From NCBI RefSeq assembly GCF_900149695.1, contig NZ_LT703003.1, positions 2,196,773 through 2,236,919 of the forward strand: a stretch of DNA of 40,147 nt, in the 5' to 3' direction. A program made the position numbers and the translations under genes. The stretch is from Anderseniella sp. Alg231-50. GTDB lineage: Bacteria > Pseudomonadota > Alphaproteobacteria > Rhizobiales > Aestuariivirgaceae. Position 1 is the first letter of the stretch, and the number at the start of each line of letters is the position of its first letter. The notes beneath the pieces were generated by a model, which was given only the letters and a program-made list of their open reading frames with translations, was not told where the DNA came from and did not search any database. Of this stretch, positions 1-40,147 are shown piece after piece.

Positions 1-162
1 GTAAACGACAGCATGATCGCGAACAATGCACTGCGGTAAAGATCAAACTGTTCAACTTCATCCATGGGACCGGCGAACTCTATCCGCTCCTTCAGGTGCG
101 GGTGGGCGCCAAGATATCGAAATAGTTGATGTCCTGCACATTCCTGCGTGGCAAGTCACGCT
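1..162. repeat. Direct repeat copy 1 (162 bp; continues left of the window)
   Basis: This segment matches 2364-2525 in the same orientation with only two mismatches (30/2393 and 110/2473). The match stops abruptly at 162/2525. The left limit is unknown because the window starts inside the repeat. It carries a junction between a sulfotransferase C-terminal fragment and a glycosyltransferase C-terminal fragment, both read on the minus strand. Confidence 0.95.
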
Positions 163-245
163 GGGGCACATCAAGCGTTGTCGCAACGCTTTCCATGTAT
201 TCCGGCAATTTGTCGAAGCAACCTTTCCGGAATTCTTGCCGCAGC
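1..245 (-). pseudogene. Sulfotransferase/glycosyltransferase chimeric remnant
   Basis: On the minus strand, about 245 down to 115 encodes a stretch (CFDKLPEYMESVATTL, then LPRRNVQ and NYF) clearly homologous to the C-terminal part of the sulfotransferase at 1260-2027. After that the reading frame is lost. Another frame, from about 112 to 1, encodes HPHLKERIEFAGPMDEVEQF, the same glycosyltransferase fragment found at 2141-2475. Neither part has its own N-terminus, and the sulfotransferase frame stops near 92. It is best read as two broken genes joined by recombination. It is an inactive remnant unless the part outside the window restores the glycosyltransferase. Confidence 0.7.
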
Positions 246-294
246 TTCGGGTGACCAACGCAAGCTCCAGAACGATGCAACACTGGCCGTGTAC

Positions 295-918
295 TCATGG
301 TGTGGATTGACCCTCGGGGTTGATCAGCTTCGCAATTATCCGTTTGCTATTGGAGACAGAATCAAGCACGTACTCACTATCGGCGATGAATGCGGCAACT
401 GCCTCGCGAACTGAGGTATTGTTGTAATCGTCGACCAGAAGCAGCGGTGATTTGCCGGCACAGTTCCGTAAATCCTTGAGGGCCGACGCCATAGAATGAG
501 AGCCGTCTACCCAGGCAACGTCGAAAGGCCCGCGGAGTTGTGGCACCACATGGGCGCTATCACCGATGATTGACGTAATCCCGGCTCGTTCAGCTAACAA
601 CATTTCTATCGCAGGGGCACACTCCTCACGTAGCTCGATGGTGACGATTGACGTTGCCCCTAAAAGGGACGCCAAGTAGGAGAAGTGCCCACAATTGGTG
701 CCGATTTCAAGAACTCGGTCACCCTCCTTTATGTTTGCGCGAATGAATTTCACCTGAGCTTTGATTTCGCGCGCGCGCGCGGGGCTTCCGGAGATAATAG
801 ACAGCAGTGTTCCCTCTTTATGTCCGCTGGCTTCAAACAGTGACTTCGCAAAAGCCCATGAAAACCCCTGGAGGTCCAAGTCTGGCAATTTACGTTTGCG
901 CATGAATAGCATTATCAT
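295..918 (-). CDS. Class I SAM-dependent methyltransferase
   Basis: The 207-residue protein has a Rossmann-type methyltransferase core. Motif I is VLEIGTNCGHFSYLA (about residues 69-83), followed by an acidic strand-2 end (VTIELREE), then FDVAWVDGSHS and LLLVDDYNN. This pattern fits the Methyltransf_24-like group, which often modifies sugars or small metabolites in polysaccharide loci. I chose the ATG at 918, which has AAGG just upstream on the minus strand; a TTG lies at 921 and another ATG at 903. It sits between two sulfotransferase-related sequences and near glycosyltransferases, so decoration of a surface glycan is a reasonable inference. The acceptor cannot be told from the sequence. 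Confidence 0.8.
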   Translation of the reverse strand: MIMLFMRKRKLPDLDLQGFSWAFAKSLFEASGHKEGTLLSIISGSPARAREIKAQVKFIRANIKEGDRVLEIGTNCGHFSYLASLLGATSIVTIELREECAPAIEMLLAERAGITSIIGDSAHVVPQLRGPFDVAWVDGSHSMASALKDLRNCAGKSPLLLVDDYNNTSVREAVAAFIADSEYVLDSVSNSKRIIAKLINPEGQSTP

Positions 919-1009
919 CAAACCTTATTCGTGGAACGATGCCGGGGCTTTCCTCAACCGTGGCCTTGGGTATTGTCAACAACGGCGACACGAACCGCGC
1001 CATCGCTGA

Positions 1010-1263
1010 CTACGATAAAGCCTCCCGAGCGGTGACGACAGCATTTGGATCGTCCCGGAAGTTGTTTGCTGCGTCAACATTGCAATGCATGAGTCCGGCT
1101 GAAGCGGCCACGCCGGACGAAGCAATCTGGTTAAAGAGCGCTGGAGCCAGATAGGCATAAAAGCAGATTTCTTCGGAGTATGCGGGTTGGAATTCCAATC
1201 AATCTTCCGGGTTCTCATGCGACCAGATGGCCGCGCCGGCCTGAGGCCCACCTTGCCAGTCAG
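1010..1263 (-). pseudogene. Unrecognised gene remnant
   Basis: One minus-strand frame reads through about 80 codons with protein-like composition (for example YSEEICFYAYLAPALFNQIA and AANNFRDDPNAVV). It is interrupted by an in-frame TGA near 1204-1206 and ends at a TAG near 1010. It has no plausible upstream start. It lies between the sulfotransferase and the methyltransferase, both on the same strand. I do not recognise the family. It is probably the C-terminal scrap of another biosynthesis gene, but it could also be non-coding DNA that happens to stay open. Confidence 0.35.
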
Positions 1264-2027
1264 CTGCTAACGGATCGTGGTGGATCTGCACCGGGATGCA
1301 CGGTGCAGATTAACCGTTCCTTGCGAACGCGTTGATAGATCACTTCATCCTCCTGGGTAATCTCCTTGATGATCTCGGCGACCCTTGGCGTGTAGTGTTT
1401 CTCGAAGTAATTGGGGCCCTGCACGTTCCTGCGTGGCAAGCCCCGCCGCGGAATGTTAAGTGTCGAGGCAACGCAATCAATGAATTGGGGTAGGTAATCG
1501 AAGCAACCGAGAATAAATGGGTTCTCTTCAATGACTTTCAAAGCATCGACGGCATTGGTGCTGCCGGTCGCAAAGCGACATTGAATGTTGGTGGATTCCC
1601 GCAGAAATGCGGTATCTCTGCTCAGCGCGTCTTCCAGAGTGCCACCTGTGTGCTGCCCATGTTGTGGCCGGCGAGAAACATATTCGAAATGGGACACCAC
1701 TTGCTCAACCGGCCGGCGGAAAACAGCTGAAAAAATCTTTGGGCCTGGCAGCGCGCAGACGGACTGGTCCGTGAATGCAATATGACCGCCGATGACGGCG
1801 AATCGGCGGAAGTACTCCACGCCACGCTCGGCCATGATGACATCTATGTCGGGATTATTCTCTTTGTCGTGCCAGAATACGCGTCTGCGTCCCAGCCTTT
1901 TTTCCAGCCAGTGGTGCATGGAGGTACCGGCCGTCTTCGGGACGTGAAGATGCGCCAGGGTCGCAGAGCCGATCGGTGGATCTCCCAATATATCGCGGCG
2001 CCAGACGTCGCCGAGAGTGGCAATCAT
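1260..2027 (-). CDS. Sulfotransferase family protein (PAPS-dependent type)
   Basis: The protein has about 255 residues. The N-terminal motif HVPKTAGTSMHHWL is the typical 5'-phosphosulfate-binding loop of Sulfotransfer_2-type enzymes, which bind the PAPS donor. The later FRRPVEQVVSHF segment matches the 3'-phosphate-binding region with its Arg and Ser. These enzymes transfer sulfate from PAPS to hydroxyls or amines of glycans or small molecules. I use the ATG at 2027; a TTG at 2048 would add seven residues, and neither has a strong ribosome-binding site. Its C-terminal part is duplicated in degraded form at 1-245. With the nearby methyltransferase and glycosyltransferases it probably decorates an exported polysaccharide. 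Confidence 0.75.
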   Translation of the reverse strand: MIATLGDVWRRDILGDPPIGSATLAHLHVPKTAGTSMHHWLEKRLGRRRVFWHDKENNPDIDVIMAERGVEYFRRFAVIGGHIAFTDQSVCALPGPKIFSAVFRRPVEQVVSHFEYVSRRPQHGQHTGGTLEDALSRDTAFLRESTNIQCRFATGSTNAVDALKVIEENPFILGCFDYLPQFIDCVASTLNIPRRGLPRRNVQGPNYFEKHYTPRVAEIIKEITQEDEVIYQRVRKERLICTVHPGADPPRSVSS

Positions 2028-2140
2028 ACTGGGAAAATATCTCGTCAAGGGTAATAATCTCTATAGTAGATCGTGCGTCCCGCCTCCAACGGTCAGGAAT
2101 ACTCAGTGATCGCTGCAAGGATCGTATTGTAGCTCTCATA

Positions 2141-2475
2141 CTATACAGTCGGCCGATGGATTCGGACAATAGACCGTTGTATATCCGCCAGGTCGGTCTT
2201 GTTTTCTGTCAACTGGAGAATGCGAGCCAACCAACCGTCCCGGTCGTTGGGATCAATCATCGGCATGAGGCCCTGTGCCGCCTCTATCAAAGCTGGATGC
2301 GTTGAAACGATAACCGGGAGCGAAAAGTCGAGACAGGCAGACACCACATCCCCCTGACCGTTAGTAAACGACAGCATGATCGCGAACAATGCTCTGCGGT
2401 AAAGATCAAACTGTTCAACTTCATCCATGGGACCGGCGAACTCTATCCGCTCCTTCAGGTGCGGGTGGGCGCTAA
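2141..2475 (-). pseudogene. Glycosyltransferase C-terminal remnant
   Basis: The minus strand encodes the end of a GT-B-fold glycosyltransferase (GT1/GT4 type): HPHLKERIEFAGPMDEVEQF, then a donor-domain stretch with FSLPVIVSTHPALIEAAQGL, and a stop at 2141. The segment FAIMLSFTNGQGDVVSACLD resembles the region where GT4 enzymes bind the nucleotide sugar. The N-terminal domain is missing: upstream on the minus strand the sequence switches at about 2475 to a sulfotransferase fragment, and at 2525 to an IS3 transposase end. It is therefore a broken gene. The first part is repeated at positions 1-112. Confidence 0.7.
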
Positions 2476-2525
2476 GATATCGAAATAGTTGATGTCCTGC
2501 ACATTCCTGCGTGGCAAGTCACGCT
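2364..2525. repeat. Direct repeat copy 2 (162 bp)
   Basis: This is the second copy of the segment at 1-162, at 98.8% identity. Its right boundary is exactly the point where IS3-family transposase sequence begins. The unit length from copy 1 to copy 2 is 2363 bp and contains the methyltransferase and sulfotransferase genes. Confidence 0.95.
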
Positions 2526-2729
2526 TCCTTCTTGCCAGGCGACCTCAACGCCCAGGTCGCAGCGTTCGTCGATCACGACAACCACCTGCGTTATCACGAG
2601 AGCCTGAACAACCTCGCGCCTGCCGACGTCTACTTCGGACGCGGCCAGACCTTCCTGCCGCAACGAGAAAGGCTCAAACGACGGGCACTTGAATCCGGGC
2701 GATTGCACCACCGCAGAGCTGCCGAATAA
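2526..2729 (+). mobile_element. IS3-family transposase 3' remnant
   Basis: The plus strand encodes about 67 residues matching the C-terminal end of an IS3-type DDE transposase (OrfB). Recognisable parts are the PGDLNAQVAAFV segment, then RYHESLNNLAPADVYFGRG and QRERLKRRALE, ending at a TAA at 2727-2729. The catalytic D,D,E region and OrfA are absent, so this is a dead remnant. The 5' edge is the breakpoint at 2525/2526 against the 162-bp repeat. The terminal repeat of the element probably lies within about 2770-2802, before the next gene, but no matching left end is available to prove it. Confidence 0.85.
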
Positions 2730-2811
2730 AATGACCATCCGGATGAGCCAGATACTCTCTTGGTTCTGACTTCAGATTGCCCTAAAACATCTGCCGACGG
2801 ATTCCATCAGA

Positions 2812-3876
2812 ATGCCAAGAGCGATAAGACCGATGAAGTACCCGATTGATCTGTCCCGGCTTGCATCGCTACTGCGGAGGCCCCTGCACTGGCAAACTGA
2901 TCGGGCCATTTCGTTGACAGTGTCACGGGCCAGTGGCAGGTCCGCGAGGATAAAGTTTTTCGACAAGCCTATGTATCGCCGGGGGGTGCTGGAGGTCGAA
3001 CGAACGTCCAAGGGCTTCAATATCTACACCGACCGCAAGAGTGGGAGACGGTTGGGACAAACATTCAGAAATCGTGCACCTTGGGTGCTGGAATTGCTGC
3101 AGCACCCCGATTGCATCGCAACAAAGACCATTGTCTGTATTGGTGAGGGCGTCACCTCCGAGGATGCGGATCATCATCTCATGATTGCATTTTGCGCCAC
3201 GCCTGGGCAGGCCGCAGCTCTCATTCCGGATTATTCGTTTCTACAGACAAAGGGTTATGCAGACCTCCGTCAATGGGCTGATCTCAACTGGCAGGAATGG
3301 ACATCACGCGACCCAACGGTACTCTGGCGAGGTGCAACGACCGGCTCCGGCGATTTAAGCAACCCCGAGATGATCCCCGATCAACTGCTTCCACGGATTC
3401 AACTATGCCTGTTGGCGAAAAAAATCCCTGGAACCGACATGAAGATCACCGATATCGTTCAATCGAAAAGTCCCGATTTGGACCGGGATCGCCTCGCGCA
3501 AGCCGGGATCATGGGCACGCGCGTGCCGGTGGAGGCCTGGGCACGGCACAAATTCGCAATTGACATCGACGGCAACTCGAACTCGTTCGGCACAATGCTG
3601 TGCCGTCTAATTCTCGGCTGCTGCGTGCTTAAGGTGGGCTCGTCCGAAAACTGGTGCCAGTGGTTCTATGATTCACTTGTACCATGGGTGCATTTCATTC
3701 CGATAGAGTCGGACCTTTCCGACCTCAAGCAAACGATCGCATGGTGTCGCGAACACGATGCGGAGTGCCGGCAGATCGCAGCCAATGGACGGACCCTCGC
3801 AAACGAGATCGCCTACGAAGCCGAGAAGAAAGCTGCCGTTCAGCGCATCAATGCGGCCTTTGCGCGGTCCGCCTGA
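2812..3876 (+). CDS. Glycosyltransferase family 90 (CAP10-like)
   Basis: The protein has 354 residues. The C-terminal half carries the CAP10/GT90 pattern: WRGATTGSGD near residue 173, then KFAIDIDGNSNSFGTMLCRL, LKVGSSENWCQWFYDSLVPW, and a late HFIPIESDLSDL segment. Known members transfer sugars such as xylose or glucose to glycans or proteins, and bacterial ones occur in LPS/capsule loci. No signal peptide or membrane span is apparent, so a cytoplasmic enzyme is likely. The start at 2812 is the first in frame after the IS remnant; the ATG at 2833 is an alternative. It probably opens the plus-strand glycan locus, with the nucleotidyltransferase gene following after about 70 bp. Confidence 0.85.
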   Translation: MPRAIRPMKYPIDLSRLASLLRRPLHWQTDRAISLTVSRASGRSARIKFFDKPMYRRGVLEVERTSKGFNIYTDRKSGRRLGQTFRNRAPWVLELLQHPDCIATKTIVCIGEGVTSEDADHHLMIAFCATPGQAAALIPDYSFLQTKGYADLRQWADLNWQEWTSRDPTVLWRGATTGSGDLSNPEMIPDQLLPRIQLCLLAKKIPGTDMKITDIVQSKSPDLDRDRLAQAGIMGTRVPVEAWARHKFAIDIDGNSNSFGTMLCRLILGCCVLKVGSSENWCQWFYDSLVPWVHFIPIESDLSDLKQTIAWCREHDAECRQIAANGRTLANEIAYEAEKKAAVQRINAAFARSA

Positions 3877-3946
3877 CGAGCGTTGCGCCAATCACCCAGA
3901 GCAAGGTTGGGCGACACCATCTTCATCTGAGTTTATTGACCGTTCA

Positions 3947-5545
3947 ATGATTGGAAACACCCCGGCACCGCTTGCCAGGCTGAAGTTTAGTCGGTTGCCA
4001 GCTCATGGTTATCAGTCCATATTGAAAGACATTGCAGCGAAAGGACGGAACATCGCAACAGTTAAGATTGCCCGCGAAGACCGTCTTTTCCGCCGGTTTC
4101 CCAATCCGAGTTGGGCATGGCCGTCGGGACCAACGGATCAGTTGATCTGTGCAGCGGTTTGTCCTGATCGGGATCGTGCGCTTGCTACATTTAGACAATG
4201 GATCTGCAATCAGAAAATTGAAGAGACGGAATTCCGCGAACAGCGCCTTCTAGCAGCCGTTGCTCATCGCTTTGGAAGGGAGCTGGCAGATCTTCCCCAG
4301 TATGACGACCTTGTGAAGTTGCAACGGCAGTTGTGGACGACGTCAAGCATGTCAGTTGCAACGGCAACACCAGTTCTGCGCAGGCTTGAGGGGGCGGGCA
4401 TTGTCCCGATGCTTATCAAAGGTGGTGCCCGGATTGCGTTGCGTCCCGACGAGCAGCTTGCCAGAGTGTCTTATGACCTGGATATCGTCGTTAAATCTGG
4501 CGACTTCGCAGAGGCGATTGAGTTGCTTTTTGAGGAAGGTTGGAGCTACGTCCGGGGTGAGTCCCGACTCCGTATCGCGCCACGAATACGTAACATTCGG
4601 TCCCTGAATTTTTTCAAAGGGCTGTTTGGAGATATCGACCTGCACCAATGGGCATTTAGAAGTGCAGCACCGGATTTGGAGTTGGAAGACGACCTTTGGA
4701 AGAAGTCACAAAAAGCAGATTTTTTCGGGGTTACGGTTTTGGTACCATGTCCATCGGACCGGATTGCCCTGGCGATCGGTCATAGCGGTCGAGAATCACA
4801 TGATCACAGCGATTGGTTGGTCGATTGCGCTCGGTTTCTGATGGAAAACAACATGGATTGGGACAGGCTAGCCAAAACGCTGGATCGTACTGGATCAGCG
4901 GTTCCGGCGCAGTGTGCCTTCAGCTATCTGGAAAGACATCTCGGGTGTTCCATACCTTCGGATTTTATGGCGCAGTTATTTGACAACCGGGGGTCAAGTT
5001 ACCTTTCGCGTGTTTCTTCAGTGCTGCGAGCAAAGCCGCGGACGGACTGGAATCTGGTGTCAATGGCTGGGCGTGGAGTTGCCCTGGCAATCGACAGGAG
5101 GCGCGAGAAAAAGGCCGCTGGGACCGGGCCTACGATAGTTGGGCGAGTCACTACGCACGCCATAAAGGACGGCGTTTCTCACACACCTGCGGAAGAGAAA
5201 GTTCAGCTTTTCAAAATTGACGATCAGCGAAATCATCATTGCCAGTTCAAGCTTGAGGTGGAGATTGACCGTCCCGGCACTACCCGATCCATCGAGTTTG
5301 AATTGAATACGGATACCCGGCACTTGGTGGGGCTTCGAGCGCGAACCTTTTGGCGCCGATCGGGGGTTGTGATTTTGCGATTTAGCGGATCACTGGATCT
5401 GCTGGTCGAAGACCAAAGTATCTGGTTGGAGGCCCGCCCAAGTCGTCACCTCAGGGGGAACGAAACGCAAGAATTTGCTGATCGATACAAGCCGCTTGCG
5501 GTCAGGGCACATTTTTTCAGGATTGAACCGCCATTGGATGGTTGA
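3947..5545 (+). CDS. Nucleotidyltransferase family protein (PF14907-like)
   Basis: The protein has about 532 residues. The central part shows the pattern of the putative nucleotidyltransferase family: MLIKGGARIALRP, then VSYDLDIVV with the paired metal-binding Asp residues (DLD), and later FGDIDLHQWAF. Related proteins accompany HPr-kinase-like and PqqD-like genes in lasso-peptide tailoring clusters and in polysaccharide loci. There, a nucleotidyltransferase is thought to modify a phosphorylated product. The C-terminal 150 residues are not recognised. I chose the ATG at 3947 because the longer upstream reading overlaps the GT90 gene with no support; the ribosome-binding site is weak. Function is inferred from family and context only. 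Confidence 0.7.
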   Translation: MIGNTPAPLARLKFSRLPAHGYQSILKDIAAKGRNIATVKIAREDRLFRRFPNPSWAWPSGPTDQLICAAVCPDRDRALATFRQWICNQKIEETEFREQRLLAAVAHRFGRELADLPQYDDLVKLQRQLWTTSSMSVATATPVLRRLEGAGIVPMLIKGGARIALRPDEQLARVSYDLDIVVKSGDFAEAIELLFEEGWSYVRGESRLRIAPRIRNIRSLNFFKGLFGDIDLHQWAFRSAAPDLELEDDLWKKSQKADFFGVTVLVPCPSDRIALAIGHSGRESHDHSDWLVDCARFLMENNMDWDRLAKTLDRTGSAVPAQCAFSYLERHLGCSIPSDFMAQLFDNRGSSYLSRVSSVLRAKPRTDWNLVSMAGRGVALAIDRRREKKAAGTGPTIVGRVTTHAIKDGVSHTPAEEKVQLFKIDDQRNHHCQFKLEVEIDRPGTTRSIEFELNTDTRHLVGLRARTFWRRSGVVILRFSGSLDLLVEDQSIWLEARPSRHLRGNETQEFADRYKPLAVRAHFFRIEPPLDG

Positions 5546-5656
5546 AGTCTTTTTTGTGAAGTGGCAGAACTTGGGATTGCGTTTCTATATTAGTGGACGT
5601 CTTGAAGAATTTTAGTCCACTGTCCATTGGAATTTGAAAACGGAATAGGTAGGAAG

Positions 5657-6040
5657 ATGTATACGCTTAAAGGGGACCAATCAGCTTGCCGTTTTATCGA
5701 TCGAGAAGCGGTGATGATTAACGCTGAAACTTCAGCCTATTACAGCTTGAATCAAACAGGTTCTTTCGTCTTGCGCGAGCTGATCGTTTCCAGTCGTAGC
5801 CCGGTCGAAATATCAAGCACGATGGAGAGTCATTTTGGTAAGAATTCCGGGGAATTGGAGGGCGACATCCAAGACGCCATCGCAGTGCTGGAAGCCGAAG
5901 GCCTTATCCTGAAAGCTGGAGACAACGCAGAAGCGAAGTTCATTGACGGTGGCGATGACGTCGATTTGCCCGAAATATACGAGAAGCCCATTTTGGAACG
6001 CCACGGGGAACTCGAGCAGCTAATTCTTAGCGGTGAGTGA
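5657..6040 (+). CDS. PqqD-like protein (RRE fold) with lasso-leader-like C-terminal tail
   Basis: The 127-residue protein starts at an ATG preceded by AGGTAGGAAG. Residues about 1-90 match the PqqD/RiPP recognition element pattern: a strand region, NAETSAYYSLNQTGSFVLREL, a short helix around SPVEISSTM, and AIAVLEAEGLI. Such domains bind leader peptides of ribosomal peptides. The last 20 residues are unusual: Tyr108, Pro111, Leu113, Gly117 and Leu122 reproduce the spacing of the lasso-peptide leader motif YxxPxLxxxGxxxxL. No core peptide follows; the protein ends five residues later. It overlaps the peptidase gene by eight bases, so the two are co-translated. The tail may be a fused substrate leader, a self-binding regulator or a chance match. 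Confidence 0.8.
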   Translation: MYTLKGDQSACRFIDREAVMINAETSAYYSLNQTGSFVLRELIVSSRSPVEISSTMESHFGKNSGELEGDIQDAIAVLEAEGLILKAGDNAEAKFIDGGDDVDLPEIYEKPILERHGELEQLILSGE

Positions 6041-6515
6041 ATCCGGCAAAATGAACTCAGCGCAGGTGAAACTAGTCGGAAAAGAGCTTCAACTCGAGCT
6101 GTCATCCGAACAGCATGCTCTGTATTTTCATGGATTGAGTATGCTGCCTTTTCTACGGGAAGGGGATTTGGTCATCGTAAGGCCTGTGTCCTGGGAAGAC
6201 ATCAAGTGCGGGGACATTGTAACGTATCGAAGCGAGGACAAGTTTCCAACCCGGCGTGTTTTGTTTAAAGGCGCCGCTGGGCTGAGTGTTCGCTGCGACG
6301 GTTGGCCAGAGTACGTCGACGATGTTCAAGCCGATGACGTTCTTGGCCGAGCCGAGGCCAGGTGCCGCGATGGATCTTGGATTACGTCGTCAAGCCTGGA
6401 GTGGCGGCTTGTGGCACTGCGGGCCACGGGTCGAGCAGTGGTCCGCGAGACGCTTTCGGCACTGGGGAAAATACCAAGAACCCTAAGGCGCGCCAAAAGG
6501 CGTTCTTTGATGTGA
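6033..6515 (+). CDS. S24/S26-type (signal-peptidase-like) protein
   Basis: The protein has about 160 residues. The motif HGLSMLPFLREGDLVIV places a likely nucleophile at Ser36, as in LexA/signal-peptidase folds, and CGDIVTYRS is the typical following strand. The segment where S26 enzymes carry the general base (a Lys in bacterial enzymes, a His in many archaeal and ER ones) reads TRRVL here, so Arg74 stands in for it. The protein may therefore be inactive or use another base. No N-terminal membrane anchor is visible. The GTG start overlaps the end of the PqqD-like gene; an ATG at 6051 is an alternative. It lies in one operon with the PqqD-like and kinase-like genes. Confidence 0.7.
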   Translation: MSESGKMNSAQVKLVGKELQLELSSEQHALYFHGLSMLPFLREGDLVIVRPVSWEDIKCGDIVTYRSEDKFPTRRVLFKGAAGLSVRCDGWPEYVDDVQADDVLGRAEARCRDGSWITSSSLEWRLVALRATGRAVVRETLSALGKIPRTLRRAKRRSLM

Positions 6516-7477
6516 CGGATTTTATTGACACAGATTCCGAGCGCCAATTTGGAGCGCTGCGTCTCGGGAATCTCTGCATCCATATAAGCGCCCCAAGCCG
6601 CATGTATCTGGAAGATTTTGCTGCAATCTATGCTGCTGCGTTGCACGATTTAGATAAGATCCCTCCCGCCGAACTCTATCTTGATATTGTTGAGAATCCC
6701 GGAAAACCAGATGTCGAAATTCCGGAGGACGGATTGGTGATTGTCCCACCGGGTGAGTTGTACACCGAGGCAATGTTCACCCGAACGACCTTTGGCAATG
6801 GGGCGCCGCGTGTTCGATTGACGGTCATGGACACGAGCTTGCGAATGGACCGGAGACATATGTACCTTGTTGTATTGCTGAACAAGATACTCTTTCAGAT
6901 GGGGTATATCAGGCTGCATTCCTCGGCGGTATCTTTGGACGGAAAGGCCAATGCATTCATCGGGGACCGTGGTGCAGGGAAAAGCACAACATGTGCATAC
7001 CTGGCCAAGCGTGGCGGTCTTATCCTCGCGGACGACGATGTCATGATGCGCTTTGATGGCAAATCTGTCTTGGTCAGCGGTTGCGACGAACGGATGCGGA
7101 TTATGCCTGATACCGAAGCATACCTGTTTGGTAAATTGGACGTCCGGCCGCAGGAGTTTGGCGGCTTTCTGAAGAAAGAGATCAGAACAGCCACTCAATT
7201 TTCCACTGATCCATACGTCGATCATGGCCTTCATAGGATCTTTTTCCCAAAAGTGGGTGAGAACTTTCTGATCAAGAGGTTGCCGCCAAGCCAGTTGGTC
7301 ATGCGGTTGATGAGCATCCTTGTCCCGGCCAATCGTTTCGCGGGACACAGCGACCATTCGAAGACACTGCAGATGCTTACAGATATCGCTGACCGGGTTT
7401 CGGTGTTTGAACTGACACTCAGCCGCGATTTCAAGGGTCTCGATGATCTCTTTGATTTTCTCAGATCAGATGAATAG
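6512..7477 (+). CDS. HPr-kinase/phosphorylase-related protein
   Basis: The 321-residue protein starts at a GTG that overlaps the peptidase stop (GTGA), with an AAAAGG ribosome-binding site 11 bases upstream. This start fits better than a longer in-frame one inside the previous gene. The HprK pattern is clear: RLHSSAVSLDGKANAFIGDR, a Walker A loop GDRGAGKST (about residues 151-159), then LILADDDVMM. HprK proper phosphorylates HPr in sugar regulation. Related short kinases occur with PqqD-like proteins and nucleotidyltransferases, and in lasso-peptide clusters they phosphorylate the peptide. Here it closes the nucleotidyltransferase, PqqD and peptidase block. Its target is unknown. Confidence 0.8.
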   Translation: MTDFIDTDSERQFGALRLGNLCIHISAPSRMYLEDFAAIYAAALHDLDKIPPAELYLDIVENPGKPDVEIPEDGLVIVPPGELYTEAMFTRTTFGNGAPRVRLTVMDTSLRMDRRHMYLVVLLNKILFQMGYIRLHSSAVSLDGKANAFIGDRGAGKSTTCAYLAKRGGLILADDDVMMRFDGKSVLVSGCDERMRIMPDTEAYLFGKLDVRPQEFGGFLKKEIRTATQFSTDPYVDHGLHRIFFPKVGENFLIKRLPPSQLVMRLMSILVPANRFAGHSDHSKTLQMLTDIADRVSVFELTLSRDFKGLDDLFDFLRSDE

Positions 7478-7573
7478 GGCCGAATTTTCTGCGGGTATTC
7501 TCCCGTCTTGCACGTCCACGGATTTGTTAAACCGTGCATCTCCCTGGACTTCGCTGTCAAACTGGAAAATGAA

Positions 7574-9847
7574 ATGAACTCTACGAAAGTATTCTACGTT
7601 ATCAGCGATGCAATTCGGATCTCTGGCGGAGCCGAAAAGACCGCCTCGCTGTTGTTGCGACGATTGCGGGAACATTATGAGTTCGAGTGCGAAATGCTCT
7701 CCCGCCACCCAATCCCGCACGACGAGGTTCGCGATGGGACTCGCCTGCGCGGATTTCGTGACCTGGAAGAGTTGACCGAGATTACCCGGGCGGAAAAACC
7801 GGATATCATCATCGGCTCGCTGCACGATGCCGTGATGGCTTTCAAAGTCGGCGCCCGTTTTGGAGTTCCATGTATCCTGTCCATTCACGGCTATGAATAT
7901 ACGCCGCCAAATGAACAGGAGCGGTGTGCCTGGGCAATTCACCCGGGCTTTCGCCCTCTGCCACAGGCCGACATCGACTTTGTTCTTGAGACTGCGGATC
8001 ATGTTTTCACCTGTTCTGAATTCATGCAGCAGTTTCTGCACAACAGATCACAGGTGCAAAGTGACGTATTGCCAAACGCATGGGACGACCAGGAAGCCCT
8101 GATTCAAGAATCATCTGACCGCGACGGTCGGTTTATTACTGCCGTATGTGCCAGCCCCCACAAGGGAATCGAGATTTTTCTGGAGCTCGCACGTCGATTT
8201 CCGAACGAAGAGTTCATGCTGGCTGGCGCACCGGGAAACGAGTTTCCTCCTAAGATCATCGAAGATGCCGTGGCCTGCCAGAACGTTAAATTGCCGGGGC
8301 ACATGCGGCCGCGCGACTTCCTTGCGAGCAGCAAGCTCGTGCTCGTCCCATCTCAATGGCCGGAACCGTTTGGGCGCATAGCGGTCGAGGCGATGGCAAA
8401 CAGAATTCCAATTCTGGCAAGTCGAACAGGTGGCCTGTGCAAAATTATCGGTGACGGTCCCTCGGGGGTGGACGAATTCACAAGCATTGAAGTTTGGGAG
8501 CAAAGACTGCGCGACCAGCTGGACGGACAGACAATTGGTTCGAAACAGTTGGATTCAGCGGAATTGCGTGCCCGTGCCTTTCTGAAGGCTGAGCCAGCGC
8601 ACGTGGTTGCCAAGACAATAGAAACTCTGTGCGCGAAGTCAAAGCCGGCGCGTGACAAGAAAACCGTCGTTTTTGTTGGCGGGATTGACGGCAAAGAATC
8701 CAACACAATCGTCAATGGGGCCTGGGCGCGGGAACTAAATTCCCGCGGATACACCACAGATGCGAGCCTGGACACCGATCTGCCGGCCGACCACGTGATT
8801 TTGCATGACTATTCGAAAGATTTTGAAACCTTCGTGCCACCAGAAACCGGCCATTATATTGCCGTTCGAACTTCGGATTTTGGGCCGTACCCTCAGAACT
8901 GGGCAAGCAAGATCGAAGAAGAGTTTGATCAACTTTGGGTCTATACAGATTGGATAGCACAACAGGCGCAGGCAAGTGGCATAGATCCCGACCTCATTCG
9001 GGTCATTCCGCTTGGCGTTGATCCCGAGGCGTTTCGACCGGATGGCGCCAAGTCCCCCTACGTTCCACCCGATGACTTTACGTTTCTTTTCGTTGGGGGA
9101 GCCGTCCTGCGTAAGGGAATTGACACACTGATCAAGGCGTACCAGTCGACATTTTCGGGGTCTGACAAAGTATCCCTTGTGATAAAGGGAAATTCGCAAA
9201 ACCTCCACTATCAGGGCTTCAACGAAGTTGAAGAGATCTTGGGAGACAGCGACGTCAACGACCCACCAAACATTGTCCACATTGACGATCATCTTGATCG
9301 CGAGGACCTGGCGGCGATTTTCCGCAGTTGCGATGTCGGAGTGTTCCCGTATCGGGCAGAGGGTTTTGCCCTGCCGATTGCAGAGGCCATGGCGAGCGGA
9401 ACGCCGGCCATTGTTCCTAATTTCGGCGCTTGCTTGGATTTTTGTTCGCCTGAGACGTCTTTTTTCGTACCGGCGCGTCGAATAAAACTGCCATATGCGC
9501 GGACTTTCAGACTGGCCGCGGGTTTTGTGATGGAAGTGCAATCAGTCGATTTTTGCGAAATTGGGGTGAAAGATCTGGCGGCCAAAATGCGCGAAGTGTA
9601 CGACGCAGGCCGACCGGCGCTGGAAGAAAAGCGAGCCGCTGGGTTCAAGTTGGTGAAGGACCGCCTGCACTGGGCCAATTCCGTCGACCACATGGAGAAA
9701 TACATGCAAGAACTCAAAGGCACCGTGCCCCGTCGCCTGGTTGCCAAGCGCGATGCAATGGCGAGCAAGTACAAACGCGAGACTGCGTTGCGCGACCTGG
9801 TAACCAGTGCCGCGGTCACGCGCCTGCACAAGGACGAGACAATCTGA
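7574..9847 (+). CDS. Two-domain glycosyltransferase (GT4-GT4 fusion)
   Basis: The protein has about 757 residues with two consecutive GT-B glycosyltransferase units. The first runs from FYVISDAIRISGGAEKTA to the donor-site segment WPEPFGRIAVEAMANRIPIL. The second begins near TVVFVGGIDG and includes VIPLGVDPEAFRPDG, FLFVGGAVLRKGIDTLI and the donor-site motif FPYRAEGFALPIAEAMASGT. Both have the E-x7-E type signature of GT4 enzymes. The ATG at 7574 is preferred; an in-frame start upstream at 7508 adds an unlikely extension. No membrane span is seen. Such fusions usually add two sugars in succession to a repeat unit. It follows the kinase-like gene by about 95 bp. Confidence 0.85.
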   Translation: MNSTKVFYVISDAIRISGGAEKTASLLLRRLREHYEFECEMLSRHPIPHDEVRDGTRLRGFRDLEELTEITRAEKPDIIIGSLHDAVMAFKVGARFGVPCILSIHGYEYTPPNEQERCAWAIHPGFRPLPQADIDFVLETADHVFTCSEFMQQFLHNRSQVQSDVLPNAWDDQEALIQESSDRDGRFITAVCASPHKGIEIFLELARRFPNEEFMLAGAPGNEFPPKIIEDAVACQNVKLPGHMRPRDFLASSKLVLVPSQWPEPFGRIAVEAMANRIPILASRTGGLCKIIGDGPSGVDEFTSIEVWEQRLRDQLDGQTIGSKQLDSAELRARAFLKAEPAHVVAKTIETLCAKSKPARDKKTVVFVGGIDGKESNTIVNGAWARELNSRGYTTDASLDTDLPADHVILHDYSKDFETFVPPETGHYIAVRTSDFGPYPQNWASKIEEEFDQLWVYTDWIAQQAQASGIDPDLIRVIPLGVDPEAFRPDGAKSPYVPPDDFTFLFVGGAVLRKGIDTLIKAYQSTFSGSDKVSLVIKGNSQNLHYQGFNEVEEILGDSDVNDPPNIVHIDDHLDREDLAAIFRSCDVGVFPYRAEGFALPIAEAMASGTPAIVPNFGACLDFCSPETSFFVPARRIKLPYARTFRLAAGFVMEVQSVDFCEIGVKDLAAKMREVYDAGRPALEEKRAAGFKLVKDRLHWANSVDHMEKYMQELKGTVPRRLVAKRDAMASKYKRETALRDLVTSAAVTRLHKDETI

Positions 9848-9958
9848 CTTTGGCCGCATGCTTGCAGAAGTTGACGCCGCGCTCACCGATTGACCACTGT
9901 TAGACAGCGCGACGGCAACGGCAGTCAGCAGGCTTGGATTGCATTTTCGTGGACGTTG

Positions 9959-11618
9959 ATGATTGTCAAAAAAGGAAGTCAAAATTCTGATTGTGCCATC
10001 ATTCTTACGGTTCACAACCACATTGAAATGTTCGGGCTTCCCTGCCTGCAATCGTTACTGAAACATAGCGGTGGCGCCCGTATTTATGTTTACGACAATG
10101 AATCGACCGATCCCGAAGTTGAAAACCTCAGGAAACTTGCGGATAGCCGATCGGAAGTCGAATTTATCCGCATTGACGACCAGAAAACCTTCGGAGGTCT
10201 TACCGGAACCTGGAATGACGGAATACGCAGGGCGCGAGAACATGGCTTTGCCAAAGTAATTCTCGTGAATCACGATGTCATCGTTGACAACACCTGGGGG
10301 CAATTTCATCCAGGCCATTGAATCCGACTTTTGTATTTATAGCCCGTTGACGAACCGGCCGGGGGGAGGAAAACGGCAGTTGGCAACGGGCCCCAAGTTC
10401 AAAGGTCTGAGACGCACAAAGAGATTGCTGGGGTTCTGCATGGGCTTCACCCTGGGCAGGCCGGAGCTCAAGCTGTTTGATGACTGGCGGTTCTTCGATC
10501 CCGAACGTCCGTTCGGAAACAACGAATTTGATATTCAGGAGCGGATGAAAATGCGGTCAACCAAGGCCGCATTCTACATCGTGACGGATAGCTGGGTGTT
10601 CCATCACCTCAACATGGGGTGGAAGGACAGGCCCCGATATCTGGATCCACATAGCCCGGACAACAACATCCGGAACCCCGATTATTTAACGCAAGGTGAG
10701 AGGACTTCATCTATTAACTATGTAACTCGATTCGATGATAACAATATATTTCATAGTTTACACTTGGAATTCTTTTCGCTGGCTAATATAGATCCCTCAA
10801 ATTTAAAAATAAGCAATATATTTATCATAGAAGATAACATAGACAAGAATGACCCGTGTCAAAAATGGCGGCTATTTGTTTTTTATAGAATTTTCTGCCA
10901 AGCGATATACATCAGAGCGGTTGAATTTTACCGGATTGCCAATTCTGTACTGGTTAATACTTCTAATGGATACATTCATCATAAATTTATAGACTATCCT
11001 CCGAATGCGGAGTACATACGGCTGACCGAATTCATCAAGGAAAATACCGGTACCACGGTCCCCGAACAGGATTATGTTTTGCTCAACCAGCGCCCTGTGG
11101 GTAACCGGTATTTGATGGAGAAAAATTCCGGTCTACCTCTTCAAGAGTATTTATACAATTCACTCGGCAAACTCGGCATCCCTTTCAGATCCTGTGATTT
11201 TTCCACGATGACACCTAAAGACCAGGCGCAATTGTGCCGGGGCGCCAGGATATTCATCTCGGCCCACGGGGCGGGCTGCTCAAACATCATATTTACGCCC
11301 CTGCATTGCGGGGTGATAGAATACAACTTTAGAAAGCACTGGAACTGTGACCCAGTATGTGACCTACATTTTCACGGTATGCTGGCGGACCACGAAGAAT
11401 GCGACAGCGAATTGACCGTACGTCCTTACTTTCACAAGGCGGATTACCACAACCTATGTCGCCTGTTGGATAGACAGTACACGGAATTGGGGGTCGACCG
11501 CTATGACGGATACTCCAACAGAAACCCAATCAATCGTGAGTATCTGTTCGTGGACGGAGCTGAATTGTTAGTTGCTATCGAAAAAATATTCAATCATCGA
11601 ATTCCAAAAAAGATTTAG
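9959..11618 (+). pseudogene. GT2-GT61 fused glycosyltransferase, frameshifted
   Basis: Two overlapping frames join into one protein of about 553 residues if one G is removed from the GGGGG run at 10296-10300. The first frame (9959 to 10300) starts as a GT2 enzyme: CAIILTVHNHIEMF, IYVYDNESTDPE, TGTWNDGIRRA, VNHDVIV. The second frame continues it (NFIQAIESDF, FCMGFTLGRPELKLFDDWRF, WVFHHLNMGW). It then runs into a GT61/DUF563-like domain ending with ISAHGAGCSNIIFTPLHCGV and VIEYNF. The middle part, about 10690-11010, is markedly AT-rich. As written the gene makes only a 120-residue fragment. It could be phase variation, a recent mutation or a sequence error. Confidence 0.75.
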
Positions 11619-11877
11619 TATTTAAATACGAAGATACAGGAATACGTGAGTAATATATTGGCAAAAATATAAGTAAATTAGAATGGTTATTATATATCGC
11701 TCGACTGAGATTGCGTGACTTAGAACGAAATTTGAGACGGATAATTCGTGGAAGATTTTAAATCACGAACTCTAGGCACAGCGTGGCCTGCGGGGGTATA
11801 CCGCCCGTCAGATCAGTTGGATGACAGGCTTTGCCGATGCCGCGCGGCGAATACCCTTGATGGCGGGTTCAGCATCA
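11619..11877. other. AT-rich spacer, no gene seen
   Basis: The first part, to about 11750, is AT-rich like the preceding GT61 region. No coding pattern, RNA gene or clear terminator was recognised. Open frames over 11748-12050 on the plus strand look like shadows of the minus-strand transposase remnant. Confidence 0.5.
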
Positions 11878-12090
11878 TTACCGTTGGGCGCGTTTCTTCC
11901 GGATCACTGAGGCAAACATTGGACCAAATCGGTTCCACCAATATAGGAACGATTCATGGCTCGATTCGATTCCACGCTCATGCAACATGTCTTCGACATT
12001 ACGAGGTGAGAGTGGAAACCGGTCATAGAGCATCACCGCAAGAGGGATGATTTCGGGACTGGTTTTGAAACATCGAAATACACTGTGTTT
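11878..12090 (-). mobile_element. IS6-family transposase N-terminal remnant
   Basis: On the minus strand about 70 codons encode an IS6/IS26-type transposase N-terminus: FKTSPEIIPLAVMLYDRFPL, then NVEDMLHERGIESSHESF and YWWNRFGPMFASVIRKKR, before a TAA at 11880-11878. This is the helix-turn-helix region of these transposases. The DDE catalytic domain is absent and there is no good start codon just upstream. It is a decayed fragment marking past insertion activity between the glycan locus and the catabolic island. Confidence 0.85.
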
Positions 12091-12429
12091 GGTTACAGCG
12101 AGGCACTATAAAACTGCCCTGACGGTCTCAACCAGTTTTCCTCCGGCAGTGTCCGCTTGTTGCGACAAATGTTATCAAAGAAGTGGCATCAAACCGCGAC
12201 AGATCCGTCAGTTGTGATCTCCGGCCAGGTTACCCGAGGAGCGGCCCAACATTCTGTTCAAAACCGTGCCATACGATTCTACACGCTGATGAATCGGACA
12301 AAAGAAACCGTCTGCAAACGGCCTTGCCAGTTGCTGGTTGGCTGTCGAGCGGGTCAAAAGTTGCTTCTGCCCAGTTTGACCCGGCATCCGCAGCAAGCTC
12401 TTTTGCTGTTCCGGCATCCCCGCTTTGCG
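12091..12429. other. Unassigned stretch between gene remnants
   Basis: Open frames exist on both strands but none shows a recognisable family pattern, ribosome-binding site or consistent codon use. The minus-strand frame that continues from the amidohydrolase remnant reads PFADGFFCPIHQRVESYG and may be foreign sequence fused at a deletion point. I see no RNA gene here. Confidence 0.4.
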
Positions 12430-12576
12430 CCCGTCCGCAACTGCTGATGCTTCAGGAACAGAGCCGTTCATCGTGACGATTTTCTTGGCCGTATAAACCG
12501 TGTTTGAGCCGGTTTCAGCGTGGGATGCTGGAACGACAAGCAACATGAACAAAACTGCGACAGGTACTCTAAACAT
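12430..12576 (-). pseudogene. Amidohydrolase N-terminal remnant with signal peptide
   Basis: A minus-strand frame starting with an ATG at 12576 encodes a signal peptide (FRVPVAVLFMLLVVPASHAE), followed by NTVYTAKKIVTMNGSVPEAS and AVADGR. That is the typical start of periplasmic metal-dependent amidohydrolases (xVxxG/AKIxTM...AxAVxDGR). After about 49 residues family similarity ends and the remaining 70 codons look unrelated. The metal-binding barrel is missing, so this is a truncated gene. Confidence 0.65.
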
Positions 12577-12784
12577 CTACGTTTCTCCCGTTGGATCTCG
12601 TTTGTGTTATCAGTTGCTTGAGACAAACCGCAAAGTCAAAACCTTACCTGTGTTCGCAGACCTGTCAAAGCAGAAGTGCCACCGCTGTCCAGAGCCGACT
12701 CTGTCCTTCGTCGGTATTATTGGTACCGATTGTGGCCCAAATTAAGAGTGCACGACATCCACTGCTCTCATTGCGCCCCTAAAC

Positions 12785-13000
12785 ATGAGCCTGATTGCAC
12801 GCCGGGCTGCACTTGCCAACCTGTTCTTTAATGTCATTGGAGTACTGCTTTTCTTGCCTTTCATGGGAAGCTTTTCAGATTTCGTCACGAGCTTCGCGGG
12901 TGACGGTGACACAGCCGTGGCGACGGCGCATCTCTAGTTCAATGTCGGCGTCATAGGGTTTTTACGTCCAGGCACTGTAGCATCCAGGCTCGACCCCAGG
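12785..13000 (+). pseudogene. Na/Pi cotransporter family remnant
   Basis: The plus strand from 12785 reads ARRAALANLFFNVIGVLLFL and PFMGSFSDFVTSFAGDGDTA, close to a transmembrane repeat of NptA/PhoU-type Na/Pi cotransporters. It ends with VATAHL and a TAG at 12935-12937. In the same frame after the stop, FNVGVIGFL continues the expected family pattern (AHLLFN...). So this is an internal piece of a gene with a nonsense mutation and no ends. It is non-functional. Confidence 0.7.
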
Positions 13001-13139
13001 TTGGCCCGTCGATGGTCCGACAATTCTTCTGTGCTTAACTGGATGAGTAAACCACATTGTATAGAGCGCACACATCCGCGCAACACTCACGAGATTGCAG
13101 TTTTATCTGCTTGGCTTAGATCCGAAGCGGATAAGAGCG

Positions 13140-13312
13140 TTTCCCTGCTGATTTTGTAAGTTCGGCTGAAAGACGAATTTCTTTCCCTGTTCGCAATTTT
13201 AGAGAAATCGAACCTTAAGCGTCTGTTTTTAAGCGGTATTTTTAACTGTCAGATAACCGACGCCTTCTCATTTCGGCAATTTTCCCTGTATTTTCGCGTA
13301 TATCAGGGAAAA
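13140..13312. repeat. Three TTTCCCTG repeats with a 9-bp inverted repeat
   Basis: TTTCCCTG occurs at 13140-13147, 13182-13189 and 13281-13288, each followed by T-rich sequence. The last forms a perfect inverted repeat, TTTTCCCTG at 13280-13288 with CAGGGAAAA at 13304-13312, separated by 15 bases. No gene was recognised between 13001 and 13382. The hairpin could act as a terminator for the minus-strand operon that ends at 13383, but it lacks a clean T-run. The repeats may instead be debris of a mobile element. Confidence 0.5.
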
Positions 13313-13382
13313 TGGCGCCGGAGACCGCTTCGCGACAGACTGCCCACACCACCGCTCTATCGTTCAGGGAGCTGAGTCGCGG

Positions 13383-15494
13383 TCAACCCGACAGCTTGTT
13401 TCTCAAGACGTTTTCTAAAAGCTGCGAGACATTGTTATCGAAATTGTTCCAGGGCAGGCAGCCACAGAACGTAATTGAACCGACGGCAAAGACCGATCCG
13501 CCGCCTGGCACATCAAAATGAACGATGTCGGATCTAAGAGCGTCTTTTTCGGTTCCCCCGGTCAGGTTGGTAAGGTGGGTCAGCTGCTCTTCAGGCACAA
13601 GCATGAATTCATCATCACGAGTTATGGAACGTGCCAGCAAAACCGCGTTTTCCGGTGTGCCTAACCTGTAGTCGATATGGTCAAGTTCGAAGCCGGCTGC
13701 CCCTCCGCCGGAGTATCCGAAGTCGCCCAGGATATCATCTTTGATACCGTCGAATACCCATTCGAATTCGGGATCCGTACAAACCCGTTTATATGGATCA
13801 CCAACAAATTCGCCCTGAGCAGCAAAGCCAATTCCGACAAGTTCCTGCGGTGGACGGGCGTTTCTGCGCCACAATCCGCCATAGCCGCCATCGAATGCGT
13901 TGTAGTATTCGCCCGGCTCGGCTGCCCAGGCGCGGATGCCGTCTTCAGCCCGGCGAATTTCCAATATGCTGTCGTTCTCATTGTGCACCGCAATGCGCCA
14001 GTAAAACCCGTTTGCTCCGAGATACAGAAGATGGCCGCCACCGTCCCGGTAATCCTGCAGTGCATTCAGTGTCTGTGCCGTATGGTATTCGGGGTGCGAT
14101 CCGGTCGTCACCGCTTCATAGCCTTGGATTGCAGATACACCATCGCGATGCAGATCCTGGTCCGTCACAATGTCATATTCAATTCCCTTGGCGTGCAGCC
14201 AGCTAATCAAATGGCTGTCGGCCTGAAAGTGCCTGAGGCCTGAGCATGGTGTTGTTCCAAATGTAAGGAAACCGGGGCGCAGGTTAAACAGGGGGCGGTG
14301 ATGCGAAGCGTGGCAAATGCCGGCGCCGTCGGAATGATAGTTGTATGTCGACAAGCCATAGGACCGGTGATTTGCGGGGTTGTGTGGATAGGCACCCCAT
14401 GCGTCCATTCGATCCTGCCATTCGGGCGCATAGTCCGGCCGCGCGTGGTTGCCGTAAATGGTATAGGTAAAGGTCGATACCAGGACACAGAGTTTCGCAT
14501 TGGGTTTGCCACGGGGCCGTGTCACAAAAAACGGGATCGCGTCTTCGCTGCCGTCACAACTCAAACGCATTACATATATGCCGGACGGCATGTCTTCAGG
14601 TATCGTGAATGTGAAATCTGTGTCCCATTCGAAGTCATAGATATCATCGTCGTGGAAATGAATTGCTGCGTAATGTTCAGGCTTGTGGGTCCAGTTCATT
14701 TCGGAAGCATCCCAGGCGGAACTTGTCATGGCCCGTGCAGGATAATTCACAAGTTTCAGATCAGGCCCTGCAGAGGCAATGGCTTTCGTTGTCGGGATTT
14801 CCTTTGAGAAATCCCACGCTGCAACGGTTTTGCCATCAACGGAAAGCCAGGGTGCTTCGATCTTGCCGTTGAAATGGTCAATTGCCTTGTCATTCTCCAA
14901 CCGGGCGGCAATCACCGGAAATCCGGAAACTGAAAGATCGGCTGTGAGTGTGCCTTCGTATTGTGATGATTGCTGATCACCCCGTTCCAAAGATGTCAAC
15001 TGGACTATCGCCTCGTTGGAAGTAATCCTGACTCTAACCTTGGACCACTTCCGCAGTACCGGCTGCAGGTTCGAGATAATTTCCCGTTCGCCAAACCGCA
15101 ACACCAACAGTCCGGACGTTGACAGAGATACCGACAAATGCCCGACGCTCAGGACCGTTTGTTCGTGATCGCAGACAAGCGTTGGGTAAATCACGGCACC
15201 AAGAGAGATTTCATCATGTGCCGCCGCTGAAACTCTGGCGAGGCCAACGCCATAAGAACCCGGATAGAAGGGCTGATGGATTGATGGAAAGGTTGCCGGC
15301 GCGAAGTACTCAGAAGCATCCTGTTCCACAATTCCCTGGCCGGCGGGGTTGGGGTCCGCGCTGATCGATCTGGTGAGGCGCGCAGCGTATGGCAAGGAAG
15401 ATGCCGACGACACTTTGAAATTCACACTTTCGCCAGCACGTGCTTCCAGCCTGTCCACATATCCCAGCAGTGGCGGGTTCGGGTCTTGTCTCAT
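13383..15494 (-). CDS. N,N-dimethylformamidase large-subunit-like protein
   Basis: The protein has about 703 residues. The ATG overlaps the upstream DctM stop as ATGA, which fixes the start. It has an N-terminal beta-rich part (GYVDRLEARAGESVNFKVSS), a concanavalin-like middle, and a C-terminal domain typical of the dimethylformamidase beta (large) subunit. The segment TTGSHPEYHT (His467 and Glu469) matches the His-x-Glu iron ligands described for that enzyme, and a Tyr near residue 386 (TYNYHSDG) could be the third ligand. Dimethylformamidase hydrolyses an amide C-N bond. Its small subunit is not encoded in the window. Position last in a TRAP transporter operon suggests it hydrolyses the imported compound, which is not necessarily DMF. 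Confidence 0.8.
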   Translation of the reverse strand: MRQDPNPPLLGYVDRLEARAGESVNFKVSSASSLPYAARLTRSISADPNPAGQGIVEQDASEYFAPATFPSIHQPFYPGSYGVGLARVSAAAHDEISLGAVIYPTLVCDHEQTVLSVGHLSVSLSTSGLLVLRFGEREIISNLQPVLRKWSKVRVRITSNEAIVQLTSLERGDQQSSQYEGTLTADLSVSGFPVIAARLENDKAIDHFNGKIEAPWLSVDGKTVAAWDFSKEIPTTKAIASAGPDLKLVNYPARAMTSSAWDASEMNWTHKPEHYAAIHFHDDDIYDFEWDTDFTFTIPEDMPSGIYVMRLSCDGSEDAIPFFVTRPRGKPNAKLCVLVSTFTYTIYGNHARPDYAPEWQDRMDAWGAYPHNPANHRSYGLSTYNYHSDGAGICHASHHRPLFNLRPGFLTFGTTPCSGLRHFQADSHLISWLHAKGIEYDIVTDQDLHRDGVSAIQGYEAVTTGSHPEYHTAQTLNALQDYRDGGGHLLYLGANGFYWRIAVHNENDSILEIRRAEDGIRAWAAEPGEYYNAFDGGYGGLWRRNARPPQELVGIGFAAQGEFVGDPYKRVCTDPEFEWVFDGIKDDILGDFGYSGGGAAGFELDHIDYRLGTPENAVLLARSITRDDEFMLVPEEQLTHLTNLTGGTEKDALRSDIVHFDVPGGGSVFAVGSITFCGCLPWNNFDNNVSQLLENVLRNKLSG

Positions 15495-16783
15495 CGCAAC
15501 GGCCCATAGACGAGGTCTGGAAGGTATGTGACCCATTCGTTGAAGAATACCAGCAACAGGATCATCGCCACATAAGGAATGAGTAATGGCAGGACGCCGA
15601 CCGAGATGTCCTCAATTGTGATGTTGCTTATTCGAGCGGCAACGAACAGGTTTACACCTATAGGCGGCGTCAGGAAGCCAATTTCACAGGTCATTACCGT
15701 AAAGATACCGAATACAACCGGATCAATTCCAAGGCTTGTGGCCAATGGAAAGAAGACTGCGGTAAAAATGATGATCTGCGGAATGCTTTCCAGCCACATA
15801 CCGACAACGATATAGAACGCGCCTATCAAAAGCATCACTGCCCATGGATGGGCTGCCAGCCCCTGGAACAAGGCCAGCACCGCGGCGGGAATGTCGAAAA
15901 TCGTAACAAGCTGTCCAAATGCTTTTGTGGAGCCCAGGATAAACAGAACGGTACCGATCACTATCGCTGTGAACTTGAAGGCATGAAAAAGCTTGGCCCA
16001 GGTCAGACCTTTGTAGATGAACAGACCAACAAACAAACCATAGGCTACTGCTACTCCTGCTGCTTCGGACGGTGTGAAGATGCCGGCATAAATCCCGCCC
16101 AGTATAATAACCGGCGCCATGACTGCCCACTTGCCGTCCCACAGGGCCTCCAGAAGCGGGGTCCAGCGGAACTTTTCGCCGCTTCCACCGTAATCATTTC
16201 GCAGAGAGATCACGAACACGACAACCATCAACATCAGGCCCAACAGGATACCCGGCACAATGCCGGCGAGAAACAGCCGCGGGATCGAGACGTCGGTGAC
16301 CAGTGCGAAGATGATCAGGAGGTTCGATGGTGGTATCATTGAACCCAATGCACCGGCCGCAGCCGCTATCGCGCCGGCGAAGCGGGACCGATAGCCTTCT
16401 TCCTGCATGGCAGGAATTGTAATGGAACCAATGGCGGCAGTTGTCGCAGGTCCTGAGCCGGAAAGGGCAGCAAAAAACATACACGCCACCACGGTGACCA
16501 ATCCCAGTCCGCCCTTGTAAGCCCCGACGAGCTTCTGGGCGATGTTCACCAGCTTTTCAGACATCCCACCTTGTTCCATGAGCTGACCGGCAAGGATGAA
16601 CAATGGAATAGTGACCAACGGAAAAGGTTCAAATGCTGTCCATGCAGCTTGCGCCATCAGCGTCATCGGGATGTCCGCAATAATCAGACCCGCGACGGTT
16701 GCGATGCCTGCTGCGAATGGAATCGGGACGCCAATGGCCATCGTAAGAACGAAGACCATGGCCATGACAATCGGGCCATTCAT
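15491..16783 (-). CDS. dctM: TRAP transporter large permease (DctM)
   Basis: The 430-residue protein is very hydrophobic, with about a dozen membrane spans. DctM-family segments include VTIPLFILAGQLMEQGGMSE, FFAALSGSGPATTAAIGSI, GALGSMIPPSN, GIFTPSEAAGVAVAYGL and TPPIGVNLFVAA. It is the sodium-coupled transport subunit that works with DctP and DctQ for an organic acid or similar solute. The ATG at 16783 overlaps the DctQ stop (ATGA), and its own stop overlaps the next ATG. The three genes plus the DMFase-like gene therefore form one tightly coupled operon. Confidence 0.95.
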   Translation of the reverse strand: MNGPIVMAMVFVLTMAIGVPIPFAAGIATVAGLIIADIPMTLMAQAAWTAFEPFPLVTIPLFILAGQLMEQGGMSEKLVNIAQKLVGAYKGGLGLVTVVACMFFAALSGSGPATTAAIGSITIPAMQEEGYRSRFAGAIAAAAGALGSMIPPSNLLIIFALVTDVSIPRLFLAGIVPGILLGLMLMVVVFVISLRNDYGGSGEKFRWTPLLEALWDGKWAVMAPVIILGGIYAGIFTPSEAAGVAVAYGLFVGLFIYKGLTWAKLFHAFKFTAIVIGTVLFILGSTKAFGQLVTIFDIPAAVLALFQGLAAHPWAVMLLIGAFYIVVGMWLESIPQIIIFTAVFFPLATSLGIDPVVFGIFTVMTCEIGFLTPPIGVNLFVAARISNITIEDISVGVLPLLIPYVAMILLLVFFNEWVTYLPDLVYGPLR

Positions 16784-17262
16784 AGCGGCAGCTCCCTGAA
16801 TCCGTCCGCTCGCCACCGCCAGTAGACCTGCAGTATTCGAAACAGCATGAGGCAGAAGAGAGCCGGGATGAACATCTGAATCCAGCGCTGCTCGATGCCC
16901 AGTCCCGGTGTCTGGTAAGTCACCTTGAACAGCAATTGGGTGTATGTCGTTGTTTGCACGATCATGAAGATCACGAAGCCGACCCAAAGCAGGTCGGCCA
17001 GGACAATCGAGCAGATTTGCAGTGGGCGGGGAAGGCGGCTGACCAGCAAGGTGATACGGATATGCGCCCGGTCCCTCACCGCCATGGTCGCGCCGAGGTA
17101 AACGGCAAAAATCATCCCGTAAACGGCAGTTTCTTCTGCCCAGGCAGACGCTGAATGGAATACGAAGCGCTGTACGACCTGAAGCAGTACCGATCCAACG
17201 ACCACACTCAAAAAGAATGTGCACAAGACCTCTTCAAAATAGCGGTCGAGCTTGGACAGCAT
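16780..17262 (-). CDS. dctQ: TRAP transporter small permease (DctQ)
   Basis: The 160-residue protein has four predicted membrane helices and the DctQ signature AWAEETAVYGMIFAVYLGAT followed by RDRAHIRITLLVSRLP. It stabilises the large permease in the inner membrane. The start at 17262 is chosen because AGGAGG lies 5 bases upstream on the minus strand; a longer in-frame start at 17328 has no such site. It is followed directly by DctM with a four-base overlap and lies 84 bp after the DctP gene. Confidence 0.93.
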   Translation of the reverse strand: MLSKLDRYFEEVLCTFFLSVVVGSVLLQVVQRFVFHSASAWAEETAVYGMIFAVYLGATMAVRDRAHIRITLLVSRLPRPLQICSIVLADLLWVGFVIFMIVQTTTYTQLLFKVTYQTPGLGIEQRWIQMFIPALFCLMLFRILQVYWRWRADGFRELPL

Positions 17263-17346
17263 CGCAGCCTCCTGTGAAAGTTGGATCGAAAAGGGAGGCG
17301 CGTAACCTGAATGGAGACGCGCCTCCAAGTCCTCAGGAAAATTGGG

Positions 17347-18345
17347 CTAGTTCGCTGCAGAGCGTATTGCGGTCACTAGGTCGGTGAACTCGGCGCCTTT
17401 GTCAGAAGCGTATTTGTCCTGGACACGTTGACCGGCGGCGATGAAATCATTGCGGTCAAATTCAACGGTTTTCATGCCGCCTTCTCCTGTCAAAAAGGCA
17501 CGGATTTTACCAATCTTGTTGGTCATGTCGTCTTTTTGGTAGATTCCGGCGTCTCGTGCTGCCTTCAGCACCGCTGCCTTTTGTGCATCGTCCAGCTTGC
17601 CCATAATTCGCTCACTCGCGAAAAGCGGGGAAAAGTAGGAAAAGTGCTCAAGCACCGTGAAGTGCGGCATGATTTCATAGAATTTCTGGGATTTGATAAA
17701 GGACGTTCCGTTGTCAGCGCCTTCTACTGTACCGGTTTGAAGTGCAGTCGGTGTATCGGCCCATGGCAGCGGGATCGGAGCCGCTCCAAACTCGGTGAAT
17801 GTATCGATCATGACCTGGTTCTTTGGAACACGAACCTTGAGGCCCTTCATGTCTTCCATTTTTGTGATGGGGTTTCGGGAGTTGTAGAAATCGCGGTCAC
17901 CCACAAAACCGTAAGTCAACAGGTGCACACCGGTCGCCTTGTTCAGCGAAGCGGCGAATTTCGCGCCAACTTCTCCTTCGAGAACACGGTAAGCATGGTC
18001 TTTGTCCTTGAAAATATAAGGCAGGACAAATGCGTCCATCAGCGGATAGTGCGGGGAAATGTTGTTGCCGGTAATGATGTGCATGTCGACTGTGCCGAGC
18101 TGCATTGCCTTGAATGCTTCATCCTCACCCATGAGCTGCCCGCAGCAGCGCACTTTCACGTCGATCGAGCCACCGGAATACTGTTCGGCCAGTTCCTCAA
18201 ACTTGTTGGCAAGCACAGAGTAGGAGCTTCCCTCGGCAGCCGCGTAGCCGAGATTGATTACAACGTCATCTGCAAGGGCTGTTTGTGCCGAAAAAACAAT
18301 GGCTGCAACAGATGCAACAATTGAGGTGAACTTGAACTTCTTCAT
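17347..18345 (-). CDS. dctP: TRAP transporter substrate-binding protein (DctP)
   Basis: The 332-residue protein starts with a Sec signal peptide (KKFKFTSIVASVAAIVFSA, cleavage near ALA-DD). Family segments are INLGYAAAEGSSYSVLANKF, MQLGTVDMHIITGN, KGLKVRVPKNQVMIDTFTEF, PLPWADTPTALQTGTVEGAD and the late FASERIM. It captures the solute in the periplasm. In this family an Arg in the KVRVP segment usually binds a carboxylate; Arg is present, so an acidic or zwitterionic ligand is plausible. A GGGAGGAAAA site precedes the ATG. It is first in the operon, divergent from the LysR gene. Confidence 0.93.
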   Translation of the reverse strand: MKKFKFTSIVASVAAIVFSAQTALADDVVINLGYAAAEGSSYSVLANKFEELAEQYSGGSIDVKVRCCGQLMGEDEAFKAMQLGTVDMHIITGNNISPHYPLMDAFVLPYIFKDKDHAYRVLEGEVGAKFAASLNKATGVHLLTYGFVGDRDFYNSRNPITKMEDMKGLKVRVPKNQVMIDTFTEFGAAPIPLPWADTPTALQTGTVEGADNGTSFIKSQKFYEIMPHFTVLEHFSYFSPLFASERIMGKLDDAQKAAVLKAARDAGIYQKDDMTNKIGKIRAFLTGEGGMKTVEFDRNDFIAAGQRVQDKYASDKGAEFTDLVTAIRSAAN

Positions 18346-18468
18346 GATGTTTTCCTCCCGATTTTTGTATCCTTCGGCTTGGTCGCCGAAAGTTAACCAG
18401 GATTAGTTGCACAGTTTTTATTGCCTGTATAATATCAATTGGGTCTGTATTGATAAGTTTTGGGCATC
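18346..18468. promoter_or_regulatory. Divergent dctP / lysR control region
   Basis: A perfect inverted repeat with 7-bp arms, TATCAAT at 18433-18439 and ATTGATA at 18449-18455, has a 9-base gap, matching the T-N11-A form of LysR operators. It overlaps a possible -10 (TATAAT, 18428-18433) with a possible -35 (TTGCAC, 18407-18412) at a short 15-base spacing, and lies 13 bases before the lysR ATG. A second inverted repeat, TTCGGC (18373-18378) with GCCGAA (18385-18390), lies nearer dctP. Autoregulation by the LysR protein and control of the TRAP operon are likely. Confidence 0.6.
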
Positions 18469-19368
18469 ATGAAATTTGGCCTCAGACATATGCGCTACTT
18501 CATTGCGGTCGCCGAGGAACTTCACTTTCGGCGGGCGGCAGAGCGGTTAGGGGTGGCGCAACCGGCGTTAAGCCGTGCAATCCAGCATCTGGAGCTGGAA
18601 CTCGGGATTGTATTGTTCGAAAGGAGCAACCGCCAGGTTGCGCTGACAAGTGCTGGCCGGGAGTTCCTCAACGGCTCGCGTGGAATTATGAATGCGGTGG
18701 ATCACACGGTCGAGAACGCGCGCCAGGTGCATAGTGGTCAGAAAGGAACATTGCGCATCGGGTATACGGACTTTGCCATAGCAGGCGCGCTGCCAAACCT
18801 GTTGCGGGCGTTCCGCAAAGATCAACCTGGTATCACCCTGCAACCTCATCATGACGTGACCAGAACACAACTGGAGAAGTTGGATGCGGGACTGCTCGAT
18901 ATCGGGTTTGTGACGGGGCCGGTCAGCATAGAGGGCTATATGCAAATCCTGGTTCAGAAGGACAGGTTCGTTTGTTTCGTTCATGAAAACCATCCTCTTG
19001 CGGGCCGAAAATCGATCGAACTGGCTGAACTTGCCAATGAGGAATTTGTGCATGGACCATACCGGGACTGGGAGCATTTTTATTCCTACCTCATGCCGTT
19101 GTGCAGGGAGGCCGGGTTCATGCCGAACATTGTGCAGGAGGCATTCAACTCAGACGGGATACTGGGCCTTGTTGCAAGCGGAATGGGGATCACCATTCTA
19201 ACAGAGAGTTCTCAATCCACTGCAATCAATGGTCTCAAATCAATACCTGTTGATCACGTTGCCCAGCGGCTGGACACAGTTGCCATTTGGAACGGAAACT
19301 CAAAAGATCATTGCACCGGGCAACTGGTAGAGTTCTTGCGCAAGCACGAGTTGGATCTGGAGGGCTAG
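18469..19368 (+). CDS. LysR-family transcriptional regulator
   Basis: The 299-residue protein has the standard N-terminal winged helix-turn-helix: MRYFIAVAEELHFRRAAERL, then AQPALSRAIQHLELELGIVL and LFERSNRQVALTSAG. The remaining 200 residues form the periplasmic-binding-protein-like effector domain (GTLRIGYTDFAIAGALPNLL). I use the ATG at 18469; a TTG lies three codons earlier. It is divergent from dctP, with an operator-like inverted repeat between them, so it most likely controls the TRAP/DMFase-like operon and itself. The inducer is probably the transported compound or a breakdown product. The effector pocket cannot be read from sequence. Confidence 0.9.
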   Translation: MKFGLRHMRYFIAVAEELHFRRAAERLGVAQPALSRAIQHLELELGIVLFERSNRQVALTSAGREFLNGSRGIMNAVDHTVENARQVHSGQKGTLRIGYTDFAIAGALPNLLRAFRKDQPGITLQPHHDVTRTQLEKLDAGLLDIGFVTGPVSIEGYMQILVQKDRFVCFVHENHPLAGRKSIELAELANEEFVHGPYRDWEHFYSYLMPLCREAGFMPNIVQEAFNSDGILGLVASGMGITILTESSQSTAINGLKSIPVDHVAQRLDTVAIWNGNSKDHCTGQLVEFLRKHELDLEG

Positions 19369-19570
19369 TTCCTATCTCGTCTGGGTCTGTGCAATTTGAC
19401 CTGTTTACTGAAATACAGGCGGATTGCACCGGCCGGTATCGTTGGCCATGGAAAAGACGAACAGCCAAAAATTATCAGAAACTGTCGAATTATTTATAGT
19501 GCCGCTTGAGCCCGTCTCTGACAATCCTGCCCGACGCATCGAGCAGATCAGGTCATCGGGAGGTTTCGGA

Positions 19571-20608
19571 ATGAAGTTCCAGCTCGCCATAAATCTGGAA
19601 AGAATAACTGACGACATCAGCATGGAAGAAGTCGCGCGCCATACCCTGGAAATGGTGCAGATGGCCGATGAGGGCGGCTTTCATATCGCCTGGTCTGCTG
19701 AACATCATGCCCTTGAAATGACCATCGCTCCGGACCCGTTTCAGTTGCTGACCTGGTGGTCGGCCCACACCAACAATATTCGCCTGGGTACCGCGGTGGC
19801 GGTTGCCGCATACTGGCACCCGATAAAGCTGGCCGGTGAAGCGGCGATGACGGATCTGCTGACCGGCGGGCGACTTGAATTCGGCATCGGTTCGGGCGCC
19901 TACCAGCGTGAATTTGACCGTATGCATCATGGCCTCAAACAATCGGATGCCTGGATGTACATGCAGGAAATGCTGCCGGCAGTGCTTGCGCTCTGGCAGG
20001 GCGACTATGAACACAACGGCAAGTACTGGCAGTTTCCAACCGCAACCTCGGTTCCGAAGCCGGTTCAACAGCCGCACCCGCCGATCTGGGTCGCTGCCCG
20101 TGCGCCGATCACCTATGAATTTGCGGTGAAAAACGGCTTCAACATCATGTCGTGGCCGCTGACCCGGCCCATGTCGGAGGCGGAACTGTACAAATCCCGG
20201 CTTGACGAGGCGCTGGCCAACAATCCTGACAAGCCACGGCCGATCTTCTCGATGATGCGGCACACGGCGCTTTACGACCGCAAGGACGACTGGGAGGTGC
20301 CGGTCAGGGCGGCGCAGCGGCAACTGGGTCAGTTTGAGAATCTGTTCAAGAACCAGGGCGACGTGAAGAACGGTTTTCCGAAGCAATTGGACCTGAACGA
20401 AATCTCCAACCGGGATGAATACGATCCGAAGATGCTGCACCAGAACCTGATGTTCGGCACGCCGGACGAGGTGATTGCCAAACTGAAGCTCTATCAGGAT
20501 CTCGGGGTTGACCAGTTTACCTATTACGCCAGCCTGGGCCTCGGGCTGAAAGAACAGAAACGGTCGCTTGAACTGTTCTGCAAGGAAGTCATCCCGGCCT
20601 TCTCATAA
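19571..20608 (+). CDS. LLM-class flavin-dependent monooxygenase
   Basis: The 345-residue protein belongs to the bacterial luciferase-like family. It shows FHIAWSAEHHALEMTIAPDP, RLGTAVAVAAYWHPIKLAGE, LTGGRLEFGIGSGAY and PHPPIWVAARAP, and ends with a family-typical GTPDEVIAKLKLYQDLGVDQ. These enzymes use reduced FMN (or F420) from a partner to hydroxylate substrates or cleave C-N, C-S or C-C bonds; RutA, which opens uracil, is one example. The ATG at 19571 has GGGAGG upstream. The flavin reductase gene at 35808 could supply FMNH2. The hydratase gene follows after 22 bases, so they are probably co-transcribed. Substrate unknown. Confidence 0.88.
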   Translation: MKFQLAINLERITDDISMEEVARHTLEMVQMADEGGFHIAWSAEHHALEMTIAPDPFQLLTWWSAHTNNIRLGTAVAVAAYWHPIKLAGEAAMTDLLTGGRLEFGIGSGAYQREFDRMHHGLKQSDAWMYMQEMLPAVLALWQGDYEHNGKYWQFPTATSVPKPVQQPHPPIWVAARAPITYEFAVKNGFNIMSWPLTRPMSEAELYKSRLDEALANNPDKPRPIFSMMRHTALYDRKDDWEVPVRAAQRQLGQFENLFKNQGDVKNGFPKQLDLNEISNRDEYDPKMLHQNLMFGTPDEVIAKLKLYQDLGVDQFTYYASLGLGLKEQKRSLELFCKEVIPAFS

Positions 20609-20630
20609 GTCACAGGAAAAAGGTGTACCG

Positions 20631-21434
20631 ATGTCTGAATTCGTCGAATTGACCCGCAACGGCCACGTGCTGGAAATCAAGCTCAACAAGCCCAAGGTCA
20701 ATGCGATCGATATCCCGATGAGCCAGCATATCGCCGCTGCGTTTGCGGAATTGCGAGATGACCCGGACCTGCGGGTGGGCATCATCACGGCGCAAGGCGA
20801 CCGCATATTCTCGGCCGGATGGGATCTGAAATCGCTGGACGCCGGCGACACCCAGCTCGACAACTGGTGGGATGATGCCGACTATGGCGAAGGCGGCTTT
20901 GCCGGGCTGACGGAGAACTGGAAACTCAACAAACCGGTGATCGCCGCCCTGAACGGACTGGTCATCGGTGGCGGGTTTGAGCTGGCGATGGCCTGCGACC
21001 TGCTCATTGCTGCTGACCATGTGGAGTTTGCCTTGCCGGAAATGCCGCTGGGCATCGTGCCGGATGCAGGCGCGCTGCAGCGGCTTCCAAGACGCATTCC
21101 CCATAACATCGCCATGGAAATGTTCCTGCTCGGCCGCCGCATGGGGGCAGAAGAAGCCGCCCGCTATGGCCTGGTCAACAAGGTGGTGCCGTATGACCAG
21201 CTGATGGATGCGGCGCGCGACTGGGCCGGCCAGCTGGCAAAATCGGCGCCGCTGGCCCTGCAGACAGTCAAGGAAGTGCTGCGCGGTATCGAATGTGTTC
21301 CGCTGGAGCAGGCCTTTGCCAAGATGCGCACCGACGAGATGACAACCTATCGGGCCATGCTGAAGTCGGAAGACGCCGCGGAAGGCGTCAAGGCGTTTGT
21401 TGAAAAACGTGAACCCGTGTTCAAGGGCAGGTGA
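20631..21434 (+). CDS. Enoyl-CoA hydratase (CaiD-like)
   Basis: The 267-residue crotonase-fold protein shows the oxyanion-hole segments ITAQGDRIFSAGWDLKSL and NGLVIGGGFELAMACDLLIA, then EFALPEMPLGIVPDAGALQR with the catalytic acidic position, and GLVNKVVP. It is the usual length for the family. Carnitinyl-CoA dehydratase CaiD is the closest type I recognise, which would hydrate crotonobetainyl-CoA to carnitinyl-CoA. General enoyl-CoA hydratase activity is also possible. The ATG at 20631 has only a modest site (GGAAAAAGG). The stop overlaps the next gene's GTG, so hydratase and dehydrogenase are translationally coupled. This fits successive steps on the same carbon chain. Confidence 0.85.
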   Translation: MSEFVELTRNGHVLEIKLNKPKVNAIDIPMSQHIAAAFAELRDDPDLRVGIITAQGDRIFSAGWDLKSLDAGDTQLDNWWDDADYGEGGFAGLTENWKLNKPVIAALNGLVIGGGFELAMACDLLIAADHVEFALPEMPLGIVPDAGALQRLPRRIPHNIAMEMFLLGRRMGAEEAARYGLVNKVVPYDQLMDAARDWAGQLAKSAPLALQTVKEVLRGIECVPLEQAFAKMRTDEMTTYRAMLKSEDAAEGVKAFVEKREPVFKGR

Positions 21435-22399
21435 GCGACATGACCAGACCGGCTCCGGACAGCGTGACGAGAGTGACAAGTATCGGGGCCGGACCAATCG
21501 GTGCGGGCTGGGCCGCGCATTTCCTGGCCCGCGGTTATGACGTGACAGCCTATCTGCATTCTCTGGACGAGATACCGGCGTTCAATGAAATTCTCGACAC
21601 GGCGTGGATCAGCCTTGAGGCACTCGGTCTGGCTGGCGATGCCTCGCGGGACAGATTGACTATCACCGATGACCTGGAACAGGCGGTGTCACAGGCTCAG
21701 TTCGTACAGGAAAGTGCGCCGGAACGGATCGACCTGAAGCAAGGCCTGTATGAGGTGCTGGGCAGCATCGTGCCCGCCGACGTCGTGATTTCATCCAGCA
21801 CATCCGGATTGACCATGACGGAGATACAGAGCCGGTGCCCGACCCCACAGCGCACCCTGGTCGGGCACCCGTTCAACCCGCCCTACCTGTTGCCGCTGGT
21901 CGAGATTGTCGGCGGCAGGCAAACATCTGCCGAAGCAGTGCAATGGGCGGGGGATTTTTATGCCCATGCCGGCAAGGCACCGCTGGTCATGAAAAAGGAA
22001 ATACCCGGTTTCGTTGCGACCCGATTGCAGGAAGCCCTGTGGCGCGAGGCCCTGCACATGGTCGCCAATGGCGAAGCGTCTCCGGAAGACATTGATACAG
22101 CCCTGATCAACGGGCCGGCCCCGCGCATGGCCATACAAGGCCAGTGCATGGCTTTTCACGTCGCGTGCGGTGAAGGCGGCATGGCCACCAATCTTGACCA
22201 GTTCGGACCGGCGCTGAAACTGCCCTGGACACGGCTGGACGCACCGGAACTGACGCAGCAGCTGCGTGACCGGATGGTTGAGGGATGCAATGAGGTTGCA
22301 GCCGGACGGCACTTCGAGGAGATGGCCGCAGAACGTGACAGGGCCATTGTTGGCGTGCTGAAGGCCGTGGCGGCCGCCAAGACGGCCAGCAAACCCTAA
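21431..22399 (+). CDS. lcdH: L-carnitine dehydrogenase-like 3-hydroxyacyl dehydrogenase
   Basis: The 322-residue NAD-dependent protein has an N-terminal Rossmann loop GAGPIGAGWAAHF, then FVQESAPERIDLKQGLYEVL, ISSSTSGLTMTEIQ, LVGHPFNPPYLLPLVEIVGG and VPGF-type IPGFVATRLQEALWREALHM. Length and motifs match stand-alone carnitine 3-dehydrogenases such as CdhA/LcdH better than fatty-acid-type enzymes. They oxidise L-carnitine to 3-dehydrocarnitine in the cytoplasm. The likely start is the GTG at 21431, overlapping the hydratase stop as GTGA; an ATG at 21440 is an alternative. Its end overlaps the convergent regulator gene by four bases. The BKACE gene nearby would perform the next step. Confidence 0.8.
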   Translation: MSDMTRPAPDSVTRVTSIGAGPIGAGWAAHFLARGYDVTAYLHSLDEIPAFNEILDTAWISLEALGLAGDASRDRLTITDDLEQAVSQAQFVQESAPERIDLKQGLYEVLGSIVPADVVISSSTSGLTMTEIQSRCPTPQRTLVGHPFNPPYLLPLVEIVGGRQTSAEAVQWAGDFYAHAGKAPLVMKKEIPGFVATRLQEALWREALHMVANGEASPEDIDTALINGPAPRMAIQGQCMAFHVACGEGGMATNLDQFGPALKLPWTRLDAPELTQQLRDRMVEGCNEVAAGRHFEEMAAERDRAIVGVLKAVAAAKTASKP

Positions 22400-23442
22400 T
22401 CCACCTCCCAAAATTCGCCATCAGGTAATTTCGGTTGCCTGATGAATGAATAGACGGTTCCCGGCCATGACGGAGCCGCCTCGTTGTCAGGCCAGGCCTG
22501 CCGGTACTCACTGGGCTTCTTGCCGAAAGTGGTTGAAAAACAAAGCGAGAAATACGACAGCGAGTTGAACCCGCAGGCGGCGGAAACTTCCCTTATGGAC
22601 ATGCGCGTGCTGGTCAGCAGGACGCGTGCATACTGTAATCTCAGCAGCCTGGAAAACTGTACGATGGTGCATCCGGTGTCACGTTTGAACAGACGTTCCA
22701 ACTGGCGTTGCGAGACATTCAGCTCCCGGCACAGATCCGGAACCGAGCACGGTTCCTCGATACCGGATTCCAGAATGCGCATGGCAGCCCTTACATCGGG
22801 ATGGATGTCTCCATCCATACCACCGGTCGCATACCGCTGCGGTCCTTCCGCCGGCCGGCGCGGATAGTGCAGGATCTGGTTGGAAACCTCCGCGGCGAGT
22901 TGCTCGCCATGATGATGTGCTATGAGATGCATTATCAAATCCAGCCCTGACGCGCCGCCGGCGCAGGACATGATCTTGTTGCTCACCGTGAAGAGCTGTT
23001 CGCAAACCTCGATGTTGGGAAACGCTTCCGCAAAACCGGGTTTCCAGGACCAGTGGGTGGTTACTTTTTGTCCTGCCAGCAATCCGGCGCGGGCCAGTGC
23101 ATACACGCCCAGTTCCACCGCGACGAGAATTGCCCCCTTGCGCTCCTGCCGCCGCAACCAATTGCTCAAGGCAACATTGTCATAGTGCTCCGCCCCCCAG
23201 CTTCCGAACACAACGATAACATCAGGCCGGACCTGATCGTCCTCTTCCAAAGGGCCGCATTCCACATACATGTCATTGCTCGCCTGAACCTGGCCGGCGA
23301 CGGGCGAGCGAAAATCCCACTCATACAATTGCTGCGGCGCGAGATAATTGGCAACTCGCATTGGTTCAATAACCGTGGTCAGGGTCATCATGTTGAACCG
23401 GGGGATCAGGACGAGATTTATTCTGGTGGGACGAGAACTCAT
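22396..23442 (-). CDS. GlxA/CdhR-like AraC-family regulator
   Basis: The 348-residue protein combines an N-terminal DJ-1/PfpI-like domain (INLVLIPRFNMMTLTTVIEP, PDVIVVFGSWGAEHYDN, SCAGGASGLDLIMHLI) with a C-terminal AraC-type DNA-binding domain (VPDLCRELNVSQRQLERLFK, SIREVSAACGFNSLSYFSLC, FGKKPSEYRQ). CdhR and GbdR, regulators of carnitine and glycine-betaine catabolism, share this layout. I start at the ATG at 23442. It is divergent from the BKACE gene, with a candidate operator between them, and convergent with the carnitine-dehydrogenase-like gene. It is the best candidate for the factor recognising the repeated GGCGAATT motif in this island. Confidence 0.9.
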   Translation of the reverse strand: MSSRPTRINLVLIPRFNMMTLTTVIEPMRVANYLAPQQLYEWDFRSPVAGQVQASNDMYVECGPLEEDDQVRPDVIVVFGSWGAEHYDNVALSNWLRRQERKGAILVAVELGVYALARAGLLAGQKVTTHWSWKPGFAEAFPNIEVCEQLFTVSNKIMSCAGGASGLDLIMHLIAHHHGEQLAAEVSNQILHYPRRPAEGPQRYATGGMDGDIHPDVRAAMRILESGIEEPCSVPDLCRELNVSQRQLERLFKRDTGCTIVQFSRLLRLQYARVLLTSTRMSIREVSAACGFNSLSYFSLCFSTTFGKKPSEYRQAWPDNEAAPSWPGTVYSFIRQPKLPDGEFWEVD

Positions 23443-23532
23443 TTCGCTCCGGGATGTTGGCAGTCTGATTGATCGACCCGCTGGCGGGGCCACGACGATA
23501 TCAGAACAGAACGGCGGATAAAAAGTAATTGT

Positions 23533-23580
23533 GACGAATTTTTTACAATTTCTGAGCCCCCGGCGGCGAATTATTTTGCC
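23533..23580. promoter_or_regulatory. Candidate operator upstream of BKACE gene
   Basis: GACGAATTTTTTACAATTTC lies at 23533-23552 and a second element, GGCGAATTATTTTGCC, at 23565-23580. The first fits the consensus GRCGAATTTNNNACAATTYC also found twice at 27875-27914. It lies 55 bases before the BKACE start and between two divergent genes, as expected for a regulator that controls itself and its neighbours. Confidence 0.55.
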
Positions 23581-23606
23581 AGAACAAAACGCTAGGGAGA
23601 GAAAAA

Positions 23607-24497
23607 GTGAATTTCGAAGTGGTTGTAACGTGTGCTGTCACCGGGGCCGGAGACACCGTAAACCGCCACCCGGGTGTACCTGTGACGCCTCGGCAGATTG
23701 CCGATGCCGCCATCGAGGCTGCCAAGGCTGGTGCCGCCGTCGCCCATATTCACGTCCGCGATCCGGACACCGGAAAGGGTTCGCGCGATCCGGAGCTGTT
23801 CAGGCAGGTTGTCGACATGGTGCGCTCCAGTGACACTGATGTGGTGATCAATCTCACTGCCGGAATGGGCGGAGACTGGGTGCCAAGCCAGGCAGATCCG
23901 GCCCAGCCGGGCCCCGGCACCGACATGATCGGACCGCTTGAACGCCTCGCCCACGTCCAGGACCTGCTACCGGAAATCTGTTCGCTGGACTGCGGCACGT
24001 TGAACTTCGGTGATGGCGACAATATCTACATCTCGACACCGCCGACGCTGCGCATGATGGCGGAACTGACCCGGGACTGGGGCGTCAAACCGGAACTGGA
24101 AGTATTTGATCTCGGCCACATCCGGTTTGCCCGGCAGATGATATCCGAAGGGCTGATCGCGACCCCCCCAATGTTTCAGATCTGCCTTGGAATTCCATGG
24201 GGAGCCGACCAGAGCGTGGATACGATGAAGGTGATGAAAGATCATCTTCCACCAGAGGCAAGCTGGGCAAGTTTCGGTATTTCACGCATGCAGATGCCGA
24301 TGGCTGCTGCGGCGGTTGCGATGGGTGGCAATGTGCGCGTCGGCCTTGAAGACAATCTCTATCTGGATCGCGGTGTGCTGGCATCAAACGGACAGCTGGT
24401 AGACCGGGTCATTGAAATCATTGAGCGCATGGGGGGGCGTGCGCTGACACCGCAGGAGGCCCGCAACAAGCTAAAACTTCGAGGCGCGGACGGATAG
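23607..24497 (+). CDS. 3-keto acid cleavage enzyme (BKACE, dehydrocarnitine-type)
   Basis: The 296-residue protein starts at a GTG with AGGGAGAG just upstream. BKACE signatures are [16 protein letters not shown], the zinc ligands in [48 protein letters not shown] and [20 protein letters not shown]. The family transfers part of a beta-keto acid to acetyl-CoA, releasing acetoacetate and an acyl-CoA. Motifs resemble CdhB of carnitine catabolism, where dehydrocarnitine gives betainyl-CoA. The neighbouring carnitine-dehydrogenase-like gene and CdhR-like regulator support this. It probably leads an operon with the acyl-CoA dehydrogenase and ADP-forming synthetase. Substrate is inferred, not proved. 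Confidence 0.88.
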
Positions 24498-24562
24498 GGT
24501 CGAAAGCTGAAAGCCAATCGCAAGTGTCAGCTGAAGAGAGTTTAACTCTGGAGATTTAGAGA

Positions 24563-25723
24563 ATGAGCATATCAATCTCTCATGAAAATGAACTTCTGCT
24601 TTCCACGTTGCGCGCCTTCATGGACGCCGAAGTTCATCCTCACGAAGACATGGTCGACAAGCTGGGCGAAGTTCCCGAAGACCTTGGCCGGCAGATCGAG
24701 CAGCGCGCAATGGAGGCGGGGCTTTATGCCGCCAACCTTCCCGAAGATATAGGCGGCGGCGGACTGGACAAAACCGCCATGGCGCTGATGGAGCGCCAGT
24801 ATGGCCGCACCACTCATGCCCTGCACTCATGGATTGCACGACCCACGGAAATTCTACTGGCGTGTGAAGGAGACCAGATCGAGCGTTACCTCCTGCCGTG
24901 TGTCACCGGCGAGAAGCGCGAACTGTTCGCCTTGACGGAGCCAGAAGCAGGGTCCGACGTGATGGGCATGAAATCCAATGCACGGCGGGACGGTGATGAC
25001 TGGGTGCTCAATGGTTCCAAGCACTTTATCTCCGGTCCCTGCATGCCTGATTTCGCCATCGTGTTTGCCGCAACCGGTGTCGATGAAACACCGCGCGGCG
25101 AACGCAAACGCATCACGGCCTTTCTGGTGGATGTCGGCTTGCCCGGGTTTTCCATACAGGAAGGCACCAGGTGTGTTTCCTATCGCGGCTACAAGACGTT
25201 TGAACTCCGGTTCGATGATGTGCGACTGGGGCCGGACCAGATACTGGGTGAAGAAGGCAGGGGGCTTGAACTTTCCGGAAAATGGCTGGGCATGGGCCGC
25301 ATCTGGGTCGGAGCGACCTGCTGCGGCAAGGCCGAACGATTGAGCGAAATGGCAACCGAATGGGCGGCAAACCGGAAACAGTTTGGCCAGGCAATCGGCA
25401 GGTTCCAGGCAACCGGTTTCAAGCTTGCTGATATGGCAATCGGTATCCGCACCGGCGATCTCATGGTCATGGATGCTGTTGCGCGTGCCGAAGCGGGTGT
25501 GATGAGTGATGCCGATGCCGCCATGGTCAAGGTCTACTGCTCGGAAATGCTCAATCGGGTGGCTGATGATACAGTCCAGATTTACGGCGGCATGGGATTG
25601 ATGGAAGAGTTCCCCGTGCAGCGCCTGTGGCGCGATTCACGGCTTGAACGCATCTGGGACGGCACATCGGAAATCCAGCGCCACATCATTTCGCGCTCCA
25701 TGCTAAGGCCACTTGGCGCATGA
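24563..25723 (+). CDS. Acyl-CoA dehydrogenase
   Basis: The 386-residue flavoprotein has the full ACAD fold: ALTEPEAGSDVMGMKSNARR (FAD and substrate binding), NGSKHFISGP, RKQFGQAIGRFQATGFKLAD, QIYGGMGLMEEFPVQRLWRD and RIWDGTSEIQRHIISRSMLR. In many ACADs the catalytic base is Glu in a YEGT motif just before the C-terminus; here that place reads WDGT with Asp. Some ACAD subfamilies show this, so it may be active or use another base. In context it would form crotonobetainyl-CoA from gamma-butyrobetainyl-CoA. The ATG is preceded by CTGGAG. The stop overlaps the synthetase ATG by four bases. Confidence 0.9.
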   Translation: MSISISHENELLLSTLRAFMDAEVHPHEDMVDKLGEVPEDLGRQIEQRAMEAGLYAANLPEDIGGGGLDKTAMALMERQYGRTTHALHSWIARPTEILLACEGDQIERYLLPCVTGEKRELFALTEPEAGSDVMGMKSNARRDGDDWVLNGSKHFISGPCMPDFAIVFAATGVDETPRGERKRITAFLVDVGLPGFSIQEGTRCVSYRGYKTFELRFDDVRLGPDQILGEEGRGLELSGKWLGMGRIWVGATCCGKAERLSEMATEWAANRKQFGQAIGRFQATGFKLADMAIGIRTGDLMVMDAVARAEAGVMSDADAAMVKVYCSEMLNRVADDTVQIYGGMGLMEEFPVQRLWRDSRLERIWDGTSEIQRHIISRSMLRPLGA

Positions 25724-27837
25724 CACCGGCGCAGCGGGCAAACCTCGAACGGCTGCTGCAACCGCGCCAGATTGCCTTTGTAGGCGGTCGTGACGCAGCA
25801 GTGGCAATCGGTGAAGCAAAACGGATCGGGTTTGAAGGCTCCATCTGGCCGGTGAATCCGAAACGTGCCGAGATGCACGGGATCACCTGTTTTGCATCCG
25901 TTGAGGACTTGCCGGAGGCGCCTGATGCCGTGTTCCTCGCCGTACCGGTGCAGCAGGCTATCGATACGGTGAGACGGCTTGCCGGTATCGGAGCCGGTGG
26001 CATTGTCTGCTACTCGGCCGGGTTCGGGGAGGTCGGCACAGCTGGACAGAAGGCGGAACAGGCCCTGATCGAGGCAGCAGGCTCAATGGCACTGGTCGGG
26101 CCAAACTGCTACGGCATGATCAACTATCTGACCCGATCCGCCTTGTGGCCATTTGCACATGGCGGATCAACACCGGGCTATGGCGCTGCAATCATTACCC
26201 AGTCGGGGATGCTGTCTTCCGACCTGACCATGTCTCAACGCTCCTTGCCCCTGTCTCACATGATCTCAATCGGCAACCAGTCGGTTATTGCGATTGAAGA
26301 CCTGGTGGAGGTGTTGTGCGAAAAACCGGAAGTGCGCGCCATCGGTCTGCATATCGAAGGGCTGAAACATGCCGGTCGATTTGCAACTGCCGCTACCAGG
26401 GCGGCACAATTTGGCAAGCCGATCGTTGCGCTGAAAAGCGGATCGTCAACCATCGGCAAGTCCCTGACGACAAGTCACACCGGCTCGTTGTCGGGAGAGG
26501 ACGATTTATACGATGCCCTGTTCAAACGCTGCGGCATCGTGCGGGTGTTCAACCCGGCACAAATGCTGGAAACACTCAAATTCATGTGCATTGCGGGAAT
26601 ACCGGCCAACAATCGCGTCGCTGGTTTTACCTGCTCCGGCGGCGGCGCAACAATGCTGGCCGACCATGGCGAGAAAATCGGATTGGCGTTTCCGGCGCAC
26701 GATGGTGCCGTTACCGACAAATTGTGCCAGTTGCTTCCGTCTACCGCTACTGTCTCCAACCCTCTCGATTACACGACACCGATCTGGGGTCACGCCGAGA
26801 TGACACGGCCGGTTTTCTCCGCAGCGCTCGCCACTGAAGCAGGTACAGTCGTGCTGGTGCAGGATTATCCGGCTTCCGGGCTGGATGAGTCGCGACTGGT
26901 TTACCTTGCTGACGCTGATGCCTTTGCAGACGCAGCACTGGCCGCCGGTACACCGGCGGTGGTTTGCTCTACCTTGCCGGAAAACATGGATACCGCAACA
27001 CGCGACCACCTCATTTCCCGGGGCGTTGCGCCAATGCAGGGCATCAATGACTGCCTGGATGCAATTGCTGCCGCGGCGGCATGGAGACAGATGCATCAGC
27101 GCATTGCGCATCAACCGCCAGCAGAATTGCTGGGCGGCGGGGTTATGCAGAAAGTCGTGGCTGTCGACGAAGCTGCGGCAAAGAACCGGCTGTCCGAAGC
27201 GGGCATACCGGTGCCGTCGGGCACCGTCTGCTGCCGATCAGACACCGCCGCCGCTGCTGCCGCGCTGGGCTTTCCGGTCGCCATCAAGTTGGTTCACGAG
27301 AAGCTGCTGCACAAGACGGAAGCGGGCGCAGTCGTGTTGAACATCAACTCTCGAACAGAAGTGACCGATGCGGTTGCACGAATTCAAAATGCTGTAGCAA
27401 CCCGCCTGCCTGATGCAGCGAGTGACCGATGGCTGGTTGAAAAGATGCAGGCGAAGCCCCTGGCCGAACTCATCGTCAGCGTGCGCGAAGATGCCCAGTT
27501 CGGACTGGCCATGACAATCGGCAGCGGCGGTGTGCTGGTGGAACTGGTGGCAGATTCCACTACCGTGCTGCTGCCGTGCACAAGGGACGATTTGATCGAG
27601 GCAATTGGCAGCTTGCGCGTATCGCGGCTGCTTGACGGTTTTCGAGGCGGCGCAACGGCAGACAAACGCAAACTGGCGGACCAACTGCTCAAGCTGGCGG
27701 GCTTTATGGTGCTCAATCGGGGTGATGTGGCGGAAATCGAGATCAACCCGATGTTTGTCTATGAAAACAATCTTTGTGCGGTGGATGCACTGATGCACAT
27801 CACGGCCCCTGCGGAATCAGTGTCGAAACAGGAGTGA
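25720..27837 (+). CDS. Acetate-CoA ligase family protein (ADP-forming), fused subunits
   Basis: The 705-residue protein fuses both parts of NDP-forming acyl-CoA synthetases. The N-terminal CoA-binding half has QIAFVGG, GFEGSIWPVNPKR, VGPNCYGMINY and the predicted phosphohistidine segment TSHTGSLSGEDDLYDALF. The C-terminal ATP-grasp half has AKNRLSEAGIPVPSG, GFPVAIKLVHEKLLHKTEAG, FGLAMTIGSGGVLVELVADS and EIEINPMFVYEN. It interconverts acid + CoA + ATP with acyl-CoA + ADP + phosphate. In this operon it could activate the substrate or recover ATP from betainyl-CoA made by BKACE, replacing the thioesterase CdhC, which is absent. It overlaps the ACAD gene by four bases (ATGA). Confidence 0.88.
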   Translation: MTPAQRANLERLLQPRQIAFVGGRDAAVAIGEAKRIGFEGSIWPVNPKRAEMHGITCFASVEDLPEAPDAVFLAVPVQQAIDTVRRLAGIGAGGIVCYSAGFGEVGTAGQKAEQALIEAAGSMALVGPNCYGMINYLTRSALWPFAHGGSTPGYGAAIITQSGMLSSDLTMSQRSLPLSHMISIGNQSVIAIEDLVEVLCEKPEVRAIGLHIEGLKHAGRFATAATRAAQFGKPIVALKSGSSTIGKSLTTSHTGSLSGEDDLYDALFKRCGIVRVFNPAQMLETLKFMCIAGIPANNRVAGFTCSGGGATMLADHGEKIGLAFPAHDGAVTDKLCQLLPSTATVSNPLDYTTPIWGHAEMTRPVFSAALATEAGTVVLVQDYPASGLDESRLVYLADADAFADAALAAGTPAVVCSTLPENMDTATRDHLISRGVAPMQGINDCLDAIAAAAAWRQMHQRIAHQPPAELLGGGVMQKVVAVDEAAAKNRLSEAGIPVPSGTVCCRSDTAAAAAALGFPVAIKLVHEKLLHKTEAGAVVLNINSRTEVTDAVARIQNAVATRLPDAASDRWLVEKMQAKPLAELIVSVREDAQFGLAMTIGSGGVLVELVADSTTVLLPCTRDDLIEAIGSLRVSRLLDGFRGGATADKRKLADQLLKLAGFMVLNRGDVAEIEINPMFVYENNLCAVDALMHITAPAESVSKQE

Positions 27838-27874
27838 AGCCAAGCCTGTCTCAACTGCCTGTTTTCACCCTGAT

Positions 27875-27914
27875 GGCGAATTTTAAACAATTCCGGCGAA
27901 TTTCCGACAATTCT
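27875..27914. promoter_or_regulatory. Tandem 20-bp operator-like repeats
   Basis: Two adjacent 20-bp copies, GGCGAATTTTAAACAATTCC (27875-27894) and GGCGAATTTCCGACAATTCT (27895-27914), differ only in the three middle bases and the last base. Each contains GAATT-N6-AATTC, a short inverted repeat. The same element occurs at 23533 and in part at 33339-33373. They lie 167 bases before the solute-binding protein gene and resemble direct repeats bound by AraC-type regulators. Confidence 0.7.
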
Positions 27915-28080
27915 GTATCGAAGGGGTTGCTTGAATTGACAACTACCGAGATCGGGCAAAGCCGGGCAGTCCACACTTGATGCAGACAGCCCAATATTTC
28001 AGGCGCAAGTCCGACAGACATGTTCCCGGGATGCCAACGTGCATCTCCCACACCTGATTCAGTTTCGGAGGAGACCAAGA

Positions 28081-29676
28081 ATGACAAAGCTGGAAGGGCT
28101 GAAAACACGCTACCAGAACAAGCAGATTTCCCGCCGCCATTTCATGGAAGGTGCCCTGGCGCTGGGCCTTGGCGTCAGTGCGGCAACCGCGTTTACCGAC
28201 AAGGTCGCGGCAGCAGTGCCAAAAAGAGGCGGTACGTTCCGGCTGGGCCTGGGCGGAGCCAGCACCACCGACTCGCTTGATCCGGCGACATTCATTTCCA
28301 CTTTTACCCAAATCGGCCTGAATTTCGGGGCGCACAACAATCTGACCGAGGTCACCGCCAGTGGCGAGATCATACCTGAACTTGCGGAAAATTTTGAATC
28401 ATCCCCGGACGCCAAAACGTGGAATTTCAAACTTCGCAAGGGCGTCGAGTTCCACAACGGGAAGTCGCTTGAGGCAGCGGATGTTATCGCCTCCATCCAA
28501 CATCACATGGGTAAAGACTCCAAGTCGGCCGCCAAACCGCTGTTGACCGATATCGAGGAAATGTCTGCACCAGACAAACACACGGTCCTGTTCAAACTTG
28601 CCAATGGCAATGCTGATTTCCCGTTCGTGATGAACGACTACCATCTGCCGATACTGCCGTCCAAAGACGGAAAGGCCGACTGGCAATCGGGAATAGGTGC
28701 CGGCGGTTACGTCCTGGGCGAGCATGACTGGGGTGTGCGTATGGAACTGAAACGCAACCCCAATTACTGGAAGGGTGACAAGGGATCACACTTTGACGAC
28801 GTCGTTTTGCTCGGCATTTCTGACTGGACCGCCCGGCAAAATGCACTGATCAACGGCCAGGTGGATGCCGTCAACAGAGTAGATCTGAAGACGGTTGACC
28901 TGCTGGCCCGCAACCCCACCGTCACCATCGACGACATAACGGGAAACCAGCACTACACAATTCCGATGAATTCATCAGTGGCGCCGTTTGACAATCTCGA
29001 TGTGCGGCTGGCGCTGAAATACGCGATCGACCGGGAGGAACTGGTCAAGAAGATCCTCAACGGTCATGGCACCCCGGCAAACGATCATCCAATCGGACCC
29101 GGACAGCGCTACTTCAACAAGGACCTGCCACAGCGGGCCTATGATCCGGATAAGGCCAGGCACCACCTGAAAAAAGCCGGGTTGGACGGCCTCAAGGTCG
29201 ATCTGCACGCTGCGAATACAGCCTTTGCCGGTGCAATCGATACTGCAGTTCTGTATCAATCGCAGGCCAAAATGGCCGGCATCGACATTAATGTCATCCG
29301 TGAGGCGGACGATGGCTACTGGACCAATGTCTGGATGAAGAAGCCCTGGAGCATGAGTTACTGGGGCGGTCGGCCGACTGCAGACTGGATGTTCACCGTG
29401 GGTTATGCCGCCGGCGGCGCCTGGAACGAGTCGTTCTGGTCAAATGACAGGTTCATGAAACTGCTGCTCGAGGCGCGTGCCGAACTTGATCATGCAAAGC
29501 GCACCGAAATGTATGCGGAGATGCAGAAGATTGTCAGTGACGACGGCGGTGCTCTGATACCGATGTATGCCAACAATGTGGATGCACGGTCAAAGAAAGT
29601 GGCAACTCCGGAGAAACTGGCATCTAACTGGGAACTGGACGGTTGGAAGTGTCTTGATCGTTGGTGGTTTGCCTGA
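28081..29676 (+). CDS. ABC transporter solute-binding protein (family 5), Tat-type signal
   Basis: The 531-residue protein begins with SRRHFMEGALALGLG, a twin-arginine-like signal, cleaved probably near VAAAV. The body matches family 5 extracellular solute-binding proteins (DppA/OppA type): GGTFRLGLGGASTTDSLDPA, WNFKLRKGVEFHNGK, LKRNPNYWKG, VRLALKYAIDREELVKKILN. These bind peptides, opines or other amines in the periplasm. The ATG has GGAGGAGA upstream; an earlier in-frame start lacks one. No ABC permease or ATPase gene is adjacent, so it must work with proteins encoded elsewhere. The upstream tandem motif suggests control together with the catabolic genes. Confidence 0.9.
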   Translation: MTKLEGLKTRYQNKQISRRHFMEGALALGLGVSAATAFTDKVAAAVPKRGGTFRLGLGGASTTDSLDPATFISTFTQIGLNFGAHNNLTEVTASGEIIPELAENFESSPDAKTWNFKLRKGVEFHNGKSLEAADVIASIQHHMGKDSKSAAKPLLTDIEEMSAPDKHTVLFKLANGNADFPFVMNDYHLPILPSKDGKADWQSGIGAGGYVLGEHDWGVRMELKRNPNYWKGDKGSHFDDVVLLGISDWTARQNALINGQVDAVNRVDLKTVDLLARNPTVTIDDITGNQHYTIPMNSSVAPFDNLDVRLALKYAIDREELVKKILNGHGTPANDHPIGPGQRYFNKDLPQRAYDPDKARHHLKKAGLDGLKVDLHAANTAFAGAIDTAVLYQSQAKMAGIDINVIREADDGYWTNVWMKKPWSMSYWGGRPTADWMFTVGYAAGGAWNESFWSNDRFMKLLLEARAELDHAKRTEMYAEMQKIVSDDGGALIPMYANNVDARSKKVATPEKLASNWELDGWKCLDRWWFA

Positions 29677-29704
29677 CGCAAACCTGACAGTTGTTTAAGA
29701 AAGC

Positions 29705-29745
29705 GACGCCGGCGCCGGATATTCCGGCGGCGGCGTTATTTTTTG
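29705..29745 (+). terminator. Rho-independent terminator
   Basis: A GC-rich hairpin pairs GACGCCGGCGCCGG (about 29705-29718) with CCGGCGGCGGCGTT (about 29724-29737), with a 5-base loop and a few mismatches. ATTTTTT follows. It lies just after the solute-binding protein gene and 23 bases before the next start, so it may reduce rather than stop transcription of the hydrolase gene. Confidence 0.75.
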
Positions 29746-29767
29746 GTGCGCTGAACAGGAGAGAAAA

Positions 29768-30598
29768 ATGATCGAAGGCGTAGTCACCGTCCAGGATGCC
29801 GAGGTTCACTACATCCAGGAAGGAAGCGGCCCGGACATCGTCTGGATCCCGGCAGGTGATCAGGCGTGCGATGTATACAGAGACCAGTTTGCGGCATTCA
29901 CGTCCGACTTCAGATGCACCTGCCTGGATCCTCGCGGTGCTGGCGAAACAGTTGCCAAAACCCCTCCGCCGTGGCCGATTGAGGCCTTCGCAGCGGACGT
30001 TGCTGAACTGATCCGGCAGGTGTGTGATCCGCCTGTCATTGTAGCCGGCCTTTCTCTGGGTGCGTTGATCACTCAGGAGCTTGCGATTTCCTACCCTGAC
30101 CTTGTCCGTCTCGCCATTCCGATGGGAACCATTGCCCGGAAGACCGGATTTGCGCGGGAATGGGAGGAGGCGGAAATCGCCATGGCGAGAGACGGGATCA
30201 GGATGCCGGAGGACTTCTCGGTTATTCACTACGCGATCCTGTCTTACCCGTCCGAGGTCATGGGCGATGACGCCTTGTGGGAGAAGGCACGGCCCTATGT
30301 CGCCAGTGCGTATGGTGATCGCGACCCGGCCATGCTGGCGGCACAGTGGCAGGCGTGCCTGGACTATGATTCACTGGAACGTCTGCCTGGCTGCATGGTG
30401 CCGATGCATGTGATTTCCTTTGAACAGGACCTGCAGACACCGCCCGCACGGGGACGGGCTGTGGCGGAAGCCGCCGGCAACGGACACTTCCACTTGCTGA
30501 AAGGCATGGCGCATTTCTCGATGTTCGGACACCGGCCGGAAGCGGTGAGCGATTGTATTCGCGATATCATCAGTGGTTACGGCCAGAGCGCGCACTGA
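29768..30598 (+). CDS. Alpha/beta hydrolase
   Basis: The 276-residue protein has the alpha/beta-hydrolase fold. The nucleophile elbow is VAGLSLGALITQEL (Ser in GLSLG). DPRGAGET follows an early strand, and GMAHFSMFGHRPEAV probably holds the catalytic His. The acidic residue is likely in FEQDLQTP. It could cleave an ester, thioester or amide, or act as a lactonase. AGGAGAG precedes the ATG. It lies after the solute-binding protein gene on the same strand, with a terminator between, and faces the convergent Rieske gene. The substrate is not recognised; hydrolysis of a carnitine-like ester would fit the neighbourhood, but this is only inference. Confidence 0.82.
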   Translation: MIEGVVTVQDAEVHYIQEGSGPDIVWIPAGDQACDVYRDQFAAFTSDFRCTCLDPRGAGETVAKTPPPWPIEAFAADVAELIRQVCDPPVIVAGLSLGALITQELAISYPDLVRLAIPMGTIARKTGFAREWEEAEIAMARDGIRMPEDFSVIHYAILSYPSEVMGDDALWEKARPYVASAYGDRDPAMLAAQWQACLDYDSLERLPGCMVPMHVISFEQDLQTPPARGRAVAEAAGNGHFHLLKGMAHFSMFGHRPEAVSDCIRDIISGYGQSAH

Positions 30599-30648
30599 AA
30601 GCTGAGACATGCCTCGAAACCCGGGAGGGCTTCGCTTGATTTGCCTGT

Positions 30649-31782
30649 TCAATCGAGCATCTGACGCGCATACCAGCGGGCAAATGCAGCCACATTGGCC
30701 TCAAGGTGAGGCTGGAACCTTCCCTGCCGGGCATAGGGTGACGACAGCCCCTGTTGCTGCGCCTCCAGTGCCGCGATGTCTTCATCCATGGCCGCGTCAA
30801 ATCTCTCATAATAACGCCTGGCATGTTGCTCGAAGTCAGGCAGCGCCACGGTTTCCGGTGGAAAGCAGATACTCTGCCTGACCATGCACCGGTCCGGTGA
30901 CAGGGGATAAGCCTCATAGACCCATAGGGCGTCCGTACTGGCGGCGAACGTCATATTGGGGAAGGCCCACGTGTACCGCGTGCCACGTGCCGGGCGGCCT
31001 TCCAGTCCGGGCATCAGGGGCAGGGCATGGTTCTGCTGGTTTTCCAGCAGGCCACCGGTGCCGTGGGTTTCGCCGAACTGGCTGGCGAATGCGCCATCGA
31101 CAAGATCGCCGGCATCGGGGTCGTGGTACAGGCCACCAAGGGTATCGGCATGAACATAGGTCAGGTGATAATACTCGTTGAACACATCGAGAAAGATTTT
31201 CCAGTTGCAGTTGACGTCAAGCTGGCGGCGGCGCGTGGTGACGAGCGAGGCCAGTGGCCACGGCTGGTGTACGGCTTCGAAATCGCCCAGATGATCATCA
31301 AGATCGTTTCGCTCGCCGTCCATTGAAATGAATGCAAACCCGGCCCGTTCGCCACATGCGAATTCGATCAGGCCGTTCTCGGATTTCTGAAAGCACGATG
31401 ACGCTTCCATGCGCGGCGCACCGGCCAAGGTGCCGTCCAAACGGTAATTCCAACCGTGAAACGGGCATTTTATGCCCCTGGTCGTTCCCTGTCCCTGCAG
31501 CAGCAAAGCGCCACGATGGCGGCACGAATTGGCGAAACACCTGATTTTACCTGCCTGGTCGCGCAGTAATATCAGGGGTACAGCCGCGATTTCCATTGCC
31601 GCGTAGCTGCCCGGCTCGGCCACAATGTCGGACCGGCCAAGACCTATCCAGCCGGTCCTGAAAATGCGCCTGGTTTCATCCTCCTGGACACTCGGATCCC
31701 GATAGCAGGCCGGTGGCAGGCTCACCGCCAACTCGGGCTCCGCGTCGCTTGCGGCCAACTGATCGATCAGGTCTGCATGCAT
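30649..31782 (-). CDS. Rieske non-heme iron oxygenase alpha subunit (quaternary-amine type)
   Basis: The 377-residue protein has a Rieske [2Fe-2S] site at Cys87-x-His89 and Cys106-x2-His109, and a mononuclear iron site NWKIFLDVFNEYYHLTYVH with His206 and His211. The residue expected to link the two centres, three before the first His, is Glu203 rather than Asp. This is seen in carnitine oxygenase CntA and glycine-betaine demethylase-type enzymes. Such enzymes cleave carnitine to trimethylamine and malic semialdehyde, or demethylate betaines releasing formaldehyde. GAGGTAG precedes the ATG. It lies six bases after the aldehyde dehydrogenase stop, in one operon. No ferredoxin-type reductase partner is present in the window. 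Confidence 0.9.
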   Translation of the reverse strand: MHADLIDQLAASDAEPELAVSLPPACYRDPSVQEDETRRIFRTGWIGLGRSDIVAEPGSYAAMEIAAVPLILLRDQAGKIRCFANSCRHRGALLLQGQGTTRGIKCPFHGWNYRLDGTLAGAPRMEASSCFQKSENGLIEFACGERAGFAFISMDGERNDLDDHLGDFEAVHQPWPLASLVTTRRRQLDVNCNWKIFLDVFNEYYHLTYVHADTLGGLYHDPDAGDLVDGAFASQFGETHGTGGLLENQQNHALPLMPGLEGRPARGTRYTWAFPNMTFAASTDALWVYEAYPLSPDRCMVRQSICFPPETVALPDFEQHARRYYERFDAAMDEDIAALEAQQQGLSSPYARQGRFQPHLEANVAAFARWYARQMLD

Positions 31783-31788
31783 TTTGCA

Positions 31789-33273
31789 CTACCTCATGAC
31801 AAACGGATTTCCCATCGGCTCACTGGAGGTGTTGATCCACACTGTCTTTGGCCGGGTGTAGTCGTAAATCGCCTGCATACCGCTTTCGCGGCCGTAACCT
31901 GAGTCCTTGCAACCGCCGAATTCGGCGATAGGCGATACGACGCGATACGTGTTGACCCACACGATGCCTGCACGAATCTGCCTGGCCACCCGCATCGTCC
32001 TTGCGCCGTTCTGGGAGAAAATCCCGGCAGCCAGACCGTGCTTGGTATCGTTGGCCATGCGGATCACGTCTTCTTCTTCCTTGAACCGCAGCACACTCAA
32101 AACCGGACCGAACAATTCTGTGTCGACGATCTGCATTTTCTGGTCCGGGCACTCAATGATGGTCGGTTCATAGAACCAGCCTCGATTGATATCGGGAGGC
32201 CGCCGGCCTCCGTTGAGCAGCTTGCCTCCCTGTTCCTGCGCCAGTGCGACCTGATGCTCTATATTGTCCAGCTGTCCCGTTGTCGCCAGTGGCCCCATCT
32301 GGGTTTCTTCCGCCAACGGGTCTCCGATCAGGATTTTTCCCGCCTGTGACACCATGGTGTCGAGGAACTTGTCGGCAATCTTGTCGTGCAGGTAGAGGCG
32401 TGATCCGGCAACGCAACTTTGCCCGCTGGCACCGAATATGCCGGCGATCGAACCGTTGACGGCGCTTTCCACATCCGCGTCATCAAACACAATGAACGGC
32501 GACTTGCCGCCAAGTTCCAGTGATACTTCGGCGAAGTTTTCCGCGGAATTGTAAAGCACGTGCCGGGCAGCGCCCGGCCCACCGGTAAAGCTGATGCGTG
32601 ACACCAGCGGATGCGAGGTCAGTGCCTTGCCGCACGGGTCGCCATGGCCGGTAACAATGTTGACCACGCCTGGAGGAAATCCGGCTTCCTCGATAAGCCG
32701 CCCAAATTCGAGCAATGGTGCAGACGCATGTTCCGATGTCTTCAGCACGACGGTGTTGCCCGCTGCCAGCGCCGGGCCGATTTTCACCGCAACCAGGAAC
32801 ATCTGGGAGTTCCACGGAACCACGGCTGCAACGACACCCAGAGGCTCCCGTATGGTCATTGCCATCATGTCGGGCTTGTCGATCGGCAGAGTTTCACCGT
32901 GCACCTTGTCGGCGCATCCGGCGTAAAAGTGAAAGAACTCCGCGATGTATTTGGCCTGCCAGCGGGTTTCCTTGAGCATCTTGCCGGTGTCGACGGTTTC
33001 GACCCGTCCCAATTCCTCCGACTTGTCGGCCAGGAGATCACCGAGTTTTCGCAGGTATTTGCCGCGCGCCGTCGGCAGGGCCCTGGCCCATTCTCCCTCA
33101 GTAAAAGCCCGATAGGCTGACTTCACAGCGCGATCCACATCGCCTGCGGTGGCCTCGGGAATGATCGCCCAGGGATCGCCGGTAGCAGGGTTTATGCTCT
33201 CGAATGTCCTGCCGTCTTCAGAGTCGACCCAGTTTCCATCGATGAGCATTTTGTAGCGCTTGAGTTCAGTCAT
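31789..33273 (-). CDS. Aldehyde dehydrogenase (betaine-aldehyde type)
   Basis: The 494-residue NAD(P)-dependent enzyme has all ALDH motifs: VVPWNSQMFLVAVKIGPALA, SLELGGKSPFIVF with the catalytic Glu, GIFGASGQSCVAGSRLY with the nucleophile Cys, ELFGPVLSVLRFKEE, and the C-terminal NTYRVVSPIAEFGGCKDSGY. The start at 33273 is preferred because GGAGGAAG lies just upstream. It oxidises an aldehyde to the acid; with the following Rieske gene this could be malic semialdehyde or a betaine aldehyde. It is divergent from the RidA gene, with a palindrome between them that carries the shared GGCGAATT motif, and leads the two-gene minus-strand operon. Confidence 0.93.
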   Translation of the reverse strand: MTELKRYKMLIDGNWVDSEDGRTFESINPATGDPWAIIPEATAGDVDRAVKSAYRAFTEGEWARALPTARGKYLRKLGDLLADKSEELGRVETVDTGKMLKETRWQAKYIAEFFHFYAGCADKVHGETLPIDKPDMMAMTIREPLGVVAAVVPWNSQMFLVAVKIGPALAAGNTVVLKTSEHASAPLLEFGRLIEEAGFPPGVVNIVTGHGDPCGKALTSHPLVSRISFTGGPGAARHVLYNSAENFAEVSLELGGKSPFIVFDDADVESAVNGSIAGIFGASGQSCVAGSRLYLHDKIADKFLDTMVSQAGKILIGDPLAEETQMGPLATTGQLDNIEHQVALAQEQGGKLLNGGRRPPDINRGWFYEPTIIECPDQKMQIVDTELFGPVLSVLRFKEEEDVIRMANDTKHGLAAGIFSQNGARTMRVARQIRAGIVWVNTYRVVSPIAEFGGCKDSGYGRESGMQAIYDYTRPKTVWINTSSEPMGNPFVMR

Positions 33274-33338
33274 ACCCGCTTCCTCCATGAAGTGTCTGGA
33301 TCAAGCGTAGCTTGCAAACCGGCAGATCAAATCAGAAA

Positions 33339-33361
33339 AATTCGCCACCTGTTGGCGAATT
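33339..33361. promoter_or_regulatory. Palindromic operator between ALDH and RidA genes
   Basis: A perfect inverted repeat has 9-bp arms, AATTCGCCA at 33339-33347 and TGGCGAATT at 33353-33361, with a 5-base centre. Read outward, each arm gives GGCGAATT, the same core as the tandem repeats at 27875-27914. It sits between two divergent promoters, so one bound regulator could control both operons. Confidence 0.65.
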
Positions 33362-33421
33362 CAGGATAATCGACTTTCCCTGGTGTCGGCTAGCCTCGAA
33401 GCAGTGCAGGGAGGAAACCGG

Positions 33422-33814
33422 ATGAACAAGAAAACCGTTATCGGCGAACCGATCGTAATCGGTGGCAGGAAACTGTCCTTGTCCCGTGCCATTCGGGCCG
33501 GAGATTTTGTTTTTCTGACGGGCCAGGTTCCGTTCAAGGGCGGCGAAGTCATGACCACCGGCACCATCGAGGATCAGACGCGCGCGGTACTGGATGACAT
33601 CAAGTCGACATTGGCCCTTGCTGATTGCCAACTTGGCGATGTTGTCAAGGCCATGATCTGGTTGCGTGATCGGGCGGATTTTCCGGGCTTCAATGCCGTT
33701 TACGGTGAGTACTTTCCTGATGACCCTCCTGCAAGGTCCGCTGTGATCAGTGAACTGCTGGTGGATGTGAGGGTGGAAGTGGAAGTTGTCGCCTATAAAC
33801 CCGAAGGCCAGTGA
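33422..33814 (+). CDS. RidA family protein (YjgF/RutC-like)
   Basis: The 130-residue protein has the chorismate-mutase-like RidA fold: IRAGDFVFLTGQVPFKGG, EDQTRAVLDDIKSTLALADC, VVKAMIWLRDRADFPGFNAV and PPARSAVISELLVDVRVEVE, where the conserved Arg of PARSAV binds the carboxylate. RidA hydrolyses reactive enamine or imine intermediates; RutC does this for aminoacrylate in uracil breakdown. A GGAGGAAA site precedes the ATG. It leads an operon with an alpha/beta hydrolase, a CoA-transferase and a flavin reductase. This is an order reminiscent of RutC-RutD-RutF with a CoA-transferase inserted. Confidence 0.9.
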   Translation: MNKKTVIGEPIVIGGRKLSLSRAIRAGDFVFLTGQVPFKGGEVMTTGTIEDQTRAVLDDIKSTLALADCQLGDVVKAMIWLRDRADFPGFNAVYGEYFPDDPPARSAVISELLVDVRVEVEVVAYKPEGQ

Positions 33815-33815
33815 C

Positions 33816-34631
33816 GTGACAGTGAAAACTGCCAGTGATGGTACCCGTTTCGAAGTGTTTGAAGGCCCGGGCCCGGCGGTTGTGCTGGTTCATGGCCTGG
33901 GCCTGAACCGGCATATGTGGCAATGGCAGAGCAACGCACTGGCCGAACGATATACAGTGATCTCCTACGACCTGTTCGGACATGGGGAAAGCCCGCCACC
34001 GCCGGATACCCCGTGCCTGACCTTGTTCTCCGAGCAATTGCGAAGGCTCGTCGTTGAGCTGGGTATTGCCAAAGTTGCGGTGGCCGGATTTTCGCTTGGC
34101 GGCATGATTGCCCGGCGGTTTGCGATGGATCACGAACCGCGGCTGTGGGCGCTGGCCATACTCCACTCGGCCCACCAAAGGGACCAGGCCGCGCACGACG
34201 CGATCCAGTCGCGGGTTCATCAGGCCCGGCGTGATGGCCCGGCTGCGACCGTTGATGCTGCCCTCGAGAGATGGTTCAGCACACCCTTCCACCGTGACAA
34301 TCCGGACATCATGCAGCAGGTGCGTACCTGGGTCATGGCCAACAGCAAGGAAATCTATCCTGACATCTATCAGGTTCTGGTTGACGGTGTGGATGAGTTG
34401 ATTGCGCCGCCGCGAGCCATTCGCTGTCCCGCCCTGGTGATGACCGGATCAGAGGACTATGGCAATTCCACCGGGATGACCCGTGCCATAGCTGCCGAGA
34501 TTCCATGTGCCAAGACCGTGATCCTGCCGGGTCTGCGCCATATGGCCATGGCGGAAAACCCGACCCTGTTTAATTCCGAACTCCAGCAATTTCTGCACCA
34601 TGCTGAACAGGAGGGGTCCGATGCCGGATAA
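33816..34631 (+). CDS. Alpha/beta hydrolase (RutD-like size and context)
   Basis: The 271-residue hydrolase has VVLVHGLGLNRHMWQWQSNA, SYDLFGHGES, the nucleophile elbow AVAGFSLGGMIARRFAMD (Ser), an acidic residue in MTGSEDYGNS, and the final His in LPGLRHMAMAENP. These residues form a complete catalytic triad. The GTG at 33816, one base after the RidA stop, is the likely start; a longer in-frame start lies inside RidA. RutD, a similar hydrolase next to RutC, helps cleave an aminoacrylate/carbamate intermediate. Here it overlaps the following CoA-transferase by 11 bases. The exact substrate is unknown. Confidence 0.85.
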   Translation: MTVKTASDGTRFEVFEGPGPAVVLVHGLGLNRHMWQWQSNALAERYTVISYDLFGHGESPPPPDTPCLTLFSEQLRRLVVELGIAKVAVAGFSLGGMIARRFAMDHEPRLWALAILHSAHQRDQAAHDAIQSRVHQARRDGPAATVDAALERWFSTPFHRDNPDIMQQVRTWVMANSKEIYPDIYQVLVDGVDELIAPPRAIRCPALVMTGSEDYGNSTGMTRAIAAEIPCAKTVILPGLRHMAMAENPTLFNSELQQFLHHAEQEGSDAG

Positions 34632-35811
34632 TCCAGGTATACTGGCGGGTGTCCGGGTGCTTGACTTCAGCCGGATGCTGTCCGGCCCTTACTGCACAAT
34701 GATGCTGGCGGATCATGGTGCGGAGGTTATCAAGATCGAAAGCCCGGACGGCGACACCAGCCGCAGCAACGGGCCGTACCGCGACGACGACCCGGATCAC
34801 CTGTGGGCGGGTTACTTTGTCAGTCTGAACCGCAGCAAGAAGAGTATCGTGCTCGACCTGAAATCAGCCGAAGGCCGCGACGCTGCATTAAAACTGGCAG
34901 AGGACGCCGATGTCCTGCTTGAGAATTTCCGGCCCGGCGTCATGGAACGGCTGGGGCTGGGTTATGATGACGTTGCCGAAATCAATCCCAAACTGGTGTA
35001 TGCGTCAATCAGTGGATTCGGTAATCCACGCAATGGTGAAAGCCCCTACGCGAAGTGGCCGTCATACGACGTTGTCGCCCAGGCAATGGGCGGGTTGATG
35101 TCGATCACCGGGCCGGATGCGGCGACACCGATGAAGGCAGGCCCGGGAGTAGGCGATATTTTCACCGGCATGATGATGGCCTTTGCCATTGTTGCAGCAT
35201 TGCGGCATGCCGAACACAATGGGGAAGGCCAGTTCATCGACGTTGCGATGTATGATGCGATGGTGAGCCTGTGTGAGCGCATCATCTATCAGCAGGATAT
35301 CGAGGCCGTTTTGCCGGTGCCCACGGGCAACGGCCATCCGTTACTTGCACCGTTCGGACTGTTTCCTGCTTCAGACGGATTTATCTCCATTGGCGTGGTC
35401 GACGATGCTTTCTGGCAAGCTCTGACAACCGCCATGGACATGCCCGGCCTTGCCGACGACAAACGCTTTTCAGATAAAGCGGGCCGGCGAGAGAACGCGG
35501 CACTGGTCAATGATATCGTCAAGGGCTGGACAACCCGCTTTACCAAGGCTGAGCTGGCCACGAAACTGGGCGGCAAGCTGCCATTTGGCCCGGTTAACAA
35601 CGCACGCGATATTATGGAAGACCCCCATGTTGCCGTCCGCGGGATGCTCGCGGAACTGGCTCATCCGATACCGGGTGCAAAACCATGGACTGTTGCAGCC
35701 AACCCGGTTCGGTTCAGCAAAACACCGGCTCCATCCCTCAAGGCGGCTCCGGTACTGGGTGCCGACAATTCGCGGTATCTGGAGTTTTGCTCAAGGAGTG
35801 ACAAAACATGA
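34621..35811 (+). CDS. Family III CoA-transferase (CaiB/BaiF-like)
   Basis: The 396-residue protein is a typical CaiB/Frc-type CoA-transferase: GVRVLDFSRMLSGPYCTMML, GAEVIKIESPDGDTSR, ENFRPGVMERLGLGYDDV, YASISGFG, and AGPGVGDIFTGMMMAFAIVA with the catalytic Asp. It moves CoA between acids through enzyme-bound anhydride and thioester steps. CaiB does this for crotonobetaine and carnitine, so it could activate the substrate here. GGAGG lies just before the ATG at 34621. It overlaps both neighbours, the hydrolase by 11 bases and the flavin reductase by four (ATGA), so all are one translational unit. Confidence 0.9.
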   Translation: MPDNPGILAGVRVLDFSRMLSGPYCTMMLADHGAEVIKIESPDGDTSRSNGPYRDDDPDHLWAGYFVSLNRSKKSIVLDLKSAEGRDAALKLAEDADVLLENFRPGVMERLGLGYDDVAEINPKLVYASISGFGNPRNGESPYAKWPSYDVVAQAMGGLMSITGPDAATPMKAGPGVGDIFTGMMMAFAIVAALRHAEHNGEGQFIDVAMYDAMVSLCERIIYQQDIEAVLPVPTGNGHPLLAPFGLFPASDGFISIGVVDDAFWQALTTAMDMPGLADDKRFSDKAGRRENAALVNDIVKGWTTRFTKAELATKLGGKLPFGPVNNARDIMEDPHVAVRGMLAELAHPIPGAKPWTVAANPVRFSKTPAPSLKAAPVLGADNSRYLEFCSRSDKT

Positions 35812-36734
35812 CCGGCTTACCGGACAAGAAGCTGCTTCGTGCAGCGCTCAGCCAGTTTGCAACCGGCGTTACCATCATCGCGACGAAGGAAGAAGATGGA
35901 ACACCACGCGGGTTCACGGCCAACTCGTTCACCTCGGTGTCTCTTGATCCTCCGTTGATCCTGGTTTGCATAGCCCGGTCCGCGGCCAGTTGCGATGTGT
36001 TCAGCGGTGCCCGGCACTTTTCCGTCAATGTCCTGGCGGAGGAGCAGAAGGATATTTCCGGCCTGTTCGCTTCGCAACGGCCGGACAAGTTCGACATTGC
36101 CCCCTGGCACCCGGGGCAAACCGGCACACCGCTGATTGACGACGCGCTTGCCTGGTTCGAATGTGCCCACCATGACATGGTGGACGCTGGCGACCATGTG
36201 ATCCTGGTCGGCCGGGTTCTGGATTTCGGTCAGGGCAGGGGCCGCCCGCTGGGGTATTTTCGCGGCGCCTATTTCACGCTGGGACTTGAAGACCCGCTGG
36301 TCGATGCCGTCGCCCGCAACACCAGCACCATTATCGGAGCCGTGTACGAGCAGTCGGGCAGTATATTGCTTGAGGTACACCCAGATACTGGCGATCTCGC
36401 AGTACCCACGGTCGGGAGCACCACGGCAAGCGCGAACCTGACAGCCCTCAAACAGAAGTATGATGAGACGCAGCTCAGCACAGCCATCGAGTTTGTGTAC
36501 GCCGTCTTCGAGGACAACCGGACCGGCCGGGTAACAATTTACTATCGCGGCCAGGCTTCGGGTCCAGCACCAGCCGGCACCCAATTTTTTGCCTTTGACG
36601 ACATTCCCTTTGACCGCATCCGGGACAGCGCCATGCGTGACATGCTGGAACGCTATGTCAGCGAGGCGCGCCAGGGAGGATTTGCCATCTATATGGGAGA
36701 CGAGATTGACGGAGTGGTCCGGCCGGTCGGATAG
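35808..36734 (+). CDS. Flavin reductase family protein with C-terminal extension
   Basis: The 308-residue protein has a normal flavin-reductase domain in the first half: LRAALSQFATGVTIIATKEE, RGFTANSFTSVSLDPPLILV, FSVNVLAEEQKDISGLFA and VILVGRVLDFG. It reduces FMN with NAD(P)H and would feed a monooxygenase such as the luciferase-like enzyme at 19571. The last 135 residues (from about TIIGAVYEQSGSILLEVHPD) are not part of a normal reductase. They vaguely resemble a Nudix-type fold, but I see no complete Nudix box. The extension may regulate the enzyme or act on a flavin or nucleotide. It ends the RidA operon. Confidence 0.85.
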   Translation: MTGLPDKKLLRAALSQFATGVTIIATKEEDGTPRGFTANSFTSVSLDPPLILVCIARSAASCDVFSGARHFSVNVLAEEQKDISGLFASQRPDKFDIAPWHPGQTGTPLIDDALAWFECAHHDMVDAGDHVILVGRVLDFGQGRGRPLGYFRGAYFTLGLEDPLVDAVARNTSTIIGAVYEQSGSILLEVHPDTGDLAVPTVGSTTASANLTALKQKYDETQLSTAIEFVYAVFEDNRTGRVTIYYRGQASGPAPAGTQFFAFDDIPFDRIRDSAMRDMLERYVSEARQGGFAIYMGDEIDGVVRPVG

Positions 36735-36794
36735 ACAACAATAGCTGGCGGCGAAACTTAAGCCGTAGATGAGGTCAGATCGTCCAATCCAGTC

Positions 36795-38411
36795 TCATTG
36801 CGCATCCGCCAGGATCAGATCGGAGGCCTTTTCGCCGATCATGACGATCGGGGCGTTGGTATTGCCCGAGACAAGGCGCGGCATGATGGAGCCGTCCGCG
36901 ACCCTCAGCCCCGCGATACCCCGCACTTTCAGCTCCGGGGTCACGACGGCGTTGCTGCCCGTGCCCATGGAGCAGGTTCCGACAGGATGGTAGACGGTCG
37001 TGCCCACAGTGCGGCAGAACTGCAGCAGTTCGTCGTCGCTTTGCACTCCGGCTCCGGGGTCCATTTCCTCTGCCAGAAAGGGTTTCATTGCATCTGCGTG
37101 AAGGATGGACCGCAATTTCTTCAGGCCATTGATGTTGGCAAGGCGATCGACCTCCTGTGTAAGATAGTTCACGTTGATGGACGGCGCGTCGAACGGGTCG
37201 GCGCTGACAGCGTGTATGGTTCCGCGGCTTTCCGGGCGAAGCTGGCAGATCGAAGCCGTGAAACCGGAGAAAGGGTGGAGCTGATCCCCCATCTTGTCGG
37301 AACTGAACAGGATGAAATGAACCTGGATATCCGGTGAGACCAGGGAGGGATCGGTTTTGAAGAACGCCGCGGCATAGCCTGCGCTGACGGTCAGAGGACC
37401 GGTACGGAACAGAGCATATTCCAGACCCAGCTTCACCTTGCCCAGCAATGACCGGGTGGCGTCATTCAATGTGACGGGTTGCTTGCTGCGCAGTACCATG
37501 CGGACCTGCAAGTGGTCCTGCAGGTTTTCCCCGACACCGGGCAGGTGAGAGACGACGGGAATGCCGAGATCGTTCAGGATGTCTGCATTGCCGATACCCG
37601 ACAACTCCAGAAGCTGGGGGGAGTTTATCGCTCCTCCACACAAGATGACCTCTCCGGATGCACGAGCCGATATAGCCGTCCCGTTCCGGGTAAACTCGAC
37701 CCCGACTGCGGTGCCGTTGTCGACTTGCACCCGGGTGACATGAGCATGAGTTTCAATATGCAGATTGTCTCGCGACCTTGCCGGATTGAGATATCCCACC
37801 GCGGTGCTGCAGCGCCGGCCGTTGCGCGATGTCGTCTGGAAGTAGCCGACACCTTCCTGATGGTCGCCGTTGAAGTCATGGTTCACAGGCAGTCCCTGTT
37901 CGACGCCGGCATTGATGAAAGCGTCGCACAAGGGGTGCGTCTCGCGCTGGTCTGAAACGGCGAGAGGACCGCCGACACCGTGCAGTCGGTCTTCGCCGCG
38001 CTGCTGATCTTCCGCACGTTTGAAATACGGCAGGACGTCTGCGTAAGACCATCCGGCGTTGCCCAACTGGCGCCAGAGGTCGAAGTCCTCCTGCTGCCCG
38101 CGTATGTACAACAGCCCGTTTATCGAGCTGGTCCCGCCCAGCACCTTGCCGCGCGGCTGGTAAATCCTGCGGCCATTGAGTTCAGGTTCAGGTTCCGTCT
38201 CGTACATCCAGTTGACCCGGGGGTTCCTGAACGTTTTCGCGTAACCGATGGGGATGTGGATCCAGGGATTGAGGTCACGCCCGCCGGCTTCCAGCAGCAG
38301 AACCTTGTGTCGTCCGGAAGCGGTGAGACGGTTTGCCAGCACACACCCGGCAGACCCGGCCCCCACGATGATGTAGTCATAGGTGCCGATCGATCCTGAA
38401 CCCGTGCTCAT
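36795..38411 (-). CDS. GMC oxidoreductase (choline-dehydrogenase-like)
   Basis: The 538-residue flavoprotein has the FAD-binding loop YIIVGAGSAGCVLANRLTAS, then LLLEAGG, the GMC signature PRGKVLGGTSSINGLLYIRG, ILCGGAINSPQLLELSGIGN, and the active-site segment VYHPVGTCSMGTGSNAVV with the catalytic His. It ends with NTNAPIVMIGEKASDLIL. These enzymes oxidise alcohols; choline dehydrogenase BetA is a close relative. The substrate here may be choline, a related amino alcohol or another alcohol. GGAAGGTGAGG precedes the ATG. It lies on the minus strand, convergent with the flavin reductase gene and independent of it. Confidence 0.9.
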   Translation of the reverse strand: MSTGSGSIGTYDYIIVGAGSAGCVLANRLTASGRHKVLLLEAGGRDLNPWIHIPIGYAKTFRNPRVNWMYETEPEPELNGRRIYQPRGKVLGGTSSINGLLYIRGQQEDFDLWRQLGNAGWSYADVLPYFKRAEDQQRGEDRLHGVGGPLAVSDQRETHPLCDAFINAGVEQGLPVNHDFNGDHQEGVGYFQTTSRNGRRCSTAVGYLNPARSRDNLHIETHAHVTRVQVDNGTAVGVEFTRNGTAISARASGEVILCGGAINSPQLLELSGIGNADILNDLGIPVVSHLPGVGENLQDHLQVRMVLRSKQPVTLNDATRSLLGKVKLGLEYALFRTGPLTVSAGYAAAFFKTDPSLVSPDIQVHFILFSSDKMGDQLHPFSGFTASICQLRPESRGTIHAVSADPFDAPSINVNYLTQEVDRLANINGLKKLRSILHADAMKPFLAEEMDPGAGVQSDDELLQFCRTVGTTVYHPVGTCSMGTGSNAVVTPELKVRGIAGLRVADGSIMPRLVSGNTNAPIVMIGEKASDLILADAQ

Positions 38412-38840
38412 CCTGCCTCACCTTCCGGTCAAAATCCGTCTGTCTGCAAATACGGAACAATCTCCAAAGCCCGCAAGGACCAGCACAACAGCCACTTCGC
38501 CAAGTATGCTGTTTTCCATCTGCGCAAGGAAGACCCGGCGCCACGCCGTCACCTGGAATCATTGCAGGGCTTGCGGGTACAACCTCTACGAAACGCCTTG
38601 TCTCATCTCATATGACCGGGATAAATAGCCGTTATCAACCAGCGAGCGTCACATGACCTGTTTGTTTTCCGCCCATTTTCATGGTGTTGCACAGATGACG
38701 CTAAACTAAGTAAAAACAATATGTTAATTGTGTTCACTGACGCGTTGAGTCAAACTTGTCCGCATCAGTTTGCCTGGGTCCACATGGACATTCAGCGATT
38801 GTAAGATGATGTTGAGACCCAACCGGGAGGAGGAAAATTC
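38412..38840. other. Intergenic stretch between divergent genes
   Basis: No gene family, RNA gene or clear operator was recognised in these 429 bases. The last part, from about 38640, is AT-rich and probably holds the promoter of the following gene. The GGCGAATT motif is absent, so this gene pair may not belong to the same regulon. Confidence 0.5.
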
Positions 38841-39425
38841 ATGGCAATGTTTAACGAGGGTAATCGCGAGCTTCAGGACAAGTATGGCGGACGGGCGGTG
38901 GCGGACCGGATTGTCGAGCTGGTCGAAACGTCGTCTTTTACCGATGAGTTTCGCGAGTTTGTCGAAGCGGTGCCGTTCTTCTTCCTGGCCACGTCGGCGG
39001 GTGACAACACCGATTGTTCCTTCAAGGGCGGGGCGCCCGGCTTTGTGCGGGTAACGGCGCCTGGTCAGTTGGTGTTTCCAGACTATGATGGCAACAGAAT
39101 GTACAAGTCGCTGGGCAACATCGTGAAGAACCCGAACGTGGGCCTGCTGTTCATGAAGTTCGGGGCGGAGGAGGGACAGGGTGAACTCTATCTGAGACTT
39201 CGGGTCAGTGGGCTGGCAAGCGTGCATGACGAGCATCCCGAACTGGCGAACTATCACGGGGCGCAACGTATCGTGCAGGTCGATGTGACCCACATCTTTC
39301 CCAACTGTCCGCGCTATGTGCCGCACATGGAGCAGGTGGCCGCGTCGCGCCACATTCCTGAAGCGGGCACGGAACAGCCCACGCCGGAGTGGAAGAAGAT
39401 ACCGCCAATTGCCGAGTTACTCTGA
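38841..39425 (+). CDS. Pyridoxamine 5'-phosphate oxidase-fold protein
   Basis: The 194-residue protein belongs to the split-barrel flavin-binding group. Clear parts are FVEAVPFFFLATSAGDNTDC, SFKGGAPGFVRVTAPGQLVF, PDYDGNRMYKSLGNIVKNPN, VGLLFMKFG and the late HIFPNCPRYVPHM. Such proteins bind FMN or F420 and reduce or sense small molecules; true PNPO activity is unlikely given the missing C-terminal signature. GGGAGGAGG precedes the ATG at 38841. The gene stands alone between the GMC oxidoreductase and the convergent formaldehyde dehydrogenase, so its role in the pathway is unclear. Confidence 0.85.
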   Translation: MAMFNEGNRELQDKYGGRAVADRIVELVETSSFTDEFREFVEAVPFFFLATSAGDNTDCSFKGGAPGFVRVTAPGQLVFPDYDGNRMYKSLGNIVKNPNVGLLFMKFGAEEGQGELYLRLRVSGLASVHDEHPELANYHGAQRIVQVDVTHIFPNCPRYVPHMEQVAASRHIPEAGTEQPTPEWKKIPPIAELL

Positions 39426-39511
39426 CATGCTGCCCCGGACCGCGTGGCGGGTTGCCACGCGGGTGACCTCGGCCTTTACCGGGCAGGCATCGGCATCAAC
39501 ATAGATGGCGG

Positions 39512-40147
<636 letters not shown>

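Follow-up and report, generated by a model that had tools for sequence, protein, structure and literature searches.

A PqqD-like protein with a leader-type tail that probably docks on its own RRE domain

We found that a PqqD-like protein of Anderseniella sp. Alg231-50 carries a leader-type motif and the domain that would bind it on one chain, as a first-pass annotation of this DNA had claimed; the arrangement is conserved well past close relatives and the motif co-varies with the leader-binding pocket. Computation gives good support to the view that the tail is a tethered leader which docks on its own RRE. The groove contacts, the docking in cis, the kinase as partner and the identity of what is modified are what we infer. 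We consider it probable that the self-docked tail serves as a docking/presentation unit for an HprK-like kinase. The window referred to below is the whole stretch of DNA that was analysed, 40,147 nucleotides long, and its features are collected in Table 1.

Table 1. Parts of the RRE protein and neighbouring genes, in window coordinates
Feature	Position	Strand	Basis
NTP_transf_5 nucleotidyltransferase gene	3947..5545 (start codon our choice)	+	PF14907, 67 bits, E 2.1e-18
PqqD/RRE domain, residues 15-85	5699..5911	+	PF05402, residues 17-84; Foldseek best match 5v1u
Linker, residues 86-107	5912..5977	+	Mean pLDDT 64 for residues 91-100; A/P/G/S-rich
Leader-like motif YEKPILERHGELEQLI, residues 108-123	5978..6025	+	pLDDT, DSSP, lasso_leader_L3, family conservation
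LSGE and stop, at the place of LLDPIHEVDExGWP in relatives	6026..6040	+	Sequence and alignments
SpI-like (archaeal-type signal peptidase) gene	6051..6515; alternative start GTG at 6033	+	TIGR02228, 36.3 bits, E 4.7e-9, under the cut-off of 51.85
HprK-like kinase gene	6512..7477 (start codon our choice)	+	TIGR04352, 24 bits; PF07475, 20.6 bits; both below cut-off
Glycosyltransferase gene, two GT4-type stretches	7574..9847	+	PF00534 and PF13692, two stretches each

The open reading frame at 5657-6040 on the forward strand encodes 127 residues, and its translation has Tyr108, Pro111, Leu113, Gly117 and Leu122 at the positions given by the annotation. The tail reads YEKPILERHGELEQLILSGE and fits the lasso/LPP leader pattern [Y/W]xxPx[L/V]. 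The protein matches PF05402 (PqqD) with 41 bits, the cut-off being 23.4, and the Foldseek match to TbiB1 adds the RRE fold. It is divergent, with at most 31% identity to 78 relatives. Its N32 and D70 correspond to LppB N33 and D70 when mapped by hand from the alignment; both columns vary across the family, with Asn at the N33 column in just 6 of 79 proteins. Ala74 stands where most relatives carry Phe or Leu.

When residues 86-127 were shuffled 200,000 times, the strict pattern Y..P.L...G....L arose in 6 cases, and it was absent from the last 30 residues of all 808 non-PqqD ORFs from the collected loci, so we reject chance as the source of the motif. A relaxed form, [YWF]..P.[LIVFM]x8[LIVM], was found in 2 of the 808 ORFs and 796 of the 200,000 shuffles. 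The NCBIfam model lasso_leader_L3 aligns to residues 108-120 with 13 bits (E 0.082) under a cut-off of 19, a match that is suggestive only.

To look at conservation, we scanned a collection of 84,980 species with two patterns derived from the tail, which returned 235 relatives, the best 80 of which were kept. All of these 80 carry a related tail, typically FxxPxLxKYTDMQDLLLLDPIHEVDExGWP. Their record titles name Acidobacteria, Chloroflexi, Cyanobacteria, Planctomycetota/Phycisphaerae and Gemmatimonadetes, and further Nitrospirae, Verrucomicrobia, Ignavibacteria, several proteobacterial groups and others. Since the scan patterns derive from the tail, conservation inside them is partly circular; columns 108, 111 and 113 and the terminal Gly-Trp-Pro lie outside the patterns and are free of this selection. 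Among 78 relatives from the best 80 of 235, position 108 is aromatic in 75, Pro111 is kept in 74, and positions 113 and 122 are hydrophobic in 77 and 78, respectively. The aromatic/Pro/hydrophobic spacing is kept in 71 of 78 relatives, beyond close kin. The exact residues of the annotated motif fare less evenly: Tyr108 itself is present in 10 of the 78 and Gly117 in one, so that the aromatic, Pro and hydrophobic positions stand as a family motif and the Gly does not.

Gly-Trp-Pro is found close to the C-terminus in nearly every one of the 79 alignment rows (G 79, W 77, P 78), the window's own Gly126 being forced into the G column by the alignment. These alignments leave out L048:162-464 (no tail), L063 (a fusion) and L099 (same C-terminus and length as L095), and a second tail-RRE copy in genome G241 was left out of the tail readings. 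We kept L011 and L012, which share genomes with L036 and L103, as well as L078 and L087 (91% identical) and L091 and L105 (seemingly near-same). All 79 proteins match PF05402 (E up to 0.01), and the Pfam and NCBIfam families that match more than 4 members are PqqD-type models (for NCBIfam, among the matches listed, 25 of 32). The linker spans 17-30 residues in the 79 aligned proteins and is rich in A, P, G and S.

Searches that start from proteins give a narrower view. The window protein as a single query found no relatives in viral contigs, genome contigs or plasmids, and matches in 3 of 60 genomes, the source genome included; one of these hits, L004, was dropped as a relative because it resembles an unrelated peptidase. 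A profile of four tail-bearing proteins matched 64 of 385 Alphaproteobacteria genomes, mostly by the PqqD domain only as judged by match end, and tails were read in proteins of 8 genomes besides the source genome. These protein and profile searches yielded 17 tail-bearing relatives independent of the scan patterns, picked since the match reached the tail and hence not blind. Twelve of them have aromatic-xx-Pro, one (L011) has LxxP and four (L148, L151, L152, L153) have neither. Homologues without the pattern had been named as what would speak against the annotation; the result is mainly in its favour, but for these 5 of 17.

All 17 keep a D[M/L/I]xxxI/L-type segment (read by eye), and as aromatic-xxP is kept in 12, it is the latter half of the tail that varies less; selection may therefore act mainly on something other than docking. 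L148 and L151-L153 lack YxxP and retain the later segment through DPIHEV..GWP, which suggests from the sequence that this exit segment does something in its own right. The window protein shows the opposite loss, with YxxPxL retained and the exit segment absent, and may be a reduced form of the family tail. L005, L007, L009 and L010 end in DPPLPA or similar, without the HExxx-GWP part. A simple frameshift was rejected as the cause of the loss in the window, as reading by eye found no DPIHEV..GWP remnant in the other frames near the stop. The annotation had stated that no core peptide follows the motif, which is true of the window protein, where only LSGE follows, and fails for nearly all of the 80 relatives, where LDPIHEVDExGWP does. 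Its suggestion of a mere scar of precursor fusion is excluded as a family-wide explanation because the tail family is so conserved. The source genome holds a second PqqD protein (L002), which ends in FEAPNLEVHSDLQELIMLDPVHDADPDHGWP plus six residues; at L002 170-2975 a radical SAM protein (NF033640, 293 bits), a tail-bearing RRE and an HprK-like kinase stand in a row.

We ran AF2 with the 79-row alignments on the window protein and on L078, the protein of Oscillatoria sp. PCC 10802 at L078:4986-5441, with a mean pLDDT of 88 and 82, respectively. In the window protein the tail scores 92 over residues 101-110 and 85 over 111-120, with 64 in the linker at 91-100 and 58 at 121-127. L078 shows a similar profile (90 at 111-120, 80 at 121-130, 57 and 52 in the linker, 55-58 in the exit segment). 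DSSP assigns a strand at 113-118 and a helix at 119-124 in the window model, and a strand at 121-124 in L078; a tail strand in DSSP needs a partner strand, which must therefore lie within the same model. The tail is accordingly predicted to be a strand placed confidently past a floppy linker and packing on the rest of the protein. As for whether the tail is a ligand or part of the fold, which the annotation left to a structural model, its confident placement beyond a linker of 17-30 residues is like that of a tethered ligand; the exact contacts in the groove we infer only.

The nearest solved structures are RRE-leader complexes, namely TbiB1 and TfuB1 with their leaders, and the best Foldseek match of the window protein is the TbiB1-leader complex 5v1u (E 2.9e-5). 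In the LppB-LppA crystal, as described in PMC13381572, leader residues -12 to -7 pair with LppB 27-33. Mapped by hand, these two segments correspond to residues 112-117 and 26-32 of the window protein, in whose model tail strand 113-118 would pair with RRE strand 27-31.

A different line comes from covariation. In the solved complex of LppB with LppA, it is D70 of LppB that holds the tyrosine of the leader (PMC13381572). In 89 family proteins, Asp or Glu is found at column 70 in 18 of 25 proteins with Tyr or Trp at column 108 and in 8 of 64 with other residues there. Column 70 takes the first three places among 278 tests, and the column pair 70-108 ranks 5 of 2436. An earlier test on the 79 alignment rows alone gave 11/17 vs 8/62 (p 5e-5). 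When each Y/W protein was paired with its nearest unused other, giving disjoint pairs, 13 changed in the expected direction, none against it and 12 not at all (p 2.4e-4). The 17 relatives found outside the patterns have D/E in 6 of 8 Y/W proteins vs 1 of 9 others (by eye), but nine of these relatives, and two more through a shared genome, had been counted among the 89, and the six that were new to the test (Y/W 0/1, others 1/5 with D/E) are uninformative.

We also drew from PMC13381572 a contact set, which takes in neighbouring residues and the whole strand-pairing block. Three of the top 5 RRE-leader couplings fall in this set (0.23 expected, p 9e-4) and 5 of the top 20 (0.93 expected, p 0.0017); the strongest coupling, 81-115, lies outside. 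This covariation supports docking within the family as an independent line of sequence evidence, most simply in cis, and would also allow domain swapping.

One alternative is that the tail is a structural edge strand of the subfamily fold, unrelated to leader binding. The confident AF2 placement of the tail would agree with such a strand, as would L148 and L151-L153, which retain the later segment without YxxP. We hold it to be very improbable: the linker varies from 17 to 30 residues, the covariation is enriched at leader-contact positions, and the motif agrees with a known RRE ligand.

The RRE gene and its neighbours are closely packed on a single strand, in the order NTP_transf_5, RRE, SpI-like peptidase, HprK-like kinase and glycosyltransferase. 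The kinase has the Walker A motif GDRGAGKS, DD224-225 and H186 (kinase numbering) in common with its family, in which Walker A is kept in 56 of 58 members. The SpI-like protein reads Arg for the His of the HRV motif in a two-sequence alignment, a reading that also fits the spacing to LppS S29/H68/D93, and tentatively seems to be without the catalytic His. Among 385 Alphaproteobacteria genomes its homologues were found in the source genome only, and TIGR02228 at 1e-6 matches 2 of 299 genomes of the phylum, the other match being a larger signal peptidase-like ORF. Elsewhere in the window, the ORF list gives near-identical peptides (MxCGKDQTVQLHPWDRRTLSAPSGAGGR...) at 26-250 and 2389-2540 (approximate limits), which suggests a partial duplication.

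We next compared the neighbourhoods of the tail-bearing relatives (best 80 of 235) with those of 20 tail-less PqqD loci. An HprK-like kinase is found in 63 of the 80 tail loci, in 60 downstream on the same strand and in 53 with its frame starting within 300 nt. Nucleotidyltransferases are present in 45, family-2 glycosyltransferases in 74 and ABC exporters in 28. The corresponding numbers for the 20 tail-less loci are 15 for HprK, 7 for the NTase, 1 for GT2 and 3 for ABC. The kinase is therefore not specific to the tail, because HprK-like kinases adjoin tail-less RREs as well (15/20). A lasso cyclase was found in none of the 80 tail loci nor in the window's first 16 kb, and in 14 of the 20 tail-less loci; for the B2 leader peptidase the tail loci and the same 16 kb were again empty, with 10 of 20 tail-less loci positive. 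The link to lasso systems drawn by the annotation thus found no support. We built the HprK, NTase, GT and ABC profiles largely from tail loci, and those for cyclase and B2 from tail-less ones; since each profile leans to its own set and the taxonomy differs between the sets, this is a contrast of kinds and not a controlled trial.

The annotation's proposal of a handle for the neighbouring kinase would fit this neighbourhood. As to the tail's job, we would rank kinase docking/presentation first and a fused substrate second.

A separate precursor in the window was rejected, as patterns and ORF reading gave no plausible leader-bearing ORF. Over the whole window, the strict pattern for leaders, [YW]..P.[LIV]...G.{4,6}T, has no hit, and the relaxed pattern has one in the first 16 kb, implausible by eye. 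Across loci, the strict pattern is found in three of the 22 tail-less loci and in one of the 90 tail loci (1/22 and 5/90 after base shuffling) and the relaxed one in 8 of 22 and 12 of 90. Judged by eye, hits are plausible in 6 of the 22 tail-less loci (L124, L126, L128, L131, L136, L137) and in none of the 90 tail loci, a comparison that is weak as statistics. In all 22 tail-less loci the PqqD frame ends 1-9 residues past the match and so has no tail. One of the six, at L137 4747-4917 on the reverse strand (source genome contig C3), is a small ORF, MQQQVSPSAKSYQAPKIVACGSITDLT..., with the strict leader motif beside a tail-less PqqD; in the 10 kb of this locus the profiles give two GT4-type hits and detect neither a lasso cyclase nor B2 nor HprK.

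This small ORF bears on the idea of an autoinhibitory plug, in which the tail would block the groove until it is displaced by a trans-acting precursor that bears a better leader. The docking evidence (AF2 confidence and covariation) would suit a plug, and the source genome does have a leader-bearing small ORF elsewhere. That ORF, however, adjoins its own tail-less RRE, none of the 90 tail loci has a plausible precursor nearby, and the conservation of the exit segment is very high for a mere plug, which makes the idea improbable.

Alternatively the tail may be a fused precursor, leader and core together, whose exit segment (in the window, Ser125) is modified by the kinase, NTase and glycosyltransferases, the RRE protein being the product or glycan carrier. 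The absence of a plausible separate precursor near tail loci, the presence of those enzymes and the almost invariant exit segment of the scanned loci are in line with it. With Tyr108 taken as -16, Ile123 becomes -1 and Ser125 +2, shifted by one residue from Ser3 of LppA, the residue that LppK phosphorylates (PMC13381572). However, no Ser, Thr or Tyr is conserved in the exit segment, and its conservation across phyla is, in our judgement, unlike that of known peptide products. The B2 peptidase was found in none of the 80 tail loci, and phmmer finds no SpI similar to the window's in loci L002-L115. At L063 5001-7397, moreover, the unit sits inside a longer chain of 799 residues, in which three tandem PqqD/RRE units precede an HprK-like kinase and, by eye, the first unit only has a full tail. 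We regard a fused precursor as unlikely.

For the preferred reading, a docking and presentation unit, we propose the following. A leader-type strand on a flexible linker would fold back into the leader-binding groove of its own RRE, a self-occupied groove that would parallel LppA or TbiA leaders in LppB or TbiB1. Across the wider family, the exit segment LDPIHEVDExGWP would then leave the RRE where a core peptide would. The self-loaded RRE would stand in for a separate precursor peptide and most likely act as a fixed docking/presentation unit for the HprK-like kinase, joined in many loci by the NTP transferase. The L063 chain, in which RRE units and an HprK-like kinase are fused, speaks for this reading. 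The window copy would be a reduced version, with the docking strand kept, the exit segment cut to LSGE and an SpI-like peptidase adjoining. It is conceivable, if doubtful, that in a widespread bacterial system RRE and ligand work as one protein in which the tethered leader locks the chain on itself and presents a fixed exit peptide to the kinase, NTP transferase and glycosyltransferases, starting or controlling glycan synthesis.

If true, RiPP-type recognition would be used for glycan synthesis instead of the production of a free peptide, and the family would suggest that RREs and HprK-like kinases have a part in glycan loci. RREs are class-independent markers of peptide natural products, and a family with a built-in ligand could pass for orphan lasso or RiPP clusters. 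The built-in ligand would also be a natural design for cis-loaded RREs. We found no description of a PqqD/RRE protein with its own leader-like tail in titles and abstract openings, subscription papers and preprints being partly reachable. Taken together, these results point to a novel variant of a known peptide-recognition module, in a little-described use that recurs in several phyla.

Lasso B1/leader pairs (TbiB1-TbiA 5v1u/5v1v, TfuB1 6jx3, PbaB1 9x90) share with the tail proteins the RRE fold and the leader motif and give the best structural and profile matches; they differ in that no cyclase, B2 or separate precursor was found with the tail proteins and the ligand is on the same chain. TIGR04353 and TIGR04248 describe PqqD-type proteins of the HPr-rel-A and SynChlorMet systems, which, going by the model names too, have an HprK-like kinase; they match 21 and 60 of 79 family proteins at E up to 0.1, an E threshold and not the model cut-offs. 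Here the match is to the PqqD domain and not to the tail, as shown for L078.

The closest comparison is with LPP systems (LppA/B/K/S/N). PMC13381572 gives their core set as SpI, a discrete RRE, an HprK-like kinase, an NTP transferase and an MsbA-like transporter, states that LPPs are restricted to Bacillota, and reports a link with capsular loci that its authors left open. The window differs in its host, which is outside Bacillota, in its SpI-like protein, and in having the leader motif on the RRE chain: no separate LppA was found, nor, by patterns other than the exact LPP consensus, a separate precursor with a YxxPxVLxHQxIxFET leader. The ABC profile from tail loci found no MsbA-like transporter in the window's first 16 kb. 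We do not claim LPP membership because the motif is borne by the RRE, neither a plausible precursor nor, in the first 16 kb, an MsbA-like gene was found, and Arg seems to replace the catalytic His. The window does share with LPP systems the discrete RRE, the HprK-like kinase and NTP transferase beside it (the kinase models being sub-cut-off), the SpI-like peptidase, the YxxPx[V/L] motif and the glycan-gene surroundings. By analogy, the set in the window may work like a reduced LPP system.
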